Positions 1 to 64,000 of a DNA stretch of 64,000 bases are shown here, piece after piece; position 1 is the first letter of the stretch; every line of letters begins with the position of its first letter. The notes under the pieces were generated by a model that saw only the letters and a list, made by a program, of their open reading frames with translations, searched no databases and was not told the origin of the DNA. This stretch comes from Ralstonia sp. A12 (lineage in GTDB: Bacteria; Pseudomonadota; Gammaproteobacteria; Burkholderiales; Burkholderiaceae): NCBI RefSeq assembly GCF_000801955.1, contig NZ_JSZO01000014.1, positions 62,001-126,000 of the forward strand. The letters are read 5' to 3'. Position numbers and translations under genes: made by a program.

Positions 1-1086
1 ACCGCGGTGTTCATCACCTACGATGAGAACGACGGCTTCTTCGACCACCTCGTGCCGGCTTTTGCCGCATCCGGCAGCGCGGGCAGCAATGGCTTGTCAA
101 CGGTCGACACCACGGGCGAATACTTCCCGGGCAACAGCAAGTACGGTGCGGGCAGCTATGGCCTGGGCGTGCGTGTGCCGATGCTGGTGGTGTCGCCGTG
201 GTCCAAGGGCGGCTTCGTCTGCTCGGAAACCTTCGACCACACGTCGATCATCCGCTTCATCGAGCAGCGCTATGCGCGCACGCACAACGTCAAGTCGCCG
301 AACATCTCGAAGTGGCGCCGTGCGGTGTGCGGTGATCTGACGTCCGCGTTCAACTTCGCGACGCCCAACGAGGTGGTGCCCACGCTGCCGAGCACCACCG
401 CCTACGTGCCGAAGGACAAGCTGCGCCACGCCAACTACGTTCCGCTGCCGCCGCTGGTGCAGGCGGTGCCCAAGCAGGAGAGCGGTGTGCGTCCGGCGCG
501 TGCGCTGCCTTACGAGCTGTTCGTGCGCGGCCGCCACGACGAGGCCGCTGCCAAGTTCCAACTGGACTTCGTCAACACGGGCGACGTGGGTGCGGCCTTC
601 CTCGTCTACACCGCCGGCAGCGTGGATGCACCGCGCACCTACACGGTGGAAGCCGGCAAGCGCCTGTCGGACAAACTGCCCGTAGGCGCCGGTGGCGCGT
701 ACGACTTCACGGTGCATGGCCCGAACGGTTTCCTGCGCCGCTTTGTCGGCAAGCTCACGCTGTCGGGCCTGCTGCATCCGCATGGCCGCCGCGCGCTGGA
801 AGTGAAGGAGGGCTACGACGTGGCTAACGGCAACCTGGAGCTGCGCCTGATCAACCACGGCCGCGCGCACACGACGTTCACGGTCAAGAACGCCTACACG
901 GGCGAGAGCGTGCAGCGCGAAGTGCGCGGCGGTGACGATGCCTCGGTGTACCTGGACCTGCGCGGCCAGCACGCCTGGTACGACCTGACCGTCACGGCCA
1001 GCACCGACGCCGGCTTCCAGCGACGCCTGGCCGGCCACGTGGAGACGGATCGCCCGAGCGCGTCGGATCCGGCACTGGGCGCCTAA
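1..1086 (+). CDS. Phosphocholine-specific phospholipase C, C-terminal part (5' end outside window)
   Basis: Open from the first base, so the start codon and the signal/Tat sequence lie upstream. The first residues (VFITYDENDGFFDH) are the end of the phosphoesterase catalytic domain of the PlcH/PlcN family; the rest is two immunoglobulin-like C-terminal DUF756 domains, roughly residues 170-255 (beginning ALPYELFVRG) and 265-350 (beginning RALEVKEGYD). Family members are about 700 residues, so about half is here. These secreted enzymes release phosphocholine from phosphatidylcholine or sphingomyelin. The choline oxidation genes 3.5 kb downstream make lipid-derived choline the likely product use. 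Family assignment is firm; substrate range is inferred. Confidence 0.93.
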   Translation, partial: TAVFITYDENDGFFDHLVPAFAASGSAGSNGLSTVDTTGEYFPGNSKYGAGSYGLGVRVPMLVVSPWSKGGFVCSETFDHTSIIRFIEQRYARTHNVKSPNISKWRRAVCGDLTSAFNFATPNEVVPTLPSTTAYVPKDKLRHANYVPLPPLVQAVPKQESGVRPARALPYELFVRGRHDEAAAKFQLDFVNTGDVGAAFLVYTAGSVDAPRTYTVEAGKRLSDKLPVGAGGAYDFTVHGPNGFLRRFVGKLTLSGLLHPHGRRALEVKEGYDVANGNLELRLINHGRAHTTFTVKNAYTGESVQREVRGGDDASVYLDLRGQHAWYDLTVTASTDAGFQRRLAGHVETDRPSASDPALGA

Positions 1087-1113
1087 GAAGAAACACCGGC
1101 AGCACCCAAGCAA

Positions 1114-1150
1114 AACGGCCCGCTGACAGTCACGTCAGCGGGCCGTTCTT
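1114..1150. terminator. Bidirectional intrinsic terminator between phospholipase C and the DMT operon
   Basis: A perfect 14-bp stem (AACGGCCCGCTGAC, 1114-1127, pairing with 1134-1147) with a 6-nt loop, A-rich on the left and T-rich on the right. It sits 27 bases after the phospholipase stop and just beyond the end of the converging reverse-strand genes, so it can serve both. Confidence 0.85.
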
Positions 1151-1164
1151 CCATGGCGGCGCGA

Positions 1165-1275
1165 TCAGAGTTGTCGCGTGTACGTACGCGCCTGATACAG
1201 CGCCAGCGCGCTCAACCCGACGATCATCACGATCGCCAGCACGTCGGCAAACGGGTAGCCCCAGTAGCTCGTCAT
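1165..1275 (-). CDS. 36-residue single-pass membrane peptide
   Basis: Encodes MTSYWGYPFADVLAIVMIVG followed by a hydrophobic stretch and a basic tail ending ARTYTRQL. One membrane segment, about residues 9-28, then a short positively charged cytoplasmic end. The ATG overlaps the stop of the winged-helix gene upstream in an ATGA arrangement (bases 1272-1275 on the reverse strand), the same coupling used between that gene and the permease, which strongly supports real translation despite the small size. Probably a subunit or stabiliser of the permease encoded first in this operon; that role is inference. I recognise no named family. Confidence 0.7.
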   Translation of the reverse strand: MTSYWGYPFADVLAIVMIVGLSALALYQARTYTRQL

Positions 1276-1574
1276 TGCGTGGTCTCCTTCGGTTCGACGT
1301 CGATCAGGCCAGTGTCCGCCATGCGTTGGCGGCCGAACTCGGTGATGGTGTAGCGGAAGTGCATCTTGCCGGTGGCTTCGTCCAGCATGTCGTCCGGCGT
1401 CTGCACCAAGCCACCGGAGTACAGGTCGGCCAGGATGGCGCGGATGCTGCCTGTCCAGTAGTCGTCTTCGGGTTTGCCGTATTCGATGCAGGTGCGGTGG
1501 GCGATGTCGCCGTCCCACAGGCCGTCGCCGTCGGCCAACAGTTGCAGGATGTAGCCCTTCATGTGCAGCTTCAT
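1272..1574 (-). CDS. Small winged-helix (PadR-like) protein
   Basis: 100 residues starting MKLHMKGYILQLLADGDGLW. The pattern of an N-terminal helix (KGYILQLLADG), a helix-turn-helix-like middle (SIRAILADLYSGGLVQ) and a beta wing (KMHFRYTITEFGRQRM) resembles PadR or other stand-alone winged-helix folds. Its ATG overlaps the permease stop and its stop overlaps the start of the 36-residue peptide, so all three are translationally coupled. A DNA-binding regulator of the permease operon is plausible; it could instead be a protein-interaction winged helix. No ligand domain is visible. Function unproven. Confidence 0.75.
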   Translation of the reverse strand: MKLHMKGYILQLLADGDGLWDGDIAHRTCIEYGKPEDDYWTGSIRAILADLYSGGLVQTPDDMLDEATGKMHFRYTITEFGRQRMADTGLIDVEPKETTQ

Positions 1575-2650
1575 GCGTGTGTCTCCGTTGTTGTTATGGG
1601 AGTGGCAGGCGCCGTGCCGCGAATCACTTCGAGGTTTTCCGAGCTTTCCGACACCATCACGAAGCCGCCGAAGATCACCAGCGCCAGCCCGATCAGGAAG
1701 TACCACTCCGGAAACTGCAGCGTGAAGATGGCCGTGAAGAGGGTGGCGAACATCGCGTAGAACGCGCCCAGCGCCTGCCCGCGCCCCACGCCGATCAGCG
1801 GGAAGGACTTGTACCAGGCCACCGCGCAGAACGAGAAGGTGAGTCCGCCCACCGCCAGCCACAGCAGCGCCTTGCTATGCACGATGCCCGCGGCAATCTC
1901 CGTGACGGGCACTGGCACATGCGCGAATAGCGCGATGGCCGGCAGGATGAGGGCGACCCAGTAAATGGCCTCGGCGGTGTAGCGGATGGAGACGCCGCAA
2001 TCAGGGTCCGTCACATCCATCGCGCGGCCGACGATCGCGCCTTCCAGGCCCCAGCCGATGGCGGCCATGGCGCCGCCCAGGTAGCCGATCCACTGGTTGC
2101 CGCCGCTGTGCGATTCGGCCATCAGCGCCGGCGCGTAGATCGCCACGCCGCCCAGGATGATGATGGCGATGCCCACGGCTGCCCGCGCGCTGATGCGCTC
2201 GTTGTACCAAAGCTTGGCCACCGTCGCGCCCACCACCGGATACAGCAGGCCGGCCACCGCCGCGAACACCGCGCCCACATAGCCCATCGCCAGGTATGAG
2301 CCGAAGTTGGCCATCAGCCCGCCGGCCACGGCTGCAATGAAGTACCAGCGTGAAATCTTGCGGAACTGGCCGAGGGTGCGGAAGTAATCGCCCAGCTTGC
2401 CGAGCGTGCCGAGCCACACCCACTGGAACAGCACCACCATGCAGCTATGGAACGCCGTGATGACCGCCGCACAGGTGAGGAAGACGCGCGGGTCGGAGAG
2501 GTCGATGGTGGCGAACGGCGACTCATGCCAGACGGCGGTGCCCGGCACGTACCACGCACCCCACAGGATGGCGGCCCACAGCGCCCAGCGGTAACCCCAC
2601 TGCAGCGTGCGTCGATGATGTGCCGCGCGGGCGGCGGAAGATGAAGCCAA
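1571..2650 (-). CDS. DMT-superfamily (EamA-type) inner-membrane permease
   Basis: 359 residues with about ten hydrophobic segments in two EamA-like halves; the first half carries the typical ALWAAILWGAWYVPG start and LLYPVVGATVAKLWYNERIS motif. The start is TTG at 2648-2650, chosen because AAGGAG lies 7 bases upstream on the reverse strand and no better ATG precedes the first membrane segment. First gene of a three-gene coupled operon. Members of this superfamily move small metabolites. Being next to betB/betA and a phospholipase C suggests a choline-related or quaternary-amine substrate, but sequence alone does not give substrate or direction. Confidence 0.85.
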   Translation of the reverse strand: MASSSAARAAHHRRTLQWGYRWALWAAILWGAWYVPGTAVWHESPFATIDLSDPRVFLTCAAVITAFHSCMVVLFQWVWLGTLGKLGDYFRTLGQFRKISRWYFIAAVAGGLMANFGSYLAMGYVGAVFAAVAGLLYPVVGATVAKLWYNERISARAAVGIAIIILGGVAIYAPALMAESHSGGNQWIGYLGGAMAAIGWGLEGAIVGRAMDVTDPDCGVSIRYTAEAIYWVALILPAIALFAHVPVPVTEIAAGIVHSKALLWLAVGGLTFSFCAVAWYKSFPLIGVGRGQALGAFYAMFATLFTAIFTLQFPEWYFLIGLALVIFGGFVMVSESSENLEVIRGTAPATPITTTETHA

Positions 2651-2853
2651 AGCCGGTCTCCTTGTTCTGTGCGCCGTGCCCGCGAGCCCATCATGCGGGT
2701 GGCACGAAAGTTACTGGAGGTGTAAAAATTAACTGATGGTATTTCTGGGTGAGTCTAAGCCGGCCCTCCAGGCTTGCCGGAAAATCAGTCGCAACGATTG
2801 ACGGGTTTGTCAGAAGTTGACGTATGCAACGTCAAGTGACGGTGGTGCGTCCG

Positions 2854-4299
2854 TTAAGAGGCGCCCGCCTCGGGCACCAAGTCCACCACGGTGATGAGGT
2901 GCAGCGGCGCCTCGGTGGCCGGATCGCGCGCCAGTGACGTGGTCACGCGCACCGGTACGGCCGAGCCATCGCCGCGTACCAGTTGCAGCGAGAGCGCATA
3001 GGCTGGCACCGTGCCGGCGAGCAGCTCACCGTACTGGCGCAGGTGGCGTGCAAGGTCATCACGGTGCGTGAGGTCGAGCAGCGTGCGCTGCTGCAGCGCC
3101 GCTTCGGACTGGCCCAGCAGCCGACACAGCCACGGGTTGGCACGCAGGCAGCGGCCTTCCAGGCTCACCTGTGCAATGCCGACCGGCGCCTGCTCGAACA
3201 GCGTGCGCAGCTTGGCTTCGCTGTCGCGGAAGGCGGCCTGCGCTTCCACGTCGGCGGTCACGTCCTGCGCCGCGCCGATCATCGTCGGGGTGGCCGCTGT
3301 TGGGTCCTGCGCCTCGCCTTCTTCGCAGATGTGGCGGCGTGAGCCGTCGGGCAGGGTGATGGTGTATTCCATGCGGTACGGCTGCCGGGTCGCGACCGCC
3401 TGGTCCAGCACGGCCTGCACGCGGGCGCGGTCGGCGGGGATGATCGAGTCCAGATACCGCGCCATCGTTACCGGCGTGGCTTGTGGCGCCCAGCCGAAGA
3501 TGCGGTAGGCCTCGTCCGTCCAGCGGCAGGCGTCGCTGCCGGGTTCCCAGATCCAGCTGCCCAGATGGGCAATCTGCTGCGCCTTGGCGAGCAGCGCCTC
3601 CGAGTCGCGCAGCGCGGCTTCGGCCGTGCGGCGCTCAGTGATGTCCAGGCTCAGGCCGATCATCTTGACCGGGCGGTCCTGCGCATCCCGCACGAGCGTG
3701 GCGCGTGAGACGATCCAGCGCACCGCATCCGGCGCCGGGTGGATGCGGAATTCATGCGCGTAGACACCGCCGTCGGCCAGGTTCTGCGCGATGGCGGCCT
3801 GCACACCCGGCGCGTCTTCCGGCGCGACGCATTGCCAGAAATCTTCCAGCGTACGGATCGGCCGGCCGAACAGGCGCGCGGCATTCGGCGAATACGCCAC
3901 CGCATCCGTCAGCAGGTTCCACTCCCACGTGACCACGCCGGAAATCTCCTGCGCGAAGGTCATGCGCGCCTCGCTTTCCATGATGGCAGCCAGGTGTTTC
4001 TGGCGACCTTCGCGGGCGCGGGTGTCGGTGTTCAGGTTGGCTTCCAGGTCGGCCAGGGCGCGGTCGCCGTAGCGCAGCCACAGCCAGTTCACGTTCAGAA
4101 AGCGCGCCAGCGCCAGCAGGTTGGCGTACTCAATCTCGCCGCCGCGCGTCCATTTGTGCACCGCCGAGGGCGATACGCCCAGCGCTGCCGCCACCTGCTT
4201 GAGCTGGATGCGGCCGCGCGTCAGCACGCCTTTGAGGCGGCCGGCAAAGCTGTCGTCATCAAGCGGGCCGTCGGATGATGGAAGTGCAGCGGCGGTCAT
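2854..4299 (-). CDS. XRE-type HTH regulator with three PAS domains
   Basis: 481 residues. An N-terminal Cro/CI-type helix-turn-helix (about residues 20-80, core LKQVAAALGVSPSAVHKWTR) is followed by three PAS domains, approximately 108-226, 235-355 and 362-476; the first two end in PAC-like segments (GLSLDITERR, GAAQDVTADV). It stops right after the third PAS; no histidine kinase, GGDEF or sigma-54 domain follows, so the output must be the DNA-binding head. It is divergent from betB with a 268-bp shared upstream region and faces the DMT operon from the other side, so it is the obvious candidate regulator of both. The ligand sensed is unknown. Confidence 0.85.
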   Translation of the reverse strand: MTAAALPSSDGPLDDDSFAGRLKGVLTRGRIQLKQVAAALGVSPSAVHKWTRGGEIEYANLLALARFLNVNWLWLRYGDRALADLEANLNTDTRAREGRQKHLAAIMESEARMTFAQEISGVVTWEWNLLTDAVAYSPNAARLFGRPIRTLEDFWQCVAPEDAPGVQAAIAQNLADGGVYAHEFRIHPAPDAVRWIVSRATLVRDAQDRPVKMIGLSLDITERRTAEAALRDSEALLAKAQQIAHLGSWIWEPGSDACRWTDEAYRIFGWAPQATPVTMARYLDSIIPADRARVQAVLDQAVATRQPYRMEYTITLPDGSRRHICEEGEAQDPTAATPTMIGAAQDVTADVEAQAAFRDSEAKLRTLFEQAPVGIAQVSLEGRCLRANPWLCRLLGQSEAALQQRTLLDLTHRDDLARHLRQYGELLAGTVPAYALSLQLVRGDGSAVPVRVTTSLARDPATEAPLHLITVVDLVPEAGAS

Positions 4300-4567
4300 G
4301 AAGCGGAATTCACTGGAAGTTGTTCGCGACAGTATAGCGCGTCGTAAATAGCAAAAATCTATTGGTTTGCGTGTTTGTTAGGTCTTAACGATTGGCCTGT
4401 GGCAACTAATTTTTCCTAGACTAGTCCATAATTCTCTAAAGGTAAATAAAAACACCAACAGTGAATTTCTGGGTCGCCGCACCAAATCACGCCTGCTCGG
4501 GCGCTACGGTGTCGGCATTTCGGGCGCCGTCTTCTTTGTGCGCCAGCCATCAACAGGGCTACTGGAT
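4300..4567. promoter_or_regulatory. Divergent intergenic region of the XRE-PAS regulator and betB
   Basis: 268 bp, noticeably more AT-rich than its surroundings around 4340-4465, holding the promoters of two divergent genes. I see no BetI-type operator, and no BetI repressor is encoded nearby, so control by the XRE-PAS protein is the simplest reading. No -35/-10 pair stands out enough to call. Confidence 0.55.
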
Positions 4568-6091
4568 ATGACGCAAGCTTCCCTTTCCACCGATTTCCGC
4601 TCCGCCACACTGGCGCCCCGTCTTGATCTGTATATCGACGGCCAGTGGGTGCAGCCCGAAGGCGGCGTGTACCGCGACATCGTCGATCCCGCCAACGAAA
4701 ACGTCCTGACGCAGGCCGCCGATGCGTCCGTGGCCGATGCGCAGCGCGCCATCGCCGCCGCCCGCCGCGCCTTTGACGAAGGCCCGTGGCGCAACACCGG
4801 CACGCGCGAGCGCGCCCGCCTGCTCAACCGCATTGCTGACGCCATCGACGCCGATGCGGAAAACCTCGCCACGCTCGAATCGCTGAACACCGGCAAGACC
4901 CTCATCGAAAGCCGTTGGGACATGGATGGCATTGCCGCCACGTTCCGTTACTTCGCAGGCCTGGTCGCCACCGAGTCGGGCCTGGTGAACGAAGCGCCGT
5001 CGCACGTCATCAGCCGTACGCTGCGCGAGCCGGTCGGCGTGTGCGGCCTGATCACGCCGTGGAACTACCCGCTGCTGCAGGCCGCATGGAAGATCGCCCC
5101 GGCGCTGGGTGCGGGCAACACGGTGGTTATCAAGCCGAGCAACCTGACGCCGCTGACCACGCACCGCTTTACCGAGCTGCTGATTGAAGTCGGCGTGCCG
5201 GCGGGCGTGTTCAACCTGATTACCGGCGCGGGTGAAGCCGGTGCCGAGTTGTCGCGCAACCTAGACGTGGATCTCGTCTCGTTCACGGGTGGTGCGGTGG
5301 CAGGTGCGGCCGTCATGAACGCGGCCATCGGCAACTTCAAGAAGATCGGCCTGGAACTGGGCGGCAAGAACCCGAACATCATCTTTGACGATGCGGACTT
5401 CGATGCCGCCGTCGATCACGCCGTCAACGCCGCGTTCTTCCACGCCGGCCAGGTGTGCTCGGCGGGCTCGCGCCTGATGTTGCAAGACGGTATTCACGAC
5501 CGCTTTGTCGAAGCGCTGGTTGAGCGTGTGAAACGCATCCGTATCGGCAACGGCTTTGACGACGGCACGCAGATGGGCCCGGTGCAGTCGGCCTTCCAGC
5601 GCCAGAAGATCATCAACATGGTTCAGGCCGGTGTGGCCGAAGGTGCGGTGCTGCGTTGTGGAGGCAAGGTGCCGGAAGGCAAGGCCTTTGAGCGCGGCTT
5701 CTGGCTGGAGCCGACCGTGCTTACCAATGTGCACGACAACATGAAGATCGCCACCGAAGAGATCTTCGGCCCGGCACTCACCATCGAGCGTTTCAACACC
5801 GAAGAAGAAGCCGTGCGCCGTGCCAACAACACGCCGTTCGGCCTGGCCGGCGCGGTGTGGACGCGCGATCTGGATCGCGCCAACCGCGTGAGCCGCGCAC
5901 TGCGTTTCGGCACCGTGTGGGCCAACGACTACCACCCGTACTTCCCGGAAGCGCCGTGGGGCGGCTACAAGGCCAGTGGCATTGGCCGCGAGCTCGGCCG
6001 AGGTGGTCTGGACGAGTACACCGAACTCAAGCACAGCTACATCAACCTCGCACCGGCTCCGATGGGCTGGTTCGGCAAGGACGCTGAGTAA
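4568..6091 (+). CDS. betB: Betaine aldehyde dehydrogenase
   Basis: 507 residues from ATG 4568 (MTQASLSTDF); an in-frame start at 4538 would add ten residues outside the family alignment and has no better ribosome site. NAD-dependent aldehyde dehydrogenase that oxidises betaine aldehyde to glycine betaine. The catalytic cysteine is C297 in FFHAGQVCSAGSR and the general-base glutamate E263 in GLELGGKNPN; the GFxxE-like NAD loop (SFTGGAVAG) and PWNYPL segment are in place. Length matches BetB, slightly long at the N-terminus. It sits 16 bp before betA, forming the second step of the choline to betaine pathway. Other aldehyde substrates cannot be excluded. Confidence 0.9.
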   Translation: MTQASLSTDFRSATLAPRLDLYIDGQWVQPEGGVYRDIVDPANENVLTQAADASVADAQRAIAAARRAFDEGPWRNTGTRERARLLNRIADAIDADAENLATLESLNTGKTLIESRWDMDGIAATFRYFAGLVATESGLVNEAPSHVISRTLREPVGVCGLITPWNYPLLQAAWKIAPALGAGNTVVIKPSNLTPLTTHRFTELLIEVGVPAGVFNLITGAGEAGAELSRNLDVDLVSFTGGAVAGAAVMNAAIGNFKKIGLELGGKNPNIIFDDADFDAAVDHAVNAAFFHAGQVCSAGSRLMLQDGIHDRFVEALVERVKRIRIGNGFDDGTQMGPVQSAFQRQKIINMVQAGVAEGAVLRCGGKVPEGKAFERGFWLEPTVLTNVHDNMKIATEEIFGPALTIERFNTEEEAVRRANNTPFGLAGAVWTRDLDRANRVSRALRFGTVWANDYHPYFPEAPWGGYKASGIGRELGRGGLDEYTELKHSYINLAPAPMGWFGKDAE

Positions 6092-6107
6092 CCAGGGAGG
6101 GTAAGTT

Positions 6108-7829
6108 TTGACGACGAACACCGTACAGGAATACGACTACATCATCGTGGGCGCGGGTTCGGCTGGCTGCGTGCTGGCCGCGCGCCTGACCGAAGACCCG
6201 GACGTGACCGTGCTGCTGCTCGAAGCGGGCGGCCCTGACCACCGCTGGGATTTCCGCACGCAGATGCCGGCCGCGCTGGCGTATCCGCTGCAGGGCACGA
6301 CATACAACTGGGCCTACGAGACCGAGCCCGAGCCGCACATGAACAACCGCCGCATGTCGCAGGGCCGCGGCAAGGGGTTGGGCGGCTCATCGCTCATCAA
6401 CGGCATGTGTTTCATCCGTGGCAACGCGATGGACTACGAGCGCTGGGCGAGTGACTTCCAGTTGGATGACTGGACGTACGCCGACTGCCTGCCGTACTTC
6501 CGCAAGTCGGAAACCTACGACAAGGGTGCCAACGATTGGCACGGCGATTCGGGCCCGTTGCAGGTGACCACGCCCAAGCAGGACAACAGCCTGCTCTTCC
6601 ACGCCTTCATCGAAGCCGGTGAGCAAGCCGGCATTCCAGCCACTGATGACCTGAACGGCTACCGTCAGGAAGGCCTGGGGCCGATGGACCGTACCGTCAA
6701 TGCCAAGGGCCGCCGCGCCAGCACGTCGCTCTGTTTTCTCGACAATGCGCGCAAGCGTTCCACGCTGACGGTGCTGCCGCGTGTGCTGGCCGATCGCGTG
6801 ATCTTCGAGGGCACGCGTGCCGTGGGCGTTGAAGCGCTGATGGATGGCAATCGCGAAACGTGGCGCGCGCGCCGCGAAGTGATTGTCACCAGTGGCGCCA
6901 TCGCGTCGCCGCAGTTGCTGCAGCGCTCGGGCGTGGGCAACGCGGATGAGCTGCGCGCGATGGGTATCCACTCGGTCGCGCATCTGCCGGGCGTGGGAGA
7001 GAACCTGCAGGACCACCTGGAGATGTACATCCAGTACGAGTGCCTGCGTCCGGTGTCGATCTACGAAAACACGCTCTGGTACAACAAGCCGAAGGTCGGC
7101 CTGGAGTGGTACCTGAACGGCACCGGTGCCGGCGCCAGCAACCACTTCGAAGCGGGCGGCTTCATCCGCAGCGACGACAGCTTTGAATGGCCGAACATCC
7201 AGTACCACTTCCTGCCGCTGGCGGTGAACTACGACGGCAGCAACCCGGTGAGGATGCACGGCTTCCAGTGCCACGTTGGGTCGATGCGCTCGCCGTCCAC
7301 GGGCTACGTGAAGCTCGCCTCGCGTGACCCGCGTGACAAGCCGCGCATCCTGTTCAACTACATGGCGCACGACGTGGACTGGCGCGAGTTCCGCGCCGGG
7401 GTGCGCATCACGCGCGACATCATCGCGCAGCGCGCATTCGACCAGTACCGAGGCCGCGAGATCAGCCCTGGCCCAAGTGTGCAGACTGATGCCGAGATCG
7501 ACGCCTTCGTGCGCCACCATGCCGAGACCGCACTGCACCCGTCCTGCACCTGCAAGATGGGCTCGGCGGACGACCCGATGGCCGTGGTCGACAACGAAGG
7601 CCGTGTGCACGGGCTCGACGGCCTGCGCGTGGTTGATGCGTCGATCATGCCGCGCATCGTCACCGGCAACCTGAACGCGCCGACGATCATGATGGCCGAG
7701 AAGATCGCCGATCGTATTCGCGGTTTGGCACCGCTTGCGCGCTCGGATGCGGCGTTCTACGTGCATGGCAAGTCGCCGCTGCAGGCGCCCGCCAAGCCGC
7801 TGGTCGCCAGCGAACTGGTGACGGCCTGA
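6108..7829 (+). CDS. betA: Choline dehydrogenase (GMC oxidoreductase)
   Basis: 573 residues. Starts at TTG 6108, supported by AGGGAGG 7 bases upstream; there is no nearby ATG that keeps the FAD-binding fold. Residues 10-21 ([12 protein letters not shown]) form the FAD Rossmann motif, [15 protein letters not shown] is the first GMC signature, and H477 in [10 protein letters not shown] is the GMC active-site histidine region. Oxidises choline to betaine aldehyde at the membrane, passing electrons to the respiratory chain. It is cotranscribed with betB and overlaps the following porin gene by one base. Some GMC enzymes of this type act on other alcohols, but the betB context favours choline. Confidence 0.9.
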
Positions 7830-8650
7830 TGCGCTGGTCGGTGCGCTGGCAGAGGATCGCGACGATGCTGAGCGGGGCGGCGGCATGCGCTGCTGCGCTG
7901 CCCGCATTTGCCGAAGAGACACCGGCCAGCGAGGGCAAACGCTGGTCGGCCAATGCCTCCGTCGTTTCGCAGTACGTGTCGCGCGGCCTGCGCCAGACGT
8001 GGGGCAAGCCTGTTCTGCAAGCCGGCGTCGATTACACGGCGCCGAACGGCTTCTACATCGGCGCATGGGGCTCACAGATCAGCGATCACGTCATCGCCGG
8101 CGGCCATGCGGAGATCGACACCTACGTTGGTTACACCACCACCATCGCGCACGGTATCGAGCTGACCACGGGGCTGTATCGCTACTGGTATCCGGGTGCC
8201 CGCTATGACAAGGCCTTTGCAGGCGGCCCGGCCACCGGCTACGGCTATACGGAATGGATGGCCGGCGCCGGTTGGCACGGCGTGTCGTTCAAGCTGTGGA
8301 CATCGTTGTCGAACTACTTCGGCTTTGATGGCAACTCGCTGGCCGACGGTATCGACAAAGGCAGCCGCGGTTCGACCTATGCCGAAGCCAACTGGGCCGT
8401 GCCGCTGCCCAACGAATTCACGCTCGGCCTGCACGTTGGCCATGAGCACGTGCGCAACCACAGCGCATTCGGCTTCACCGACTACCGCGTCGAGCTATCG
8501 CGGCCCATCAACAAATTCCTGATGCTGTCCGCCGCCTTCACGGGAGCGGATGCACCTGCTTACGCCCACCAGATTTCGGCGCGCAACGGCATCGACCGCA
8601 TGACGCTCGGCCGCCGCACGGTTGCGCTCAAGCTGACGGCGACGTACTGA
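7829..8650 (+). CDS. TorF/TIGR02001-type outer-membrane porin-like protein, bet operon
   Basis: 273 residues with a signal peptide cleaved near ALPAFA-EE (about residue 29). The mature part has the family start NASVVSQYVSRGLRQTWGKP, alternating amphipathic strands rich in Tyr/Gly, and ends KLTATY with an aromatic C-terminal residue, as outer-membrane beta-barrels do. The ATG overlaps the betA stop (TGATG), so it is translated from the same mRNA. By position it may be a channel for choline or betaine; that is inference. A second family member at 37047 heads the glnK-amtB operon, so these barrels appear to be recruited per substrate. Confidence 0.85.
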   Translation: MRWSVRWQRIATMLSGAAACAAALPAFAEETPASEGKRWSANASVVSQYVSRGLRQTWGKPVLQAGVDYTAPNGFYIGAWGSQISDHVIAGGHAEIDTYVGYTTTIAHGIELTTGLYRYWYPGARYDKAFAGGPATGYGYTEWMAGAGWHGVSFKLWTSLSNYFGFDGNSLADGIDKGSRGSTYAEANWAVPLPNEFTLGLHVGHEHVRNHSAFGFTDYRVELSRPINKFLMLSAAFTGADAPAYAHQISARNGIDRMTLGRRTVALKLTATY

Positions 8651-8713
8651 GCGGCAGGCGACGTCTTCCCTTCAACCTTTTCCCCACAACCTTCGCTCTG
8701 AGAGCAACACACC

Positions 8714-9016
8714 ATGGCCTCCCTGGGTTTTACCGACATTGTCGGTCTGGTCGGCGTCGCCGCTTATGTTTCTGCGCACTTTGGCGTGCAGGTCCTGCAT
8801 AAATCGCCGACTGGCGCGTTTGCCGTTCGGCTCAACCTGCTCGGACCCGCCTGCATCCTGATTTCATTGATGGGTGCATTCAACCTCGCCTCATTTCTCA
8901 CGCAATTCTTCTGGCTGGTGTTGACGCTGATGGGGTGGTGGAGGAACAAGCAGGCAGGGCGGCCGGTGGCGGAGGTGCCCGGCGCACCGCGCCCGGGGCA
9001 ACCCGCGCAGCAATAG
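8714..9016 (+). CDS. CBU_0592-like small inner-membrane protein
   Basis: 100 residues starting MASLGFTDIVGLVGVAAYVS with three hydrophobic segments (about 8-26, 42-58 and 62-76) and a polar Pro/Gly-rich tail. The ARLNLLGPACILISL-like middle segment is typical of the CBU_0592 family, whose role is unknown. It follows the porin by 63 bp on the same strand and is closed by a strong terminator, so it may be the last gene of the betB-betA-porin transcript. Confidence 0.75.
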   Translation: MASLGFTDIVGLVGVAAYVSAHFGVQVLHKSPTGAFAVRLNLLGPACILISLMGAFNLASFLTQFFWLVLTLMGWWRNKQAGRPVAEVPGAPRPGQPAQQ

Positions 9017-9036
9017 GTTCGTGTTGTTCTGCCAAG

Positions 9037-9065
9037 ACCGCGCTTTCTAGCGCGGTTTTTTTTTT
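9037..9065 (+). terminator. Intrinsic terminator after the bet/porin transcript
   Basis: Perfect 8-bp stem ACCGCGCT/AGCGCGGT (9037-9044 and 9049-9056) with a TTCT loop, followed by a run of T to 9065. It ends the forward transcript just before the converging LysR gene. Confidence 0.92.
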
Positions 9066-9071
9066 GCCGCG

Positions 9072-9965
9072 CTATTTGCCGAATGCCGCGATCACGGCAT
9101 CGATGAAGCTGCGCAGCTTGGGCGTGGGCCGCCGGTCGGGCGAGTAGAGCAGGTGGATCGGCCGCGATGGCGGTTCGTAGTCCACAAGCAGTTGGACCAG
9201 CCTGCCTGTGGCGAGGTCTTCCTGCACCAGTTCCACGGGCTGCAGGATGATGCCCAGCCCTTCGAGCGCCGCCATGCGTAGCCCGGCCCCGTTGTTGCTC
9301 GAGAAGCGGCTCTTCACGCGCACCCCGTGTTCCTGCCCGTGCGCATCGGTGAATTGCCAGTCGAGTGCGGTGGGCAACGCCCAGTACGCAAAGCCCAGAC
9401 ATTCGTGTTCGGTCAGTTCCTTCGGATGCTGCGGCGTGCCGTGGGCAGCGAGATACGCGGGCGAGGCACACACCACCAACCGATACGGCATCAGTGCCCG
9501 CGCGATCAGGCCGGAGTCGGCCAGCGGCGCGATACGGATCACCGCGTCATAGCCTTCGTCCACCACATCGGCAATGCGGTCCGAGAGCGTCAGGTCGACC
9601 TGCACCTCGGGATACGCGCGCAGGTACGACGCCAGCATCGGCACCAGGCAATGCACGCCAAAGCTGATCGGCGCATTGATGCGCAGCGTGCCGCGCGGCT
9701 CGGCCTGCAGATTGGCGGCCAGCGCATCGACGGCTTCGGACTCTGCCAGTACGGCGCGGCTGCGCTCGTAGAAGGCGCGGCCCGCTTCGGTCAGGCTCTG
9801 GCGACGCGTCGTGCGGTTGATCAGGCGCATGCCGTAGTGCGCTTCCAGAAAGCGCACGTGCTTGCCGACCATCTGTGACGACAGGTCGAGCGCCACCCCG
9901 GCCGATGCAAACGAACCCGTTTCGGCGGCTTTGACGAAGACCGCCATGCTGGTGAGTCGATCCAT
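9072..9965 (-). CDS. LysR-family transcriptional regulator
   Basis: 297 residues: N-terminal winged HTH (residues 1-60, MDRLTSMAVFVKAAETGSFA ... LINRTTRRQSLTEAGR) and a type-2 periplasmic-binding-like effector domain (about 90-290). It is of the large group with the LINRTTR signature. Divergent from the MDR oxidoreductase at 10074 with 108 bp between starts; inverted repeats in that gap fit LysR control of that gene plus autoregulation. The inducer is unknown. Confidence 0.92.
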   Translation of the reverse strand: MDRLTSMAVFVKAAETGSFASAGVALDLSSQMVGKHVRFLEAHYGMRLINRTTRRQSLTEAGRAFYERSRAVLAESEAVDALAANLQAEPRGTLRINAPISFGVHCLVPMLASYLRAYPEVQVDLTLSDRIADVVDEGYDAVIRIAPLADSGLIARALMPYRLVVCASPAYLAAHGTPQHPKELTEHECLGFAYWALPTALDWQFTDAHGQEHGVRVKSRFSSNNGAGLRMAALEGLGIILQPVELVQEDLATGRLVQLLVDYEPPSRPIHLLYSPDRRPTPKLRSFIDAVIAAFGK

Positions 9966-10073
9966 GATTGGAAACCAATCGTTTCAATAGATGGTTCAGA
10001 GCGGAGATTTATCTCTGAATGGGCGCTAATTATAGTCAGGGCTCGATTCCTTAACCTTGAACGGAGAGCCAAC
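9966..10073. promoter_or_regulatory. Divergent LysR operator region with two inverted repeats
   Basis: Contains GATTGGAAACCAATC (9966-9980, 6-bp arms around AAA) directly against the LysR start codon, and GAGATTTATCTC (10004-10015, 5-bp arms around TT) about 60 bp before the oxidoreductase start. The first would block the LysR ribosome site, fitting autorepression; the second lies where an activator would bind for the forward gene. Assignment is by position only. Confidence 0.6.
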
Positions 10074-11063
10074 ATGGCGCGCGTTGTACGCATTCACGAA
10101 AACGGCGGCCCGGAAGTGCTGCGCTTTGACGACATCGAAGTCGCGCCGCCGGGGCCGGGCGAGGTCACCCTGCAAGTCAAGGCGCTCGGCCTGAACCGGG
10201 CCGAATCGATGTTCCGCTCAGGGCAGTATCTGGAGGCGCCGGTATTTCCGGCCCGCTTGGGCTACGAGGCGGCGGGTGTTGTCAGCGCGATCGGCCCGGA
10301 CGTGACGGGCTTCGCCATTGGCGATGCGGTGAGTGTCGTGCCGCCGCTGTCGATCACCCGCTGGGGCATGTACGGCGAGGTCGCCACTGTGCCGGCCGAC
10401 GTGACCGTCAAGCACCCGGCTTCGCTGGGCTGGACGGAGGCCGCCGCCGTGTGGATGCAGTACGTGACGGTATGGGGCGCGCTGATCGACCTAGCCAAGT
10501 TGCAGCGCGGCGATGCCGTCGTCATTACCGCGGCATCGAGCAGCGTCGGGCTGGCGGCAATCCAACTCGCGCGCAGTGTTGGGGCGACCGCCATTGCGAC
10601 CACGCGCACCAACGACAAGGCGCAGGCACTACGCACGGTCGGCGCTGACCACGTGATCGTTACGCAAGACGAAGACCTCGTTGCCCGCGTGCGAAACATC
10701 ACCGGTGATGCCGGTGCGCGCGTGGCATTTGATCCGATTGGCGGGTCGCAAGTGCTGCAATTGGCTGAGGTGCTGGCCAATGACGGCGTGCTGATCGAAT
10801 ACGGTGCGTTGAGCCCGGAGCCAACGCCGTTCCCGCTGTTCGCGGCGCTGGGCAAGCAATTGAGCGTACACGGGTACACCTACCAGCGCGTGGTACGTGA
10901 TCCCGCCAAGCTGGCTGCTGCTAAGCAGTTCATTCTCGACGGACTGGCCTCTGGCGCGCTCAAGCCGGTGATCGATCGTGTCTTCCCGCTGGAGCAGATC
11001 GTTGATGCGCACCGCTATCTGGAATCCAACCAGCAGTTCGGCAAGATTGTCGTGACGGTCTGA
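10074..11063 (+). CDS. MDR-family zinc-independent alcohol dehydrogenase / quinone oxidoreductase
   Basis: 329 residues. GroES-like N-terminal half (GPGEVTLQVKALGLNRAESM, FPARLGYEAAGVV) and a Rossmann NADPH-binding half with the AASSSVGLAAIQLARSVGAT motif near residues 150-170. The usual zinc ligands (GHE with paired cysteines) are absent, placing it with quinone reductase-like MDR enzymes. RBS GGAGAG precedes the ATG. Divergent from the LysR gene at 9072, its probable regulator. Physiological substrate cannot be read from sequence. Confidence 0.88.
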   Translation: MARVVRIHENGGPEVLRFDDIEVAPPGPGEVTLQVKALGLNRAESMFRSGQYLEAPVFPARLGYEAAGVVSAIGPDVTGFAIGDAVSVVPPLSITRWGMYGEVATVPADVTVKHPASLGWTEAAAVWMQYVTVWGALIDLAKLQRGDAVVITAASSSVGLAAIQLARSVGATAIATTRTNDKAQALRTVGADHVIVTQDEDLVARVRNITGDAGARVAFDPIGGSQVLQLAEVLANDGVLIEYGALSPEPTPFPLFAALGKQLSVHGYTYQRVVRDPAKLAAAKQFILDGLASGALKPVIDRVFPLEQIVDAHRYLESNQQFGKIVVTV

Positions 11064-11475
11064 GGTGGCTCGATGCGGCGGCGCTGGGGCGCGCGATGCC
11101 GCTCCAGCGCGGGAATCAGGGCGCGCTCGGCGCCCCTAACTCGATGGGCAATGACGATGTCCACTGCTGGCGTGTGCATTGCATAGCACCCCATCGGTAC
11201 CTCCCTGGAACGCGAATCGGTTGTGAGCCATGCGATCCGCCGCCCAGCAACTGGCCGAACGGTGATGATATTGCGCTGCAGTATGCCGCGATCCCATGTC
11301 AGCGCGGGGTTTGGGACGGGTTCTTGTGCAGCACCGCACGCCCGTTAATTGTTGATACTGAGAGAACAGTCTTTTCTTGGAATGGCTATTTATCCATGAT
11401 GGGCAACGATCTATTCTGCTCTCAAGCGCAACGAACTGAGCGCAACCGAACACCCAGGCACATAAGGAGCCGATC
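11064..11475. other. 412-bp intergenic region before the 11-residue-repeat protein
   Basis: No convincing gene. The forward frame open through 11096-11479 has no family signature, an unusual Cys/Trp/Pro composition and no ribosome site. Base composition drops toward AT around 11340-11400, where promoter elements of the repeat-protein gene should be, but I could not pick one -35/-10 pair with confidence. AAGGAG at 11464-11469 is the ribosome site of the gene that follows. Confidence 0.5.
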
Positions 11476-11934
11476 ATGAACACCCGTCTCGCTACCGCTT
11501 TCTCCCGTAACACCCTCCTGGCCCTGGTGGCCACCGTGTCTGCTTCCGCCGCACTGCTGTCGGCCCAACCGGCCGCAGCCGCGCAGACGAAGGCCGATCC
11601 GTACACGCAAGGTGCTGTCGCCAAGGCCGACCCGTACACCCAGGGCGCCGCCACCAAGTACGACGTCTATACGCAAGGCGCTGACCGCCAGGCTGACACC
11701 TACGGCTACCTGTCGTGGAAGGGCGACCGCTTTGACCCGTACACCCAAGGCGCCGTCGGCAAGGCTGACCCCTACACCGATGGTGCAATCGCCAAGGCTG
11801 ATCCGTACACGGACGGTGCTGCTGCCAAGTTCGACCCGTACACCCAAGGTGCTGACCGTCAGGCCGACACCTACGGTTACCTGTCGTGGAACGGCGATGC
11901 GTCGTATCCGAAGGACGCTGCTTCGAACGCCTGA
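11476..11934 (+). CDS. Secreted protein of tandem 11-residue DPYT(Q/D)GA repeats
   Basis: 152 residues. A classic signal peptide (basic MNTRLATAFSRN, hydrophobic core, cleavage near QPAAAA) exports it. The mature part is almost wholly repeat: DPYT(Q/D)GA or DVYTQGA starts at residues 41, 52 and 63, then DTYGYLSW at 74; after a 13-residue step the series restarts at 87, 98, 109 and 120 and ends with DTYGYLSW at 131. The period is exactly 11 residues, and the two blocks (3 and 4 units plus the capping DTYGYLSW) look like an internal duplication. No cysteine is present. Good ribosome site, own terminator. I do not recognise a described function; extracytoplasmic structural or binding role is a guess. 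Confidence 0.85.
   Translation: MNTRLATAFSRNTLLALVATVSASAALLSAQPAAAAQTKADPYTQGAVAKADPYTQGAATKYDVYTQGADRQADTYGYLSWKGDRFDPYTQGAVGKADPYTDGAIAKADPYTDGAAAKFDPYTQGADRQADTYGYLSWNGDASYPKDAASNA
11596..11889 (+). repeat. 33-bp-period coding repeat array
   Basis: DNA coding for seven D-(P/V)-Y-T-(Q/D)-G-A units and two D-T-Y-G-Y-L-S-W caps, 33 bp apart within each block and about 171 bp between caps. Synonymous differences between units are common, so selection seems to hold the protein sequence rather than recent copying alone. Confidence 0.85.
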
Positions 11935-11951
11935 TCGAGCGGCACCAAAGC

Positions 11952-11986
11952 AAAAGGGCCTTGGGTTTCACCCCAAGGCCCTTTTT
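11952..11986. terminator. Bidirectional terminator between the repeat-protein gene and lipA
   Basis: A 14-bp stem (AAAAGGGCCTTGGG, 11952-11965, with 11972-11985) and a 6-nt loop, flanked by A and T runs on the two sides, located between converging genes. Confidence 0.92.
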
Positions 11987-12012
11987 GTTTGTGCAGCGTT
12001 ACTGCTTGGCGA

Positions 12013-13014
12013 TCAGACCACGCCGGCTTCGTGCGCCTGCTGATCGGCGTGGTACGAGCTGCGCACCATGGCGCCCACGGCGGCGTGCGTGAAGCCCATC
12101 TCGTAGGCCTTCTCTTCGAACATCTTGAAGGTGTCCGGATGCACGTAGCGCAGCACCGGCAGGTGGTGGCCCGACGGCGCCAGGTACTGGCCGATGGTCA
12201 GCATGTCGATGTCGTGCTCGCGCATGTCGCGCATGACTTCCAGGATTTCCTCATCCGTCTCGCCCAGGCCGACCATGAGGCCGGACTTGGTCGGCACGTT
12301 CGGGTTGCGGGCCTTGAAGTCCTTCAAGAGCTTCAACGAGTGCGCATAGTCCGCGCCCGGGCGGGCCTGCTTGTACAGGCGCGGCACGGTTTCGAGGTTG
12401 TGGTTCATCACGTCCGGCGGGCATTCCTGGAGGATGTCCAGCGCCTTTTCCAGGCGACCGCGGAAGTCCGGCACCAGCACTTCGATGCGCGTGGAGGGCG
12501 ACAGGGTGCGCGTACGCGAGATGCAATCGACGTAATGCTGGGCGCCGCCGTCACGCAGATCGTCGCGGTCGACGCTGGTGATGACGACGTAGTTGAGCTT
12601 GAGCTGGGCGATGGTCTTGGCCAGGTTTTCCGGCTCATTCACGTCGAGCGGGTCCGGGCGGCCGTGGCCGACGTCGCAGAACGGGCAGCGGCGCGTGCAC
12701 TTGTCGCCCATGATCATGAACGTGGCCGTGCCCTTGCCGAAGCACTCGCCGATGTTCGGGCAGCTGGCCTCTTCGCACACCGTCACGAGGTTGTTGGCGC
12801 GCAGGATGTCCTTGATCTCGTAGAAGCGCGAGTTGCCGGTAGCGGCCTTGACGCGAATCCAGTCCGGCTTCTTGAGCTTCTCGGCCGGCACGATCTTGAT
12901 GGGGATGCGCGCGGTCTTGTCGAGCGACTTCTGCTTGGCCGTGGCGTCGTACGGCTTGTTCGACGGGGCGGAAGTGACGGCGCTTTCAGTAACGCCGGTG
13001 GCGGAATCGGTCAT
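12013..13014 (-). CDS. lipA: Lipoyl synthase
   Basis: 333 residues from ATG 13014, preferred over 13041 because GGAGAA sits 4-5 bases upstream. Radical-SAM enzyme that inserts two sulphurs into protein-bound octanoyl groups. The auxiliary cluster cysteines are C80, C85 and C91 ([12 protein letters not shown]) and the radical-SAM cluster is C106, C110 and C113 (CTRRCPFC). Together with lipB immediately upstream on the same strand it forms the de novo lipoylation pathway for the 2-oxoacid dehydrogenases and the glycine cleavage system. Confidence 0.97.
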
Positions 13015-13068
13015 CGTGTTCTCCGCGTGCGCTTGTGGCACACGCTTATCGGTGCTGCGTGCCGGCCG

Positions 13069-13758
13069 CTAGGCAGTAGCGGCCTCGGCAGGTTGCGCTT
13101 GCGCGCGTTGCTGCAATTGGGCGACCAGCGCATCGGCTAGTACGCGGGAAACGGGTTGCCAGTCGGTTGCATCGACCGTGCGCCCGGACGCATCACGGGC
13201 ACCGGCGGTCACCATGTCGACAGTTTCCAGGCCGGCATAGCCACACGGGTTGATCTGCGTGAAGGGCGACAGGTCCATCGCCAGGTTCAGGCTCACGCCG
13301 TGGTAGCTGCAGCCGTTGCGGATCTTCAGCCCCAGCGCGGCGATCTTGGCGCCTTGGTGCGGCCCGTCGACCAAGTAGATGCCGGGGGCGCCAGCCTTGC
13401 GTTCGGAGGCGACATTATACGTGGCGAGTGTCTCGATGACGGCGGCCTCGATGGCGTCGACCAGGGCCTTCACGAACAGCCCGCGGCGGCGCAAATCCAG
13501 CAAAAGGTAAGCGACGACTTGGCCGGGACCGTGGTAGGTGATCTGTCCGCCACGGTCGACTTTCACCAAGGGGATGTTGCCGGGGGCCAACAGATGTGCC
13601 GGGTCGCCGGCCAGCCCGAGCGTGAACACCGGCGGGTGTTCGACCAGCCAGATCGTGTCGGGGGTGTCGGGGCCACGCTGGGCGGTGAAGGTCTGCATTT
13701 CGTCGAAGCAGGCGGCGTAGTCCTGCAAACCGCGTTCGACGATGTCAATCGGAATCAT
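13069..13758 (-). CDS. lipB: Octanoyl-[ACP]:protein octanoyltransferase
   Basis: 229 residues from ATG 13758. Contains the LipB signature [12 protein letters not shown] (residues 69-80) and the catalytic Lys/Cys pair K138 (in [14 protein letters not shown]) and C172 (in INPCGYAG). Transfers octanoate from ACP to lipoyl domains, the substrate for LipA, whose gene starts 54 bp downstream. Longer upstream in-frame sequence (to 13881) is Arg/Cys-rich with no family match and is not coding. Confidence 0.96.
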
Positions 13759-13936
13759 GCCCGCGAGTGTATCGCACGGGCGCCGATGGCGTCGGGCGCC
13801 TTTGCCCAGCTTGCTCGCAGGGGTGGCCCAAAAAACGATGCCGGCGCGATGGGAGGCATCGCACCGGCATCGGGCTTTCACGGCACACGCCGCAAAAGGA
13901 GGCTTAAAACAGGTTCGGCGTGCTCAAGCGGCCAAC

Positions 13937-14296
13937 TCAGGCGGCCACGACAGGCGTGTCGGCGTGCTCGTTCCAGCCGAGCGCGGCCAGCGTATGGCGC
14001 CAGCCGTTCGTCACGTGCCACGGCTTGCGCGGCATGTGACCGTCCAGGGCTTCCACGGCCAGCGACACCGGGCCAGCAGCTTTCGGGTCGACCGAGACGA
14101 CGATTTCCTCGCCGCGCTTGACCGCCACGCTGCCGCCAGCGTGCAGCCATTCATCGCCGGCTTTGTTCTCGTGCGTGACCCACACGTCACGGCCGTAGGC
14201 CTCTTCAACGCGCAGGTTCTGGTTCGCCGGCATGCGCAGTGCCACCACTTCGCCGGGTTGGAGAGTGAATACAATTTTTGTTAGTACAGCTTTCAT
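13937..14296 (-). CDS. DUF2917-domain protein
   Basis: 119 residues beginning MKAVLTKIVFTLQPGEVVAL. The conserved part (residues 10-70, including RVEEAYGRDVWVTHE and GDEWLHAGGSVAVKRGEEIVV) is a short beta-rich, cupin-like DUF2917 domain found in proteobacteria, function unknown. AAGGAG lies 7 bases upstream of the ATG. Divergent from the LysR gene at 14456, which probably controls it. The pair is inserted between lipB and ybeD. Confidence 0.82.
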   Translation of the reverse strand: MKAVLTKIVFTLQPGEVVALRMPANQNLRVEEAYGRDVWVTHENKAGDEWLHAGGSVAVKRGEEIVVSVDPKAAGPVSLAVEALDGHMPRKPWHVTNGWRHTLAALGWNEHADTPVVAA

Positions 14297-14455
14297 GATC
14301 GGCTCCTTAATGTGGCCCTTGGGCGTCGGGGTGGGGCCTGCCGTAGAAGTAGTCTAGGTGGTTGGTTGCCTAGTACAAAACGATATATATTGTTGTCTTT
14401 GATAGTGCTGCTCACATAGAGATAAGAGGCGGCACACCGAAAATCCGGAGGGAAT
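14297..14455. promoter_or_regulatory. Divergent control region of the DUF2917 and LysR genes
   Basis: 159 bp holding CTAGG-N10-CCTAG (14353-14372), an interrupted inverted repeat of the size LysR proteins bind, and an AT-rich near-palindrome AACGATATATATTGTT (14379-14394). Binding by the neighbouring LysR protein is inferred from position. Confidence 0.55.
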
Positions 14456-15418
14456 ATGACGGAGATCCGCGAACCGATGCGCCTGCCCCCGCTGGGCGCG
14501 CTGCGGGTGTTCGAGGCGGCGGCCCGCTATGAGAGTTTTTCGCGCGCAGCGACGGAGCTGTTCGTCACGCACGGCGCGGTCAGCCACCAGATGCGCACAT
14601 TGGAGGAAGAGTTGGGCGTGCCGCTGTTCGAGCGGCGCGGCAAGCGCGTCACGCTCACCCACGCGGGCCGTGTCTATGCCGATCGCGTGCGCGAGGCGCT
14701 CGACCAGATCGCCCAGGCCACGCATCAACTGCGCGCGGGCAACCGCGACAACCGCCTGGCCATCAGCACCATGCCGTCGTTTGCGGCGCGCTGGCTGACA
14801 CCGCACATCGGCACCTTCATCGAAAAGCACCCCGAGCTGGAAGTGGAGTTGTTCTCCAGCCCCGCACTGGTCGATTTCGGGCGTGAAGAGGTGGATGTGG
14901 CGCTGCGCATGGGCTCGGGCAACTATCCGGGCCTGTATGTGGAAAAGTTGCTCGACGACGTGTTCTTCCCGATCTGCAGCCCCTCGTACAACGGTGGTCG
15001 CCTGCCGCGCACGCTGGCCGAGATGGCGGGCATGACGCTGCTGCGCAGCGAGGGCGAGGACTGGAAACCGTGGTTTGATGCGGCCGGCCTGGAGGGGTTT
15101 GTCGAGCCGCGTGGCGGGTTGATGTTCCAGGATTCGTCGCTGCTGCTGCAGGCCGCGGCGGCGGGGCAGGGCATTGCGCTGATCCGCCCGACACTGGCTT
15201 TCAACGAATTGCTTGCAGGCCGCGTGGTGCGCCTGTTCGAGACAACCACGCCGTGCCCGTGGAACTACTACTTCGTCTGCCCGCACAGCGCGCTGCAGAT
15301 GCCCAAGATGCAGGCGTTCCGTGCGTGGCTGCTGCCGGAGATTGCGGCGTTCAAGCTCAAGCTGGAGCGCTTGATGGATGACAACACGGTCTGCCTGGGG
15401 CATGTCGCCAAAGGGTGA
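14456..15418 (+). CDS. LysR-family regulator of the GcvA subgroup
   Basis: 320 residues. HTH at residues 10-70 with the GcvA-like opening LPPLGALRVFEAAARYESFS and GAVSHQMRTLEEELGVPLF; effector domain about 100-305. RBS GGAGG upstream of ATG 14456. Divergent from the DUF2917 gene. GcvA-type regulators respond to amino acids or beta-lactam/cell-wall signals; which applies here is unknown. Confidence 0.9.
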   Translation: MTEIREPMRLPPLGALRVFEAAARYESFSRAATELFVTHGAVSHQMRTLEEELGVPLFERRGKRVTLTHAGRVYADRVREALDQIAQATHQLRAGNRDNRLAISTMPSFAARWLTPHIGTFIEKHPELEVELFSSPALVDFGREEVDVALRMGSGNYPGLYVEKLLDDVFFPICSPSYNGGRLPRTLAEMAGMTLLRSEGEDWKPWFDAAGLEGFVEPRGGLMFQDSSLLLQAAAAGQGIALIRPTLAFNELLAGRVVRLFETTTPCPWNYYFVCPHSALQMPKMQAFRAWLLPEIAAFKLKLERLMDDNTVCLGHVAKG

Positions 15419-15442
15419 CGTGCGGTTGCGCATCACAGAAAC

Positions 15443-15473
15443 AAAACGCCCCGGCATGACCCGGGGCGTTTTG
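15443..15473. terminator. Bidirectional terminator between the LysR gene and ybeD
   Basis: AAAACGCCCCGG and CCGGGGCGTTTT form a 12-bp stem around a short CATGACC-type loop, with A/T tracts at both ends, between converging genes. Confidence 0.92.
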
Positions 15474-15491
15474 TTTGGTGCGCGAGGTGCC

Positions 15492-15794
15492 TTACAGCAC
15501 GATCTTGACCATCGGATGGCTGGTCAGTGCCTGGTACAGCGAATCGAGCTGCTCGCGGCTGGTGGCGCGCACGATCACCGTCAGGCCGAGGTAGTTGCCG
15601 CTCGACGACGGGCGCATCTCCATGCGGCCGGCGTGGAACTCCGGATCGAACTGCTGAACCAGCTTGACGATCGTCTCGGCAAACTCATCCTGCATCGCCC
15701 CCATCACTTTGATGGGGAAGTCGCTCGGATACTCGATCAGCGATTGCTCGGGCGGGATGTGGCCCGGCGGCGGGGGTGTGTGCGAAGAGGTCAT
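15492..15794 (-). CDS. ybeD: YbeD/DUF493 family protein
   Basis: 100 residues. The conserved ACT-like fold is seen as FPIKVMGAMQDEFAETIVKL and SSGNYLGLTVIVRATSREQL. In many proteobacteria it lies between dacA and lipB, as here (dac gene 20 bp upstream on the same strand). Thought to be a small regulatory protein tied to the lipoylation locus; the molecular role is not established. Confidence 0.88.
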   Translation of the reverse strand: MTSSHTPPPPGHIPPEQSLIEYPSDFPIKVMGAMQDEFAETIVKLVQQFDPEFHAGRMEMRPSSSGNYLGLTVIVRATSREQLDSLYQALTSHPMVKIVL

Positions 15795-15814
15795 GTCGAA
15801 GTAAATGGGGTCGA

Positions 15815-17017
15815 CTACTTCTTTTTAAACCACAGCTTGACCGCGTCGATCGTGCGGCCCACGAAGCCGGCTTCCGGCACGGCTTCCAGCGCCACCACCG
15901 GGAATTCCGACACCACGGTCGAGCCGTCCATCACCTTGACCGTGCCAACCTGCTGGCCTTGCGCGATCGGGGCGATCAGCGGGTCCTTGCGCTCGAGCAC
16001 CGGCTTGAGGCGCGCGCCCGCGCCCTTGGGCACGGTGATCCACTTGTCTTCCGCCACGCCCAGCTTCACGGTCTTGGCCTGGCCCTTGTACACGTCAGGT
16101 GTCTGCAGCGGCTGCTGGGCCTGGTACAGGCGCACGGTGTCGAAGAACTGGTAACCGTAGTTCAGGACCTTCAGGCTTTCCTGCGTGCGGATACCGTCGC
16201 TCTTGGTACCGATGATGACCGACAGCAGGCGGCGATTCGCACCAGGTACATCCGGCAGCGGGCGGTTGGCCGACGTGACGAGGCAGTACCCGGCCGACTT
16301 GGTGTGGCCGGTCTTGCCGCCGTCAACGGTCGGGTCGAGCCACAGCAGGCGGTTGCGGTTGGGCTGCTTAATGTTGTTATAGGTGAATTCCTTCTGCGAA
16401 TAGAACTTGTAGTCCTGCGGGAAATCTTTGATCAGCGCCGACGTCAGGATCGAAAGATCACGTGCGGTGGAATAGTGGTTCGGGTCAGGCAGGCCAGCGG
16501 CGTTGGCGAAGTGCGTGTTCTTCATGCCCAGGCGCTGCGCTTCGCGGTTCATCAGCATCACGAAGTTGGTCTCCGTGCCGCCCACGGCTTCGGCCAGCAC
16601 GAGTGCTGCATCGTTACCCGACTGCACGATCAGGCCTTGCGTCATCTCACGCACCGAAGCGGGCTTGCCCGGCTGCAGGAACATGCGCGATTCGTCGGTT
16701 TTGACGGTGCGCACGGTCTCGGTGGGCGTGATCATCTGGTCGTACTTGAGCTTGCCGTCGCGCACGGCTTCGAAGACCAGGTAGGCCGTCATCAGCTTGG
16801 TGAGCGAGGCGGGCTCGATGCGCTCGTCCATGTTGGCGCCGCCGAGCACCTGGCCGCTAGTCACGTCGGTCAGCATCCACGAGCGGGCCGCAACTTGCGG
16901 GGCGGGCACGGGCTGTGCCGCGGCAGGCAGCGCGGTGACCAGCACGGCGGCAGCCACAGCGGAGGCGGCGACGGAATGGAGGGCGAAGGGCGTGAAATGG
17001 GCGAAGCGGGTCTGCAT
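15815..17017 (-). CDS. D-alanyl-D-alanine carboxypeptidase (PBP5/6 type)
   Basis: 400 residues from ATG 17017 (MQTRFAHFTP), giving a signal peptide cleaved near LPAAAQ; the open frame to 17089 adds no signal-like sequence. Penicillin-binding motifs: S71-L-T-K74, S133-G-N and K235-T-G. The C-terminal domain ends with an amphipathic helix (VGRTIDAVKLWFKKK) that anchors it to the periplasmic face of the inner membrane. Trims the terminal D-Ala from peptidoglycan pentapeptides. Upstream of ybeD and the lip genes, an order shared with enterobacteria. dacA or dacC naming cannot be settled here. Confidence 0.95.
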   Translation of the reverse strand: MQTRFAHFTPFALHSVAASAVAAAVLVTALPAAAQPVPAPQVAARSWMLTDVTSGQVLGGANMDERIEPASLTKLMTAYLVFEAVRDGKLKYDQMITPTETVRTVKTDESRMFLQPGKPASVREMTQGLIVQSGNDAALVLAEAVGGTETNFVMLMNREAQRLGMKNTHFANAAGLPDPNHYSTARDLSILTSALIKDFPQDYKFYSQKEFTYNNIKQPNRNRLLWLDPTVDGGKTGHTKSAGYCLVTSANRPLPDVPGANRRLLSVIIGTKSDGIRTQESLKVLNYGYQFFDTVRLYQAQQPLQTPDVYKGQAKTVKLGVAEDKWITVPKGAGARLKPVLERKDPLIAPIAQGQQVGTVKVMDGSTVVSEFPVVALEAVPEAGFVGRTIDAVKLWFKKK

Positions 17018-17099
17018 GTCGGGTCCTGCGGTCTGCTTGGAGTTCAATGACACCGCGCACCGGGGGAGGCGCGGCATCCGGAAAATCAACGGGTGAGCG

Positions 17100-17747
17100 T
17101 TACGGCCGTGGCGCCCAGGCGCCGGTAATGAGCTGCTTGATCAGATGCAGCTTGCGGTGGAAGAAATGATCGGCGCCCGGAATGACGATGACAGGCAATT
17201 CCTGTGGGCGCGCCCAGTTGAGTACGTCGATGAGCGGAACGGTATCGTCCTGCTCGCCGTGGATGATGATGGTGTCGGGGGGCACCGGCGCCACGTCCCA
17301 GCGTGAGGTGGCGGTGCCGACCAGCGCCAGGCGTTCTGCCGGTGTGCCGGCCTCGGTCAGGCGGCGCGCCACTTGCGACACCACAAAGCTGCCGAACGAG
17401 AAGCCGCCCAGCGCCAGCGGCAGCGTGGCCACGTCGGCCGACCATGCGGTCTGCATACGCATCCAGTCCAGCACGGCCAGCATGTCATCCTGCTCGCCGA
17501 TGCCGTTGTCGTGTGTGCCTTCGGTCTTGCCTACGCCACGGAAGTTCAGGCGCACTGTCACGTAGCCGAGGCCGACGAAGGTGCGTGCGAGCGTCTGCGC
17601 GACCTTGTTGTCCTTGGTGCCGCCAAACAGCGGATGCGGATGCCCAATCAGTGCCAGACCGCGCGGGGCGGTGTCCGGCAGGTCGATCGACAGGTCGATC
17701 TGTCCGACGGGGCCGGGGATCAGGCGTTCTTCGGTATGCACGTTCAT
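17100..17747 (-). CDS. Alpha/beta hydrolase of the short CocE/YpfH-like type
   Basis: 215 residues. Shows the alpha/beta fold landmarks: oxyanion strand LIGHPHPLFGGTKDNK, the arginine-rich RLNFRGVGKTEG, the nucleophile elbow GFSFGS, an acid loop IHGEQDD and the catalytic histidine in GADHFFH. This small cytoplasmic group has no proven substrate; many act on short esters. It lies 28 bp downstream of the ferredoxin gene, probably the same transcript. Confidence 0.85.
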   Translation of the reverse strand: MNVHTEERLIPGPVGQIDLSIDLPDTAPRGLALIGHPHPLFGGTKDNKVAQTLARTFVGLGYVTVRLNFRGVGKTEGTHDNGIGEQDDMLAVLDWMRMQTAWSADVATLPLALGGFSFGSFVVSQVARRLTEAGTPAERLALVGTATSRWDVAPVPPDTIIIHGEQDDTVPLIDVLNWARPQELPVIVIPGADHFFHRKLHLIKQLITGAWAPRP

Positions 17748-17775
17748 GGAAAGGCGGATGCAGTAAAGCGCTGGC

Positions 17776-18105
17776 TCACGCGTTGGCAGGGCGGTCGACC
17801 ATCAACCGTTCAACCGGTTTGCCTTCAATCAGATGGCTCTGGATGATCTCGTCGATGTCGTCTTTGTCGACAAAGGTGTACCAGACGGCCTCGGGGTAGA
17901 CCACCATCACCGGGCCGAGTTCGCAGCGGTCCAGGCAACCGGCCTTGTTGATGCGCACGCGGCCTTCGCCGTTGATGCCGAGTTCCTTGCAGCGCTTCTT
18001 GGCGTATTCCTGCATGGACTTGGCGCCAAAATCGGCGCAGCAGCGCGAGCCGTCCTCGCGTTCATTCAGGCAGAAGAAAACGTGGTGCTGGTAGTGGCTG
18101 CTCAT
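17776..18105 (-). CDS. Thioredoxin-like [2Fe-2S] ferredoxin
   Basis: 109 residues from ATG 18105 (MSSHYQHHVFFCLNEREDGS). Cluster ligands appear as C12 and C21 or C22 near the N-terminus and C57 and C61 in NKAGCLDRCELGP, the pattern of the 2Fe-2S thioredoxin-like ferredoxins (NuoE/Shethna-related). The open frame extends to 18348, but the extension is Arg/Pro-rich and non-homologous. Electron carrier of unknown partner; located with the small hydrolase. Confidence 0.88.
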   Translation of the reverse strand: MSSHYQHHVFFCLNEREDGSRCCADFGAKSMQEYAKKRCKELGINGEGRVRINKAGCLDRCELGPVMVVYPEAVWYTFVDKDDIDEIIQSHLIEGKPVERLMVDRPANA

Positions 18106-18275
18106 GGGCGGACTGCGCGGAGGTGGTGACGGTGCGCGGGCAGGACGTGAATGGCTTCCTGGCGCCGGCACACATGTGGATTTGCGTAACGAGCCGGCAT
18201 TATACGGCCCCAAGGTGACCCTTCCTTCGGGTGACGCCGCAATATGCCTGCGCGATGCTGCGTTGCAACACGTTT

Positions 18276-18289
18276 TCCAGATGTCTGGA
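18276..18289. promoter_or_regulatory. Candidate DctD upstream activator site
   Basis: TCCAGATGTCTGGA, a perfect 6-bp inverted repeat around TG, about 125 bp upstream of the dctA sigma-54 promoter, within the usual enhancer distance. The nearby GTTGCAAC (18262-18269) may be part of a second site. Not tested against known DctD sites. Confidence 0.5.
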
Positions 18290-18407
18290 CGCCCGTGTGC
18301 GCGGATTCCGGGATTGACGACGGGTAGGCCGGGTGCCATCGTAAGCACACCAAGCTGGCACTAGGTGGCACAAGGGCTGGCGGGTTGTTGGTCAAGGAAA
18401 TTAACAC

Positions 18408-18423
18408 TGGCATAGCCCTTGCA
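18408..18423 (+). promoter_or_regulatory. Sigma-54 (-24/-12) promoter of dctA
   Basis: TGGCATAGCCCTTGCA: GG at 18409-18410 and GC at 18421-18422 with exactly ten bases between, matching the TGGCAC-N5-TTGC consensus except for one base. It needs RpoN and an NtrC-type activator; DctD, encoded 3.5 kb downstream, has the GAFTGA loop required. Confidence 0.88.
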
Positions 18424-18562
18424 ATAAAGAACGCCCTGCCGCGGGAAACGCCGCTTGCGTCCATGTAGTCGGCGTAGCGAGGCAGGAGAGAGACCACACC
18501 AGGGCGGGTCGGACCGGGCGAGCAGTTGAGCGCACGGCCGGTCTGTGACACTCGAGGAAGAC

Positions 18563-19849
18563 ATGAAAAAACCGTTCTACAAAATCCTGTATGTACAGGT
18601 GCTGACGGCTATCGTCGTCGGCGTTCTGCTGGGCCATTACTCGCCCGAACTCGCGGTGAAGATGAAGCCGCTGGGCGATGGCTTCATCCAACTGATCAAG
18701 ATGGTGATCGGGCCGATCATCTTCTGTACGGTCGTCTCCGGTATTGCCGGCATGCGCGACATGAAGAAGGTGGGCCGCGTGGGCGGCAAGGCGCTGCTTT
18801 ACTTCGAGGTGGTCTCGACCTTCGCGCTGATCATCGGTCTGGCCGCTGGCCACATCTTCAACCCGGGCTCGGGCTTCAACGTGGATGTGAACACCATCGA
18901 CGCCAAGGCCGTGGCCCAATACGCCGCCAAGGCGCACTCGGCCAGCACGGTTGATTTCCTGCTGAACATCATTCCGAGCACGGTGGTGGATGCGTTTGCC
19001 AAGGGCGACATCCTGCAGATCCTGCTGATCGCGCTGTTGTTTGGTGGTGCGCTCTCGGCCATGGGTGACCGTGCGCAGATGGTGACGGACTTCATCGACC
19101 AGATCTCGCACGTGTTCTTCCGTATCGTGCACGTCATCACGCGTGTGGCCCCGATCGGTGCCTTTGGCGCCATGGCGTTCACCATCGGCAAGTACGGCGT
19201 GATTTCGCTGGTGCCGCTGCTCAAGCTGGTCGGCACGTTCTACCTGACGGCCATCATCTTCGTGGTGGTGGTGCTGGGCACGATCGCCAAGCTGACGGGC
19301 TTCAACATCTTCCGTTTTGTGGCGTACATCAAGGAAGAGCTGCTGATCGTGCTGGGCACCAGCTCGTCGGAATCGGCGCTGCCGCACCTGATGGAAAAGA
19401 TGGAGAAGCTGGGCTGCTCGAAGTCGGTGGTGGGCCTGGTGGTCCCGACCGGGTATTCGTTCAACCTGGACGGCACCAACATCTACATGACGATGGCGGT
19501 GATCTTCATCTCGCAGGCGCTGAACATCGAACTGACCTGGACGCAGCAACTGACCATCCTGGCCGTTGCCATGCTGACGTCGAAGGGCGCATCGGGCATC
19601 ACCGGTGCGGGCTTCATTACGCTGGCGGCAACGCTGGCCGTGGTGCCGGACATTCCGGTGGCGGGCATGGTGCTGATCCTCGGTATCGACCGCTTCATGA
19701 GCGAGTGCCGTGCGCTGACCAACATCACCGGCAACGGCGTGGCCTGCGTGGTGATCTCGGCGTGGGAACGTGAGCTGGACCGCAGCAAGCTGGCCCAGGT
19801 GATGTCGGGCAAGCGCGGCGAAAGCGTGCCGGCCGCTCCGGCAGCCTGA
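18563..19849 (+). CDS. dctA: C4-dicarboxylate:cation symporter
   Basis: 428 residues from ATG 18563, which has GAGGAAG just upstream; an ATG-like start at 18545 is in frame but lies before that ribosome site. Inner-membrane DAACS-family carrier for succinate, fumarate and malate. Family motifs: the serine-rich re-entrant loop [30 protein letters not shown], and [20 protein letters not shown]. About eight membrane spans plus two hairpins. Transcription from the sigma-54 promoter, sensed by DctB and activated by DctD encoded next. Confidence 0.96.
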
Positions 19850-19902
19850 TCGATCAGCCCTGGTGGGCACCTGCGGGTGCCACCGGCTGAACGCGTATGA
19901 TT

Positions 19903-19938
19903 GCGGGGCCTGTCTTCCAGACGGCCCCGCTTCTTATT
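19903..19938 (+). terminator. Intrinsic terminator between dctA and dctB
   Basis: GCGGGGCC (19903-19910) pairs with GGCCCCGC (19923-19930) over a 12-nt loop, followed by TTCTTATTT. The ribosome site of dctB (GGAG, 19940-19943) begins immediately after it, so readthrough or an internal promoter is needed for dctBD. Confidence 0.75.
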
Positions 19939-19949
19939 TGGAGCGCCTC

Positions 19950-21947
19950 GTGACGCGCACGACGGCCCGAACGGACAGCGCAGCACTGGAAGACAAGGCA
20001 GGAATTTCCGCCGCCGACCTCCAGCCGATGTCCGATCCCGATTTCTCATTCACCAGCGCTTCCGGCTCGCGACGCGGGTTCTGGTGGCTGGTGGCCGCTG
20101 GGCTCCTGGTGCTGATGACGGTGGTGTGTGCGACCACCTTTGTGGTGACGTGGAATCGGGGCCTGGCGCAGGCGCAACAAGCCGCCGGCGGCCGGGTGGA
20201 CCGCTACGCCGCCAACCTCAAGAGCACGCTCGACCGCTACGAATACCTGCCGGCGCTGGTGGCGCTGCATCCGTTCATCCACGATCTGCTGGCCAATCCG
20301 ACGCTCGCCAACGTTGAGCGCGCCAACCGCTACCTGCGCGAAGTCAATGATCGTGCGCACGCGACCGCCACGTATGTGATCGCCCCCAGCGGGCGGGCAA
20401 TGGCCGCATCCAACTACAACCAGCCCGACAGTTTTGTCGGCGCGGAATACCTGTTCCGGCCGTATTTTCAGCAGGCGGCGGCGGGCCACGTCGGGCGCTT
20501 CTACGGCATTGGCATTACGCGTGAGGAGCCGGGTTACTACATTTCGCAGCCGGTCATGCAGGATGGCCGCGTGATCGGCGTGACGGTGGTCAAGCTCAAC
20601 CTCGAATGGTTCGGGCGTGCAAGCCACGATGCGTCTGAACCGGTGATGGTGGCCGACGAGAACGGCGTGATCTTCCTCTCATCCGTTCCCGCATGGCAGT
20701 ACCGCACGGTTGAGCCCTTGACACCGCATCTGCAGGCACAGCTTGAGGCGACGCGTCAGTACTACCGCAAGCAGATCACGCCGCTGCCGCTGCAGCCCGA
20801 GGCGCCTGCATTCCTGCGGTTGACGGGGCGCCTGCCAGAGGGCGCAGAGCTTGTGCGCATCGGCGAGCGGCTCAACGCCACACGCTATCTGCAGGTCTCG
20901 CGCGATCTGGTCGAACCCGACTGGACGCTGATGTACCTCACCCCCGTTGATCCGGTGATGAGTGCCGCGCGCAGCGCTACAGTGGCTGCCGCGTTTGCGT
21001 TCGCGTTTGCGTGCCTGCTGCTGTTCTACTGGCGCCAGCGCCGTCTGCGCATGATGGAAATGCTGCGCAGCCGAAGGATGCTCGAAACCGCGTATGACCA
21101 GCTCGAACGCCGCGTCGAAGACCGCACCGCCGACCTGATGGCCACCAACGAGCAGCTCCAGCACGAGATCGTCGACCGCACGCGCGCCGAGGCTGAACTG
21201 CGCGCCACGCAGGACGAACTCGTGCAGGCCAGCAAGCTTGCCGCGCTGGGTCAGATGGCCGCCGGCATCACGCACGAGCTGAACCAGCCGCTGGCGGCGC
21301 TGCGCACGTTCTCCGACAACACGCGCATCCTGCTGGAGCGCGGTCAGCACGGCGCCGCCACTGACAACCTGCAGGCCATTGCCGACCTGACCGAGCGCAT
21401 GGGCAAGATCACCGCGCAGCTCAAACTGTTCGCAGGCCGCTCACGCCGTAAGCACAGCGACGTGCAGGTGCGCGTGGCGCTCGATCACTCGCTGGCGCTG
21501 CTGCGCCCGCGCCTGGGCGACGTGCGGCTCGAACTGCATTGGCGCGTGCCCGAAGTCGAAGCCATCGTCCGCGCCGATGAACTGAAGCTGGAGCAGGTCC
21601 TCATCAACCTGATCGGCAATGCGCTTGACGCGCTCGGCGCCAGCGACACCGAGCGCCCAGGCCGCATCGACATCGACATTGGCCCCGCAGAAGGCGCACC
21701 GTCGCAGTTGAGCATTGCCGTGCGCGACAATGGCGCCGGCATTCCGCCCGACGCCATGCCGCATCTGTTTGAGCCGTTCTTCACCACCAAGGAGATCGGC
21801 CAGGGGCTGGGCCTCGGGCTGGCAATCTCCACCAGCATCGCGCGCGACTTTGGCGGCTCGCTGTCGGCCGCGAACGTGCCGGGCGGCGGGGCGCAATTTA
21901 CGCTGACACTGGTACGCGCGGAAGTTGCGTCTGCTGCGGCATCCTGA
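19950..21947 (+). CDS. dctB: C4-dicarboxylate sensor histidine kinase
   Basis: 665 residues from GTG 19950, chosen because GGAG lies 6 bases upstream; an alternative is ATG 20028. Topology: membrane span about 43-65, large periplasmic double-PDC/CACHE sensor (70-335), second span about 337-361, a coiled linker (RMLETAYDQLERRVEDRTAD), then HisKA with the phospho-histidine H442 in AAGITHELNQPLAAL and an HATPase domain (N box LINLIGNALDAL, G1 DNGAGIP, G2 GLGLGLAIS). Senses external dicarboxylate and phosphorylates DctD. Confidence 0.95.
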   Translation: MTRTTARTDSAALEDKAGISAADLQPMSDPDFSFTSASGSRRGFWWLVAAGLLVLMTVVCATTFVVTWNRGLAQAQQAAGGRVDRYAANLKSTLDRYEYLPALVALHPFIHDLLANPTLANVERANRYLREVNDRAHATATYVIAPSGRAMAASNYNQPDSFVGAEYLFRPYFQQAAAGHVGRFYGIGITREEPGYYISQPVMQDGRVIGVTVVKLNLEWFGRASHDASEPVMVADENGVIFLSSVPAWQYRTVEPLTPHLQAQLEATRQYYRKQITPLPLQPEAPAFLRLTGRLPEGAELVRIGERLNATRYLQVSRDLVEPDWTLMYLTPVDPVMSAARSATVAAAFAFAFACLLLFYWRQRRLRMMEMLRSRRMLETAYDQLERRVEDRTADLMATNEQLQHEIVDRTRAEAELRATQDELVQASKLAALGQMAAGITHELNQPLAALRTFSDNTRILLERGQHGAATDNLQAIADLTERMGKITAQLKLFAGRSRRKHSDVQVRVALDHSLALLRPRLGDVRLELHWRVPEVEAIVRADELKLEQVLINLIGNALDALGASDTERPGRIDIDIGPAEGAPSQLSIAVRDNGAGIPPDAMPHLFEPFFTTKEIGQGLGLGLAISTSIARDFGGSLSAANVPGGGAQFTLTLVRAEVASAAAS

Positions 21948-21973
21948 TTGGTTTTTTTCTACGCATACGACCC

Positions 21974-23290
21974 ATGTCCGAAGGCTTGAACGTTCTCTTC
22001 ATCGAAGATGACCCGCCTGTACGCCAGGCTACCGCGCAGAGCCTGGAGCTGGCCGGCTTCAACGTGCAGGCGTTCGGCAGCGCCGAAGAAGCCGTTGGCA
22101 AGATCGACGCGAATTTCCCCGGCGTGGTGGTGAGCGACCTGCGCCTGCCGGGCGCCAGTGGCATGGATGTGCTCGCGCATTGCCAGTCATTCGGCACGGG
22201 CATCCCGGTAGTGCTCGTCACCGGCCACGGCGACATCACCATGGCCGTGCAGGCGATGCGCGACGGCGCGTTCGACTTCATCGAGAAACCGTTCCCCGCC
22301 GAGCGCCTGACCGAGACCGTGCGCCGCGCCGTTGAGCGCCGCGCGCTGGAGCTGGAAAACCGCGCGCTGCGCCGCGAGTTGGCCGGGCCGGCAGCAGGCA
22401 CGCGCATCATCGGACGTTCACCGGCGATGGGCGCCGTACGCGCGCTGATCGAGAACGTGGCAACCACTGACGCGCCGGTGCTCATCAACGGCGAGACCGG
22501 CACGGGCAAGGAGCTGGTTGCGCGCAGCCTGCACATGCTGTCGCCGCGTCACGACAAGCCGTTTATCGCGCTGAATTGCGGCGCGGTGCCCGAGGCGATT
22601 TTCGAGAGCGAGATGTTCGGCCACGAAGCCGGCGCGTTCACCGGCGCGGGCAAGCGGCGCATCGGCAAGCTGGAACACGCCTCGGGCGGCACGCTGTTCC
22701 TCGACGAGATCGAGAGCATGCCGATCGCGCTGCAGGTGAAGCTGCTGCGTGTGCTGCAAGAAGGCGCGCTGGAGCGCTTGGGCTCGAATGCTTCAGTGCG
22801 CATCGACGTGCGTATCGTGGCGGCTGCCAAAGGCGACATGGAAGCGCTGATCGACGCGGGCGGTTTCCGGCGCGATCTGTACTACCGCCTGAACGTGGTC
22901 GCCATCGACCTGCCGCCGCTGCGCGAGCGCCGCGAAGACATCATCCCGCTGTTCGAGCACTTCCTGCTCGAAGCTGCTGTGCGCTATCAGCGCCCGCTGC
23001 CGATGCTGGCCGAGCGCCAGCGCCACGAGCTGATGCAATCGAGCTGGCCCGGCAATGTGCGTGAACTGCGCAACGCGGCGGACCGCCTGGTGCTTGGCGT
23101 CGGCCGCACGCCGGTGGTGACGGATGCCTCGGAAGACGGTATGCCGCTCAAGGAACGCGTAGAGCGCTACGAGCGTACGGTGATTGCTGAAACGCTGGCG
23201 CGCACCGGCGGCTCGGTGCACCAGGCGGCGGACATCCTGCAGGTGGGCCGTGCAACGCTGTACGACAAGATCAAGCGGTATGGGTTGTAA
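21974..23290 (+). CDS. dctD: C4-dicarboxylate response regulator, sigma-54 activator
   Basis: 438 residues. Receiver domain 1-125 with phospho-acceptor D55 (VVSDLRLPG) and K-P at about 105; AAA+ domain 145-375 with Walker A GETGTGKE, the sigma-54 contacting GAFTGA loop, and Walker B GGTLFLDEIE; Fis-type HTH at the end (VHQAADILQVGRATLYDKIK). Starts 26 bp after dctB. Its natural target is the -24/-12 promoter of dctA in this window. Confidence 0.95.
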   Translation: MSEGLNVLFIEDDPPVRQATAQSLELAGFNVQAFGSAEEAVGKIDANFPGVVVSDLRLPGASGMDVLAHCQSFGTGIPVVLVTGHGDITMAVQAMRDGAFDFIEKPFPAERLTETVRRAVERRALELENRALRRELAGPAAGTRIIGRSPAMGAVRALIENVATTDAPVLINGETGTGKELVARSLHMLSPRHDKPFIALNCGAVPEAIFESEMFGHEAGAFTGAGKRRIGKLEHASGGTLFLDEIESMPIALQVKLLRVLQEGALERLGSNASVRIDVRIVAAAKGDMEALIDAGGFRRDLYYRLNVVAIDLPPLRERREDIIPLFEHFLLEAAVRYQRPLPMLAERQRHELMQSSWPGNVRELRNAADRLVLGVGRTPVVTDASEDGMPLKERVERYERTVIAETLARTGGSVHQAADILQVGRATLYDKIKRYGL

Positions 23291-23369
23291 CGCTACGCGC
23301 TGATCATCGGCCGTACCGCATCCAGAAAAAGAAGCCGCCGCGCCGTGCGTGTGCAGAAGAGGAGAGGGG

Positions 23370-24860
23370 ATGGAGCAGAACGACCCGGAGTCGACGAGCG
23401 TACGCGTTTCGGCTGCGCCCTCTGACCCAGCGCGCCGTCGGCTGTTGCAGGCGGCTGCGGCTGGCGTGGCGCTTTCTGCGTTGCGCCCATTGCCGTCGTG
23501 GTCAACCTCCTCGGGCGTGTTGATCAATGACGTGACGGGCCTCAACCCGACATGGGTCGACCGGCAGCTCGCTCCACGGACCACGGATGACATCCGTCAG
23601 GCGATTGCCGGGTGGTCTGGTCCAATCAGTATTGGGGGCGCCCGCTATAGCATGGGCGGGCAGATTGCCGCCGAGCATAGCCTGCACTTGGACATGCGGC
23701 AGCTCAACCGCGTGGTCCGCTATGACCCCGGGAGCAAGGTGGTTCGCGTGCAGACCGGCATGCGCTGGCGCGATCTGCAATCCGTGATCGATCCCGACGA
23801 TCTGTCGGTGAAGATCATGCAGAGCTATGCCAACTTCACGGTCGGTGGCGCCTTGTCTGTGAACGCGCACGGACGCTATGTCGGCGCTGGTCCGGTCATC
23901 AACTCGGTGCGCGCGATTCAGTTGGCGCTTGCAGACGGTTCATTGGTCGAGGCTTCACGAACGAACAACGCCGATCTGTTTCATGCCGCAATTGGCGGCT
24001 ATGGAGCGATCGGCGTCATCACTGAGGCGGAACTGGATTTGGTGCCTAACGTGGTGATGGAGCGCCATGTGCATCGCATGCCTGCGAGCCGCTATCCGGC
24101 ATTTTTTCGAGAACAGGTGCGAGGAAATTCGCAGGTTGTCATGCACAACGCTGACCTGGCGCCGCCTCACTTCGATCAGGCCAGTGCGGTCACCTGGTCC
24201 CAGACCGACAAGCCGCTGACGGTTCGCGACCGGTTGGTCTCGCCGGGGCAGTCCTACAAGGTCGATCAAGCTGTCATGTGGGGCATTGCCAAGCTCCCCG
24301 GCGGCGATATGGTTCGCAAGGATGTGGTGGATCCACTGCGCTATCTCAGCCATCCCGTGGTGCGGCGCAATTACGAGGCCAGTCTCGACGTGGCGTCACT
24401 TGGCGCGTTGGCGGCGGGAGGGAGCCTCTACGCGCTTCAGGAATATTTCATACCGATCGCGCAGTTCGATGCCTTTGTGCCGCGCATCGCCGCAATCTTG
24501 CGGAGCCATCATGCTCACGCGATCAACATCTCGATTCGCCATGCGCCGGCCGACCCGGGCTCGTGGTTGGCTTGGGCGCGAGAGGACGTCTTTTCGTTCG
24601 TGTTGTACTACTGGCAAGGTGTGTCACCAGCCGACCAGAAGCGGGTTGGTGTTTGGACGCGCGCGTTGATCGATGCGGCGCTTGCATTGGGCGGGACGTA
24701 CTACTTGCCGTACCAACTGCACGCAACGCCGGAGCAGTTCGCACGCGCGTATCCGAGGGCTCTGCAGTTGCTCGCACTCAAGGCGCGCTTGGATCCGGAG
24801 AACCGATTCCGCAACAGGCTGTGGGACAAATACGGTCCGCCCTCACGTGAGTTGAGTTAA
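23370..24860 (+). CDS. Exported FAD-binding oxidoreductase (FAD_binding_4/ALO-like)
   Basis: 496 residues from ATG 23370, preceded by GAGGAGAGG. The N-terminus has a Tat-like ARRRLLQAAAAGVALSAL signal, suggesting export of a folded flavoprotein. FAD-binding features of the VAO/p-cresol family are seen: ISIGGARYSMGG (PP-loop), TVGGALSVNAHGRY and AIGGYGAIGVITEAEL. The family includes sugar-lactone oxidases and dehydrogenases. C-terminal part resembles ALO-type ends (YLPYQLHATPEQF). Codon use is visibly less GC-biased than the dct genes before it, which may mean later acquisition. Substrate unknown. Confidence 0.82.
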   Translation: MEQNDPESTSVRVSAAPSDPARRRLLQAAAAGVALSALRPLPSWSTSSGVLINDVTGLNPTWVDRQLAPRTTDDIRQAIAGWSGPISIGGARYSMGGQIAAEHSLHLDMRQLNRVVRYDPGSKVVRVQTGMRWRDLQSVIDPDDLSVKIMQSYANFTVGGALSVNAHGRYVGAGPVINSVRAIQLALADGSLVEASRTNNADLFHAAIGGYGAIGVITEAELDLVPNVVMERHVHRMPASRYPAFFREQVRGNSQVVMHNADLAPPHFDQASAVTWSQTDKPLTVRDRLVSPGQSYKVDQAVMWGIAKLPGGDMVRKDVVDPLRYLSHPVVRRNYEASLDVASLGALAAGGSLYALQEYFIPIAQFDAFVPRIAAILRSHHAHAINISIRHAPADPGSWLAWAREDVFSFVLYYWQGVSPADQKRVGVWTRALIDAALALGGTYYLPYQLHATPEQFARAYPRALQLLALKARLDPENRFRNRLWDKYGPPSRELS

Positions 24861-24873
24861 GCGGCTCAGTTCG

Positions 24874-24903
24874 AACGCCCGGCATCCACCGGGCGTTTTT
24901 TTT
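24874..24903 (+). terminator. Intrinsic terminator after the FAD oxidoreductase
   Basis: AACGCCCGG/CCGGGCGTT 9-bp stem (24874-24882, 24890-24898) with a CATCCA-type loop and eight T. Same stem sequence as terminators at 25735 and 50541. Confidence 0.92.
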
Positions 24904-24909
24904 GGGCAT

Positions 24910-25647
24910 TCAGCCAAGAATCGGCTTGGCCCCCGGCACCGGATATCCGCGATCATCCGTCGGAATCCGCTGCGTCTGGAACGCGATGAATAGCGCCTGA
25001 AACTGACCGTCGATTTCCACGATGACGGCGCCGTCTTGCTGTGCGCCGTTTTCACGCGAATGGTCTTTCACGCCGGGCTGGTGGACGACCGGGTTGCCCT
25101 GGTTCATGTGCGTTTCGTGCAGGCCGTTGTGCTGCGGCTCGAACAGGTAGCCGAAGCCGTACACCGTCACGTCAGCGCGCGGTGGCCAGCCCTTGCGGTC
25201 GTCGTCGCCGGAGCTGCCGTGATAGACGTAGTCGATCGGGGTGGCGGTGCGGTCGAGCGTGAGCATGGTGTCGACCAGCGCGTTGATGTCGTTGTGCGCG
25301 GTTGCAGTGTCGAGCGCGATCGGCTGCATGTTCGGAAAGTCGACCAGGCCTTCGTCTCGCACGTAGTCCAGGCGCGAGAATCCATCCTGATGCAGCCCAG
25401 GCTCCAGCGCAGCGAGGTCGCTCGTGATCGGCAGCTTGAAATCGGCCGTCCACTGATAGAGCACGTGGTAACCGGCTTCACCGGCGCCGGGCATGGTCGA
25501 ATCGGACTTCACGTTGGCGAGCACGACAAACTCCGAGCCATCCGGCGCCTCCACCACGATCGCGTAGTGCGGGTTGCCGTTGTAGCCGTCGAGGTAGGGC
25601 ACGCCAAATTTCAGCTTGCCCTTGAACATGCAGTAATGATTGGCCAT
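24910..25647 (-). CDS. DUF2278 (YukJ-like) protein
   Basis: 245 residues. Characteristic opening MANHYCMFKGKLKFG and HYAIVVEAP, middle YVYHGSSGDDDRKGWPPRAD and the HMNQGNP segment define the DUF2278 family, cytoplasmic proteins of unknown function. Lies between two terminators with near-identical stems, so it is a single-gene unit. Confidence 0.85.
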   Translation of the reverse strand: MANHYCMFKGKLKFGVPYLDGYNGNPHYAIVVEAPDGSEFVVLANVKSDSTMPGAGEAGYHVLYQWTADFKLPITSDLAALEPGLHQDGFSRLDYVRDEGLVDFPNMQPIALDTATAHNDINALVDTMLTLDRTATPIDYVYHGSSGDDDRKGWPPRADVTVYGFGYLFEPQHNGLHETHMNQGNPVVHQPGVKDHSRENGAQQDGAVIVEIDGQFQALFIAFQTQRIPTDDRGYPVPGAKPILG

Positions 25648-25734
25648 GCGATTGCGCTCTCATGGTTCGTTCAGGGACTGCCATTGCAGCAGCGCTGCGT
25701 GAACTTTGTGTGGAATGCGCCTCGCTCACAAACA

Positions 25735-25762
25735 AAAACGCCCGGCATCGACCGGGCGTTTT
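25735..25762. terminator. Bidirectional-form terminator upstream of DUF2278, after the TlpA-like gene
   Basis: AAAACGCCCGG/CCGGGCGTTTT, 11-bp stem with a CATCGA loop. The reverse-strand T run serves the TlpA-like gene ending at 25779. Confidence 0.9.
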
Positions 25763-25778
25763 GATTGGGCGGGAGCAC

Positions 25779-26330
25779 TCAGGCCTGTTTGCCCAGTGTG
25801 TCCTTCAGCAGCGTATCGAACGACGCCCACTCCGGCTCGCCCACGTAGCGCTTGAGGATGCGGCCGTCACGGTCGACCAGGAAGGTGGTGGGGGTGAGCT
25901 GCACGTCACCGAAGGCCTTGGCGGCGGAGCCGTCGGCGTCCATCGCCACCTTGAAGGGCAACTGGCGTGTCTGGCTGAAGTTCATCACGTACATCGGCGC
26001 GTCGTAGCTCATCGCCACGGCCACGTACTCCAGGCCCTGGCCCTTGTACTTGTTGTACGTCTGGATCATGTTGGGCATTTCCTTGACGCACGTGGTGCAG
26101 CTCGTCGCCCAGAAGTTGACGAGGTAGACCTTGCCCTTCAAGTCTTGCGTGGACAGCTTCTGCCCGTCGAGCAGTGTGAAGGTGGCCGCCGGTACGTGTT
26201 GCGACGGCGAGAACGCACGCCAGCCAAACCAGCCGGCAACCGCCAGCACCAGCACGATCACGGGCAGCAGCCAGCGGCGGCCGGAAGAGGCAGCGGGCGC
26301 GGCGGCAGAAGAGGTCAGGGTCGAGGCCAT
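25779..26330 (-). CDS. TlpA/ResA-like membrane-anchored thioredoxin
   Basis: 183 residues from ATG 26330. N-terminal membrane anchor about residues 20-36 (WLLPVIVLVLAVAGWFGW), then a periplasmic AhpC/TSA-Redoxin-type domain with the active site C78-T-T-C81 in NFWATSCTTCVKEMP and the cis-proline segment LTPTTFLVDRDG. CTTC rather than CxPC is unusual for TlpA/ResA and suggests a different redox potential. Probable thiol-disulphide reductase for exported proteins. Confidence 0.88.
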   Translation of the reverse strand: MASTLTSSAAAPAASSGRRWLLPVIVLVLAVAGWFGWRAFSPSQHVPAATFTLLDGQKLSTQDLKGKVYLVNFWATSCTTCVKEMPNMIQTYNKYKGQGLEYVAVAMSYDAPMYVMNFSQTRQLPFKVAMDADGSAAKAFGDVQLTPTTFLVDRDGRILKRYVGEPEWASFDTLLKDTLGKQA

Positions 26331-26445
26331 ATCGGCAACGGCTCCGGAAATGGGAAACAAACATCTATTGTAGGCCCGCCGCGTTGAGCCCGCTGGTCCG
26401 CTGCGACATTCTGTCTATTGCGGTCTGCGTGTCACTTGCGATGCG

Positions 26446-26961
<516 letters not shown>

Positions 26962-27042
26962 GGCGCTGTCCTTGGGGATGAGGCGGCGGTCTCTGTCCGA
27001 TAATAGGCCGCTGGTGACCCAATAAAACAAGACGGAGGCGGC

Positions 27043-27612
27043 GTGGTAGTCACAACAACGGCAGGTTGGCGGAATGGTTTAGGCGTGGCGATGTGCGTAT
27101 TGCTGATGGCGTGTTCGCCCAAGTACGACTGGCGTACCGTGCACTCCGACGAGGGCGCTTACATCGTCGACTACCCAGCCAAGCCCACCGCCGAGGCCCG
27201 CCCCGTCACCATCAACGGCCAGCGCCTGCCGATGACCATGCAGGCCGCCAGCATCGACGGCACGCTGTTCGCCATCGGCGTGGTGGTGTTGCCGGCGGAT
27301 GATCCGGCCTGGCGCCAGCAAGCGGTGGATGCGCTGCGCGCAGGGCTGTCCGCCAACCTCAAGGGCAACGTGGCCGTGCGCGACATCGCCGTGAAGACGG
27401 CTGCGCAGCCACCGTTGTCCCTGCCGGCCGTTGAGCTGGTCGCCCAGGGCGCCGGTGGTGACGACCCCGCACCGCGTCGCCTGACCGCCCGCGTGGTCGC
27501 CACCGGCAAACACGCCTACCAAGCAGTCGTACTGGAATCGGGCGATGCCGCGCGGGATGTGCGCCAGCAGGAGCAAGTCGACCAGTTCCTCGCCAGCTTC
27601 CATCCCTACTAG
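27043..27612 (+). CDS. Putative lipoprotein of unknown function
   Basis: 189 residues from GTG 27043 (GGAGG 4 bases upstream). A lipobox LLMAC-S puts the lipidated cysteine at residue 24. The mature part ([20 protein letters not shown] ... FLASFHPY) is an alpha-beta layout with no cysteine or metal motif. Paralogous or orthologous family not recognised. Divergent from the macro-domain gene, tail-to-tail with the MFS exporter. Confidence 0.75.
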
Positions 27613-27634
27613 TTCGACCGGTGCCCGCCGAAGG

Positions 27635-29200
27635 TCAGGGTTGTGGCTTTCTGCCGGAGAAGACCAGGAAGCTTGCCGCAGCGAGCACCCAGACAGCGAT
27701 GCCGCCGTAGAGCATGATCCAGCCGAAGCCGTGCACTAGCGCCGCGCGGCCAATGGCCTCCACTGCCTCTGGGGACATGGGTACCCCTGCACTAGCGGCA
27801 GCATCATGCAAATTCCCGGACGCGATACGGTTGGCCAGCGCGCGCCAAGACACCGTATCGGCCGGTGTGGCCAGTACGGTTTGCAGGTGTCGCAACACGC
27901 CTTGCACCAGCAGAAACCCCATCAAGGCAATGTTGATGGCCAGAGAGATCATGCGGGCGCTCATGTCGATGCCTGACGCCATACCCGCGCGGGCGCTCGA
28001 CACCGAGCCCGTGGTGGTGTTGGTCACAGGCGTATTGGTGATGCCTAAGCCCGCGCCAGCCAGCAGGCAGCCTGGCAGCACGGTCAGCCAGCTCGCCTGA
28101 TCGATGCTGCTGCCGGCAAGCATCAGGAAGAACCCCAGCCCGATGACGAACAAGCCGACAGGAATGACGATGCCCGGTCGGTAGCGCAACGCCAGCCGCT
28201 CGCCGATGGGGGGGAACACCAGCGTCGGCAAGGTATAGGCCAGCAGCGACACGCCTGCGGCCGCCGCGCCTTGTCCCAGCGCACTCTGGAAGTAAATGGG
28301 CAGATAGATGATGAACGGCCAGAAACTGAAGTTCATGCCCGCTGAGCCAAGTAACGCGCCCGAGAAGTTGCGCACCCGGAATACCGAGAAGTCGAACATC
28401 GGGTGCGCGGCGCGCATTTCCACGACAAGGAACAGCACGAAGCTGGTGGCACTCGCCACGATAGTGCTCAGGGCGGAAGCACTACCGAATCCCGTGTCGG
28501 CGCCCTGCGTCACGAAGTAGGCAAGCCCCAGCACCGTGAGGGACAGCGTGACGATGCCAGCCAGGTCCAATCTTCTTGTGTGCGGATCACGCGATTCGCG
28601 CACGCCAACGATGGCCAGGCCGAATGTCAGCGCCGCGATGAAGACATGCACCCAGAAGACCCACTTCCAGCTGGACATGGCGACGATCAGGCCACCGATC
28701 AGGGGTCCGAACCCGAGTCCGACGCCGAAGACGACCCCCCAGGCGCCAAACGCTTTGCCGCGTTCGGCGCCTTCGGGAAACTGGTGCGAGAGGATCGCCA
28801 CGAGGCAAATGAGCATCGCGCCACCACTCGCGCCTTGCAAGAAGCGGCTGGCGATCAGGATGGGCGTATTCCACGCCAGGCCGCACAGCAGCGAAGCGAT
28901 GCCAAACAGCGCGATCGTGTAGAGAAATACGCGCTTGCGGCCATAGCGGTCCGCCAGCGTTCCCGTGGCCATCAATACCGCGGTGCAGGCGATGGTGTAG
29001 GCATTCATGATCCACTGGATGCCGCTGAAATCGCCCTGCAGCACCACTTCAAGCGTGGGCAGGATCACCGGCACGCTGGAAATCTCCAGCCCGAACATCA
29101 GGGCGGCCAGGCACACGGCCAGTAGCGCCACAGTGTTGCGCGCGGCAAAGGGATGGTCTGTCTGCGGCCGGGATGGCTGCTCGATGTCATGCGCCTGCAT
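27635..29200 (-). CDS. MFS exporter, DHA2 (14-span) type
   Basis: 521 residues from ATG 29200; upstream in-frame sequence to 29497 covers the operator and the divergent regulator and is not coding. Motif A is TGTLADRYGRKRVF; motif C-like GPLIGGLIV indicates an antiporter. Fourteen hydrophobic spans, as in EmrB/QacA drug exporters. Divergent from the LysR gene at 29335, with four GGGAA half-sites between. Substrate unknown; probably a toxic organic compound. Confidence 0.9.
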   Translation of the reverse strand: MQAHDIEQPSRPQTDHPFAARNTVALLAVCLAALMFGLEISSVPVILPTLEVVLQGDFSGIQWIMNAYTIACTAVLMATGTLADRYGRKRVFLYTIALFGIASLLCGLAWNTPILIASRFLQGASGGAMLICLVAILSHQFPEGAERGKAFGAWGVVFGVGLGFGPLIGGLIVAMSSWKWVFWVHVFIAALTFGLAIVGVRESRDPHTRRLDLAGIVTLSLTVLGLAYFVTQGADTGFGSASALSTIVASATSFVLFLVVEMRAAHPMFDFSVFRVRNFSGALLGSAGMNFSFWPFIIYLPIYFQSALGQGAAAAGVSLLAYTLPTLVFPPIGERLALRYRPGIVIPVGLFVIGLGFFLMLAGSSIDQASWLTVLPGCLLAGAGLGITNTPVTNTTTGSVSSARAGMASGIDMSARMISLAINIALMGFLLVQGVLRHLQTVLATPADTVSWRALANRIASGNLHDAAASAGVPMSPEAVEAIGRAALVHGFGWIMLYGGIAVWVLAAASFLVFSGRKPQP

Positions 29201-29262
29201 GGCTGTTTCACTCCGAGATTTAGGAAACGGTGTCTGGCTTCCTACACCGCAGCACAGTCTAT

Positions 29263-29320
29263 GGGAATAAATTTCCCGTATTGGCCTAAAAAATTCCCAT
29301 ATAGTGATCCTTGAGGGAAT
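29263..29320. promoter_or_regulatory. Operator cluster for the LysR/MFS divergent pair
   Basis: GGGAATAAATTTCCC (29263-29277) plus a second ATTCCC (29293-29298) and GGGAAT (29315-29320), so four copies of the GGGAA half-site in 58 bp. The right-hand copy abuts the LysR ribosome site. Fits a LysR tetramer that autorepresses and controls the exporter. Confidence 0.7.
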
Positions 29321-29334
29321 CAATTGGGGTAGCA

Positions 29335-30261
29335 ATGCAAGACAAGCTGGATGGGGTTGCAACGTTCGTGCAGGTCGTCGAAGCGGGCGGATTTGCGCCC
29401 GCAGCGGAGCGGCTCGGCCTGACGCGCTCGGCCGTTGGTAAGGCGATTGCCCGTTTGGAAGCGCGGCTCGGTGTCCGACTGCTCCAGCGCAACACACGTC
29501 ACCAGGTCCTGACGGCAGAGGGGCAGGGATACTACGAGCGCTGCGTGCGTGCGCTAACGGAACTGGATGCTGCGGAGGCCGACCTCGACAACGGCCGCGT
29601 GGAGCCCACGGGTCGACTGCGGGTGAGCGTGCCCGAAGCCTTCGGGCATCTGTGCGTCGCGCCGATCCTGCTTGGGCTGACGCGCCGCTATCCGCAACTG
29701 CACATTGATCTATCGTTCAGTGATCGGTACGTGGACCTGATCGAAGAAGGCTTCGACCTTGCCGTCCGGATCGGCACACTGCAGGACAGCGGTGCGCTGG
29801 CGGCCCGACATTTGGGGACGCAGCACGTCGGCATCGGTGCGTCTCCCGCCTATCTGTCGCAACACGGCATTCCAGGCAGCCTGGAGGCGCTGGATGGGCA
29901 CACCGGGATCACCCGGTCTCACTCGGGTGTCATCACGCCGTGGGACGCACAAGCTGCCGGTGACGACGCCCAGCGACTGGGTGTACGGGCGCAGATCAGT
30001 ATGGATGACGTTCAGGCAGTCGCCGCCGCCGCCGTCGACGGCTACGGTCTGGCCTGGCTACCGAGTTGGCTGCTGGCCAGATACGTACAGCGCGGAGAAT
30101 TGGTTCCAGTTCTGGAGAGCTACCGTGTTCGCTCCCAGGAAATCCATGCGGTATGGCCGCAGGTGCGCCATCTGCGCTGCAAGACTCGGGTTGCCATCGA
30201 TGCGCTCGTAGCCCATATCCCAGCGCTGATGAATCCGCGAGCAGTTGACGATCCCGTCTAG
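29335..30261 (+). CDS. LysR-family regulator of the MFS exporter
   Basis: 308 residues from ATG 29335. HTH residues 1-60 (MQDKLDGVATFVQVVEAGGF ... RSAVGKAIARLEARLGVRLL), effector domain 90-295. Belongs to the same LysR subgroup as the 9072 protein but with a different recognition helix. Divergent from the exporter at 27635 with 134 bp between starts. Confidence 0.92.
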   Translation: MQDKLDGVATFVQVVEAGGFAPAAERLGLTRSAVGKAIARLEARLGVRLLQRNTRHQVLTAEGQGYYERCVRALTELDAAEADLDNGRVEPTGRLRVSVPEAFGHLCVAPILLGLTRRYPQLHIDLSFSDRYVDLIEEGFDLAVRIGTLQDSGALAARHLGTQHVGIGASPAYLSQHGIPGSLEALDGHTGITRSHSGVITPWDAQAAGDDAQRLGVRAQISMDDVQAVAAAAVDGYGLAWLPSWLLARYVQRGELVPVLESYRVRSQEIHAVWPQVRHLRCKTRVAIDALVAHIPALMNPRAVDDPV

Positions 30262-30362
30262 GCACGGTGCTCAAACAATTAGGCTCAAGCGCGCCGGCCG
30301 CAGCCGGTGCACAATCGTCGTCTTCCGCTTTGCCGCTCCACATCACATCACGGGGAACCATC

Positions 30363-31004
30363 ATGACGTTGCAAGTCTGGCTGGCGTTTTTTCTGGCCGC
30401 CTGGGTAATCGCCATTTCGCCAGGGTCGGGCGCGATCCTGTGCATGAGCCACGGCCTGACGCATGGCGTGCGCCGCACGTCGGTCACGATTGCCGGGCTG
30501 GAGCTGGGCATCGTGGTGATCCTGTTCATCGCGGGTGCCGGGCTGGGCGCGCTGTTGATTGCATCTGAGCACGCCTTTACGGCCATCAAGATCGTTGGCG
30601 CGATGTATCTGATCTATCTGGGCATCGTGCAGTGGCGCACGCCCATCCAGATCAACAAGCCGGCCGAAGGCGAACCGGTCAAGGTTTCCGGCAGCAGCGC
30701 GCATCGTCGCTTCCTGGTCGGTCTGCTGACCAACCTGACGAACCCGAAGGGCATCCTGTTCATGGTGGCCGTGCTGCCGCAGTTCATTGATCCGGCCAAG
30801 CCGCTGCTGTCGCAGTTGGGCATCCTGGCGGCCACGATGGTGTTCGTCGACCTGATCGTCATGCATGGCTATGCGCTGCTGGCCTCGCGCGCGCAACGCC
30901 TGTTCCGCAATCCGCGTGCGCTGCGCTGGCAGAGCCGCTTCTTCGGCGGCATGCTGATGAGCATCGGGGCTGCGCTGTTTTTCGTGAAGCGTCAGACCAA
31001 CTGA
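30363..31004 (+). CDS. LysE-family amino-acid/metabolite exporter, copy 1
   Basis: 213 residues from ATG 30363; hydrophobic with six spans. Opening SPGSGAILCMSHGLTHGVRR and NLTNPKGILFMVAVLPQFID are LysE/RhtB signatures. Inner-membrane efflux of an amino acid or derivative. Immediately followed by a closely similar gene. The open frame to 30267 lacks homology. Confidence 0.9.
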   Translation: MTLQVWLAFFLAAWVIAISPGSGAILCMSHGLTHGVRRTSVTIAGLELGIVVILFIAGAGLGALLIASEHAFTAIKIVGAMYLIYLGIVQWRTPIQINKPAEGEPVKVSGSSAHRRFLVGLLTNLTNPKGILFMVAVLPQFIDPAKPLLSQLGILAATMVFVDLIVMHGYALLASRAQRLFRNPRALRWQSRFFGGMLMSIGAALFFVKRQTN

Positions 31005-31062
31005 TTGGCGGTCACCCCGTATCACCCCTGCACGCCCCTGCATTCCGGCAAAGGAGCCCCTC

Positions 31063-31704
31063 ATGACATTTCAGGTCTGGCTGGCGTTCTTCGTTGCGAC
31101 AACCGTCACGGCCATCGCGCCCGGTTCCGGCGTGATCTTGTGCATGAGCCATGGCCTGACGCACGGCATGCGTCGCACCTCGGTGACGATTGCGGGGATG
31201 GAGATCGGGATGGTCGCCATCCTGTTCGTGGCGGGTGCAGGGCTGGGCGCGGTGCTGGTGGCCTCCGAGCACGCCTTCATGGCGGTCAAGATCGTCGGCG
31301 CGTTGTATCTGATCTATCTGGGCGTCATGCAGTGGCGCGCGCCCATCCGGATCGGCCAGACCGCAGAAGGTGAATCAGGGCAGGCGTCAGGCAGCAGCGC
31401 ACGCCGCCGTTTCCTGACCGGGCTGCTGACCAACCTGACGAACCCCAAGGGCATCGTGTTCATGGCGGCCGTGCTGCCGCAGTTCATTGATCCGGCCCGG
31501 CCGCTGCTGCAGCAACTCTGCATCCTGGCGGCAACCATGGTGTGTATCGACCTGGTGGTCCTGCATGGCTATGCGTTGCTGGCCGAGCGTGCGCAACGCG
31601 TGTTTCGCAATCCGCGCGCGCTGCGTTGGCAGCGCCGCGTGTTCGGCGGCACGCTGATGGGCCTGGGTGCCGCGCTGTTCTTCATGAAACGGCAGACTGC
31701 CTGA
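31063..31704 (+). CDS. LysE-family exporter, copy 2
   Basis: 213 residues, same length as copy 1 and about 77 percent identical by hand alignment without gaps. Differences are concentrated at the first span and in the loop around residues 95-115 (INKPAEGEPVKV against IGQTAEGESGQA), where specificity or regulation could differ. Separated from copy 1 by 58 bp with its own AAGGAG ribosome site. Ends 3 bp before the converging MFS gene. Confidence 0.9.
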   Translation: MTFQVWLAFFVATTVTAIAPGSGVILCMSHGLTHGMRRTSVTIAGMEIGMVAILFVAGAGLGAVLVASEHAFMAVKIVGALYLIYLGVMQWRAPIRIGQTAEGESGQASGSSARRRFLTGLLTNLTNPKGIVFMAAVLPQFIDPARPLLQQLCILAATMVCIDLVVLHGYALLAERAQRVFRNPRALRWQRRVFGGTLMGLGAALFFMKRQTA

Positions 31705-31707
31705 TCT

Positions 31708-33135
31708 TCAATGCGCCTGTGGGGCTGGCCGCGCGCCGAGCCCCGCACGCGCAATCACCAACGCGCCGACTGGCGCTACCGCAAACAGCAGGAACAGCCA
31801 GCGCGATGCGGTACCCAGATCCGGTGCCGGGCCGGTCGTGCCCAGCGTGTTGAGCACCACCCCGCCCAGCGCTGCCCCCAGCGCCGTCGCCACCAACTGC
31901 ACTGTCACGATCGACGCCGATGCGCGGTCATGGTCTTCTGCCGGCGCTGTCGTCATGATCCGGTTGCCCAGGTGCGGCCATACAACGCCCACGCCCAATC
32001 CCACCAACGTAAGCGCAACGATGATCAGCGCGGTGATCCACAGGTTGCCCGCGCCCATCGGCACCAGCGTCGCCAGCACCAGCAGGCCCAGTGCGCACGC
32101 CCATGGCGCCACGCGGATCACGCGCGTGACCGACGCCTCGCGCAACGCAGCGCTCAGGATGGCGCCCAGCGTCCAGCCGGCCGACGCCGTGGCGGCGATG
32201 TAACCGGCCATCAGCGGGCTCTGCCCGTGCAGCCGCTGCAGGAACAGCGGCACGAAGATCTCCGTGCAGGTGACCGTGACCGCCAGCAGCGCAGACACGC
32301 CATACAGCGCGGCGAGCGCGGTGCGGCCCGTGTACGCATCAGCGGGCAGGATGCGGCGCGATGAGCGCATCTCTACGCGGCGGATCGCCAGCAGCGTGAC
32401 GGCGGCTGCGATCAACCCGAGTGCGCCCAGCCAAGGCGTGTCGCTGACGCTGGCCCACGACGCTGCCACCACGGCAACGGCCAGCAGCACGAGCTGACGT
32501 GCAGGCACCGGCGTCGGACGTTCTGTCTGCGCGCTCGCCGGTTTCAGCACGACCACAGCTGCCGCCGCCGCCAACGCGATCAGCACGACCAGCGACCAGA
32601 AGGCCAGCCGCCACGTCGCGTACTGCGCAAAGATGCCGCCCACCGCCGGCCCGAGCAGGGTCGCAATGCCCCACATGCCCGAGAGCAGCGCCAGCGCGCG
32701 CGGCCACAACGGTTCGGGCAGCACGCTGCGCATCAGCACATACGGCGCCGACAGCAGGACGCCACCGCCCAGCCCCTGCAGCACGCGGCCCACCAGCAGC
32801 ACCGGCATGGTGGGCGCCAGCGCGCACAGCGCTGAGCCACCGCCGAACACCGCCGCGCCCAGCAGGTAGGCGCCACGCGGCCCGATGTGTTGAATCACCT
32901 GCGCCGCCACCGCCGCCCCGGTGATCGACGCGACGATGAACAGCGTCGTATTCCACGCATAGAACGCCACGCCGCCAATGTCGTCGACCACGCTCGGCAG
33001 GATCGTCGTGGTCAGGTAGAGGTTGATGGCGTGCAGCGCCACGCCGGCGGCCAGCACCAGCACGCGCAGTGCGTTGGCACCGCGAAACAGATCGAGCCAC
33101 GAGGCATCGTCTGCGGTAATCGAGGGTGAACTCAT
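31708..33135 (-). CDS. MFS transporter, 12-14 span
   Basis: 475 residues from ATG 33135 with TGGAG upstream. Opening spans LVLAAGVALHAINLYLTTTI, motif GPAVGGIFAQY after span 5. Divergent from the MarR regulator at 33300 with two palindromic operators between, the usual design of inducible drug efflux. Upstream in-frame sequence to 33201 overlaps those operators and is not coding. Confidence 0.9.
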   Translation of the reverse strand: MSSPSITADDASWLDLFRGANALRVLVLAAGVALHAINLYLTTTILPSVVDDIGGVAFYAWNTTLFIVASITGAAVAAQVIQHIGPRGAYLLGAAVFGGGSALCALAPTMPVLLVGRVLQGLGGGVLLSAPYVLMRSVLPEPLWPRALALLSGMWGIATLLGPAVGGIFAQYATWRLAFWSLVVLIALAAAAAVVVLKPASAQTERPTPVPARQLVLLAVAVVAASWASVSDTPWLGALGLIAAAVTLLAIRRVEMRSSRRILPADAYTGRTALAALYGVSALLAVTVTCTEIFVPLFLQRLHGQSPLMAGYIAATASAGWTLGAILSAALREASVTRVIRVAPWACALGLLVLATLVPMGAGNLWITALIIVALTLVGLGVGVVWPHLGNRIMTTAPAEDHDRASASIVTVQLVATALGAALGGVVLNTLGTTGPAPDLGTASRWLFLLFAVAPVGALVIARAGLGARPAPQAH

Positions 33136-33232
33136 CTTGGGCTCCAGCAAGGGAATGGGGCAGATACCTGCAAGACGCGGCGGCCAGGTTGTCTGTGACA
33201 ACCGGCTTGCGTTGCGTCGCCCGGTATCGCAC

Positions 33233-33277
33233 TATCTTGGCGTCAAGATAAAAACGAGTTGTCTCGACGTCAAGATA
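33233..33277. promoter_or_regulatory. Two MarR operators
   Basis: TATCTTGGCGTCAAGATA (33233-33250) is a perfect 7-bp inverted repeat with a GCGT spacer. A second copy, TGTCTCGACGTCAAGATA (33260-33277), has one intact half and one with two changes, 27 bp away. Both lie between the divergent MFS and MarR starts. Confidence 0.82.
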
Positions 33278-33299
33278 ACCACCGCTGGAGGAAGGGAGA

Positions 33300-33797
33300 A
33301 TGGACCGTGCTGCACAGGCCGTCGAACAATGGAATCGCGAGCGCCCGGACCTGGATGTCAGCTCGATGCTGCTGCTCGGGCGCCTGGGCGAGGCGGCCCT
33401 CATCATTGCGCGTGAACGGCTGAACCCGCTGTTCGCGGATCACGGCATGCAGCCCGGCGAGTTCGACGTGCTCGCCACCCTGCGCCGCAGCGGCGCGCCC
33501 TATGCGCTCACGCCCACTGCGCTGTACGACGCGACGATGATGTCCTCAGGCGGCATGACCAACCGTATCGATCGCCTGCAGCAGGCCGGCTGGGTCGAGC
33601 GCCGGCCGAATCCGGAAGACGGCCGTGGCACGCTTGTCGCGCTCACCAAGACGGGGTTTGCGTTGATCGACAAGGCCGTCAGTGCGCATGTTGAGAACCA
33701 GCGCGCCGTGCTCTCGGTGCTGACAGACGCGGAGCAGCGGCAATTGGCGAAGCTGCTGGCGAAGTTGATCGACGGGCAGCGCGCGGAGGAGCGCTAG
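33300..33797 (+). CDS. MarR-family regulator
   Basis: 165 residues. Winged helix in the middle (LRRSGAPYALTPTALYDATMM; GGMTNRIDRLQQAGWVERRP; wing RRPNPEDGRGTLVALTKTG). Repressor of the divergent MFS gene and of itself through the two TATCTTG palindromes. Ligand unknown. Its stop shares CTAG with the stop of comM on the other strand. Confidence 0.92.
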   Translation: MDRAAQAVEQWNRERPDLDVSSMLLLGRLGEAALIIARERLNPLFADHGMQPGEFDVLATLRRSGAPYALTPTALYDATMMSSGGMTNRIDRLQQAGWVERRPNPEDGRGTLVALTKTGFALIDKAVSAHVENQRAVLSVLTDAEQRQLAKLLAKLIDGQRAEER

Positions 33798-35326
33798 TCC
33801 GCCTTCACTCCGCGCCGATACTGAATCGCCTCGCCCACGTGCACGGCGTCGATCTGCTCATCGCCGGTCAGATCCGCGATGGTGCGGGCGAGCTTGAGCA
33901 CGCGCGCATAGGCGCGGGCGGACCACGAGAAGCGGGTCATGGCGTGGCGCAGCAAACCGTCGGCGGCATCGGTGCGGGCGCAGTGCAGATCGATCTCGTG
34001 ACCGGCCAGCAGCGCGTTGCGTTTGCCTTGCCGCGCGAGTTGTCGTGCATGTGCGGCTGACACACGTTCTGCCACGTCGACGGTCGGCTCGCCCGGTGGG
34101 CCGTCGAGCAACTCTTCCTGCGAGGGCGTTGGCACCTCGATCTGCACGTCGATGCGATCGAGCAGTGGGCCGGAAATGCGTGCCTGGTAACGCTCCACCT
34201 GATCCGGCGTGCAGCGGCACGCGCGCAACGGATGGCCGCGATAGCCGCACGGGCATGGGTTCATCGCGGCAATCAGTTGAAAGCTGGCAGGGAAGTCGGT
34301 CTGGTGTGCGGCGCGCGAGATCGTGATGTGGCCAGTCTCCAGCGGCTCGCGTAGGACTTCAAGGACGCGGCGCTCGAATTCGGGGAGCTCATCGAGGAAG
34401 AGCACCCCCTGGTGCGCCAGCGAAATCTCGCCGGGCCTCGGCGTGTTGCCACCGCCCACCATCGCAACCGCCGATGCCGTGTGGTGTGGCGCCCGGAACG
34501 GCCGCACCTTCCAGCGCTTGGCGTCGAAACCGCGCGTGGTCAGGCTCATCACCGCGGCGGCAGAGAGCGCCTCGTCATCGCTCATGTCCGGCAGCAGCCC
34601 GGGAAAGCGCTGCGCGAGCATTGATTTTCCGGTGCCCGGCGGACCGATCATCAGCATTGAATGGCCGCCCGCCGCTGCGACCTCCAAGGCACGCCGCGCC
34701 TGCGGCTGGCCCCGCACGTCCGACAGATCGGGATAGCGGATGTCCGCATCGACCGGCGCCGGCAACGCGGGCGCGAGCTTGCGGTCAGGCGCGCTGAGGT
34801 GGTCGCACACCTCGATGAGCGTGCGTGCAGGCAGGACCTTGGTGCCGCTCACGAGCGCGGCTTCGGCGGCGTTCTCGGTAGGTAGCACGAAGGCGCGGGT
34901 GAGCGGCGCTTCGCCATCTGCGGATGCGGGGTTGCGCGACAGCGCATAGGCCATCGCCAGTGCACCGCGAATCGGCCGCAGGTCACCCGAGAGCGATAAC
35001 TCGCCGGCAAACTCGTGCGCATCCAAATGCGTGTGCGGAATCTGTCGGCTCGCTGCCAGGATGCCCAACGCAATCGCCAGGTCGAAGCGGCCGGATTCTT
35101 TGGGCAGATCCGCCGGCGCCAGATTGACGGTGATGCGCCGCGCCGGAAACTCGAAGCGGCTGTTCTGGATGGCCGCGCGCACGCGGTCCTTGCTCTCTTT
35201 CACCTCGGTATCGGGCAGGCCGACGATGGTGAACGAGGGCAACCCATTCGCCAGGTGCACTTCCACCGACACCGCCGGTGCGTCGATGCCTGACAGCGCG
35301 CGCGAACGCAGGACGGCGAGGCTCAT
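33794..35326 (-). CDS. comM: YifB/ComM-family Mg-chelatase-like AAA+ ATPase
   Basis: 510 residues from ATG 35326 (GGAGG upstream). N-terminal Lon-like fold (about 10-125), AAA+ domain with Walker A GPPGTGKSML and Walker B VLFLDELPEF, and the Mg-chelatase-type C-terminal half with cysteines (NPCPCGYRGHPLRACRC). Hexameric helicase that drives branch migration of incoming DNA in natural transformation. Natural competence is known in Ralstonia, and ComF is also in this window. Confidence 0.93.
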   Translation of the reverse strand: MSLAVLRSRALSGIDAPAVSVEVHLANGLPSFTIVGLPDTEVKESKDRVRAAIQNSRFEFPARRITVNLAPADLPKESGRFDLAIALGILAASRQIPHTHLDAHEFAGELSLSGDLRPIRGALAMAYALSRNPASADGEAPLTRAFVLPTENAAEAALVSGTKVLPARTLIEVCDHLSAPDRKLAPALPAPVDADIRYPDLSDVRGQPQARRALEVAAAGGHSMLMIGPPGTGKSMLAQRFPGLLPDMSDDEALSAAAVMSLTTRGFDAKRWKVRPFRAPHHTASAVAMVGGGNTPRPGEISLAHQGVLFLDELPEFERRVLEVLREPLETGHITISRAAHQTDFPASFQLIAAMNPCPCGYRGHPLRACRCTPDQVERYQARISGPLLDRIDVQIEVPTPSQEELLDGPPGEPTVDVAERVSAAHARQLARQGKRNALLAGHEIDLHCARTDAADGLLRHAMTRFSWSARAYARVLKLARTIADLTGDEQIDAVHVGEAIQYRRGVKAD

Positions 35327-35481
35327 CGCGGCGTCCTCCGATTGACATGACAAACGGAACAGAGGGCGGGGCATCGGTGCATGGTGTGTCGGTGTGCAGC
35401 GTGAGAGGAACCTGCCACTGTGCCAGCCACGTCATGTCGTCATATCAGCCTGCATTCAAATTTGACGCGTCGTCTGAATGC

Positions 35482-35511
35482 AAAAAAAAAACCGGAGCAC
35501 GTGGCTCCGGT
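35482..35511 (-). terminator. Intrinsic terminator of the 35532 gene
   Basis: ACCGGAGC/GCTCCGGT stem (35491-35511, ACGTG loop) followed on the reverse strand by nine T (A run at 35482-35490). Confidence 0.9.
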
Positions 35512-35531
35512 CTTGTTGTCGGCAGATCAAC

Positions 35532-36044
35532 TCAGGGGAACGCGGGCATCGCCGAATCCTCGCCGCTGAAGCGGCCTTCGGGATGCGTGTTCTGCAGCAA
35601 GGCGCGCACTTCGGGCACGCGCGAGCGCGGTACGTCCACCATCAACAGGATCTGCCCATCCTCCACCGCCTGCTTGAACGGTTTGAGGCGGCTGTTCGGC
35701 ACGGAACTGCCGATCATGCTGGAGGCCCAGGCGCCAAACAGCGCGCCGACCACGGTTGTGATGCCGACCATCCCCCACTGCGGCCCTTCACCGATGATCG
35801 GGAACAGCGCGGCCACCACGCCCGCCGCCACGCCCGCACCACCGCCGATCACCAGCCCGTTCTGGGTGGCGTGGACGATGTCGGAAGTCTGGAGCAGGTT
35901 GGCCTCGTGCAGGCCGGTGAGGTCGGCGCCTTCCTTGGCGACGAAGTGGATGTGGCGCTCGGTGATGCGCGCCAACAGGAGGTCATTCATGACACGCCGG
36001 GCGCTGGCGACGTCCGGCAAGAGAAAGTAGAGGCGATGCTGCAT
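35532..36044 (-). CDS. DUF1269-like membrane protein
   Basis: 170 residues with GGAG upstream of ATG 36044. N-terminal alpha-beta part (MQHRLYFLLPDVASARRVMN, typical of proteins sensing or presenting a membrane stress), then a Gly/Ala-rich double hydrophobic stretch (about 63-105, IGGGAGVAAGVVAAL) like a glycine zipper, and a C-terminal alpha-beta part containing ILLMVDVPRSRV. Related proteins are annotated as general-stress or magnesium-transporter-associated; role not proven. Confidence 0.75.
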   Translation of the reverse strand: MQHRLYFLLPDVASARRVMNDLLLARITERHIHFVAKEGADLTGLHEANLLQTSDIVHATQNGLVIGGGAGVAAGVVAALFPIIGEGPQWGMVGITTVVGALFGAWASSMIGSSVPNSRLKPFKQAVEDGQILLMVDVPRSRVPEVRALLQNTHPEGRFSGEDSAMPAFP

Positions 36045-36224
36045 GATCTTCTCCTCAAGCGCTGTTGCGCGTGCGTCTTAAGGACGTTCTAGATCAGTTC
36101 GCCAGCCGCAACAAGGCGGCGCACTCAACTTTTCGCTGTGCGCCGCAGCATGGGTGCGGCGGCGGGCACAGCGGAGGACGGCGCCTGCACCCGACGTGAT
36201 GCCGGACGCTCGCGTATTCGCGTA

Positions 36225-36488
36225 TTACTGACCAGTGCTTGCCGGCGCAGCTGTTTTGAGCTGCGCTTCGAGCGCGGCCACGCGCGTCTCCAGCTCTTCC
36301 AGGCGGGCGCGGGTACGGGCCAGCACCTGCGATTGCACGTCGAATTCTTCGCGCGTCACCAGATCGAGCTTGGAGAAGCCCTGGGTCATCATCGCGCGCA
36401 CGTTCTTTTCGATGTCGGCGGCCGGCGAGTTGCGCAGCGCCTCGGTCACGCGGTTCTGGAAGTCGGTAAAGAGATCGGTGGGTTTCAT
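36225..36488 (-). CDS. ubiK: Ubiquinone biosynthesis accessory factor
   Basis: 87 residues from ATG 36488 (GGAG 6-7 bases upstream). A BMFP-domain protein: amphipathic N-terminus (MKPTDLFTDFQNRVTEAL), then a C-terminal coiled coil (about 52-82, LARTRARLEELETRVAALEA). Forms trimers and assists aerobic ubiquinone biosynthesis with UbiJ. No other ubi gene is in this window. Confidence 0.9.
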   Translation of the reverse strand: MKPTDLFTDFQNRVTEALRNSPAADIEKNVRAMMTQGFSKLDLVTREEFDVQSQVLARTRARLEELETRVAALEAQLKTAAPASTGQ

Positions 36489-37046
36489 TGAGGTTCTCCG
36501 AGGGTCGTGCTGCCTGCGCCAAGCCGGTGCATGCACCGCTTTTGTGCGCTGGAATTGCCGTGCCGTGGTGCGCGCAGCGGCACAAGACGCGTGGTTTCGG
36601 TGCTGCAGGCGTGGATGCTACCCGTTGAGCGCTTCCAACTCCACAAATCCTGGCAAGTCTCGCTGCGATGCGGCATTGCCGGCGTCATCCAAACGGGGAC
36701 AGATTCAGTGCCGACAACCCCACAACATCAGGCTGCGCCGAGCGGCACGGTGTTGAAATCACTCTATCACATGGCTTTTAGCGCGCCATGACGGGCTGAG
36801 GCGGCATCAGGCAGATCCGCCTGCGGCAACCGTTGGCGGGCGGTGCGCATCACGCGGGGCGATCCGTCCCCAATTTCTCTCCCGCCACGTACCAAGCGTG
36901 GCGCGGCATCACGGTCGAGCATTCCCTCGAACTTCACTACATCGACATGGCATGACAGTTGCAGAACAGGTGCGACTTTTTTCACGTTTCCGCGTTTCCA
37001 CGTTCCATTCCGTTCTGTTGCGACTTTCTAAAGGGGGAGAGCCGTT
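36489..37046. other. 558-bp region between ubiK and the porin-glnK-amtB operon
   Basis: No coding sequence I can support. The left part must hold the ubiK promoter. The right part holds a sigma-54 promoter at 36948-36963, and the porin gene RBS (GGGGGAG, 37033-37039). I looked for NtrC sites (GCAC-N10-GTGC type) upstream of the sigma-54 element and found nothing convincing by eye. Confidence 0.7.
36948..36963 (+). promoter_or_regulatory. Sigma-54 promoter of the porin-glnK-amtB operon
   Basis: TGGCATGACAGTTGCA with GG and GC exactly ten bases apart, almost identical in pattern to the dctA promoter. It lies 84 bp before the porin start. NtrC control under nitrogen limitation is the expected mode for glnK-amtB. 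Confidence 0.88.
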
Positions 37047-38260
<1,214 letters not shown>

Positions 38261-38300
38261 GCGCCGAATAGCCAAAATCAGCCAAGGAAGAGGTCAAGAC

Positions 38301-39839
38301 ATGAAAACCTGGTTCACACGATTCCTGACGGCGGGGGCCGTCGCTGCGGTGCTTGCAGGCGCCGTGATGTCCGCGCCGGCGGTGGCGCAAGACAAGCCGG
38401 CGGCATCGGCACCGGCTGCTGAAGCCGCTGCACCGGCTGTCGCTGCAGCTGCATCGGAACCGGCCGCCGCGCCGGCTGCGGCCGCTGCAGCACCCGCCGC
38501 CGCTGCCGCACCTGCGGCTGCCACGCCTGTGCCCAACAAAGGCGACACGGCCTGGCTGCTGATCTCCACCGCCTTCGTCATCCTGATGACGCTGCCGGGC
38601 CTGGCGCTGTTCTACGGCGGCCTGGTGCGCAAGAAGAACATGCTGTCGGTGCTGATGCAATGTATGGGCATCTTCTCGCTCATCATCATCCTGTGGGCGG
38701 TGTACGGCTACAGCTTCGCGTTCACCGAGGGCAATGCCTTCTTCGGCGGGATGGACCGGCTGTTCCTGAAGGGCCTGACGCCGGATTCGGTAGCTGCCAC
38801 CTTTAGCAAGGGCGTGGTGGTGCCGGAGTACGCGTACTTTGCGTTCCAGGGCGCGTTTGCCGCGATTACCTGTGCGCTGATCATCGGTGCCTTCGCCGAG
38901 CGTGCAAAGTTCTCGGCCGTGCTGCTGTTCGTGGTGCTGTGGTTCACCTTCAGCTACCTGCCGATCGCCCACATGGTCTGGTTCTGGCCGGGTCCGGATG
39001 GCTTTACCGATGCCAAGGCCGCTGAGCTGATGACGTCCAAGTCGGGCTGGCTGTTCCAGAAGGGCGCGCTGGACTTCGCCGGCGGTACCGTGGTGCACAT
39101 CAACGCCGCTGTGGCGGGTCTGGTGGGCGCCTTCCTGTTCGGCAAGCGCATCGGCTTTGGTCGTGAAGCGCTCAAGCCGCACAGCCTGACGCTGACCATG
39201 GTCGGTGCCTCGCTGCTGTGGTTCGGCTGGTTCGGCTTCAACGCCGGTTCGGCCCTGGAAGCCAACGGCAGCGCCGCGCTGGCCTTCGTCAACACGCTGC
39301 TGGCCACCGCCGCAGCCGTGCTGTCGTGGAGCTTCGGTGAGTGGATCGGCAAGAGCAAGCCGTCGATGCTGGGTGCAGCATCGGGTGCTGTGGCTGGCCT
39401 GGTGGCCATCACCCCGGCGGCCGGCTTTGTCGGCCCGATGGGCTCGATCGCGCTGGGCATCATCGCCGGCCTGCTGTGCCTGTGGGGTGTGAACGGCCTC
39501 AAGCGCATGCTGGGCATGGACGACACGCTGGACGTGTTCGGCGTGCACGGCGTGGGCGGTATCCTGGGTGCACTGCTGACCGGCGTGTTCGCCTCGCCGA
39601 GCCTGGGCGGCACCGGCATCTACGACTATGTCGCCAACAAGGTGGCTGACGGCTACTCGATCGGCGGCCAGTTGTGGATCCAGTTCCAGGGCGTGCTGAC
39701 CACGGTCATCTGGTCGGCGGTCGTGGCCTTCATCTCGTACAAGATTGTCGATGCGGTCGTCGGCCTGCGCGTGCCGGAAGAAGAGGAGCGCGAAGGTCTG
39801 GACATCACGTCCCACGGCGAGACTGCATACGAAGACTGA
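38301..39839 (+). CDS. amtB: Ammonium transporter with long Ala/Pro-rich N-terminus
   Basis: 512 residues against about 430 for E. coli AmtB. A cleavable signal peptide (to about A29 in SAPAVAQ) is followed by a low-complexity Ala/Pro linker (about 30-77) and then eleven spans. Family marks: LFYGGLVRKKN, PIAHMVWFWPG, the WGWFGFNAGSAL-type half and VFGVHGVGGILGALLTGVF with the pore histidine. The N-terminal linker is periplasmic and extra to the usual fold. Cotranscribed with glnK. Confidence 0.96.
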   Translation: MKTWFTRFLTAGAVAAVLAGAVMSAPAVAQDKPAASAPAAEAAAPAVAAAASEPAAAPAAAAAAPAAAAAPAAATPVPNKGDTAWLLISTAFVILMTLPGLALFYGGLVRKKNMLSVLMQCMGIFSLIIILWAVYGYSFAFTEGNAFFGGMDRLFLKGLTPDSVAATFSKGVVVPEYAYFAFQGAFAAITCALIIGAFAERAKFSAVLLFVVLWFTFSYLPIAHMVWFWPGPDGFTDAKAAELMTSKSGWLFQKGALDFAGGTVVHINAAVAGLVGAFLFGKRIGFGREALKPHSLTLTMVGASLLWFGWFGFNAGSALEANGSAALAFVNTLLATAAAVLSWSFGEWIGKSKPSMLGAASGAVAGLVAITPAAGFVGPMGSIALGIIAGLLCLWGVNGLKRMLGMDDTLDVFGVHGVGGILGALLTGVFASPSLGGTGIYDYVANKVADGYSIGGQLWIQFQGVLTTVIWSAVVAFISYKIVDAVVGLRVPEEEEREGLDITSHGETAYED

Positions 39840-39879
39840 GCGCCTACGAAGACTGATCGTCTGCTTGATGCTGCGAAAG

Positions 39880-39903
39880 ACCCGGCCTCGCGCCGGGTTT
39901 TTT
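39880..39903 (+). terminator. Intrinsic terminator of amtB
   Basis: ACCCGGC/GCCGGGT stem with a CTCGC loop and six T, 41 bp after the amtB stop. Confidence 0.92.
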
Positions 39904-40025
39904 GCTGCGCCGCGTTTCAAACAGCGAAACGCTTGCCTGGCGCGAAGTCCGAGCCAGAATGGTCTTAACTCCGATGTAAAAAACCTTCAATTGCCTGTCG
40001 TTATGCGGACGCTTACATTGCAGAC

Positions 40026-40103
40026 GTGGTTTCCTCCACCTGCAGAACGCTCCCCGTATCTGTCAGGCTATTCCCCAAGCGCGGCAGCCCCGCGCTTTTT
40101 TTT
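40026..40103 (+). ncRNA. Candidate small RNA with C-rich loops, upstream of gshA
   Basis: An orphan intrinsic terminator (AGCGCGG/CCGCGCT, 40078-40096, then eight T) stands 175 bp after the amtB terminator with no gene between. Upstream is a plausible promoter, TTGCCT (39991-39996), 17 bp, TACATT (40014-40019). The predicted roughly 78-nt RNA folds as hairpin 1, GTGG-TTTCCT-CCAC (40026-40039); hairpin 2, an 8-bp stem with a 1-nt bulge and an inner ACG/CGT stem exposing loop CTCCC (40039-40067); a single-stranded TTCCCC; and the terminator. Exposed CUCC motifs are typical of sRNAs that pair with Shine-Dalgarno sequences. The terminator is seen directly; the sRNA is inference. Confidence 0.6.
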
Positions 40104-40261
40104 GTCCGCGTTTTCTGTGTGGTTTTGTGCGTTGCCGCACACCTCCCCTTGCGAAACCGTCCATTGACCGCATATCGATAGCCCGCTGTCGTCTGCAAGC
40201 TATTGCCTGTTCCTCTACAATCGGAGCGGGCGATAAATTACATCAATAGGATAGGAAGGGT

Positions 40262-41557
40262 ATGGTTCCGCACCTGATCACCGCGCTGAACGGGCCGCTG
40301 CTGGAGCTCGAGCAGAAGATTCTTGACGCCACGCCCGCCATCGAACGCTGGTTCCGCCTGGAATGGCAGGAACACACGCCACCGTTTTACTGTTCCGTCG
40401 ATTTGCGCAACGCCGGCTTCAAGCTCGCGCCGGTCGACACGAACCTGTTCCCGGGCGGCTTCAACAACCTGGCGCCTGAGATGCTGCCGCTGGCCGTGCA
40501 GGCCGCCATGGCGGCCATCGAAAAGATCTGCCCGGACGCCAAGAACCTGCTGCTGATTCCCGAGCGCCATACGCGCAACATGTTCTATCTGCAGAACGTG
40601 GCGCGCCTGTCGCAGATCATGCGCCAAGCCGGGCTCAACGTGCGCCTGGGTTCGCTGTCCGAAGACATCACGGAACCGACCCCGATCGACCTGCCCGATG
40701 GCCAGCGCCTCGTGGTCGAGCCGATCTCGCGCATCGGCACCAAGGGCCGCCGCCTGGGCATGGAAGACTTCGATCCGTGCTCGATCCTGCTGAACAACGA
40801 TCTGTCAGCCGGCGTGCCGCCCATCCTCGAGAACATCAACGAGCAATACTTGCTGCCGCCGCTGCACGCGGGCTGGTCGCAGCGTCGTAAGACCAACCAC
40901 TTTGCCGCCTATGACGAAGTGGCCAAGAAGTTCGCCAAGCTGATCGACATTGATCCGTGGATGGTCAACCCGTACTTCACCAAGTGCAGCGGGCTGGACT
41001 TCCACGAGCGCGCCGGCGAGGAAGAGCTCGCTCATGCGGTCGAGACGGTGCTCAAGAAGACTGCCAAGAAGTACAAGGAATACGGCGTGACCGAGACCCC
41101 GTACGTGGTGGTCAAGGCGGATGCCGGCACCTACGGCATGGGCGTGATGACCGTGCGCGATCCTTCCGAGGTCAAGGGCCTCAACCGGAAGGAGCGCAAC
41201 AAGATGAGCGTGGTCAAGGAAGGCCTGGAGGTCTCCGAGGTGATCGTGCAGGAAGGCGTGCACACCTTCGAGAAGATCAACGAGGCCGTGGCCGAGCCGG
41301 TGGTCTACATGATCGACCGCTATGTGGTTGGCGGGTTCTACCGGGTTCACACGGGCCGCGGCGTGGACGAGAATCTCAACGCGCCGGGCATGCATTTCGT
41401 GCCGCTGCCGTTTGCGTCGAATTCGTTGCCGGACAGCCATGCCAAGCCGGGCGCCGGCGAGCCGAACCGCTTCTACATGTATGGTGTGGTGGGCCGCCTC
41501 GCTTTGCTGGCCGCGTCGCTCGAGCTCGAGAAGACCGACCCGAACCCGCTGATCTGA
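40262..41557 (+). CDS. gshA: Glutamate-cysteine ligase (betaproteobacterial type)
   Basis: 431 residues. Matches the proteobacterial GshA family distinct from E. coli GshA (TIGR02049 type), with [35 protein letters not shown] and [15 protein letters not shown], the last resembling the ATP-grasp-like phosphate loop. First enzyme of glutathione synthesis. gshB follows after 31 bp. Confidence 0.94.
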
Positions 41558-41588
41558 TCAGCCGTACCAAGCTGTAGAGGGAATCGCC

Positions 41589-42572
41589 ATGCGCATCCTG
41601 TTCATCGTCGATCCGCTGTCGACGTTCAAGATCTACAAGGATTCCACCTTCGCGATGATGCGCGAGGCGACGGCGCGCGGCTACGCCATCTACACGTGCC
41701 TGCAGTCGCAACTCACGCTGTCGGGCAACGTGGTGGAAACTGTTGCCACGCCCATCGCCCTGACGGGCAATGAGGAAGATGGGCAGGAGTGGTATCGCGC
41801 AGGGGACCCGCGCCTGCTGCCGCTCACCGGCTTTGACGCCGTGCTGATGCGCAAGGACCCGCCGTTCGACATGGAGTACGTCACCAGCACGTGGCTGCTG
41901 GAGATTGCCGAGCGGCAGGGCGCGCGCGTGTTCAACAAGCCGCAGGCGATTCGCGATCACTCCGAGAAGCTGGCGATTGCGCAGTTTCGCGAGTTCACCG
42001 TGCCGACTATCGTGTCGCGCGATGCCAAGCGCCTGCGCGACTTCCACGCCGAGCAGGGCGACGTCATCTTCAAGCCGCTCGACGGCATGGGGGGCGCGGG
42101 CATCTTCCGCGTCGGGCCGGACGGTATGAACCTCGGTGCGGTCATCGAAACGCTCACTGACAACGGCGCGCGCACGATCATGGCGCAGCAGTACATCCCC
42201 GCCATCCGCGAGGGCGACAAGCGCATTCTGCTGATTGGCGGTTCGCCGGTGCCGCATTCGCTGGCGCGCATTCCGATGGCCGGCGAAGTGCGCGGCAATC
42301 TGGCTGCCGGCGGTACGGGGAAAGCGCAGCCGCTGACCGAGCGTGATCAGGTGATTGCACATGCACTTGCACCGGTGCTCTGGCAACGCGGCCTGCTGCT
42401 GGTTGGTCTGGACGTCATCGGTGACTACCTGACCGAGGTCAACGTCACCAGCCCGACGTGCTTCCAGGAGATCACCCAGCAGACCGGCTTCAACGTGGCC
42501 GGCATGTTCATCGACGCGCTGGAGCGGGCTGCCGGCAAGACCTCGGGCGGATTGGGCCGGAAATCGGCCTAG
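41589..42572 (+). CDS. gshB: Glutathione synthetase
   Basis: 327 residues, ATP-grasp. Motifs: [20 protein letters not shown] at the start, [26 protein letters not shown] (the ATP lid) and [15 protein letters not shown]. Joins gamma-glutamylcysteine with glycine. RBS GAGGG before ATG 41589. With gshA it makes the complete pathway. Confidence 0.97.
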
Positions 42573-42691
42573 GCAGGTGGCATGGCCCCTCTGGCGGGTG
42601 TCCTCCGCTCGGGGGAGTTAGGCCACATCTGCGCACAATAGCCCCAAACGGCCCTGATACAATCGGTGTCACACTGATTCGCTTTTCGATC

Positions 42692-43147
42692 ATGGCAGGG
42701 ATTCTGATCATCGCTCATGCGCCGCTGGCCAGCGCACTGCGCGATTGCGCTGCACACGTGTATTGCGGCCAGCCCGAGCGGCTGGGTGCAATCGACGTCC
42801 TGCCCGATGCCGAACCGGCCGCCGTGCTGGCCCAGGCGCGCGCCAAACTCGCGGAACTGGTCGAGGACAACGGCGCGCTGGTGCTGACCGACATCTTCGG
42901 GGCAACCCCCGCCAACATCGCTTCGCGCCTGGCTGATCCGGGCCGCGTGCGCGTGCTGGCCGGCGTGAACCTTCCGATGCTGGTGCGCGCCATCTGCTAT
43001 CGCACCGAAAAACTCGAACAACTCGCTGCCAAGGCCCTGGCCGGCGGCGCGCAAGGCGTACTGCAGGTCGGCTCGACAGCCGTTCAGAACCAGGTTGCCA
43101 ACCATCCGGACAAATATGCTGCAGAGGGATATCACCATCATCAATAA
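42692..43147 (+). CDS. EIIA of the mannose/fructose family, regulatory PTS
   Basis: 151 residues from ATG 42692. Man-type IIA domain: phospho-histidine H9 in AGILIIAHAPLASAL, and the DIFGATPANIA segment. No IIB, IIC or IID is nearby, so this belongs to an incomplete PTS used for regulation in betaproteobacteria. Its last 32 bases overlap ptsH, an unusually long overlap that couples the two. Confidence 0.93.
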   Translation: MAGILIIAHAPLASALRDCAAHVYCGQPERLGAIDVLPDAEPAAVLAQARAKLAELVEDNGALVLTDIFGATPANIASRLADPGRVRVLAGVNLPMLVRAICYRTEKLEQLAAKALAGGAQGVLQVGSTAVQNQVANHPDKYAAEGYHHHQ

Positions 43148-43385
43148 GCTCGGGCTGCATGCCCGCGCTTCCGCCAAGCTCACGCAGCTCGCCAGCAAGT
43201 TCGACAGCCAGATCAAGATGTCGCGCAACGGCCGTCAGGTCGACGCCAAGAGCATCATGGGCGTGATGATGCTGGCCGCGGGCATCGGCTCCACCGTCTC
43301 GCTGGAGATCGAAGGCCCGGACGAGCAGGCTGCCATGGACGGGCTGGTCGGACTCATCAACGACCGCTTCGGCGAGGGTGAGTAA
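43116..43385 (+). CDS. ptsH: Phosphocarrier protein HPr
   Basis: 89 residues from ATG 43116. H15 in NKLGLHARAS is the phosphorylation site, and S46 in DAKSIMGVMML is the regulatory serine site. Starts inside the end of the EIIA gene, and ptsI follows after 48 bp. HPr here relays phosphate from EI to EIIA and probably to other IIA proteins. Confidence 0.97.
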   Translation: MLQRDITIINKLGLHARASAKLTQLASKFDSQIKMSRNGRQVDAKSIMGVMMLAAGIGSTVSLEIEGPDEQAAMDGLVGLINDRFGEGE

Positions 43386-43433
43386 CCCCAACGAGTCACC
43401 CACAACGCAACGCAGTTCTCGGCCAGCGTCTCT

Positions 43434-45185
43434 ATGCCATTCACCCTGCACGGCATTCCGGTTTCGCGCGGCATCGCCATTGGCCGTGCCCACATGCTGG
43501 CGCGCGCGGCACTGGATGTGTCGCACTACCTCGTTGATGAAGACAAGCTAGACGCCGAGGTCGAGCGCCTGCGTTGCGCACGGGCTGCCGTGCGCGGCGA
43601 ACTGGTTGCGCTCAAGCGCGATCTGCCCGCTGATGCGCCCGAAGAGATGGGCGCCTTCCTCGACGTGCACGCGATGATTCTTGACGACGCGTTGCTCTCG
43701 CAGGTGCCCGAGACGCTGATCCGCCAGCGCCGCTACAACGCCGAGTGGGCGCTCACCACGCAGCTGGAAGAGTTGATCCGCCAGTTTGGCGAGATCGAAG
43801 ACGAATACCTGCGCGAGCGCAAAGCCGACATCGAACAGGTGGTCGAGCGCATCCTGAAGGCACTGGCTGGTGCGCCCGCGCTGGCGCCTGCGCCGGTGGC
43901 CGTCGGCTGCGATCCGGACGCCGGCATGATTGTTGTCGCGCACGACATCGCCCCGGCCGACATGCTGCAGTTTCGCGGGCAGACCTTCGCCGGTTTCGTG
44001 ACGGACCTGGGTGGGCGGACGTCACACACTGCCATCGTCGCGCGCAGCCTGGACATTCCGGCAGCGGTGGGCGTGCACAACGCCAGCGCGTTGATCCGAC
44101 AGGACGACGTCATCATCATCGACGGCGATACCGGCATCGTCATCGTTGATCCGAGCGTCGCCATTCTTGAGGAATACCGCCATCGCCGCAGCGAGGGTGA
44201 GCTGCAGAAGAAGCGCCTCGAGCGCCTGCGCCACACGCCCACCGTCACGCTCGACGGTACGCAGATCGACTTGCTGGCCAACATCGAGATGCCGGAGGAT
44301 GCGGCTGCCGCCGTAAAGGCCGGCGCCGTGGGCGTGGGGCTGTTCCGCTCCGAATTCCTCTTCATGAACCGGCGCGGCGCGCTGCCCGATGAGGAAGAGC
44401 AGTTCCGCGCGTACCGCACCGCAGTCGAGTCGATGCAAGGCCTGCCGGTGACGATCCGCACGATCGACATCGGCGCCGACAAGCCGCTCGACATCCGCGA
44501 CGACGTGTTCGAGACTGCGCCCAACCCGGCGCTGGGCTTGCGCGCGATTCGCTGGTCACTGTCGGAGCCGGCGATGTTCCTGACGCAGTTGCGCGCGCTG
44601 CTGCGGGCGTCGGCCTTCGGACCGGTGAAGATTCTCGTGCCGATGCTCGCGCACGCCCGCGAGATCGACCAGACGCTGGATCTGCTCACGCGCGCCAAGG
44701 CCTCGCTCGACGCAGATGGCCTGGCCTACGATCCGACCGTCAAGGTCGGCGCCATGATCGAGATTCCGGCCGCCGTGCTGATCCTGCCGGTGTTCCTGCG
44801 CCGCATGGATTTCCTCTCGATCGGTACGAACGACCTGATCCAGTACACGCTGGCGATCGACCGCGCTGATAATGCGGTCGCGCACCTGTACGACCCGCTG
44901 CATCCGGCGGTGCTGCAACTGATCGCGCGCACCATTCGCGAAGGGCATCTGGCGGGCAAGCCGGTGTCGGTGTGCGGCGAGATGGCGGGTGACTCGGCCA
45001 TGACGCGCTTGCTGCTCGGCATGGGGCTCACCGAGTTCTCGATGCATCCGTCGCAGTTGTTGAGCGTCAAGCAGCAGATTCTGCGCTCGGACCGCCCGCG
45101 TCTGATGCGCGAGGCTGACCGCCTGCTGCACGCCTGCGAACCCACTGAAATCGAGGACGCACTGGGTGCGCTGGCTCGCGCCTGA
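43434..45185 (+). CDS. ptsI: PTS enzyme I
   Basis: 583 residues. Phospho-histidine H198 in LGGRTSHTAIVARS; PEP-binding C-terminal TIM barrel with GLFRSEFLFMNRR, FSIGTNDLIQYTLAIDR-type segment and catalytic-cysteine loop VSVCGEMAGD. Takes phosphate from PEP and feeds HPr. The whole chain EIIA-HPr-EI is in one transcript. Confidence 0.97.
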   Translation: MPFTLHGIPVSRGIAIGRAHMLARAALDVSHYLVDEDKLDAEVERLRCARAAVRGELVALKRDLPADAPEEMGAFLDVHAMILDDALLSQVPETLIRQRRYNAEWALTTQLEELIRQFGEIEDEYLRERKADIEQVVERILKALAGAPALAPAPVAVGCDPDAGMIVVAHDIAPADMLQFRGQTFAGFVTDLGGRTSHTAIVARSLDIPAAVGVHNASALIRQDDVIIIDGDTGIVIVDPSVAILEEYRHRRSEGELQKKRLERLRHTPTVTLDGTQIDLLANIEMPEDAAAAVKAGAVGVGLFRSEFLFMNRRGALPDEEEQFRAYRTAVESMQGLPVTIRTIDIGADKPLDIRDDVFETAPNPALGLRAIRWSLSEPAMFLTQLRALLRASAFGPVKILVPMLAHAREIDQTLDLLTRAKASLDADGLAYDPTVKVGAMIEIPAAVLILPVFLRRMDFLSIGTNDLIQYTLAIDRADNAVAHLYDPLHPAVLQLIARTIREGHLAGKPVSVCGEMAGDSAMTRLLLGMGLTEFSMHPSQLLSVKQQILRSDRPRLMREADRLLHACEPTEIEDALGALARA

Positions 45186-45346
45186 GCTGCTGATTTTTTA
45201 AGCGCCGGCCCCAATCGACTGTCGTGCCGGCGCATCGCCCGTCTCAGGGAAAAATCCCCACTAAGTGATTGAAATTGCACGTCTTTCCGTGAAAAGACGG
45301 CTTGCGCGCACCCGCATATCCATGCCGATTGAATGGGGTAGAACAA

Positions 45347-45367
45347 GAATTGTTCTCATTACCATTC
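45347..45367. promoter_or_regulatory. Candidate Fur box before bfd
   Basis: GAATTGTTCTCATTACCATTC on the forward strand; the reverse strand reads close to the GATAATGATAATCATTATC-type Fur site (matches GGTAATGAGAAC). Located 50 bp before the bfd start, where it would overlap the promoter. Iron-responsive repression would fit the gene's function. Confidence 0.65.
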
Positions 45368-45416
45368 TCTGTTATTCTGGTCTCACAGCGCGTTTTGAGC
45401 GCTGCGGAGGAATCCC

Positions 45417-45692
45417 GTGTACGTCTGCATCTGCAACCAAGTGACCGACCGCGAAATCCATGGCGCCGCCCGTCTGGGTGTGTCGACAATGGACGAACTC
45501 GCCGAGACGCTGGGCGTCGGCACCTGTTGTGGACAATGCCGGGACTGCGCCAAGCAGGTGCTCGCTGAAGCCGTGAGCTGCATCCCCGTTGATCAGGTGT
45601 TGGGCCGCGCAAGCACGCATGCCATAATCGAGCGTCGCGACGAGCCCGTTGCCAACGATCAGGCCATCTCGGCCAGCGCGTTGGCTGCCTGA
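45417..45692 (+). CDS. bfd: Bacterioferritin-associated ferredoxin
   Basis: 91 residues starting at GTG 45417 (GGAGG upstream). BFD-type [2Fe-2S] ligands C4, C6 (MYVCICN) and C38, C41 (GTCCGQCRDC). Transfers electrons to bacterioferritin to release stored iron; bfr is encoded 161 bp downstream. A candidate Fur box lies upstream, so it should be induced in low iron. The C-terminal 30 residues extend beyond the usual 64-residue core. Confidence 0.94.
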   Translation: MYVCICNQVTDREIHGAARLGVSTMDELAETLGVGTCCGQCRDCAKQVLAEAVSCIPVDQVLGRASTHAIIERRDEPVANDQAISASALAA

Positions 45693-45853
45693 CCCCCGTT
45701 TTCCCGTTTCTCGTTTTTCCTGATTCGCCGCGATCTGCCGCCCGGGCTGCATAGCCTCGGTGGCATTTGTTGCTTGGGTCAGCACAGGGCTCGCTTTGAG
45801 CGGACGCGTGCGTGCGTCCATCACCGCAGTTGCACTTTGCTGGAGCCCCAAGA

Positions 45854-46333
45854 ATGAAAGGCGATAAGAAGGTCATCCAATATCTGAACGCCCAGCTCAA
45901 GAACGAGCTGACCGCGATCAATCAGTACTTCCTCCATGCGCGCATGTATGGCCACTGGGGGCTCAAGCGCATCGGGGACCACGAGTACAAAGAGTCCATC
46001 GGCGAGATGAAGCATGCCGATCGCCTGATCGAGCGCATCCTGATGCTCGAAGGCCTGCCGAACCTGCAGGACCTCGGCAAGCTGATGATCGGCGAGAACA
46101 CCCCGGAAATGCTCGAGTGCGATCTGAAGCTGGAGAAGGCCGCGCACACCACGGTGGTCGAAGCCATCGCGCATTGCGAGTCGGTCAAGGACTACGTTAG
46201 CCGCGAGATTTTCGTCGACATTCTGGACGACACCGAAGAGCACATCGACTGGCTGGAAACGCAATTGGAGCTGATCGACAAGGTCGGCATCCAAAACTTC
46301 CTGCAATCGCAGATGGAGGCGGACAGCGAGTAA
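45854..46333 (+). CDS. bfr: Bacterioferritin
   Basis: 159 residues. Ferroxidase ligands E18, E51, H54 and the heme-ligand M52 ([11 protein letters not shown]) are all in the canonical positions, with E94, E127 and H130 expected further on in the last helices ([11 protein letters not shown]). Heme-containing iron-storage shell of 24 subunits. Divided from bfd by 161 bp, so it may have its own promoter. Confidence 0.97.
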
Positions 46334-46352
46334 GCCTCGTTGATCGGCAAAG

Positions 46353-46380
46353 AAAAAGGAGGCCTTGGCCTCCTTTTTTT
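46353..46380. terminator. Bidirectional terminator of bfr and the moeB-like gene
   Basis: AAAAAGGAGGCC/GGCCTCCTTTTT 12-bp stem around TT, with a long T run, between converging genes. Confidence 0.93.
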
Positions 46381-46400
46381 TGTTGTCGGCGTTTGGCGAA

Positions 46401-47150
46401 CTAGTGCGTACCGCCGCAGACCGGGCACGACGGCTGACGCGCCACGCGCATCGTCGTCCATTCCATCGACAGGCCGTCGAGCATCAGCAGGCGCCCGGCA
46501 AGCGAGCGTCCAATGCCGGCGATCAGCTTGAGCGCCTCGGCTGCCTGCACCGTGCCCACCATACCGACGAGCGGCGAGAACACGCCCATCGTGGCGCATG
46601 CCACATCCGGTGCCGGTTCATCGGGCGGGAACAGGCAGGCATAGCAGGGGCCGCCGGCGCGGCTGTCGAACACGCTGATCTGCCCATCGAAGCGAATGGC
46701 GGCGCCTGACACCAGCGGCACGCCCGCACGCACGCAGGCAAGGTTGGCCGCCTGGCGGGTAGCGAAGTTGTCGGAGCAGTCCAGCACCACGCTGACGTTA
46801 TTGAGCAGTGCGCCGATGGCATCGGCATCGAGCCGGCGCTGCACGGCGTTGACCTGCACACCGGGGTTCAGCCGTGCGATGGCGGCCCGTGCTGATGTCA
46901 CCTTCGGCTGCCCAACCGACTCGGTGGTGTGAATGATCTGGCGCTGCAGGTTGGTCAGGTCCACCGTATCGTCGTCGACGATGGTGAGCGTCCCGACGCC
47001 CGCAGCCGCCAGGTAGGGCAGGGCCGCCGCGCCGAGCCCCCCTGCGCCGATGACCAGCGCATGGCTTCCAAGCAGGCGCGTCTGCCCCTCGATGCCGATC
47101 TCGTCGAGCAGGATATGGCGGGAGTAGCGCAGCAGTTGGTCGTCGTTCAT
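46401..47150 (-). CDS. moeB: ThiF/MoeB-family adenylyltransferase
   Basis: 249 residues. Nucleotide loop GAGGLGAAALPYLAAAG (35-40 for GAGGLG), the acidic LTIVDDDTVDLTNLQRQ and the zinc-binding CYAC plus CPVC. Adenylates the C-terminus of a ubiquitin-like sulphur carrier (MoaD or ThiS). No moa genes are adjacent, so MoeB and ThiF cannot be separated by context; the catalytic segment with CATMGVFSPLVGMVG favours MoeB. Confidence 0.88.
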   Translation of the reverse strand: MNDDQLLRYSRHILLDEIGIEGQTRLLGSHALVIGAGGLGAAALPYLAAAGVGTLTIVDDDTVDLTNLQRQIIHTTESVGQPKVTSARAAIARLNPGVQVNAVQRRLDADAIGALLNNVSVVLDCSDNFATRQAANLACVRAGVPLVSGAAIRFDGQISVFDSRAGGPCYACLFPPDEPAPDVACATMGVFSPLVGMVGTVQAAEALKLIAGIGRSLAGRLLMLDGLSMEWTTMRVARQPSCPVCGGTH

Positions 47151-47219
47151 GGCGGTGCAATGAAAAAGGCCGTGCAGTGCACGGCCTCGTAAGTTTGCCA
47201 GTGTTTGCCGGCCGGTGTC

Positions 47220-48806
47220 TTAACGGGCGCCGCTCGGCTCAGGGGCCGGGATCACGCCGCTGGCCGGAACGTTGGGCTTCGGTGCTGCCGGTTTGGCCTT
47301 GGACTTGGCATCGCTGCTGTCCTTGGCTGCCGGCAACTTGGCCGGCTTGTCCGACGTTGCCACCGCTTCGAGCACCGACTTCGAACGCTTGACCGGCTGA
47401 CCGCGCAACTCGTTGACGGCCTGTTGCAGCATGAAGTCGTCGGCCGAACCGAACTCGATCGGCTTCTTGTTGCGTTCCTTCTCGCGCTGCTCGGGCGTCT
47501 TCTTGGCGTTTTCTTCTTCCAGGCGACGCAATTCTTCAACGCGGCGCTTTTCGCGCTCGGTCATCTCGCTCTCTTCCGACTCCTGCTTGTTGTGCAGGTG
47601 GCGCTCGGTGTCGATCTCGCGGGTGATCAGCGCGTCGTCCGGGTCGCCATCGGGGTTCTGGTCGACCGGAATGTCCGGACGTACGCCCCAGGCCTGGATC
47701 GACTTGCCCGACGGTGTGTAGTAGTACGCGATGGTCAGCTTGATACCGGTGTCGTTCGACAGCGGACGCACCGTCTGCACCGAACCCTTGCCGAAGGTCG
47801 TCTTGCCCATCGTCTTGGCGCGGTGGTGATCCTGCAGCGCACCAGCCACGATTTCCGATGCCGATGCCGTGTACGCGTTGGTCAGCACGATGATCGGCAC
47901 GGTCTTGAACTCGGGGTCCAGGCCAGCCAGCGGGTCGGCGTCGAAGTTGCTCAGGCGGTAGTTGGCGAAGGTCGCCTTGTACGTGCGCTTGGCGTCCGGC
48001 ACCTGCCCGTTGGTCGAGACCACGGTCACATCCGGCGGCAGGAATGCGGCGGACACGCCTACAGCGGCTTGCAGCACGCCGCCGCCGTTGTTGCGCAGAT
48101 CCAGGATCAGGCCCTTGAGGTGGGCATCCTGTTTTGCCAAGTCATTGAGCTTCTTGGCCAGGTCCGGCACGGTGCGTTCCTGGAAGCTGGTGATACGCAC
48201 CCAGGCGATACCGTTGTCCAGCATCTTGGCCTTGACCGACTGCACCTGGATCTCAGCACGGGTGATGGTCAGCGGGAAGGTGCGCTCTTCCTTCTTGCGA
48301 TAGATGGTCAGCGTGACCTTGGTGCCCGGCGCACCGCGCATGCGTTTCACAGCCTGCTCGAGCGGCATGCCGCGCACCGGCTTGTCGTCGATACGGGTGA
48401 TCAGGTCGCCCGGCTGCACGCCGGCGCGAAAGGCGGGGGTGTCTTCAATCGGGTTGATGACCTTGACCAGGCCTTCTTCCTGCGAAATCTCGATGCCCAG
48501 ACCGGCGAAGCGGCCCTGGGTGCCTTCCTGCAGTTCCTGGAAGTCCTTCTTGTCGAGGTACGCCGAATGCGGGTCAAGGCTGGAGACCATGCCCTTGATG
48601 GCTTCGGTCAGCAGTTTGTCGTCGTCCACCGGCTCGACGTATTCGCGCTTGATCTGGCCAAAGATATCGGCCATGAGCCTGAGCTTTTCCAGCGGGAGCG
48701 GCCCGACCGTCGCGTTTTGCGCGGTGGCGGAGAGCTGGAGCGTCGCCAGCACCCCGGTGACGAGGCCGATGGCGATCAAGCTGATGTTCTTGAGCGAAGT
48801 TCGCAT
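47220..48806 (-). CDS. ctpA: C-terminal processing peptidase (S41 family)
   Basis: 528 residues from ATG 48806 with an N-terminal signal anchor (SLIAIGLVTGVLATLQLSAT). PDZ domain about 90-170 (GIEISQEEGLVKVINPIEDT; GVQPGDLITRIDDKPVRG) and the S41 protease with catalytic serine in TNAYTASASEIVAGAL and lysine in GKTTFGKGSVQT. The C-terminal 120 residues are a charged KxEE/RRVEE stretch and an Ala/Pro/Lys tail. Degrades misfolded or tail-marked periplasmic proteins. Confidence 0.94.
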   Translation of the reverse strand: MRTSLKNISLIAIGLVTGVLATLQLSATAQNATVGPLPLEKLRLMADIFGQIKREYVEPVDDDKLLTEAIKGMVSSLDPHSAYLDKKDFQELQEGTQGRFAGLGIEISQEEGLVKVINPIEDTPAFRAGVQPGDLITRIDDKPVRGMPLEQAVKRMRGAPGTKVTLTIYRKKEERTFPLTITRAEIQVQSVKAKMLDNGIAWVRITSFQERTVPDLAKKLNDLAKQDAHLKGLILDLRNNGGGVLQAAVGVSAAFLPPDVTVVSTNGQVPDAKRTYKATFANYRLSNFDADPLAGLDPEFKTVPIIVLTNAYTASASEIVAGALQDHHRAKTMGKTTFGKGSVQTVRPLSNDTGIKLTIAYYYTPSGKSIQAWGVRPDIPVDQNPDGDPDDALITREIDTERHLHNKQESEESEMTEREKRRVEELRRLEEENAKKTPEQREKERNKKPIEFGSADDFMLQQAVNELRGQPVKRSKSVLEAVATSDKPAKLPAAKDSSDAKSKAKPAAPKPNVPASGVIPAPEPSGAR

Positions 48807-48924
48807 GTGTCGAGCGTGGACGTGGGAACAGTAGATAAACATGACCCGGGATGGCTCGCGCACATCCCGGGCTACAGGCTTCGACAGTATAAAGGCGTTG
48901 GAGTGCCAAACGCCGCGTTACGGT

Positions 48925-49671
48925 TTATTTCGCCTTGCCTTGGCTGGCCACGGCTGCGAGGGATGCGGCAATCGCTTCCTGGTCGCCGAGGTAGTAGTGG
49001 CGGATCGGCTTGAGGTTGGCGTCCAGCTCATACACAAGCGGCGTGCCATTGGGGATGTTCAGGCCGACGATGTCCGCGTCCGAAATGCCGTCCAAGTACT
49101 TCACCAGCGCGCGGATGCTGTTGCCATGTGCGGCGATGACGACGCGCTGGCCGCTCTTGATGGCCGGAGCGATGGACTCTTCCCATAGCGGCATCACGCG
49201 CGCAACGGTGTCCTTCAGGCACTCGGTCAGGGGCACCTGCTCGCGCGACAGGCCGGCGTAGCGCGGGTTGCCGAAGGCGTCGTTCTCGGCGCCGGGCTCG
49301 AGGGCGGGCGGCGGCGTGTCGTAGCTGCGGCGCCAGACGAGGACTTGCTCGTCGCCGAACTTGGCGGCGGTCTCGGCTTTGTTCAGACCCGACAGCGCGC
49401 CGTAGTGGCGCTCGTTCAGGCGCCACTCGTTGCGGGTCGGGATCCACATCAGGTCCATTTCATCCTGCACGTGCCACAGCGTGCGGATCGCGCGCTTGAG
49501 CACCGAGGTGTAGGCCAGATCGAAGGTGAAGCCGGCTTCGCGCAGCAGGCGGCCGCCAAGGCGCGCCTGGGCGACGCCCGTGTCGGTCAGGTCGACGTCG
49601 ACCCAGCCGGTGAAACGATTCTCCAGATTCCACGTCGATTCGCCGTGGCGGATGAGAACGAGCTTATGCAT
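48925..49671 (-). CDS. gpmA: 2,3-bisphosphoglycerate-dependent phosphoglycerate mutase
   Basis: 248 residues from ATG 49671 ([15 protein letters not shown]). Catalytic histidine in LIRHGES and the partner histidine in [12 protein letters not shown]; the acid-base E in [11 protein letters not shown]. Interconverts 3- and 2-phosphoglycerate. Three extra residues are possible from an ATG at 49680. Divergent from the rhodanese gene. Confidence 0.97.
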
Positions 49672-49832
49672 GACTGCCATGATGAGAAGTGAGAAAACCT
49701 GCGTGCGGTCTGCGCCGATGTGTCGTGCGTCATCGTGCGGCCGCCGAAACCGACTATTTTATAATGCCGCGGGCATTGGGCCCCCGAACTGTTCGGATGA
49801 CACCCGCCCGACCCATCCAGGAAACCGATACC

Positions 49833-50255
49833 GTGAAGTTCTTCGCCGATTACAACAACCTCGCCCTGCTTGCCGTTGCCATCGTTTCGGGGCTGCTGCT
49901 GCTCTGGGCGCCCATCCAACGCCGCATCTCGGGTGGCGGTGGCGCCAAGGTGAGTGCCCCGGCGGCCACGCAGCTCATCAACCGCCGCAACGCCGTGGTG
50001 GTGGATGTGCGTGAAAGCGGTGAATACGCCGCAGGCCACCTGCCGCAAGCCAAGCATGCGCCGCTCGGCGAGTTGGAAGGCAAGGCAGCCGGCCTTGCAA
50101 AGAACAAAGAGACCCCCATCATCCTCGTATGCCAGACCGGCCAGCGTGCTGGGCGCGCGCAAGCAGTGTTGAAGCAGGCCGGTTACAGTGAGGTCTATTC
50201 GCTCGAGGGCGGATTGGCCGCCTGGCAGCAGGCCGGTCTTCCGGTCGTGAAATAA
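49833..50255 (+). CDS. Membrane-anchored rhodanese (YibN-like)
   Basis: 140 residues from GTG 49833 with AGGAA upstream. One N-terminal span (NLALLAVAIVSGLLLLW), then a rhodanese domain with the active-site cysteine loop VCQTGQRAGRA. Head of the conserved yibN-grxC-secB-gpsA-trmL order known from E. coli. Sulphur transfer or a membrane redox partner is likely; exact substrate unknown. Confidence 0.92.
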   Translation: MKFFADYNNLALLAVAIVSGLLLLWAPIQRRISGGGGAKVSAPAATQLINRRNAVVVDVRESGEYAAGHLPQAKHAPLGELEGKAAGLAKNKETPIILVCQTGQRAGRAQAVLKQAGYSEVYSLEGGLAAWQQAGLPVVK

Positions 50256-50272
50256 ACAACGAGGTTTGAAGT

Positions 50273-50530
50273 ATGGCGCACGTGGTTATGTACAGCACCA
50301 CCGTCTGCCCCTATTGCGTGGCAGCGGAACGACTCCTGAAGCAGCGTGGTGTCGAGCAGATCGAAAAGATCATGATCGACCGTGAACCCGGTAGGCGCGA
50401 AGAGATGATGACGCGCACGAACCGCCGCACCGTGCCGCAGATCTACATCGACGATCGCCATATCGGCGGCTTCGATGATCTGTCTGCGCTGGACCGCGAA
50501 GGCGGGCTGGTGCCACTGCTGGCGGCCTGA
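50273..50530 (+). CDS. grxC: Glutaredoxin 3
   Basis: 85 residues. Active site C12-P-Y-C15 in MYSTTVCPYC and the GSH-binding TVPQIYID. Reduces disulphides using glutathione made by the gshAB enzymes of this window. Starts 17 bp after the rhodanese gene. Confidence 0.97.
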   Translation: MAHVVMYSTTVCPYCVAAERLLKQRGVEQIEKIMIDREPGRREEMMTRTNRRTVPQIYIDDRHIGGFDDLSALDREGGLVPLLAA

Positions 50531-50540
50531 ACGCCATGCC

Positions 50541-50575
50541 AAAACGCCCGGTCTTGACCGGGCGTTGTACTTTTA
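50541..50575 (+). terminator. Intrinsic terminator after grxC
   Basis: AACGCCCGG/CCGGGCGTT stem with a TCTTGA loop; the T run is broken (GTACTTTT), so termination may be partial and let secB be read through. Confidence 0.75.
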
Positions 50576-50679
50576 GGCCCGCTCTCATGGTGGGCACCAT
50601 TGCGTCATGTACCATACGCGTCTTGCGCGCGAGACCGATCCCGCTGCGCACTGACCACATATCTATCTGAAGGCGAGTC

Positions 50680-51201
50680 ATGAGCGACCAGCAACAGCAG
50701 CAACCGGGCCAGGACGGCCAGCCGTTCTTCAACATCCAGCGCGTGTACCTGAAGGACCTGTCGCTGGAACAGCCGAACTCGCCGCACATCTTCCTCGAGC
50801 AGGAACAGCCGTCCGTGGAAGTGCAGGTGGACGTGTCCGCCTCGCAGCTGGCCGAGGGCGTGTTTGAAGTGGTGGTGATCGGTACGGTCACGACCAAGGT
50901 GCAAGAGAAAGTGGCCTTCCTGGTGGAAGCCAAGCAAGCCGGCATCTTCGACATCCGCAATGTGCCGGACGAGCAGATGGACCCGCTGCTGGGTATCGCC
51001 TGCCCGACCATCGTGTACCCGTACCTGCGCTCGAACATTGCCGACACCATCGGCCGTGCTGGCTTCCAGCCGATCCACCTGGCGGAGATCAACTTCCAGG
51101 CGCTGTATGAGCAACGCCTGGCCGCCGCCATGGAGCAGCAGGCGCAAGTCGGCGGCAACAGCGGTCTGGTGATGCCGGACGGCTCGAAGGCCACCCACTA
51201 A
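50680..51201 (+). CDS. secB: Export chaperone
   Basis: 173 residues. SecB fold: [20 protein letters not shown] at the start and [18 protein letters not shown] near the end. Holds preproteins unfolded for SecA. Syntenic with grxC and gpsA as in E. coli. Start at ATG 50680 with AAGGCGAG upstream. Confidence 0.97.
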
Positions 51202-51222
51202 GTACAAGGCGCGCTGCGCCAG

Positions 51223-51265
51223 AAGCCCGCGCCGGCCATACGCTCGCGCGGGCTTTTTCTTTTTG
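51223..51265 (+). terminator. Intrinsic terminator after secB
   Basis: AAGCCCGCGC (51223-51232) pairs with GCGCGGGCTT (51246-51255) over a 13-nt loop; T-rich TTTTTCTTTTT follows. Confidence 0.9.
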
Positions 51266-51300
51266 CTCGACCTTTTGCCTGATCGACTCGAATTTTGAAC

Positions 51301-52329
51301 ATGCACACGCGCATGCGAATTTCCGTTCTGGGTGCCGGCGCCTGGGGTACTGCCCTGGCCAGCCATGCCGCGCAATCGCACGATGTCGTGCTGTGGGGGC
51401 GTGACGCCAGCCTTGTCACGCGGATGGCCGCCACGCACATCAACGAGGCCTACCTGCCGGGCATCGCGCTGCAGGCATCGCTGCGTTTCGATGCTGACCT
51501 GCAAACCGCACTCGATCACGCTGCCGGCGACGACGCATTGGCTGTGATTGCCTCACCCGTTGCAGGCCTGGCGGATTTGACCCGCGCGGTTGCCGCGCAT
51601 GGGGCGGTGCGCAACGTGATCTGGCTGTGCAAGGGGTTCGACCCGCAGACCAGCGCATTGCCACACGCCATCGTGGCCGAGGTGCTGGCGCAGACCGGTC
51701 GCACGGATCTGGTGACGGGCGTGCTATCCGGCCCGAGCTTTGCCAAGGAAGTCGCGCAGGGTTTGCCGTGCGCGATGACGGTTGCATCTTCCAGTGCCGC
51801 ACTGGGCAAGCTGACGCAGCGCGGCTTCCACCATCACGCGATGCGTGTGTATGCGAGCGATGACCTCGTCGGCGTGGAGGTGGGTGGTGCGGTCAAGAAC
51901 GTGCTGGCCATTGCGACCGGCACGGCGGATGGCCTGGGTTTGGGTCTGAACGCGCGCGCTGCGCTGGTGACGCGCGGCTTGGCGGAGATGACGCGCTTGG
52001 GCATCGCACTGGGTGGCCGTCCGGAAACCTTCATGGGCCTGACCGGCATGGGCGATCTGCTGCTGACCGCCACGGGCGATCTCTCACGCAACCGCACCGT
52101 TGGCATGCAGCTCGCACAGGGCCGCACGCTGGACGACATCCTGCACAGTCTTGGCCACGTTGCGGAGGGTGTGCGTTGCGCGCGCGCGGTGGCGGCGCTG
52201 GCGCGCGCAAAGGGCGTCGATATGCCCATCACCTTTACGGTGTGCGAAGTCCTGTTCGAAGGTCTCGCGCCCGCACGCGCGGTGGATCGTCTGTTGCAGC
52301 GCGACGCCAAATCGGAATCGGCGCGCTAA
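51301..52329 (+). CDS. gpsA: NAD(P)-dependent glycerol-3-phosphate dehydrogenase
   Basis: 342 residues from ATG 51301; ATG 51313 ([12 protein letters not shown]) is an equally fair start, and no strong Shine-Dalgarno decides. Rossmann [10 protein letters not shown], the [16 protein letters not shown] segment and the C-terminal [20 protein letters not shown] helices are complete. Makes sn-glycerol 3-phosphate for membrane lipids. Confidence 0.95.
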
Positions 52330-52355
52330 ATCGATATTGAGGCGCAGCGCCTTCC

Positions 52356-52826
52356 TCAGGCGCCGCCTTCGAATCCGTTCTGCCGCCAGGCTTCGAACAC
52401 CACCACCGCTACGGTGTTCGACAGATTCAGGCTGCGGTTGTCCGGCCGCATCGGCAGGCGAATGCGTTGCGAGGTGGGAAACCACTCGCGGCGCTCCTCC
52501 GACAATCCACGCGTTTCTGATCCGAAGACGAACCAGTCACCCGGCTGGAAGGCCATGCTGGCAAACGGTGTGGAACCACGCGTGGTGAGCGCGAACATGC
52601 GCGTCGGATCGGGCTGCGCATCGCGCAGGAAGGCCTCCCAATCTGCGTGCACGCGCATCGTCGCGTACTCGTGATAGTCGAGGCCGGCGCGGCGCATGCG
52701 GGCATCTTCGAGCGGAAAACCCAGCGGCTCGATCAGATGCAGCTGTGCGCCCGTGTTGGCGCACAGGCGGATCACATTGCCCGTGTTGGGCGGGATTTCG
52801 GGCTCGACGAGGACGACGTTGAACAT
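52356..52826 (-). CDS. trmL: tRNA (cytidine(34)-2'-O)-methyltransferase
   Basis: 156 residues from ATG 52826 (MFNVVLVEPEIPPNTGNVIR). SPOUT-fold motifs: EPLGFPLEDARMRRAGLDY, FGSETRGLSEE and MRPDNRSLNLSNTVAVVVFE. Methylates the wobble nucleotide of tRNA-Leu. Follows gpsA on the opposite strand, the same neighbour as in E. coli. Confidence 0.95.
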   Translation of the reverse strand: MFNVVLVEPEIPPNTGNVIRLCANTGAQLHLIEPLGFPLEDARMRRAGLDYHEYATMRVHADWEAFLRDAQPDPTRMFALTTRGSTPFASMAFQPGDWFVFGSETRGLSEERREWFPTSQRIRLPMRPDNRSLNLSNTVAVVVFEAWRQNGFEGGA

Positions 52827-52934
52827 GATGGCGGTAGGCAAATTTCGGCGGCGAGCTTATCTACATTGCGGAGGGTTGTCACTCCGCCACAGTGCCACAT
52901 CCGGGGCGCGACACAATGTCGCATAAGCATGTAA

Positions 52935-53723
52935 CTAGGGCGTGCGCAAGGCAACCACATTGGTGACACGCGCGGCGCCTGCGCGTTTGAGTTGGGTGGC
53001 GATCTCGCCGAGGGTGGCGCCGGTGGTCATCACGTCGTCGATGACACCGACGTGACGCCCCGCAATGCTGCCCGGGTCCGTTACTTCGAAGGCGCCGTGC
53101 AGGTTGGCCAGGCGCTCTGCGCGGTCGAGCGAGGCTTGGGCGGGATTGTCGCGCACACGGCGCAGCCCATCGGCCGTGGCGCGAATGGCGAGCTGCCTGC
53201 CCAGCCGCCGGGTGATCTCCCACGCTTGGTTGTAGCCGCGCGAGCGCAGGCGGGCGGCAGACAGCGGCACGGGCAACAGGAGGTCCGGCAAGTCGCCCGA
53301 CGCTGCGGTCAGCGTGTCCCTCAAACGGTCGGCCAACCATGCAGCGAGCGGCAACTGCGCTCGAAATTTCAATCCGGTGACAAGGTGATCGAGCGGCCAA
53401 CCGTAGTCGGCAATGACGACGGTGGCGTCAAAGTCCGGCGCGCCGGCCAGGCAGGCAGGGCAATGTCGAGCGACGTGCCGGGTTTCTAGCGCGATGGCGC
53501 ATTGGACGCAGCGCCGCCGATGCAGCAGCGGCGCCAGATCGCCCATGCAGCCGGCGCAGACCAATTCACGCTGGACCGCGCCGCACAGCGCGCAGGCGCA
53601 CGGCAACAACTGCCGCAGGCCGGCATGAAACCATTGGCGCAACAGGGTTGGGGACATCGCAGCCAAAAGCCGCCATCCCAGCCGATTTGCGGCCGATATG
53701 CCATCAGACGGCGCCTGAAACAT
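52935..53723 (-). CDS. ComF-family phosphoribosyltransferase-like protein
   Basis: 262 residues from ATG 53723 (other starts at 53792 or 53657 possible). N-terminal zinc ribbon from CACALCGAVQRELVCAGC and the CVQC, CPAC pairs, then the PRTase domain with VIDDVMTTGATLGEIA. Competence family member; partner comM lies 18 kb upstream in the window. Confidence 0.9.
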   Translation of the reverse strand: MFQAPSDGISAANRLGWRLLAAMSPTLLRQWFHAGLRQLLPCACALCGAVQRELVCAGCMGDLAPLLHRRRCVQCAIALETRHVARHCPACLAGAPDFDATVVIADYGWPLDHLVTGLKFRAQLPLAAWLADRLRDTLTAASGDLPDLLLPVPLSAARLRSRGYNQAWEITRRLGRQLAIRATADGLRRVRDNPAQASLDRAERLANLHGAFEVTDPGSIAGRHVGVIDDVMTTGATLGEIATQLKRAGAARVTNVVALRTP

Positions 53724-53768
53724 CCCGCCGGTATACTTGGCGACCGCAGTTTCTGCCTGGTTTTGCCG

Positions 53769-54710
53769 ATGTCCGATCCCGTTCTCGCCCATCCTGCCGC
53801 CTTACGGCGCGCTTTCGATCGCCGTGCCGCACGTTTTGCCGACGTGGACTTCCTGCTGCGCGAGGTCGGGGCCCGGATGCAGGACCGGTTGTCGTACATC
53901 AAGCTGGCGCCGTCGCGCGCGCTGGACCTCGGTTGCGGCCTGGGGCAAGGCCTGGCGGTGCTGCGCGCGCAGTATCCGGATGCGCAGATCTGCGGCGTCG
54001 ACTGGTCGTCCGCGATGCTGGCGCGGGCGACGCAGCTTGACCCGCAACGCACGGACACCGGCTGGCTCGGCCGTCTGCTGAAGAAGCGCCCCGTGTTCGA
54101 TTTCGCCCAGGCGGACTTCCGCGCCTTGCCGTTTGCCAATGGCTCGTTCGACCTGCTGTGGTCAAACCTGGCGCTGCACTGGGATCCATCCCCGCACGCG
54201 ATCTTTCCGGAGTGGCACCGCATCACCACGGAAGGCGGTCTGCTGATGTTCAGCCTGTTTGGCCCGGACACTCTGCGCGAGCTGCGCAGCGCCTTGGCCG
54301 GCATCGACCCGGGCGTGCACACGCTGCGCTTTGTCGACATGCATGACATTGGCGACATGCTGGTGCACAGCCGCTGGTCTACGCCCGTGATGGACATGGA
54401 GCAGCTCACCATCACTTACGAGACACCGCAGGCGTTACTGGCCGACGTGCACCTGCTGGGCGGCATGGCTGGCCTGATGGATGAAAGCGGCCGCAGCCTG
54501 GCCGGGGCCGGCTTGCATACGCCGCGCTGGCGCCAGCGGCTGTTTGATGCGCTTGATGCCCAGCGCAATCCCGAGGGCCTGATTCCGCTCACGTTCGAGG
54601 TCGTCTACGGCCATGCCTGGAAACTGGCGCCCACGCGGCGGCAAGCGCTGGATGATGAGGGGCGGGCGATGATCCCGGTCGACCAGATCGGTCGCAAACC
54701 GCGCGCCTGA
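53769..54710 (+). CDS. bioC: Malonyl-[ACP] O-methyltransferase
   Basis: 313 residues from ATG 53769. SAM-binding motif I in ALDLGCGLGQGLAV, motif II AQADFRALPFANGSFDLLWS; C-terminal segment MFSLFGPDTLREL is BioC-like. Starts biotin pimelate-chain synthesis by methylating malonyl-ACP. Divergent from comF with 45 bp between starts. No other bio gene is in view. Confidence 0.85.
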   Translation: MSDPVLAHPAALRRAFDRRAARFADVDFLLREVGARMQDRLSYIKLAPSRALDLGCGLGQGLAVLRAQYPDAQICGVDWSSAMLARATQLDPQRTDTGWLGRLLKKRPVFDFAQADFRALPFANGSFDLLWSNLALHWDPSPHAIFPEWHRITTEGGLLMFSLFGPDTLRELRSALAGIDPGVHTLRFVDMHDIGDMLVHSRWSTPVMDMEQLTITYETPQALLADVHLLGGMAGLMDESGRSLAGAGLHTPRWRQRLFDALDAQRNPEGLIPLTFEVVYGHAWKLAPTRRQALDDEGRAMIPVDQIGRKPRA

Positions 54711-54781
54711 GGCGGTTCTTGATGCGGGGACGGCAATGATAGCTGCTTGTCAAGCCGGGACTTGCATAAAGGCGCTTTACC

Positions 54782-54810
54782 TTGTTTGGGGTCAATTGGG
54801 ACCATATACT
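54782..54810 (+). promoter_or_regulatory. Candidate sigma-70 promoter of the cytochrome oxidase locus
   Basis: TTGTTT (54782-54787), 17 bp, TATACT (54805-54810), about 95 bp before the DUF2244 start. The only good -35/-10 pair upstream of the oxidase genes. Confidence 0.55.
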
Positions 54811-54904
54811 GTGCCGGTTTGTCGCAGCAGTCCCCCCTAAGGCCTATCCCGTTTTTTGCCACGGGCGAACCGATCGGGTATGCATCCGAGGCAGGAGTGG
54901 TTCA

Positions 54905-55447
54905 ATGCACGACATTGCGAATGTTGGCGTTGATACTGCGCTCCAGCCAGCACGCGGCGCCTCCAGCATTCCGGAATCGCCGCAGAAGAACTGGCTCATG
55001 AAGCGAAACTGTTCGCTTTCACCTCGCCAGGTCGGCTGGTTCTACCTCTCGATTGTCATCCTCTCGTTCGCGATCGCTTCGTTCTTTGCGTGGCAAGGTG
55101 CGTGGTTGGTGTTGCCTTTCTCGGGGCTGGAGGTCGCGATTCTCGGATGGGCGTTGCTGTACTATGCCCGCCACGCTTCAGATTACGAGCACGTCTGGCT
55201 GGAAGACGGCGCGCTGGTGATCGAGCAGGTGAGCGCCAGCCAGCGGTTGCGCCATGTGCTCAATCCGCAGTGGGTGCGCGTCGAATTCGGCGAGCCGCAG
55301 AATGAGTCCCTCCGGGAGCTGGTTGCGCTGCATTCCGGTGGACGTGTCGTGCAGGTCGGTCGATTTCTCGATCCGGCCGGGCGGCGCAGGCTTGCGAACG
55401 AGCTTTCCCGGTGTTTGGGACAAGGGCAACCAACCCAGGTCTCATGA
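54905..55447 (+). CDS. DUF2244 membrane protein
   Basis: 180 residues from ATG 54905. Two spans (about 44-62 and 67-84) in a short loop, then a beta-rich cytoplasmic domain (HVWLEDGALVIEQVSASQRL; WVRVEFG). DUF2244 genes commonly precede cox operons in betaproteobacteria, as here; assembly role inferred, function unknown. Confidence 0.82.
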   Translation: MHDIANVGVDTALQPARGASSIPESPQKNWLMKRNCSLSPRQVGWFYLSIVILSFAIASFFAWQGAWLVLPFSGLEVAILGWALLYYARHASDYEHVWLEDGALVIEQVSASQRLRHVLNPQWVRVEFGEPQNESLRELVALHSGGRVVQVGRFLDPAGRRRLANELSRCLGQGQPTQVS

Positions 55448-55494
55448 GCCGCGCACCGGGGCAGAGTGGAATCTGTAAATTGGGTAGATAAAAA

Positions 55495-56751
55495 ATGAAA
55501 ATGTTGAATAAGACATTGGCAAGTTTGCTGGCGGCAGGCTCACTCCTCGCCTTCGGTCAAACGGCTCTGGCAGTGGAAGACATGCCAGGCGGCCCCGCAG
55601 TGATGCAGCTCAATCTCGCGCCCCCGGTCACCAAGATCGCCGCCGAGATTCATTGGCTGCACTACATGATGCTGATCATCTGTATCGTGATCTTCATCGG
55701 TGTGTTCGGGGTGATGTTCTACTCCATTTTCAAGCACCGCAAATCGCTGGGCCACAAGCCGGCGACGTTCCACGAAAGCACCACCGTCGAAATCATCTGG
55801 ACCATCGTGCCGTTCCTGATCGTGATCGGGATGGCGCTGCCGGCCACCAAGGCCGTGGTCGCGATGAAGGACACCACCAATTCCGACCTCACCATCAAGG
55901 CCACCGGCTATCAGTGGAAGTGGGGTTACGACTACCTGAAGGGTGAGGGCGAGGGCATTTCGTTCCTCTCCACGCTCACCACCCCGCGCGAGCAGATCAA
56001 CAACGAGGCGCCCAAGAGCACCACGTACCTGATCGAAGTCGATAACGAGGTGGTTGTGCCGGTCAACCGCAAGGTGCGCATCGTCACCACCGCCAACGAC
56101 GTGATCCACTCGTGGATGATCCCGGCGTTTGGCGTGAAGCAGGATGCGATTCCGGGCTTCGTGCGCGACACGTGGTTCAAGGCCGAGAAGGTCGGCGTGT
56201 ACCGCGGCCAGTGCGCTGAGCTGTGCGGCAAGGAACACGCCTTCATGCCGATCGTCGTGCGCGTCGTGTCCGACGCCGACTACACCAAGTGGGTCGACGG
56301 CAAGAAGAAGGAAATGGCCGCCAAGGCGGATGACCCGAACAAGACCTACACGCTGGATGAGCTGAAGACGCGCGGCGAGAAGGTCTACACCGCCAACTGC
56401 GCGGTCTGCCACCAGCCGAACGGTAAGGGCGGCGGTCCGTTCCCCGCACTGGACGGCTCGAAGATCGCCAACGGCCCGCTGGCCGGCCACGTGGACATCG
56501 TGCTGCACGGCAAGGCGGCAATGCCGCCCTGGGCCTCGGCGCTCAACGATGTGGAAATCGCTTCCGTCATCACGTATGAGCGAAACAACTGGGGCAACCA
56601 TACCGGTGACCTGCTGCAACCGTCCCAAGTGAAGGACGCACGCGGCGGCAAGATGCCTGAAGGCGGCGGTGCCAAGACTGCCGCTGCTGAGCCCGCCGGC
56701 AAGGTGGCCACCCAACAAGTGAATGCGGCGCAAGACCGCAGCGCTAGCTGA
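55495..56751 (+). CDS. coxB: Cytochrome c oxidase subunit II with fused cytochrome c
   Basis: 418 residues. Signal peptide cut near QTALA-VED, two spans (about 48-70, 95-115), then the cupredoxin domain with CuA ligands C240, C244, H248 and M251 ([14 protein letters not shown]). A class I cytochrome c domain follows with heme motif C302-A-V-C305-H306. So this is a caa3-like subunit II, and electron entry can occur through its own heme. A charged low-complexity tail ends it. Confidence 0.97.
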
Positions 56752-56792
56752 TTGATCGTCTGCGTGACGAAACGAATCCAAGGAGTTTTGCG

Positions 56793-58397
56793 ATGAGCAC
56801 CGCTGTTACGCACCCGCAAGATCACGCGCACGGTCATGGAGACGACCACGCGCACGATCATCCGCACGGCTGGCGCCGTTGGCTGTTCGCGACCAACCAC
56901 AAGGACATCGGTACGCTGTACCTGTTGTTCTCGTTCGCGATGCTGCTCTCGGGCGGCACGCTGGCACTGCTGATTCGCCTTGAGCTGTTCCAGCCGGGCC
57001 TGCAGTTCTTCCATCCGGAGCTGTTCAACCAGTTCACCACGATGCACGGCCTGATCATGGTGTTCGGCGCGATCATGCCGGCCTTCGTGGGCTTTGCGAA
57101 CTGGATGATCCCGCTGCAGGTGGGCGCATCCGACATGGCCTTCGCGCGGATGAACAACTTCAGTTTCTGGCTGCTGCCGCCCGCAGCCATCCTGCTGGTG
57201 GGCTCGTTCTTCGCACCGGGTGGTGCCACGGCTGCCGGCTGGACGCTCTACGCGCCGCTGTCGGTGCAGATGGGGCCGGGCATGGACATGGCGATCTTCG
57301 CGGTGCACATCATGGGTGCCTCGTCGATCATGGGCTCGATCAACATCATCGTGACCATCCTCAACATGCGTGCCCCCGGGATGACGCTGATGAAGATGCC
57401 GATGTTCTGCTGGACGTGGCTGATCACGGCGTACCTGCTGATCGCCGTGATGCCGGTGCTGGCAGGCGCGATCACCATGGTGCTGACCGACCGCCACTTC
57501 GGCACGAGCTTCTTCTCGGCTGCCGGCGGCGGTGACCCGGTGATGTACCAGCACATCTTCTGGTTCTTCGGGCACCCCGAGGTGTACATCATGATCTTGC
57601 CGGCGTTCGGCATCATCAGCCAGATCGTGCCGGCCTTCGCACGCAAGCCGCTGTTTGGCTACAGCTCGATGGTGTACGCCACTGCCTCGATCGCCATCCT
57701 GTCGTTCATCGTGTGGGCGCACCACATGTTCACGACCGGCATGCCTGTCACCGGCCAGCTGTTCTTCATGTACGCGACGATGCTGATCGCGGTGCCGACT
57801 GGCGTGAAGGTGTTCAACTGGGTGGCCACGATGTGGCGCGGCTCGATGACGTTCGAGACGCCCATGCTGTTCGCCCTGGGCTTTATCTTCGTGTTCTCGA
57901 TCGGCGGTCTCACGGGGCTGATCCTGGCTGTGGCCCCGATCGACATCCAGCTGCAGGATACGTACTACGTGGTGGCGCACTTCCACTATGTGCTGGTGGC
58001 CGGTTCGCTGTTCGCGTTGTTCGCAGGCTTCTACTACTGGGGTCCGAAGTGGTCGGGCTACATGTACAACGAGACGCGCGGCAAGATCCACTTCTGGGGT
58101 TCGATGATCACCTTCAACCTCACGTTCTTCCCGATGCACTTCCTGGGCTTGGCCGGCATGCCGCGTCGCTATGCGGACTACCCGCAGCAGTTCGCCGACT
58201 TCAACGCCGTGGCGTCGATCGGTGCGCTGGGCTTCGGTCTGATGCAGGTGTACTTCTTCTTCTTCGTGGTGCTGCCGTCGTACCGCGGTGGTGAGAAGGC
58301 CGCCGACAAGCCGTGGGAGGGCGCGGAAGGCCTGGAGTGGACTGTGCCGTCGCCGGCGCCGTTCCACACCTTTGAAGAACCGCCGCACGTGAAGTAA
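56793..58397 (+). CDS. coxA: Cytochrome c oxidase subunit I
   Basis: 534 residues, twelve spans. Heme-copper core: CuB/Tyr motif [13 protein letters not shown], the HH pair in [12 protein letters not shown], and heme ligands in [13 protein letters not shown]. The N-terminal 27 residues hold eight histidines (H7, H11, H13, H15, H19, H21, H23, H25) alternating with Ala, Gly and Asp, a metal-binding-like tail outside the fold. Confidence 0.97.
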
Positions 58398-58449
58398 TTC
58401 AGGTGTCGCGAGGTCGGCCGGTGCCGGCCTCGCGCTCCGCCAAACAACG

Positions 58450-58581
58450 ATGTCGAATCCAGAAAAAAGCCCAACGCCCGAGCAACGCGCGAACAACCGC
58501 CGCCTGGGGTTCATTCTTGCCACCATCGCGTTGGTTTTCTTTCTGGGTGTGATTTTCAAGCGCGTGGTGTTCGGCGGTTAG
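58450..58581 (+). CDS. Cytochrome oxidase small assembly protein
   Basis: 43 residues, MSNPEKSPTPEQRANNRRLG then one span (FILATIALVFFLGVIF) and a basic end. Between coxA and ctaG on the same strand, 52 and 62 bp from each. This position and size match the small assembly peptide found in betaproteobacterial cox operons. Function is inferred from the context. Confidence 0.85.
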   Translation: MSNPEKSPTPEQRANNRRLGFILATIALVFFLGVIFKRVVFGG

Positions 58582-58643
58582 CGCCGGACATGCGATCCGT
58601 CCATCGCTGAATAGAAACCTCGCGAAATCTCGCAAGACCGCAT

Positions 58644-59246
58644 ATGAGCCCGACCCCGGCCCAAGACCATCAAGACGATAAGGCCATCGAACGCGGCCTG
58701 AACCGCACCATGCTTGGCAAACTGGCCATCGTGGTCGTGATCATGTTTGGTTTCGGCTACGCGATGGTGCCGCTGTACAAGAAGATCTGCGAGCTCACCA
58801 ACATCAACGTGCTGAACACGCGTGATGAGGATGGCGGCGCGCTGCGCAACTCGCAGGTCGACAAGACGCGCACGATCACGGTGGAGTTCGATTCGAACAG
58901 CCAAGGGCCGTTCCGCTTCCGCCCGATCAAGAACAGCATGGAAGTCCACCCGGGCGAGATCAACCAGATCGTCTACGAGGTGGTGAACAAGGAAGCGCGT
59001 ACGGTGGAGGCGCAGGCCATTCCGAGTTACGCGCCCAAGCAGGCAACCGAGTTCTTCAAGAAGATCGAGTGCTTCTGCTTCAAGCAGCAGAAGCTGACGG
59101 CCAACGAGTCGCGCGAAATGCCTGTGGTGTTTGTGATCGATCCGGAGCTTCCGAAAGACGTGAAAACGATCACCTTGTCCTACACTTTCTTTGAAATCCA
59201 CGCACCGTCAGCCATTGCGCCGGCGATGCCGAACAAAGGAACGTGA
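58644..59246 (+). CDS. ctaG: Cytochrome c oxidase assembly protein CtaG (Cox11)
   Basis: 200 residues: one N-terminal span (LGKLAIVVVIMFGFGYAMVP), then a periplasmic immunoglobulin-like domain with the copper-binding CFCF pair in KIECFCFKQQKL. Delivers copper to CuB of subunit I. Four bases separate it from the DUF2970 gene. Confidence 0.95.
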   Translation: MSPTPAQDHQDDKAIERGLNRTMLGKLAIVVVIMFGFGYAMVPLYKKICELTNINVLNTRDEDGGALRNSQVDKTRTITVEFDSNSQGPFRFRPIKNSMEVHPGEINQIVYEVVNKEARTVEAQAIPSYAPKQATEFFKKIECFCFKQQKLTANESREMPVVFVIDPELPKDVKTITLSYTFFEIHAPSAIAPAMPNKGT

Positions 59247-59250
59247 GGAC

Positions 59251-59463
59251 ATGGACGACCTGAAGGAAGCGACCAAGCGACGTGCATCATTTGCACAGAC
59301 GATGAAGGCAGTGTTCTGGTCCTTCTTCGGGGTGCGCAAGGGGCGCGATCATGACCGTGACATGGCACAGCTCAATCCTGTGCACGTGATCATCGCGGGG
59401 CTGCTGGCAACGGCGCTGTTCATTTTTGTGCTGCTGATGATTGTGCGTGCAGTCGTCAGCTGA
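59251..59463 (+). CDS. DUF2970 membrane protein
   Basis: 70 residues from ATG 59251. Basic N-terminal half (FGVRKGRDHDRDMAQLNPVH) and one C-terminal span (IIAGLLATALFIFVLLMIV). Found in cox operons of betaproteobacteria. Close coupling with ctaG and coxC suggests an oxidase role; no known function. Confidence 0.85.
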   Translation: MDDLKEATKRRASFAQTMKAVFWSFFGVRKGRDHDRDMAQLNPVHVIIAGLLATALFIFVLLMIVRAVVS

Positions 59464-59543
59464 AGGTTGAGGAGACGGTCTGCGCAGCATGGACCGGGCA
59501 ACATCGAGTGGATTCTTAAAAAAATAGAGCTGGAGAAAAAGAG

Positions 59544-60404
59544 ATGAGTGCGAATCGAGCGAACGCTCCGTACTACTTCGTGCCCGGGCCGTCGCGGCAT
59601 CCGATTTCGGCAAGTATCGGTCTGCTGATCGTGCTGCTGAGTTCCGCAGCGTGGGTCAACGCGCAACCGTGGGCACCGTGGACTTTCCTGATCGGCCTGC
59701 TGTGGTTCCTGTTCGTGTTGCGTTCGTGGTTTGCCGATGCCATCTCCGAGTCCGAGGGCGGCAAGTATGGCGATCGCGTGGACGCCTCGTTCCGTTGGTC
59801 GATGAGCTGGTTCATCTTCTCGGAAGTGATGTTCTTCGCGGCGTTCTTCGGCGCGCTGTTCTACGCCCGTGAGATCGCCATGCCGTGGCTGGGCGATCTG
59901 AACAACAAGCTGCTGTGGCCCGACTTCAACGCACTGTGGCCGAACGCTGGCCCGGCCGGCACGGTGGCACCGTTCACGACGATGGGCCCGTGGCCGATCC
60001 CGACCATCAACACGGCGCTGCTGCTGACCTCGGGCGTGACGCTCACCTGGGCCCACCACGCACTGCGTGAGGGCAAGCGTGCCCAGGTCATTCAAGGCCT
60101 GCTGCTGACGATTCTCCTGGGCTTCACGTTCATGGGCTTCCAGGCGTTCGAGTACATTCACGCCTATCACGAACTGAACCTGAAGCTTACGTCCGGCATC
60201 TACGGCTCGACGTTCTTCCTGCTGACGGGCTTCCACGGTTTCCACGTGACGATGGGCGCGATCATGCTGTCGGTGGTGCTGGGTCGCGTGATCAAGGGTC
60301 ACTTCACGCCGGAGCATCACTTCGCATTCGAAGGCGCCGCGTGGTACTGGCACTTCGTGGACGTGGTCTGGCTGGGCCTGTACGTGGTGGTGTACTGGCT
60401 GTAA
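59544..60404 (+). CDS. coxC: Cytochrome c oxidase subunit III
   Basis: 286 residues, seven spans. Family segments YYFVPGPSRHPISASIG, SEVMFFAAFFGALFYA and GFHGFHVTMGAIML; the conserved E in FSEVMFF is present. Completes the core I-II-III of the aa3 oxidase. Confidence 0.96.
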   Translation: MSANRANAPYYFVPGPSRHPISASIGLLIVLLSSAAWVNAQPWAPWTFLIGLLWFLFVLRSWFADAISESEGGKYGDRVDASFRWSMSWFIFSEVMFFAAFFGALFYAREIAMPWLGDLNNKLLWPDFNALWPNAGPAGTVAPFTTMGPWPIPTINTALLLTSGVTLTWAHHALREGKRAQVIQGLLLTILLGFTFMGFQAFEYIHAYHELNLKLTSGIYGSTFFLLTGFHGFHVTMGAIMLSVVLGRVIKGHFTPEHHFAFEGAAWYWHFVDVVWLGLYVVVYWL

Positions 60405-60457
60405 GGCCAAATGGATGGGGGCGACGCGTTTGTCGCCCCGCGCCTAAGCCGACAAAT

Positions 60458-60495
60458 GCCGCAGACGGGATACCGCTGCGGCGTTTTCGTTTTTC
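60458..60495 (+). terminator. Intrinsic terminator after coxC
   Basis: GCCGCAG/CTGCGGC stem (60458-60464, 60476-60482) followed by GTTTTCGTTTTT. A second hairpin without T run (60418-60439) precedes it. It splits the locus, so SURF1 onward likely uses another promoter. Confidence 0.8.
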
Positions 60496-60516
60496 TGGTG
60501 CGGGTGACTCTGGTGA

Positions 60517-60726
60517 TTACTGGCCGAAGCGGATGCCGGTGCTGTGAATCCAGCCCAACCGGTTTGCGACCAGGATGAAGATGAACAGCGCGATCGAGAA
60601 GCCGACGCGGAACATCAGTGAGCGGACGGTACGGTTGCTGTTTCCCTTGTCGCGCATCAGGAAGAACAGCGCAGAGGCAAGGCTGCCGAGGATCAGCAGG
60701 AACGCGATGGCAACAACGATGCGCAT
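60517..60726 (-). CDS. Twin-transmembrane DUF2909 protein
   Basis: 69 residues on the opposite strand to the oxidase genes: two spans (VVAIAFLLILGSLASALFFL and FRVGFSIALFIFILVANRLG) joined by a basic loop (MRDKGNSNRTVRS). This gene in reverse between coxC and SURF1 is a known betaproteobacterial arrangement. Role unknown. Confidence 0.85.
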   Translation of the reverse strand: MRIVVAIAFLLILGSLASALFFLMRDKGNSNRTVRSLMFRVGFSIALFIFILVANRLGWIHSTGIRFGQ

Positions 60727-60781
60727 GGAAGGTTGAGAGCTTGAAAATGATTGCCGTGCATTATCTCACCGGGTGGACGCG

Positions 60782-61552
60782 ATGACTGCGCGGGTGCCAC
60801 TGCGCCAGTGGTTTGCGCCGGTGCCGATGCTGGCGGGCGTGTTGCTGATTGCACTGATGTGTTCGCTGGGCCGCTGGCAGTTGTCGCGTGCGCATGAGCG
60901 CATCGACAAGCAGGCGCGCATCGAGGCACTACAGAATGCGCCGGCCCAACGCATCACTGCGCAGCCGGTGGCGGCGGATGCGGTGCTGTACCGGCCGGTG
61001 CTGCTGCGAGGCACGTTTGATGTGGCCCATACGGTGCTGCTCGAAAATCGTCCGCATACGACCAATGGCGTGTCACGGCCAGGCTTCGAAGTACTGATCC
61101 CATTTGTACTGGAAGGGGCAGGTGGGCGCGCCGTATTGGTTAACCGGGGCTGGCTGCCACGTGATCCAGCAGACCGTACGCACATCGCGCCGTACACCAC
61201 GCCAGGGGGTGAAGTGCAGGTCGAAGGGATTGCTGTGCCACATGCCAGCCGTGTCTACAGCCTGGGGGCAAAAGACGGGGTAGGTGAAGTCGGCCAGCGA
61301 CTTAGGCAGAATATCGACCTCGACGCTTTTTCGCGCGAAATCGGCGTGCCGCTACAACCCTTCGTGGTGGAGCAGCAATCCGACGCGCAGGACGGTCTGG
61401 CGCGCGATTGGCCGCGTGCAGACTTGGGTGCCGACCGCAATTACGGCTACGCGTTCCAGTGGTTCGCGATGGCGGCGGCGGTGCTGACCTTGATGGTTGT
61501 CTACAGCGTGCGACGCTATCGTCGCTTGGCGGGCTCTTCCGAGTCCGTCTGA
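60782..61552 (+). CDS. SURF1-family oxidase assembly protein
   Basis: 256 residues from ATG 60782 (a GTG at 60773 is also in frame). N-terminal and C-terminal spans bracket a periplasmic domain: LGRWQLSRAHERI at the start, NRGWLPRDPADR and DRNYGYAFQWFAMAA near the end are family marks. Helps insert heme a into subunit I. Confidence 0.93.
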   Translation: MTARVPLRQWFAPVPMLAGVLLIALMCSLGRWQLSRAHERIDKQARIEALQNAPAQRITAQPVAADAVLYRPVLLRGTFDVAHTVLLENRPHTTNGVSRPGFEVLIPFVLEGAGGRAVLVNRGWLPRDPADRTHIAPYTTPGGEVQVEGIAVPHASRVYSLGAKDGVGEVGQRLRQNIDLDAFSREIGVPLQPFVVEQQSDAQDGLARDWPRADLGADRNYGYAFQWFAMAAAVLTLMVVYSVRRYRRLAGSSESV

Positions 61553-61604
61553 ACACGAACACGCATTGCGGCTTAGTGCCGCAGTTGAATGTATTAGGAA
61601 TCAC

Positions 61605-62261
61605 ATGGTGAACCAGGAATCTGCTCCGGGCACGCCGGGCACACTTGCCGCGCCTGCCGATCCGCGCATCGACGCACGCACGCGCCGCGGCCGCTGGATG
61701 ATGCTGCTCCTGCTGCTGGTGTGTGCCTCGCCGGTGATCGCGTCGTACCTCGCGTACTACGTTTTCACGCCGGCAGGCGGCAAGGCAGCGTACGGCTCGC
61801 TGGTGGAGCCGCAGCGCCCCATCCCCACCGGCCTGATGGTGCAGGACGAGCACGGCGCCGAGGTGCCGCTCGCCAGCCTCAAGGGCAAGTGGCTGATGGT
61901 CTCGGTGGACAACAGCGCCTGTGACGACAACTGCGCGCGCAAGCTCTTCACCATGCGCCAGTTGCGCATCGGTCAGGGGCCGGACCGTGATCGCATTGTC
62001 CCCGTGTGGTTGGTCACGGATCGCGGCGCGATTGACCAGCGCCTGATGAAGGCCTACAACGACGACTACGCCGCCGCACGTTTCCTGCGCGCGCCGGAGC
62101 TGCCCAAGGACTGGCTGACCGACGGCAAGACGCTGGCCACCGATCACATCTTCCTGATCGACCCGCTCGGCAATCTGATGATGCAGTTCCCGAAGGACCC
62201 GGACCCGAAGAAGGTGCGCGGCGATCTCACGCGGCTGCTCAAGTATTCGCGCATCGGATAA
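61605..62261 (+). CDS. SCO1/SenC-like protein
   Basis: 218 residues from ATG 61605. One span (MMLLLLLVCASPVIASYLAY), then a thioredoxin-like domain with copper-binding C106-DDN-C110 and H in LATDHIFLIDPLGN. The family's usual CxxxCP is CDDNCA here. Delivers copper to CuA or acts as thiol reductase in the periplasm. Confidence 0.85.
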   Translation: MVNQESAPGTPGTLAAPADPRIDARTRRGRWMMLLLLLVCASPVIASYLAYYVFTPAGGKAAYGSLVEPQRPIPTGLMVQDEHGAEVPLASLKGKWLMVSVDNSACDDNCARKLFTMRQLRIGQGPDRDRIVPVWLVTDRGAIDQRLMKAYNDDYAAARFLRAPELPKDWLTDGKTLATDHIFLIDPLGNLMMQFPKDPDPKKVRGDLTRLLKYSRIG

Positions 62262-62264
62262 GCC

Positions 62265-63356
62265 ATGCTGCTGCAACTTGCTTCCATCGGCATCCTGATT
62301 GCGCTGATCCCGCTGTGCTACGTGCTGGTCAAGGGGGATCGCAACAAGTACCGCAAGCTGGTGTGGATCACGGCGTTCCTGACGCTGGATCTCATCATGT
62401 TCGGCAGCTTCACGCGCCTGACCGATTCCGGCCTGGGCTGCCCGGATTGGCCCGGCTGCTACGGCACCTCCAACCCGTTCCACGCGGCTGACGACATCCA
62501 CGCCGCGCAAGCCGCCATGCCCAGCGGCCCGGTCACGTGGATGAAGGCGTGGATCGAGATGACACACCGCTATTTCGCCATGGCGGTGGGCGTGCTGATC
62601 ATCACGCTCGTGGTGGTGGCGTGGGTCAAGCGCCGCGAGCTGAAGCAGTCCCCGTGGTACGCGACGGCGGTGCTGGCGTTGGTGTGCGTGCAGGGCGCGT
62701 TCGGCGCATGGACGGTCACGCTCAAGCTGCAGCCGGCGATTGTGGTCACGCACCTGCTGCTCGGCATGTCGCTGCTGGCATCGCTGATCTGGCTCGGCAG
62801 CAAGAACGATGCGCCCCGTGTGGTGGAAGAGCGTGGCGCGTCGTTGCGCGTGCCGGCCGCGATCGGCCTGGCACTGCTCGTCGTGCAGATTGCGCTGGGC
62901 GGCTGGGTCAGCACCAACTATGCGGTGCTTGCCTGTACCGACTTCCCACTGTGCAACGGCCAGTGGGTGCCAGCGATGGACTTCGCGCACGGCTTCACGT
63001 TCTGGCGCCAGCTCGGCAAGACCGCGGGCGGTGATTTCATCTCGCACGACGCGCTGGTTGCCATCCACTGGACGCACCGCGTGTTTGCGGTGCTGGTGCT
63101 GAGCTACCTGGCATGGCTGGGTGTGCGTGCGCGGCGCGTGACCGGCATCGGCCGTGTGGCGACGGTGCTGCTTGTTGTGCTGGCCGTGCAGCTTGCGACC
63201 GGCCTGTCGAACATCGTGCTCGGCTGGCCGCTGCTGGCTGCCGTGGCGCACAACGGCGGCGCGGCGGTGCTGTTGTTGCTGATGGTGCGTCTGCATTACC
63301 TGATCGGCCTCGCACATGCGCGCGCGCCGATGCCTGCGGCGGTGGCCGCCGTCTGA
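62265..63356 (+). CDS. ctaA: Heme A synthase
   Basis: 363 residues, eight spans in two four-helix bundles (COX15). Heme-ligand histidines lie in [14 protein letters not shown] and [10 protein letters not shown], with others in VVTHLLLGM and VAHNGGAA. Converts heme O to heme A. Starts 3 bp after the SCO-like gene; ctaB follows after 8 bp. Confidence 0.95.
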
Positions 63357-63364
63357 CCGAATTT

Positions 63365-64000
63365 ATGAATACTGTGGCAACCCCAACAACTTCCACTCAA
63401 CTTCCTGGCTGGCGACACACCGCATCGCAGTATGCGGCGCTGACCAAGCCGCGCGTGACGCAACTCGCCGTGTTCTGCGCCGTGATCGGCATGTTCCTGG
63501 CCACGCCGGGCATGGTGCCGTGGCCGGTGCTGATCGGCGGTGCGATCGGCATCTGGCTGTTTGCTGGCGCGGCCTTTGCCATCAACTGCCTGGTCGAGCG
63601 CAAGATCGACGCAATGATGCGCCGCACGGCCTGGCGCCCCTCGGCCAGCGGCGAGCTGGGTACGCGGCAGATCCTGCTGTTCTCACTGGTGCTGGGCGGC
63701 GCGGGCATGTGGACGCTGCATGTGTTCGCCAACGACCTGACGATGTGGCTGACCTTCGCCACCTTCATCGGCTACGCCATCATCTACACGCTGTTGCTCA
63801 AGCCGGCCACGCCGCAGAACATCGTGATCGGCGGTCTGTCGGGCGCGATGCCGCCGGCGCTGGGCTGGGCGGCGGTCGCCAATAGCGTGCCGGCCGAAGC
63901 GTGGATCCTGGTGCTGATCATCTTCACCTGGACGCCGCCGCACTTCTGGGCCCTCGCGCTGTACCGCCGTGCCGACTACGCTAAGTCCGGCCTACCGATG
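63365..64000 (+). CDS. ctaB: Heme O synthase, N-terminal part (3' end outside window)
   Basis: 212 residues from ATG 63365 to the window edge, running off with no stop. UbiA-fold farnesyltransferase: [15 protein letters not shown] matches the CtaB allylic-diphosphate site, and [20 protein letters not shown] is a signature. Attaches farnesyl to heme B, the step before CtaA. Length so far covers the first two-thirds. Confidence 0.95.

What the first reader, a model, noticed from the sequence alone, without database searches (positions are those of the whole stretch)
11476..11934. Secreted protein built on a strict 11-residue DPYT(Q/D)GA period
The sequence shows D-(P/V)-Y-T-(Q/D)-G-A at residues 41, 52, 63, then DTYGYLSW at 74, and again at 87, 98, 109, 120 with DTYGYLSW at 131. 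The 11-residue spacing is exact inside each block, and the two caps are identical over eight residues. It is exported, has no cysteine, a solid ribosome site and its own terminator. I know no described function for this repeat. Regular Asp/Tyr/Gly spacing could give a stacked or extracellular binding surface; that is inference.
Basis: partly seen in the sequence, partly recalled or inferred. Interest (0 to 1): 0.8.

Follow-up and report, generated by a model that had tools for sequence, protein, structure and literature searches.

The report
Ralstonia branch of CopQ metal-stress proteins
The gene is real and encodes a small exported, probably unfolded repeat protein; it is a Ralstonia-only branch of the little-understood CopQ family, many of whose Cupriavidus members are switched on by toxic metals.

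Summary
In detail: ORF 11476-11934 encodes 152 aa with seven D-(P/V)-Y-T-(Q/D)-G-A units and two DTYGYLSW caps at the stated residues. It is a conserved gene (16 of 16 Ralstonia genomes searched; dN/dS 0.06-0.10). The repeat is not undescribed. It is homologous to the CopQ-like proteins of Cupriavidus metallidurans (CopQ, CzcJ): small exported proteins with a published RDXXTDG repeat, many metal-induced, two (PrsQ1, PrsQ2) needed for silver resistance in one mutant. Their biochemistry is unknown. The window genome has at least 12 such genes. In 150 family genomes the motif is enriched only in Ralstonia and one sister genus, inferred to be Cupriavidus. The window protein fails the strict RDXXTDG motif (0 of 7 units), as do 8 of its 11 paralogs, so I call it a divergent branch. 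Its DRQADTYGY cap occurs in 14 of 14 Ralstonia genomes and 0 of 136 others. It shares with one paralog a palindrome, ATTGTT-N11-AACAGT: 31 of its 34 occurrences in 16 genomes lie upstream of these two genes. AlphaFold gives no fold (pLDDT 47), against a solenoid. Best guess: a disordered periplasmic stress protein, perhaps a weak cation buffer; that step is speculative.

The parts
11476..11934 (+). CDS, 152 aa, divergent CopQ-like exported repeat protein
11476..11583 (+). probable Sec signal peptide (residues 1-36, ending PAAAA); cleavage site read by eye, no predictor run
   Evidence: sequence; helix 8-28 in the model
11596..11694 (+). block 1: three 11-residue units at residues 41, 52 and 63
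11695..11718 (+). cap 1, DTYGYLSW (residues 74-81)
11734..11865 (+). block 2: four 11-residue units at residues 87, 98, 109 and 120
11866..11889 (+). cap 2, DTYGYLSW (residues 131-138)
11348..11370 (+). conserved palindrome ATTGTT-N11-AACAGT, candidate operator shared with paralog C24
11412..11417 (+). candidate -10 hexamer TATTCT inside the conserved GCAACGATCTATTCTG block; not mapped, and not reported by the consensus scan
   Evidence: scan
11464..11469 (+). ribosome-binding site AAGGAG
   Evidence: sequence
11952..11985 (+). intrinsic terminator, 14 pairs, between this gene and convergent lipA

Best explanation
The gene encodes a divergent, Ralstonia-specific branch of the CopQ-like proteins. 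The signal peptide sends a largely disordered chain of repeated Asp-x-Tyr-Thr-(Gln/Asp)-Gly units to the periplasm. A regulator recognising ATTGTT-N11-AACAGT controls it together with one paralog. In the periplasm the many repeated Asp/Tyr side chains are proposed to act as a weak, many-site cation and envelope-stress buffer beside the efflux pumps. Shown by computation: homology, purifying selection, genus restriction, the shared upstream palindrome, no predicted fold. By eye: export signal. Inferred from relatives: metal or envelope-stress role and periplasmic location. Inferred from conservation: that the palindrome is an operator. Speculative: direct cation binding.
For: Homology chain: window protein to CopQ of CH34, E 6e-8 for the single comparison, and to CzcJ, E 2e-6; the window gene is found with paralog C23 at E 2.4e-12; paralog C20 is 62% identical to CopQ over 77 aa including the signal peptide. 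At least twelve such genes in the genome. Metal context of some paralogs: C8 opens an OEP-HlyD efflux operon with a perfect AgrR-type box; C20 follows a multicopper oxidase; the cap-bearing C34 follows NicO, ChrB and ChrA. NicO was found in the fetched flank of about 1.5 kb in 7 of 10 C34 orthologs. [quoted passage not shown] loss of silver resistance when prsQ1/prsQ2 are removed from mutant NA4S (PMC7380067 citing a 2019 paper, passages). Disorder: pLDDT 47; charge-hydropathy on the disordered side for 11 of 12 window-genome members and CopQ.
Against: The window gene lies beside lipA, not beside metal genes, and has no AgrR-type box: best match 4 mismatches, reached by 72% of shuffles; only C8 of the 12 members has a clear one, and CopQ's own best match has 3 mismatches (14% of shuffles). 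Of the other neighbours scanned (C23, C31, C1, C13, C11, C3, C12) none is an obvious metal gene. The presumed mature protein has no His, Met or Cys, so it is poor for soft metals. It fails the strict RDXXTDG motif, 0 of 7 units. NicO was absent near 3 of 10 C34 orthologs, and from 6 kb upstream in L034. CzcJ and CopQ were not found in a proteome that included metal-challenged CH34 (PMC11647595, passages). C12 and CzcJ fall on the folded side of the charge-hydropathy line. No expression data for this gene were seen. Low pLDDT on a 16-sequence alignment of similar repeats is weak evidence of disorder.
Confidence: 0.45

Rival explanations
1. It is a periplasmic regulatory partner that tunes a sensor kinase or efflux pump, as CzcI and CzcE are reported to do, and does not buffer metal itself.
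For: Family members sit in czc, cop and RND-type gene clusters. CzcI and CzcE, in the same czc cluster as CzcJ, are reported to modulate Czc activity and regulation (PMC11580412, passage). PrsQ1 matters for resistance although its expression is unchanged (PMC7380067, passages).
Against: No sensor or pump gene is adjacent to the window gene, and no partner is known.
Confidence: 0.2
2. It is a secreted matrix or surface component used in biofilm.
For: Small secreted 'snf2 family' proteins of Variovorax paradoxus rise about 40-fold in biofilm (PMC7494200, passages). Repetitive Tyr/Gly/Asp-rich composition.
Against: The Variovorax sequences could not be compared here; in the samples searched, family homologs were found only in Ralstonia and one sister genus. 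An outer-membrane secretion signal was not sought.
Confidence: 0.12
3. The repeats form a folded solenoid or stacked binding surface.
For: Exact 11-residue spacing inside each block.
Against: AlphaFold pLDDT 47, pTM 0.13, no strands or helices after residue 28; unit number and spacing vary between orthologs and paralogs.
Confidence: 0.05
4. Low-complexity reading frame without function.
For: No significant Pfam, NCBIfam or PDB match.
Against: dN/dS 0.064-0.100 against 5 orthologs; present in 16 of 16 Ralstonia genomes; conserved upstream block.
Confidence: 0.02

Closest known systems
CopQ (Rmet_6121) of Cupriavidus metallidurans CH34, pMOL30 cop cluster; matched here to RMET_RS30565 by position
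   Same: Signal peptide plus repeated D-x-(Y/F)-(T/S)-x-G units; E 6e-8 for the single comparison.
   Different: CopQ has four RD..(T/S)DG units, His/Met in its spacers and about 13-residue spacing. The window protein has 7 units with Q in 5 of 7, 11-residue spacing, two DTYGYLSW caps, and no His or Met in the repeats.
CzcJ (Rmet_5975), pMOL30 czc cluster; RMET_RS30125, whose start fits the czcJ start sites listed in PMC9045368
   Same: Small exported-type repeat protein, E 2e-6 for the single comparison.
   Different: Beside czcE and metal-induced in print. Its upstream region has a 1-mismatch AgrR-type box; the window gene has none.
PrsQ1 and PrsQ2 of C. metallidurans NA4
   Same: Called CopQ-like, predicted small periplasmic proteins (PMC7380067, passages).
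   Different: Sequences not compared here; prsQ2 is AgrR-controlled, prsQ1 is not bound by AgrR.
Variovorax paradoxus Varpa_0407 and Varpa_3832, 'secreted snf2 family' proteins
   Same: Small, exported, unexplained (PMC7494200, passages).
   Different: Sequence relation untested; a lead only.

Membership tests
CopQ-like family (PMC2864759) | N-terminal signal sequence | tested here: inconclusive
   Residues 1-36 read by eye as a Sec signal ending PAAAA, similar in all 15 distinct proteins (window included); no signal predictor was available.
CopQ-like family (PMC2864759) | RDXXTDG repeated 3 to 4 times | tested here: not met
   0 of 7 units match RD..[TS]DG; 2 of 7 match D..[TS]DG; 7 of 7 match D.YT.G. 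CH34 CopQ and CzcJ have 4 matches each. Only 3 of the 12 window-genome members (C13, C8, C20) have any match.
CopQ-like family (PMC2864759) | Spacers of defined length between units | tested here: met
   Spacing 11, 11, 24, 11, 11, 11.
CopQ-like family (PMC2864759) | Sequence homology to CopQ and CzcJ | tested here: met
   E 6e-8 and 2e-6 for single comparisons; bridged by C23 and C20. Repeat bias may inflate these values.
CopQ-like family (PMC2864759) | Restricted to Cupriavidus and Ralstonia | tested here: met
   Motif pattern 18-35 per genome in 14 Ralstonia, 36-75 in 13 genomes of g81 (inferred to be Cupriavidus), 0-5 in the other 123 of a 150-genome sample; C23 query 2 of 299 in a phylum sample. 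Samples only.
CopQ-like family (PMC2864759) | Induced by metals | not testable with these tools
   No expression data for this gene; no AgrR-type box upstream.
Solenoid repeat protein | Regular secondary structure per unit | tested here: inconclusive
   No structure predicted, but the alignment was shallow.
SNF2 helicase (name given to small Variovorax proteins) | SNF2 ATPase domain | tested here: not met
   No such Pfam or NCBIfam match for the window protein.

The most novel reading that the evidence does not exclude
Ralstonia has moved a CopQ-type disordered repeat out of the accessory metal-resistance pool into its core genome: a capped two-gene set, one copy fixed beside lipA and one behind a LysR-type gene, under a LysR-type operator used for almost nothing else, serving an envelope function that is not metal efflux.
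Probability: 0.3. Interest if true: 0.5.

Novelty: new variant of a known kind. Interest (0 to 1): 0.33.

Why it matters
[quoted passage not shown] A member found in every Ralstonia genome searched, with a candidate operator shared with only one paralog, is a simpler genetic target than 12-21 possibly redundant copies. It also shows that the published RDXXTDG motif misses most of the Ralstonia members.

Tried and rejected
Pfam and NCBIfam gave nothing significant for the window protein (best E 0.34 and 1.9). Ten paralogs (all but C20) were scanned too; the only hit above a curated cut-off was PF11532 (HnRNP M nuclear localisation signal, 26.8 bits against 24) on C24, taken as a repeat artefact. 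PDB: none. Rfam, 11100-12100: none. Phages: no match. An AgrR-type box was sought in the window: 0 matches with up to 1 mismatch, and none convincing upstream of this gene. Fold searches and a second structure job were not run, because the model has low confidence. The Variovorax 'snf2' lead could not be tested. The loose pattern matched 107 of 120 order genomes, mostly background (up to 8 per genome against 43 in the window's own), and was tightened. Mijnendonckx et al. 2019 (cited in PMC7380067) is known only through that paper; the DOI tried for it, from recall, is not held.

Full report
What is there. ORF 11476-11934 (+) encodes 152 residues. Identity at lag 11 is 0.43, against a maximum of 0.24 at any lag of 1-29 in 5000 shuffles. 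A ribosome site (11464-11469) and a strong terminator (11952-11985) flank it.

It is a conserved gene. All 16 genomes of its genus have it. The genus is read as Ralstonia because the genome contigs relatives are titled so, apart from four loci of two records titled only Burkholderiaceae. LipA was found convergent with the gene in all 10 loci L020-L029 and in all 17 orthologous loci (L048-L063 and L066, which include second pieces of two genomes); L064, L065 and L067-L075 are other paralogs. Against five orthologs dN/dS is 0.064-0.100. Within the gene, the seven units show 64 silent and 16 replacement differences among 147 codon pairs. Ortholog length runs from 142 to 198 residues with changing unit number (25 rows, 15 distinct proteins, one row dropped).

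It belongs to a multigene group. The own-genome search gave 17 matches at E up to 10, and reading the loci gave 12 genes, named here by contig: C6 (window), C24, C34, C12, C23, C31, C1, C13, C11, C3, C8 and C20. A degenerate motif pattern matched 43 times in the genome against 4 for the reversed control. In 150 family genomes a tighter pattern matched 18-35 times in each of 14 Ralstonia genomes, 36-75 times in each of 13 genomes of genus g81, and 0-5 times in each of the other 123. That g81 is Cupriavidus is inferred from size and from the named plasmid hits. With C23 as query, 2 of 299 phylum genomes matched, G000 and one g81 genome. In the plasmid collection the window protein hit 6 records, C23 18 and C20 19, all Cupriavidus.

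The name of the group. On plasmid pMOL30 of C. metallidurans CH34 the hits are RMET_RS30565, inside the cop cluster, and RMET_RS30125, beside czcE. Gene order in PMC2864759 (passages) and start-site coordinates in PMC9045368 (passages) fit CopQ and CzcJ respectively. Translated here, each carries four RD-x-x-(T/S)-D-G units. [quoted passage not shown] PMC7563307 (passages) counts 21 copQ homologs in CH34, poorly characterized. PMC7380067 (passages) reports that PrsQ1 and PrsQ2 are needed for the silver resistance of mutant NA4S, and that prsQ2 is 507-fold up and bound by AgrR. PMC11580412 (passage) says CzcJ function is unknown.

How close the window protein is. It matches CopQ at E 6e-8 and CzcJ at E 2e-6 in single comparisons; C20 is 62% identical to CopQ over 77 residues. 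None of its 7 units meets RD..[TS]DG, and 2 of 7 meet D..[TS]DG. That failure is not special to this branch: only C13, C8 and C20 of the 12 members have any strict match. I therefore call it a divergent branch of the CopQ-like group rather than a plain CopQ member. The branch mark is the cap: the pattern for DRQADTYGY occurs in 14 of 14 Ralstonia genomes and in 0 of 136 other family genomes, including 0 of 13 in g81. In the window genome three genes carry it: C6, C24 and C34.

Regulation. The upstream regions of orthologs share ATTGTT-N11-AACAGT, a T-rich stretch, ATTTAT and GCAACGATCTATTCTG, and the C24 group has the same elements. Over 16 Ralstonia genomes the palindrome occurs 34 times exactly; 31 lie upstream of the two loci (16 of the window gene, 15 of C24, by comparing coordinates) and 3 are a different site in G193, G212 and G266. 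The reversed controls gave 6 in all, 0-2 per genome. The genome without a C24 site, G267, is 88% complete; the gene on its contig C32 proved to be of the C34 type. C34 genes lack the palindrome (in the window's genome; in G267). In the C24 group the ATTGTT arm overlaps the end of a LysR-type gene, so its conservation there may be partly coding. In G193 the third site lies in the gap between a divergent LysR-type gene and a Ribonuc_L-PSP (RidA-type) gene, the usual place for a LysR-type operator. TGTT-N11-AACA also fits the T-N11-A form of LysR-type sites; that form and that placing rule are recalled, not from a call. The regulator of the window gene is unknown.

Metal context. C8 is the first gene of a run with OEP and HlyD (CusB-type) genes and has a perfect match to the AgrR consensus ATKACANNNNTGTMAT upstream. 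C20 follows a multicopper oxidase. C34 follows NicO, ChrB and ChrA on the same strand. NicO was detected in the fetched flank of about 1.5 kb in 7 of 10 C34 orthologs (L065, L067-L075): 217-235 bp from the gene in six, farther in L065. It was absent in L068-L070, and from 6 kb upstream in L034. Neighbours scanned for C23, C31, C1, C13, C11, C3 and C12 were not obvious metal genes. The window gene itself has no metal neighbour and no AgrR-type box; of the 12 members only C8 has a clear one, and CopQ's best match has 3 mismatches.

Structure. AlphaFold2 on 16 aligned sequences gave mean pLDDT 47, pTM 0.13, and one helix at residues 8-28, the signal. Charge-hydropathy places 11 of 12 members and CopQ on the disordered side, C12 and CzcJ on the folded side. 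A solenoid is unlikely, though the alignment is shallow.

Mechanism. Shown: a repeat protein under strong selection, genus-wide, homologous to CopQ, with a shared upstream palindrome; export signal by eye. Inferred: periplasmic stress role by kinship. Speculative: cation buffering through repeated Asp/Tyr. Against it stand the lack of metal neighbours, of an AgrR-type box and of soft-metal ligands, and the absence of CopQ and CzcJ from a proteome that included metal-challenged CH34 (PMC11647595, passages).

Novelty. Text searches for DPYTQGA, and for DTYGYL, DPYTDGA, YTQGADR, CopQ homolog and CopQ-like, found no paper holding this branch's sequence strings in the held library; one search returned only the three Cupriavidus papers PMC7380067, PMC2864759 and PMC7563307. 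Subscription papers are mostly not held. Verdict: a real and conserved new variant of a known, unexplained family.

Noticed in passing
L018:2446-5285 (-): Paralog C8 opens a run of OEP and HlyD efflux-type genes, overlaps the next gene's predicted start, and has a perfect ATGACAAGTTTGTCAT box starting 116 bp upstream.
   Followed up: partly
L010:5266-9715 (-): Cap-bearing paralog C34 lies downstream of NicO, ChrB and ChrA; NicO adjacency recurs in 7 of 10 orthologs.
   Followed up: partly
L011:5297-5685: Paralog C12 has ten units, part of them in an 81-bp array (3.8 copies, 86% matches), which looks recently expanded.
   Followed up: no
G193:C4:879412-879434 (L095:1213-1235); also G212:C9:99325, G266:C42:16084: A third palindrome site conserved in 3 of 16 genomes; in G193 it lies between a divergent LysR-type gene and a Ribonuc_L-PSP gene. 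The other two contexts were not read.
   Followed up: partly
G000:C3:43470-43496 (-) (L096:1171-1197): One-mismatch copy of the longer operator in the window's genome; it lies inside overlapping ORFs on both strands, with no clear promoter position.
   Followed up: partly
PMC7494200, Varpa_0407 and Varpa_3832: Small secreted 'snf2' proteins up in Variovorax biofilm; relation to this family untested.
   Followed up: partly
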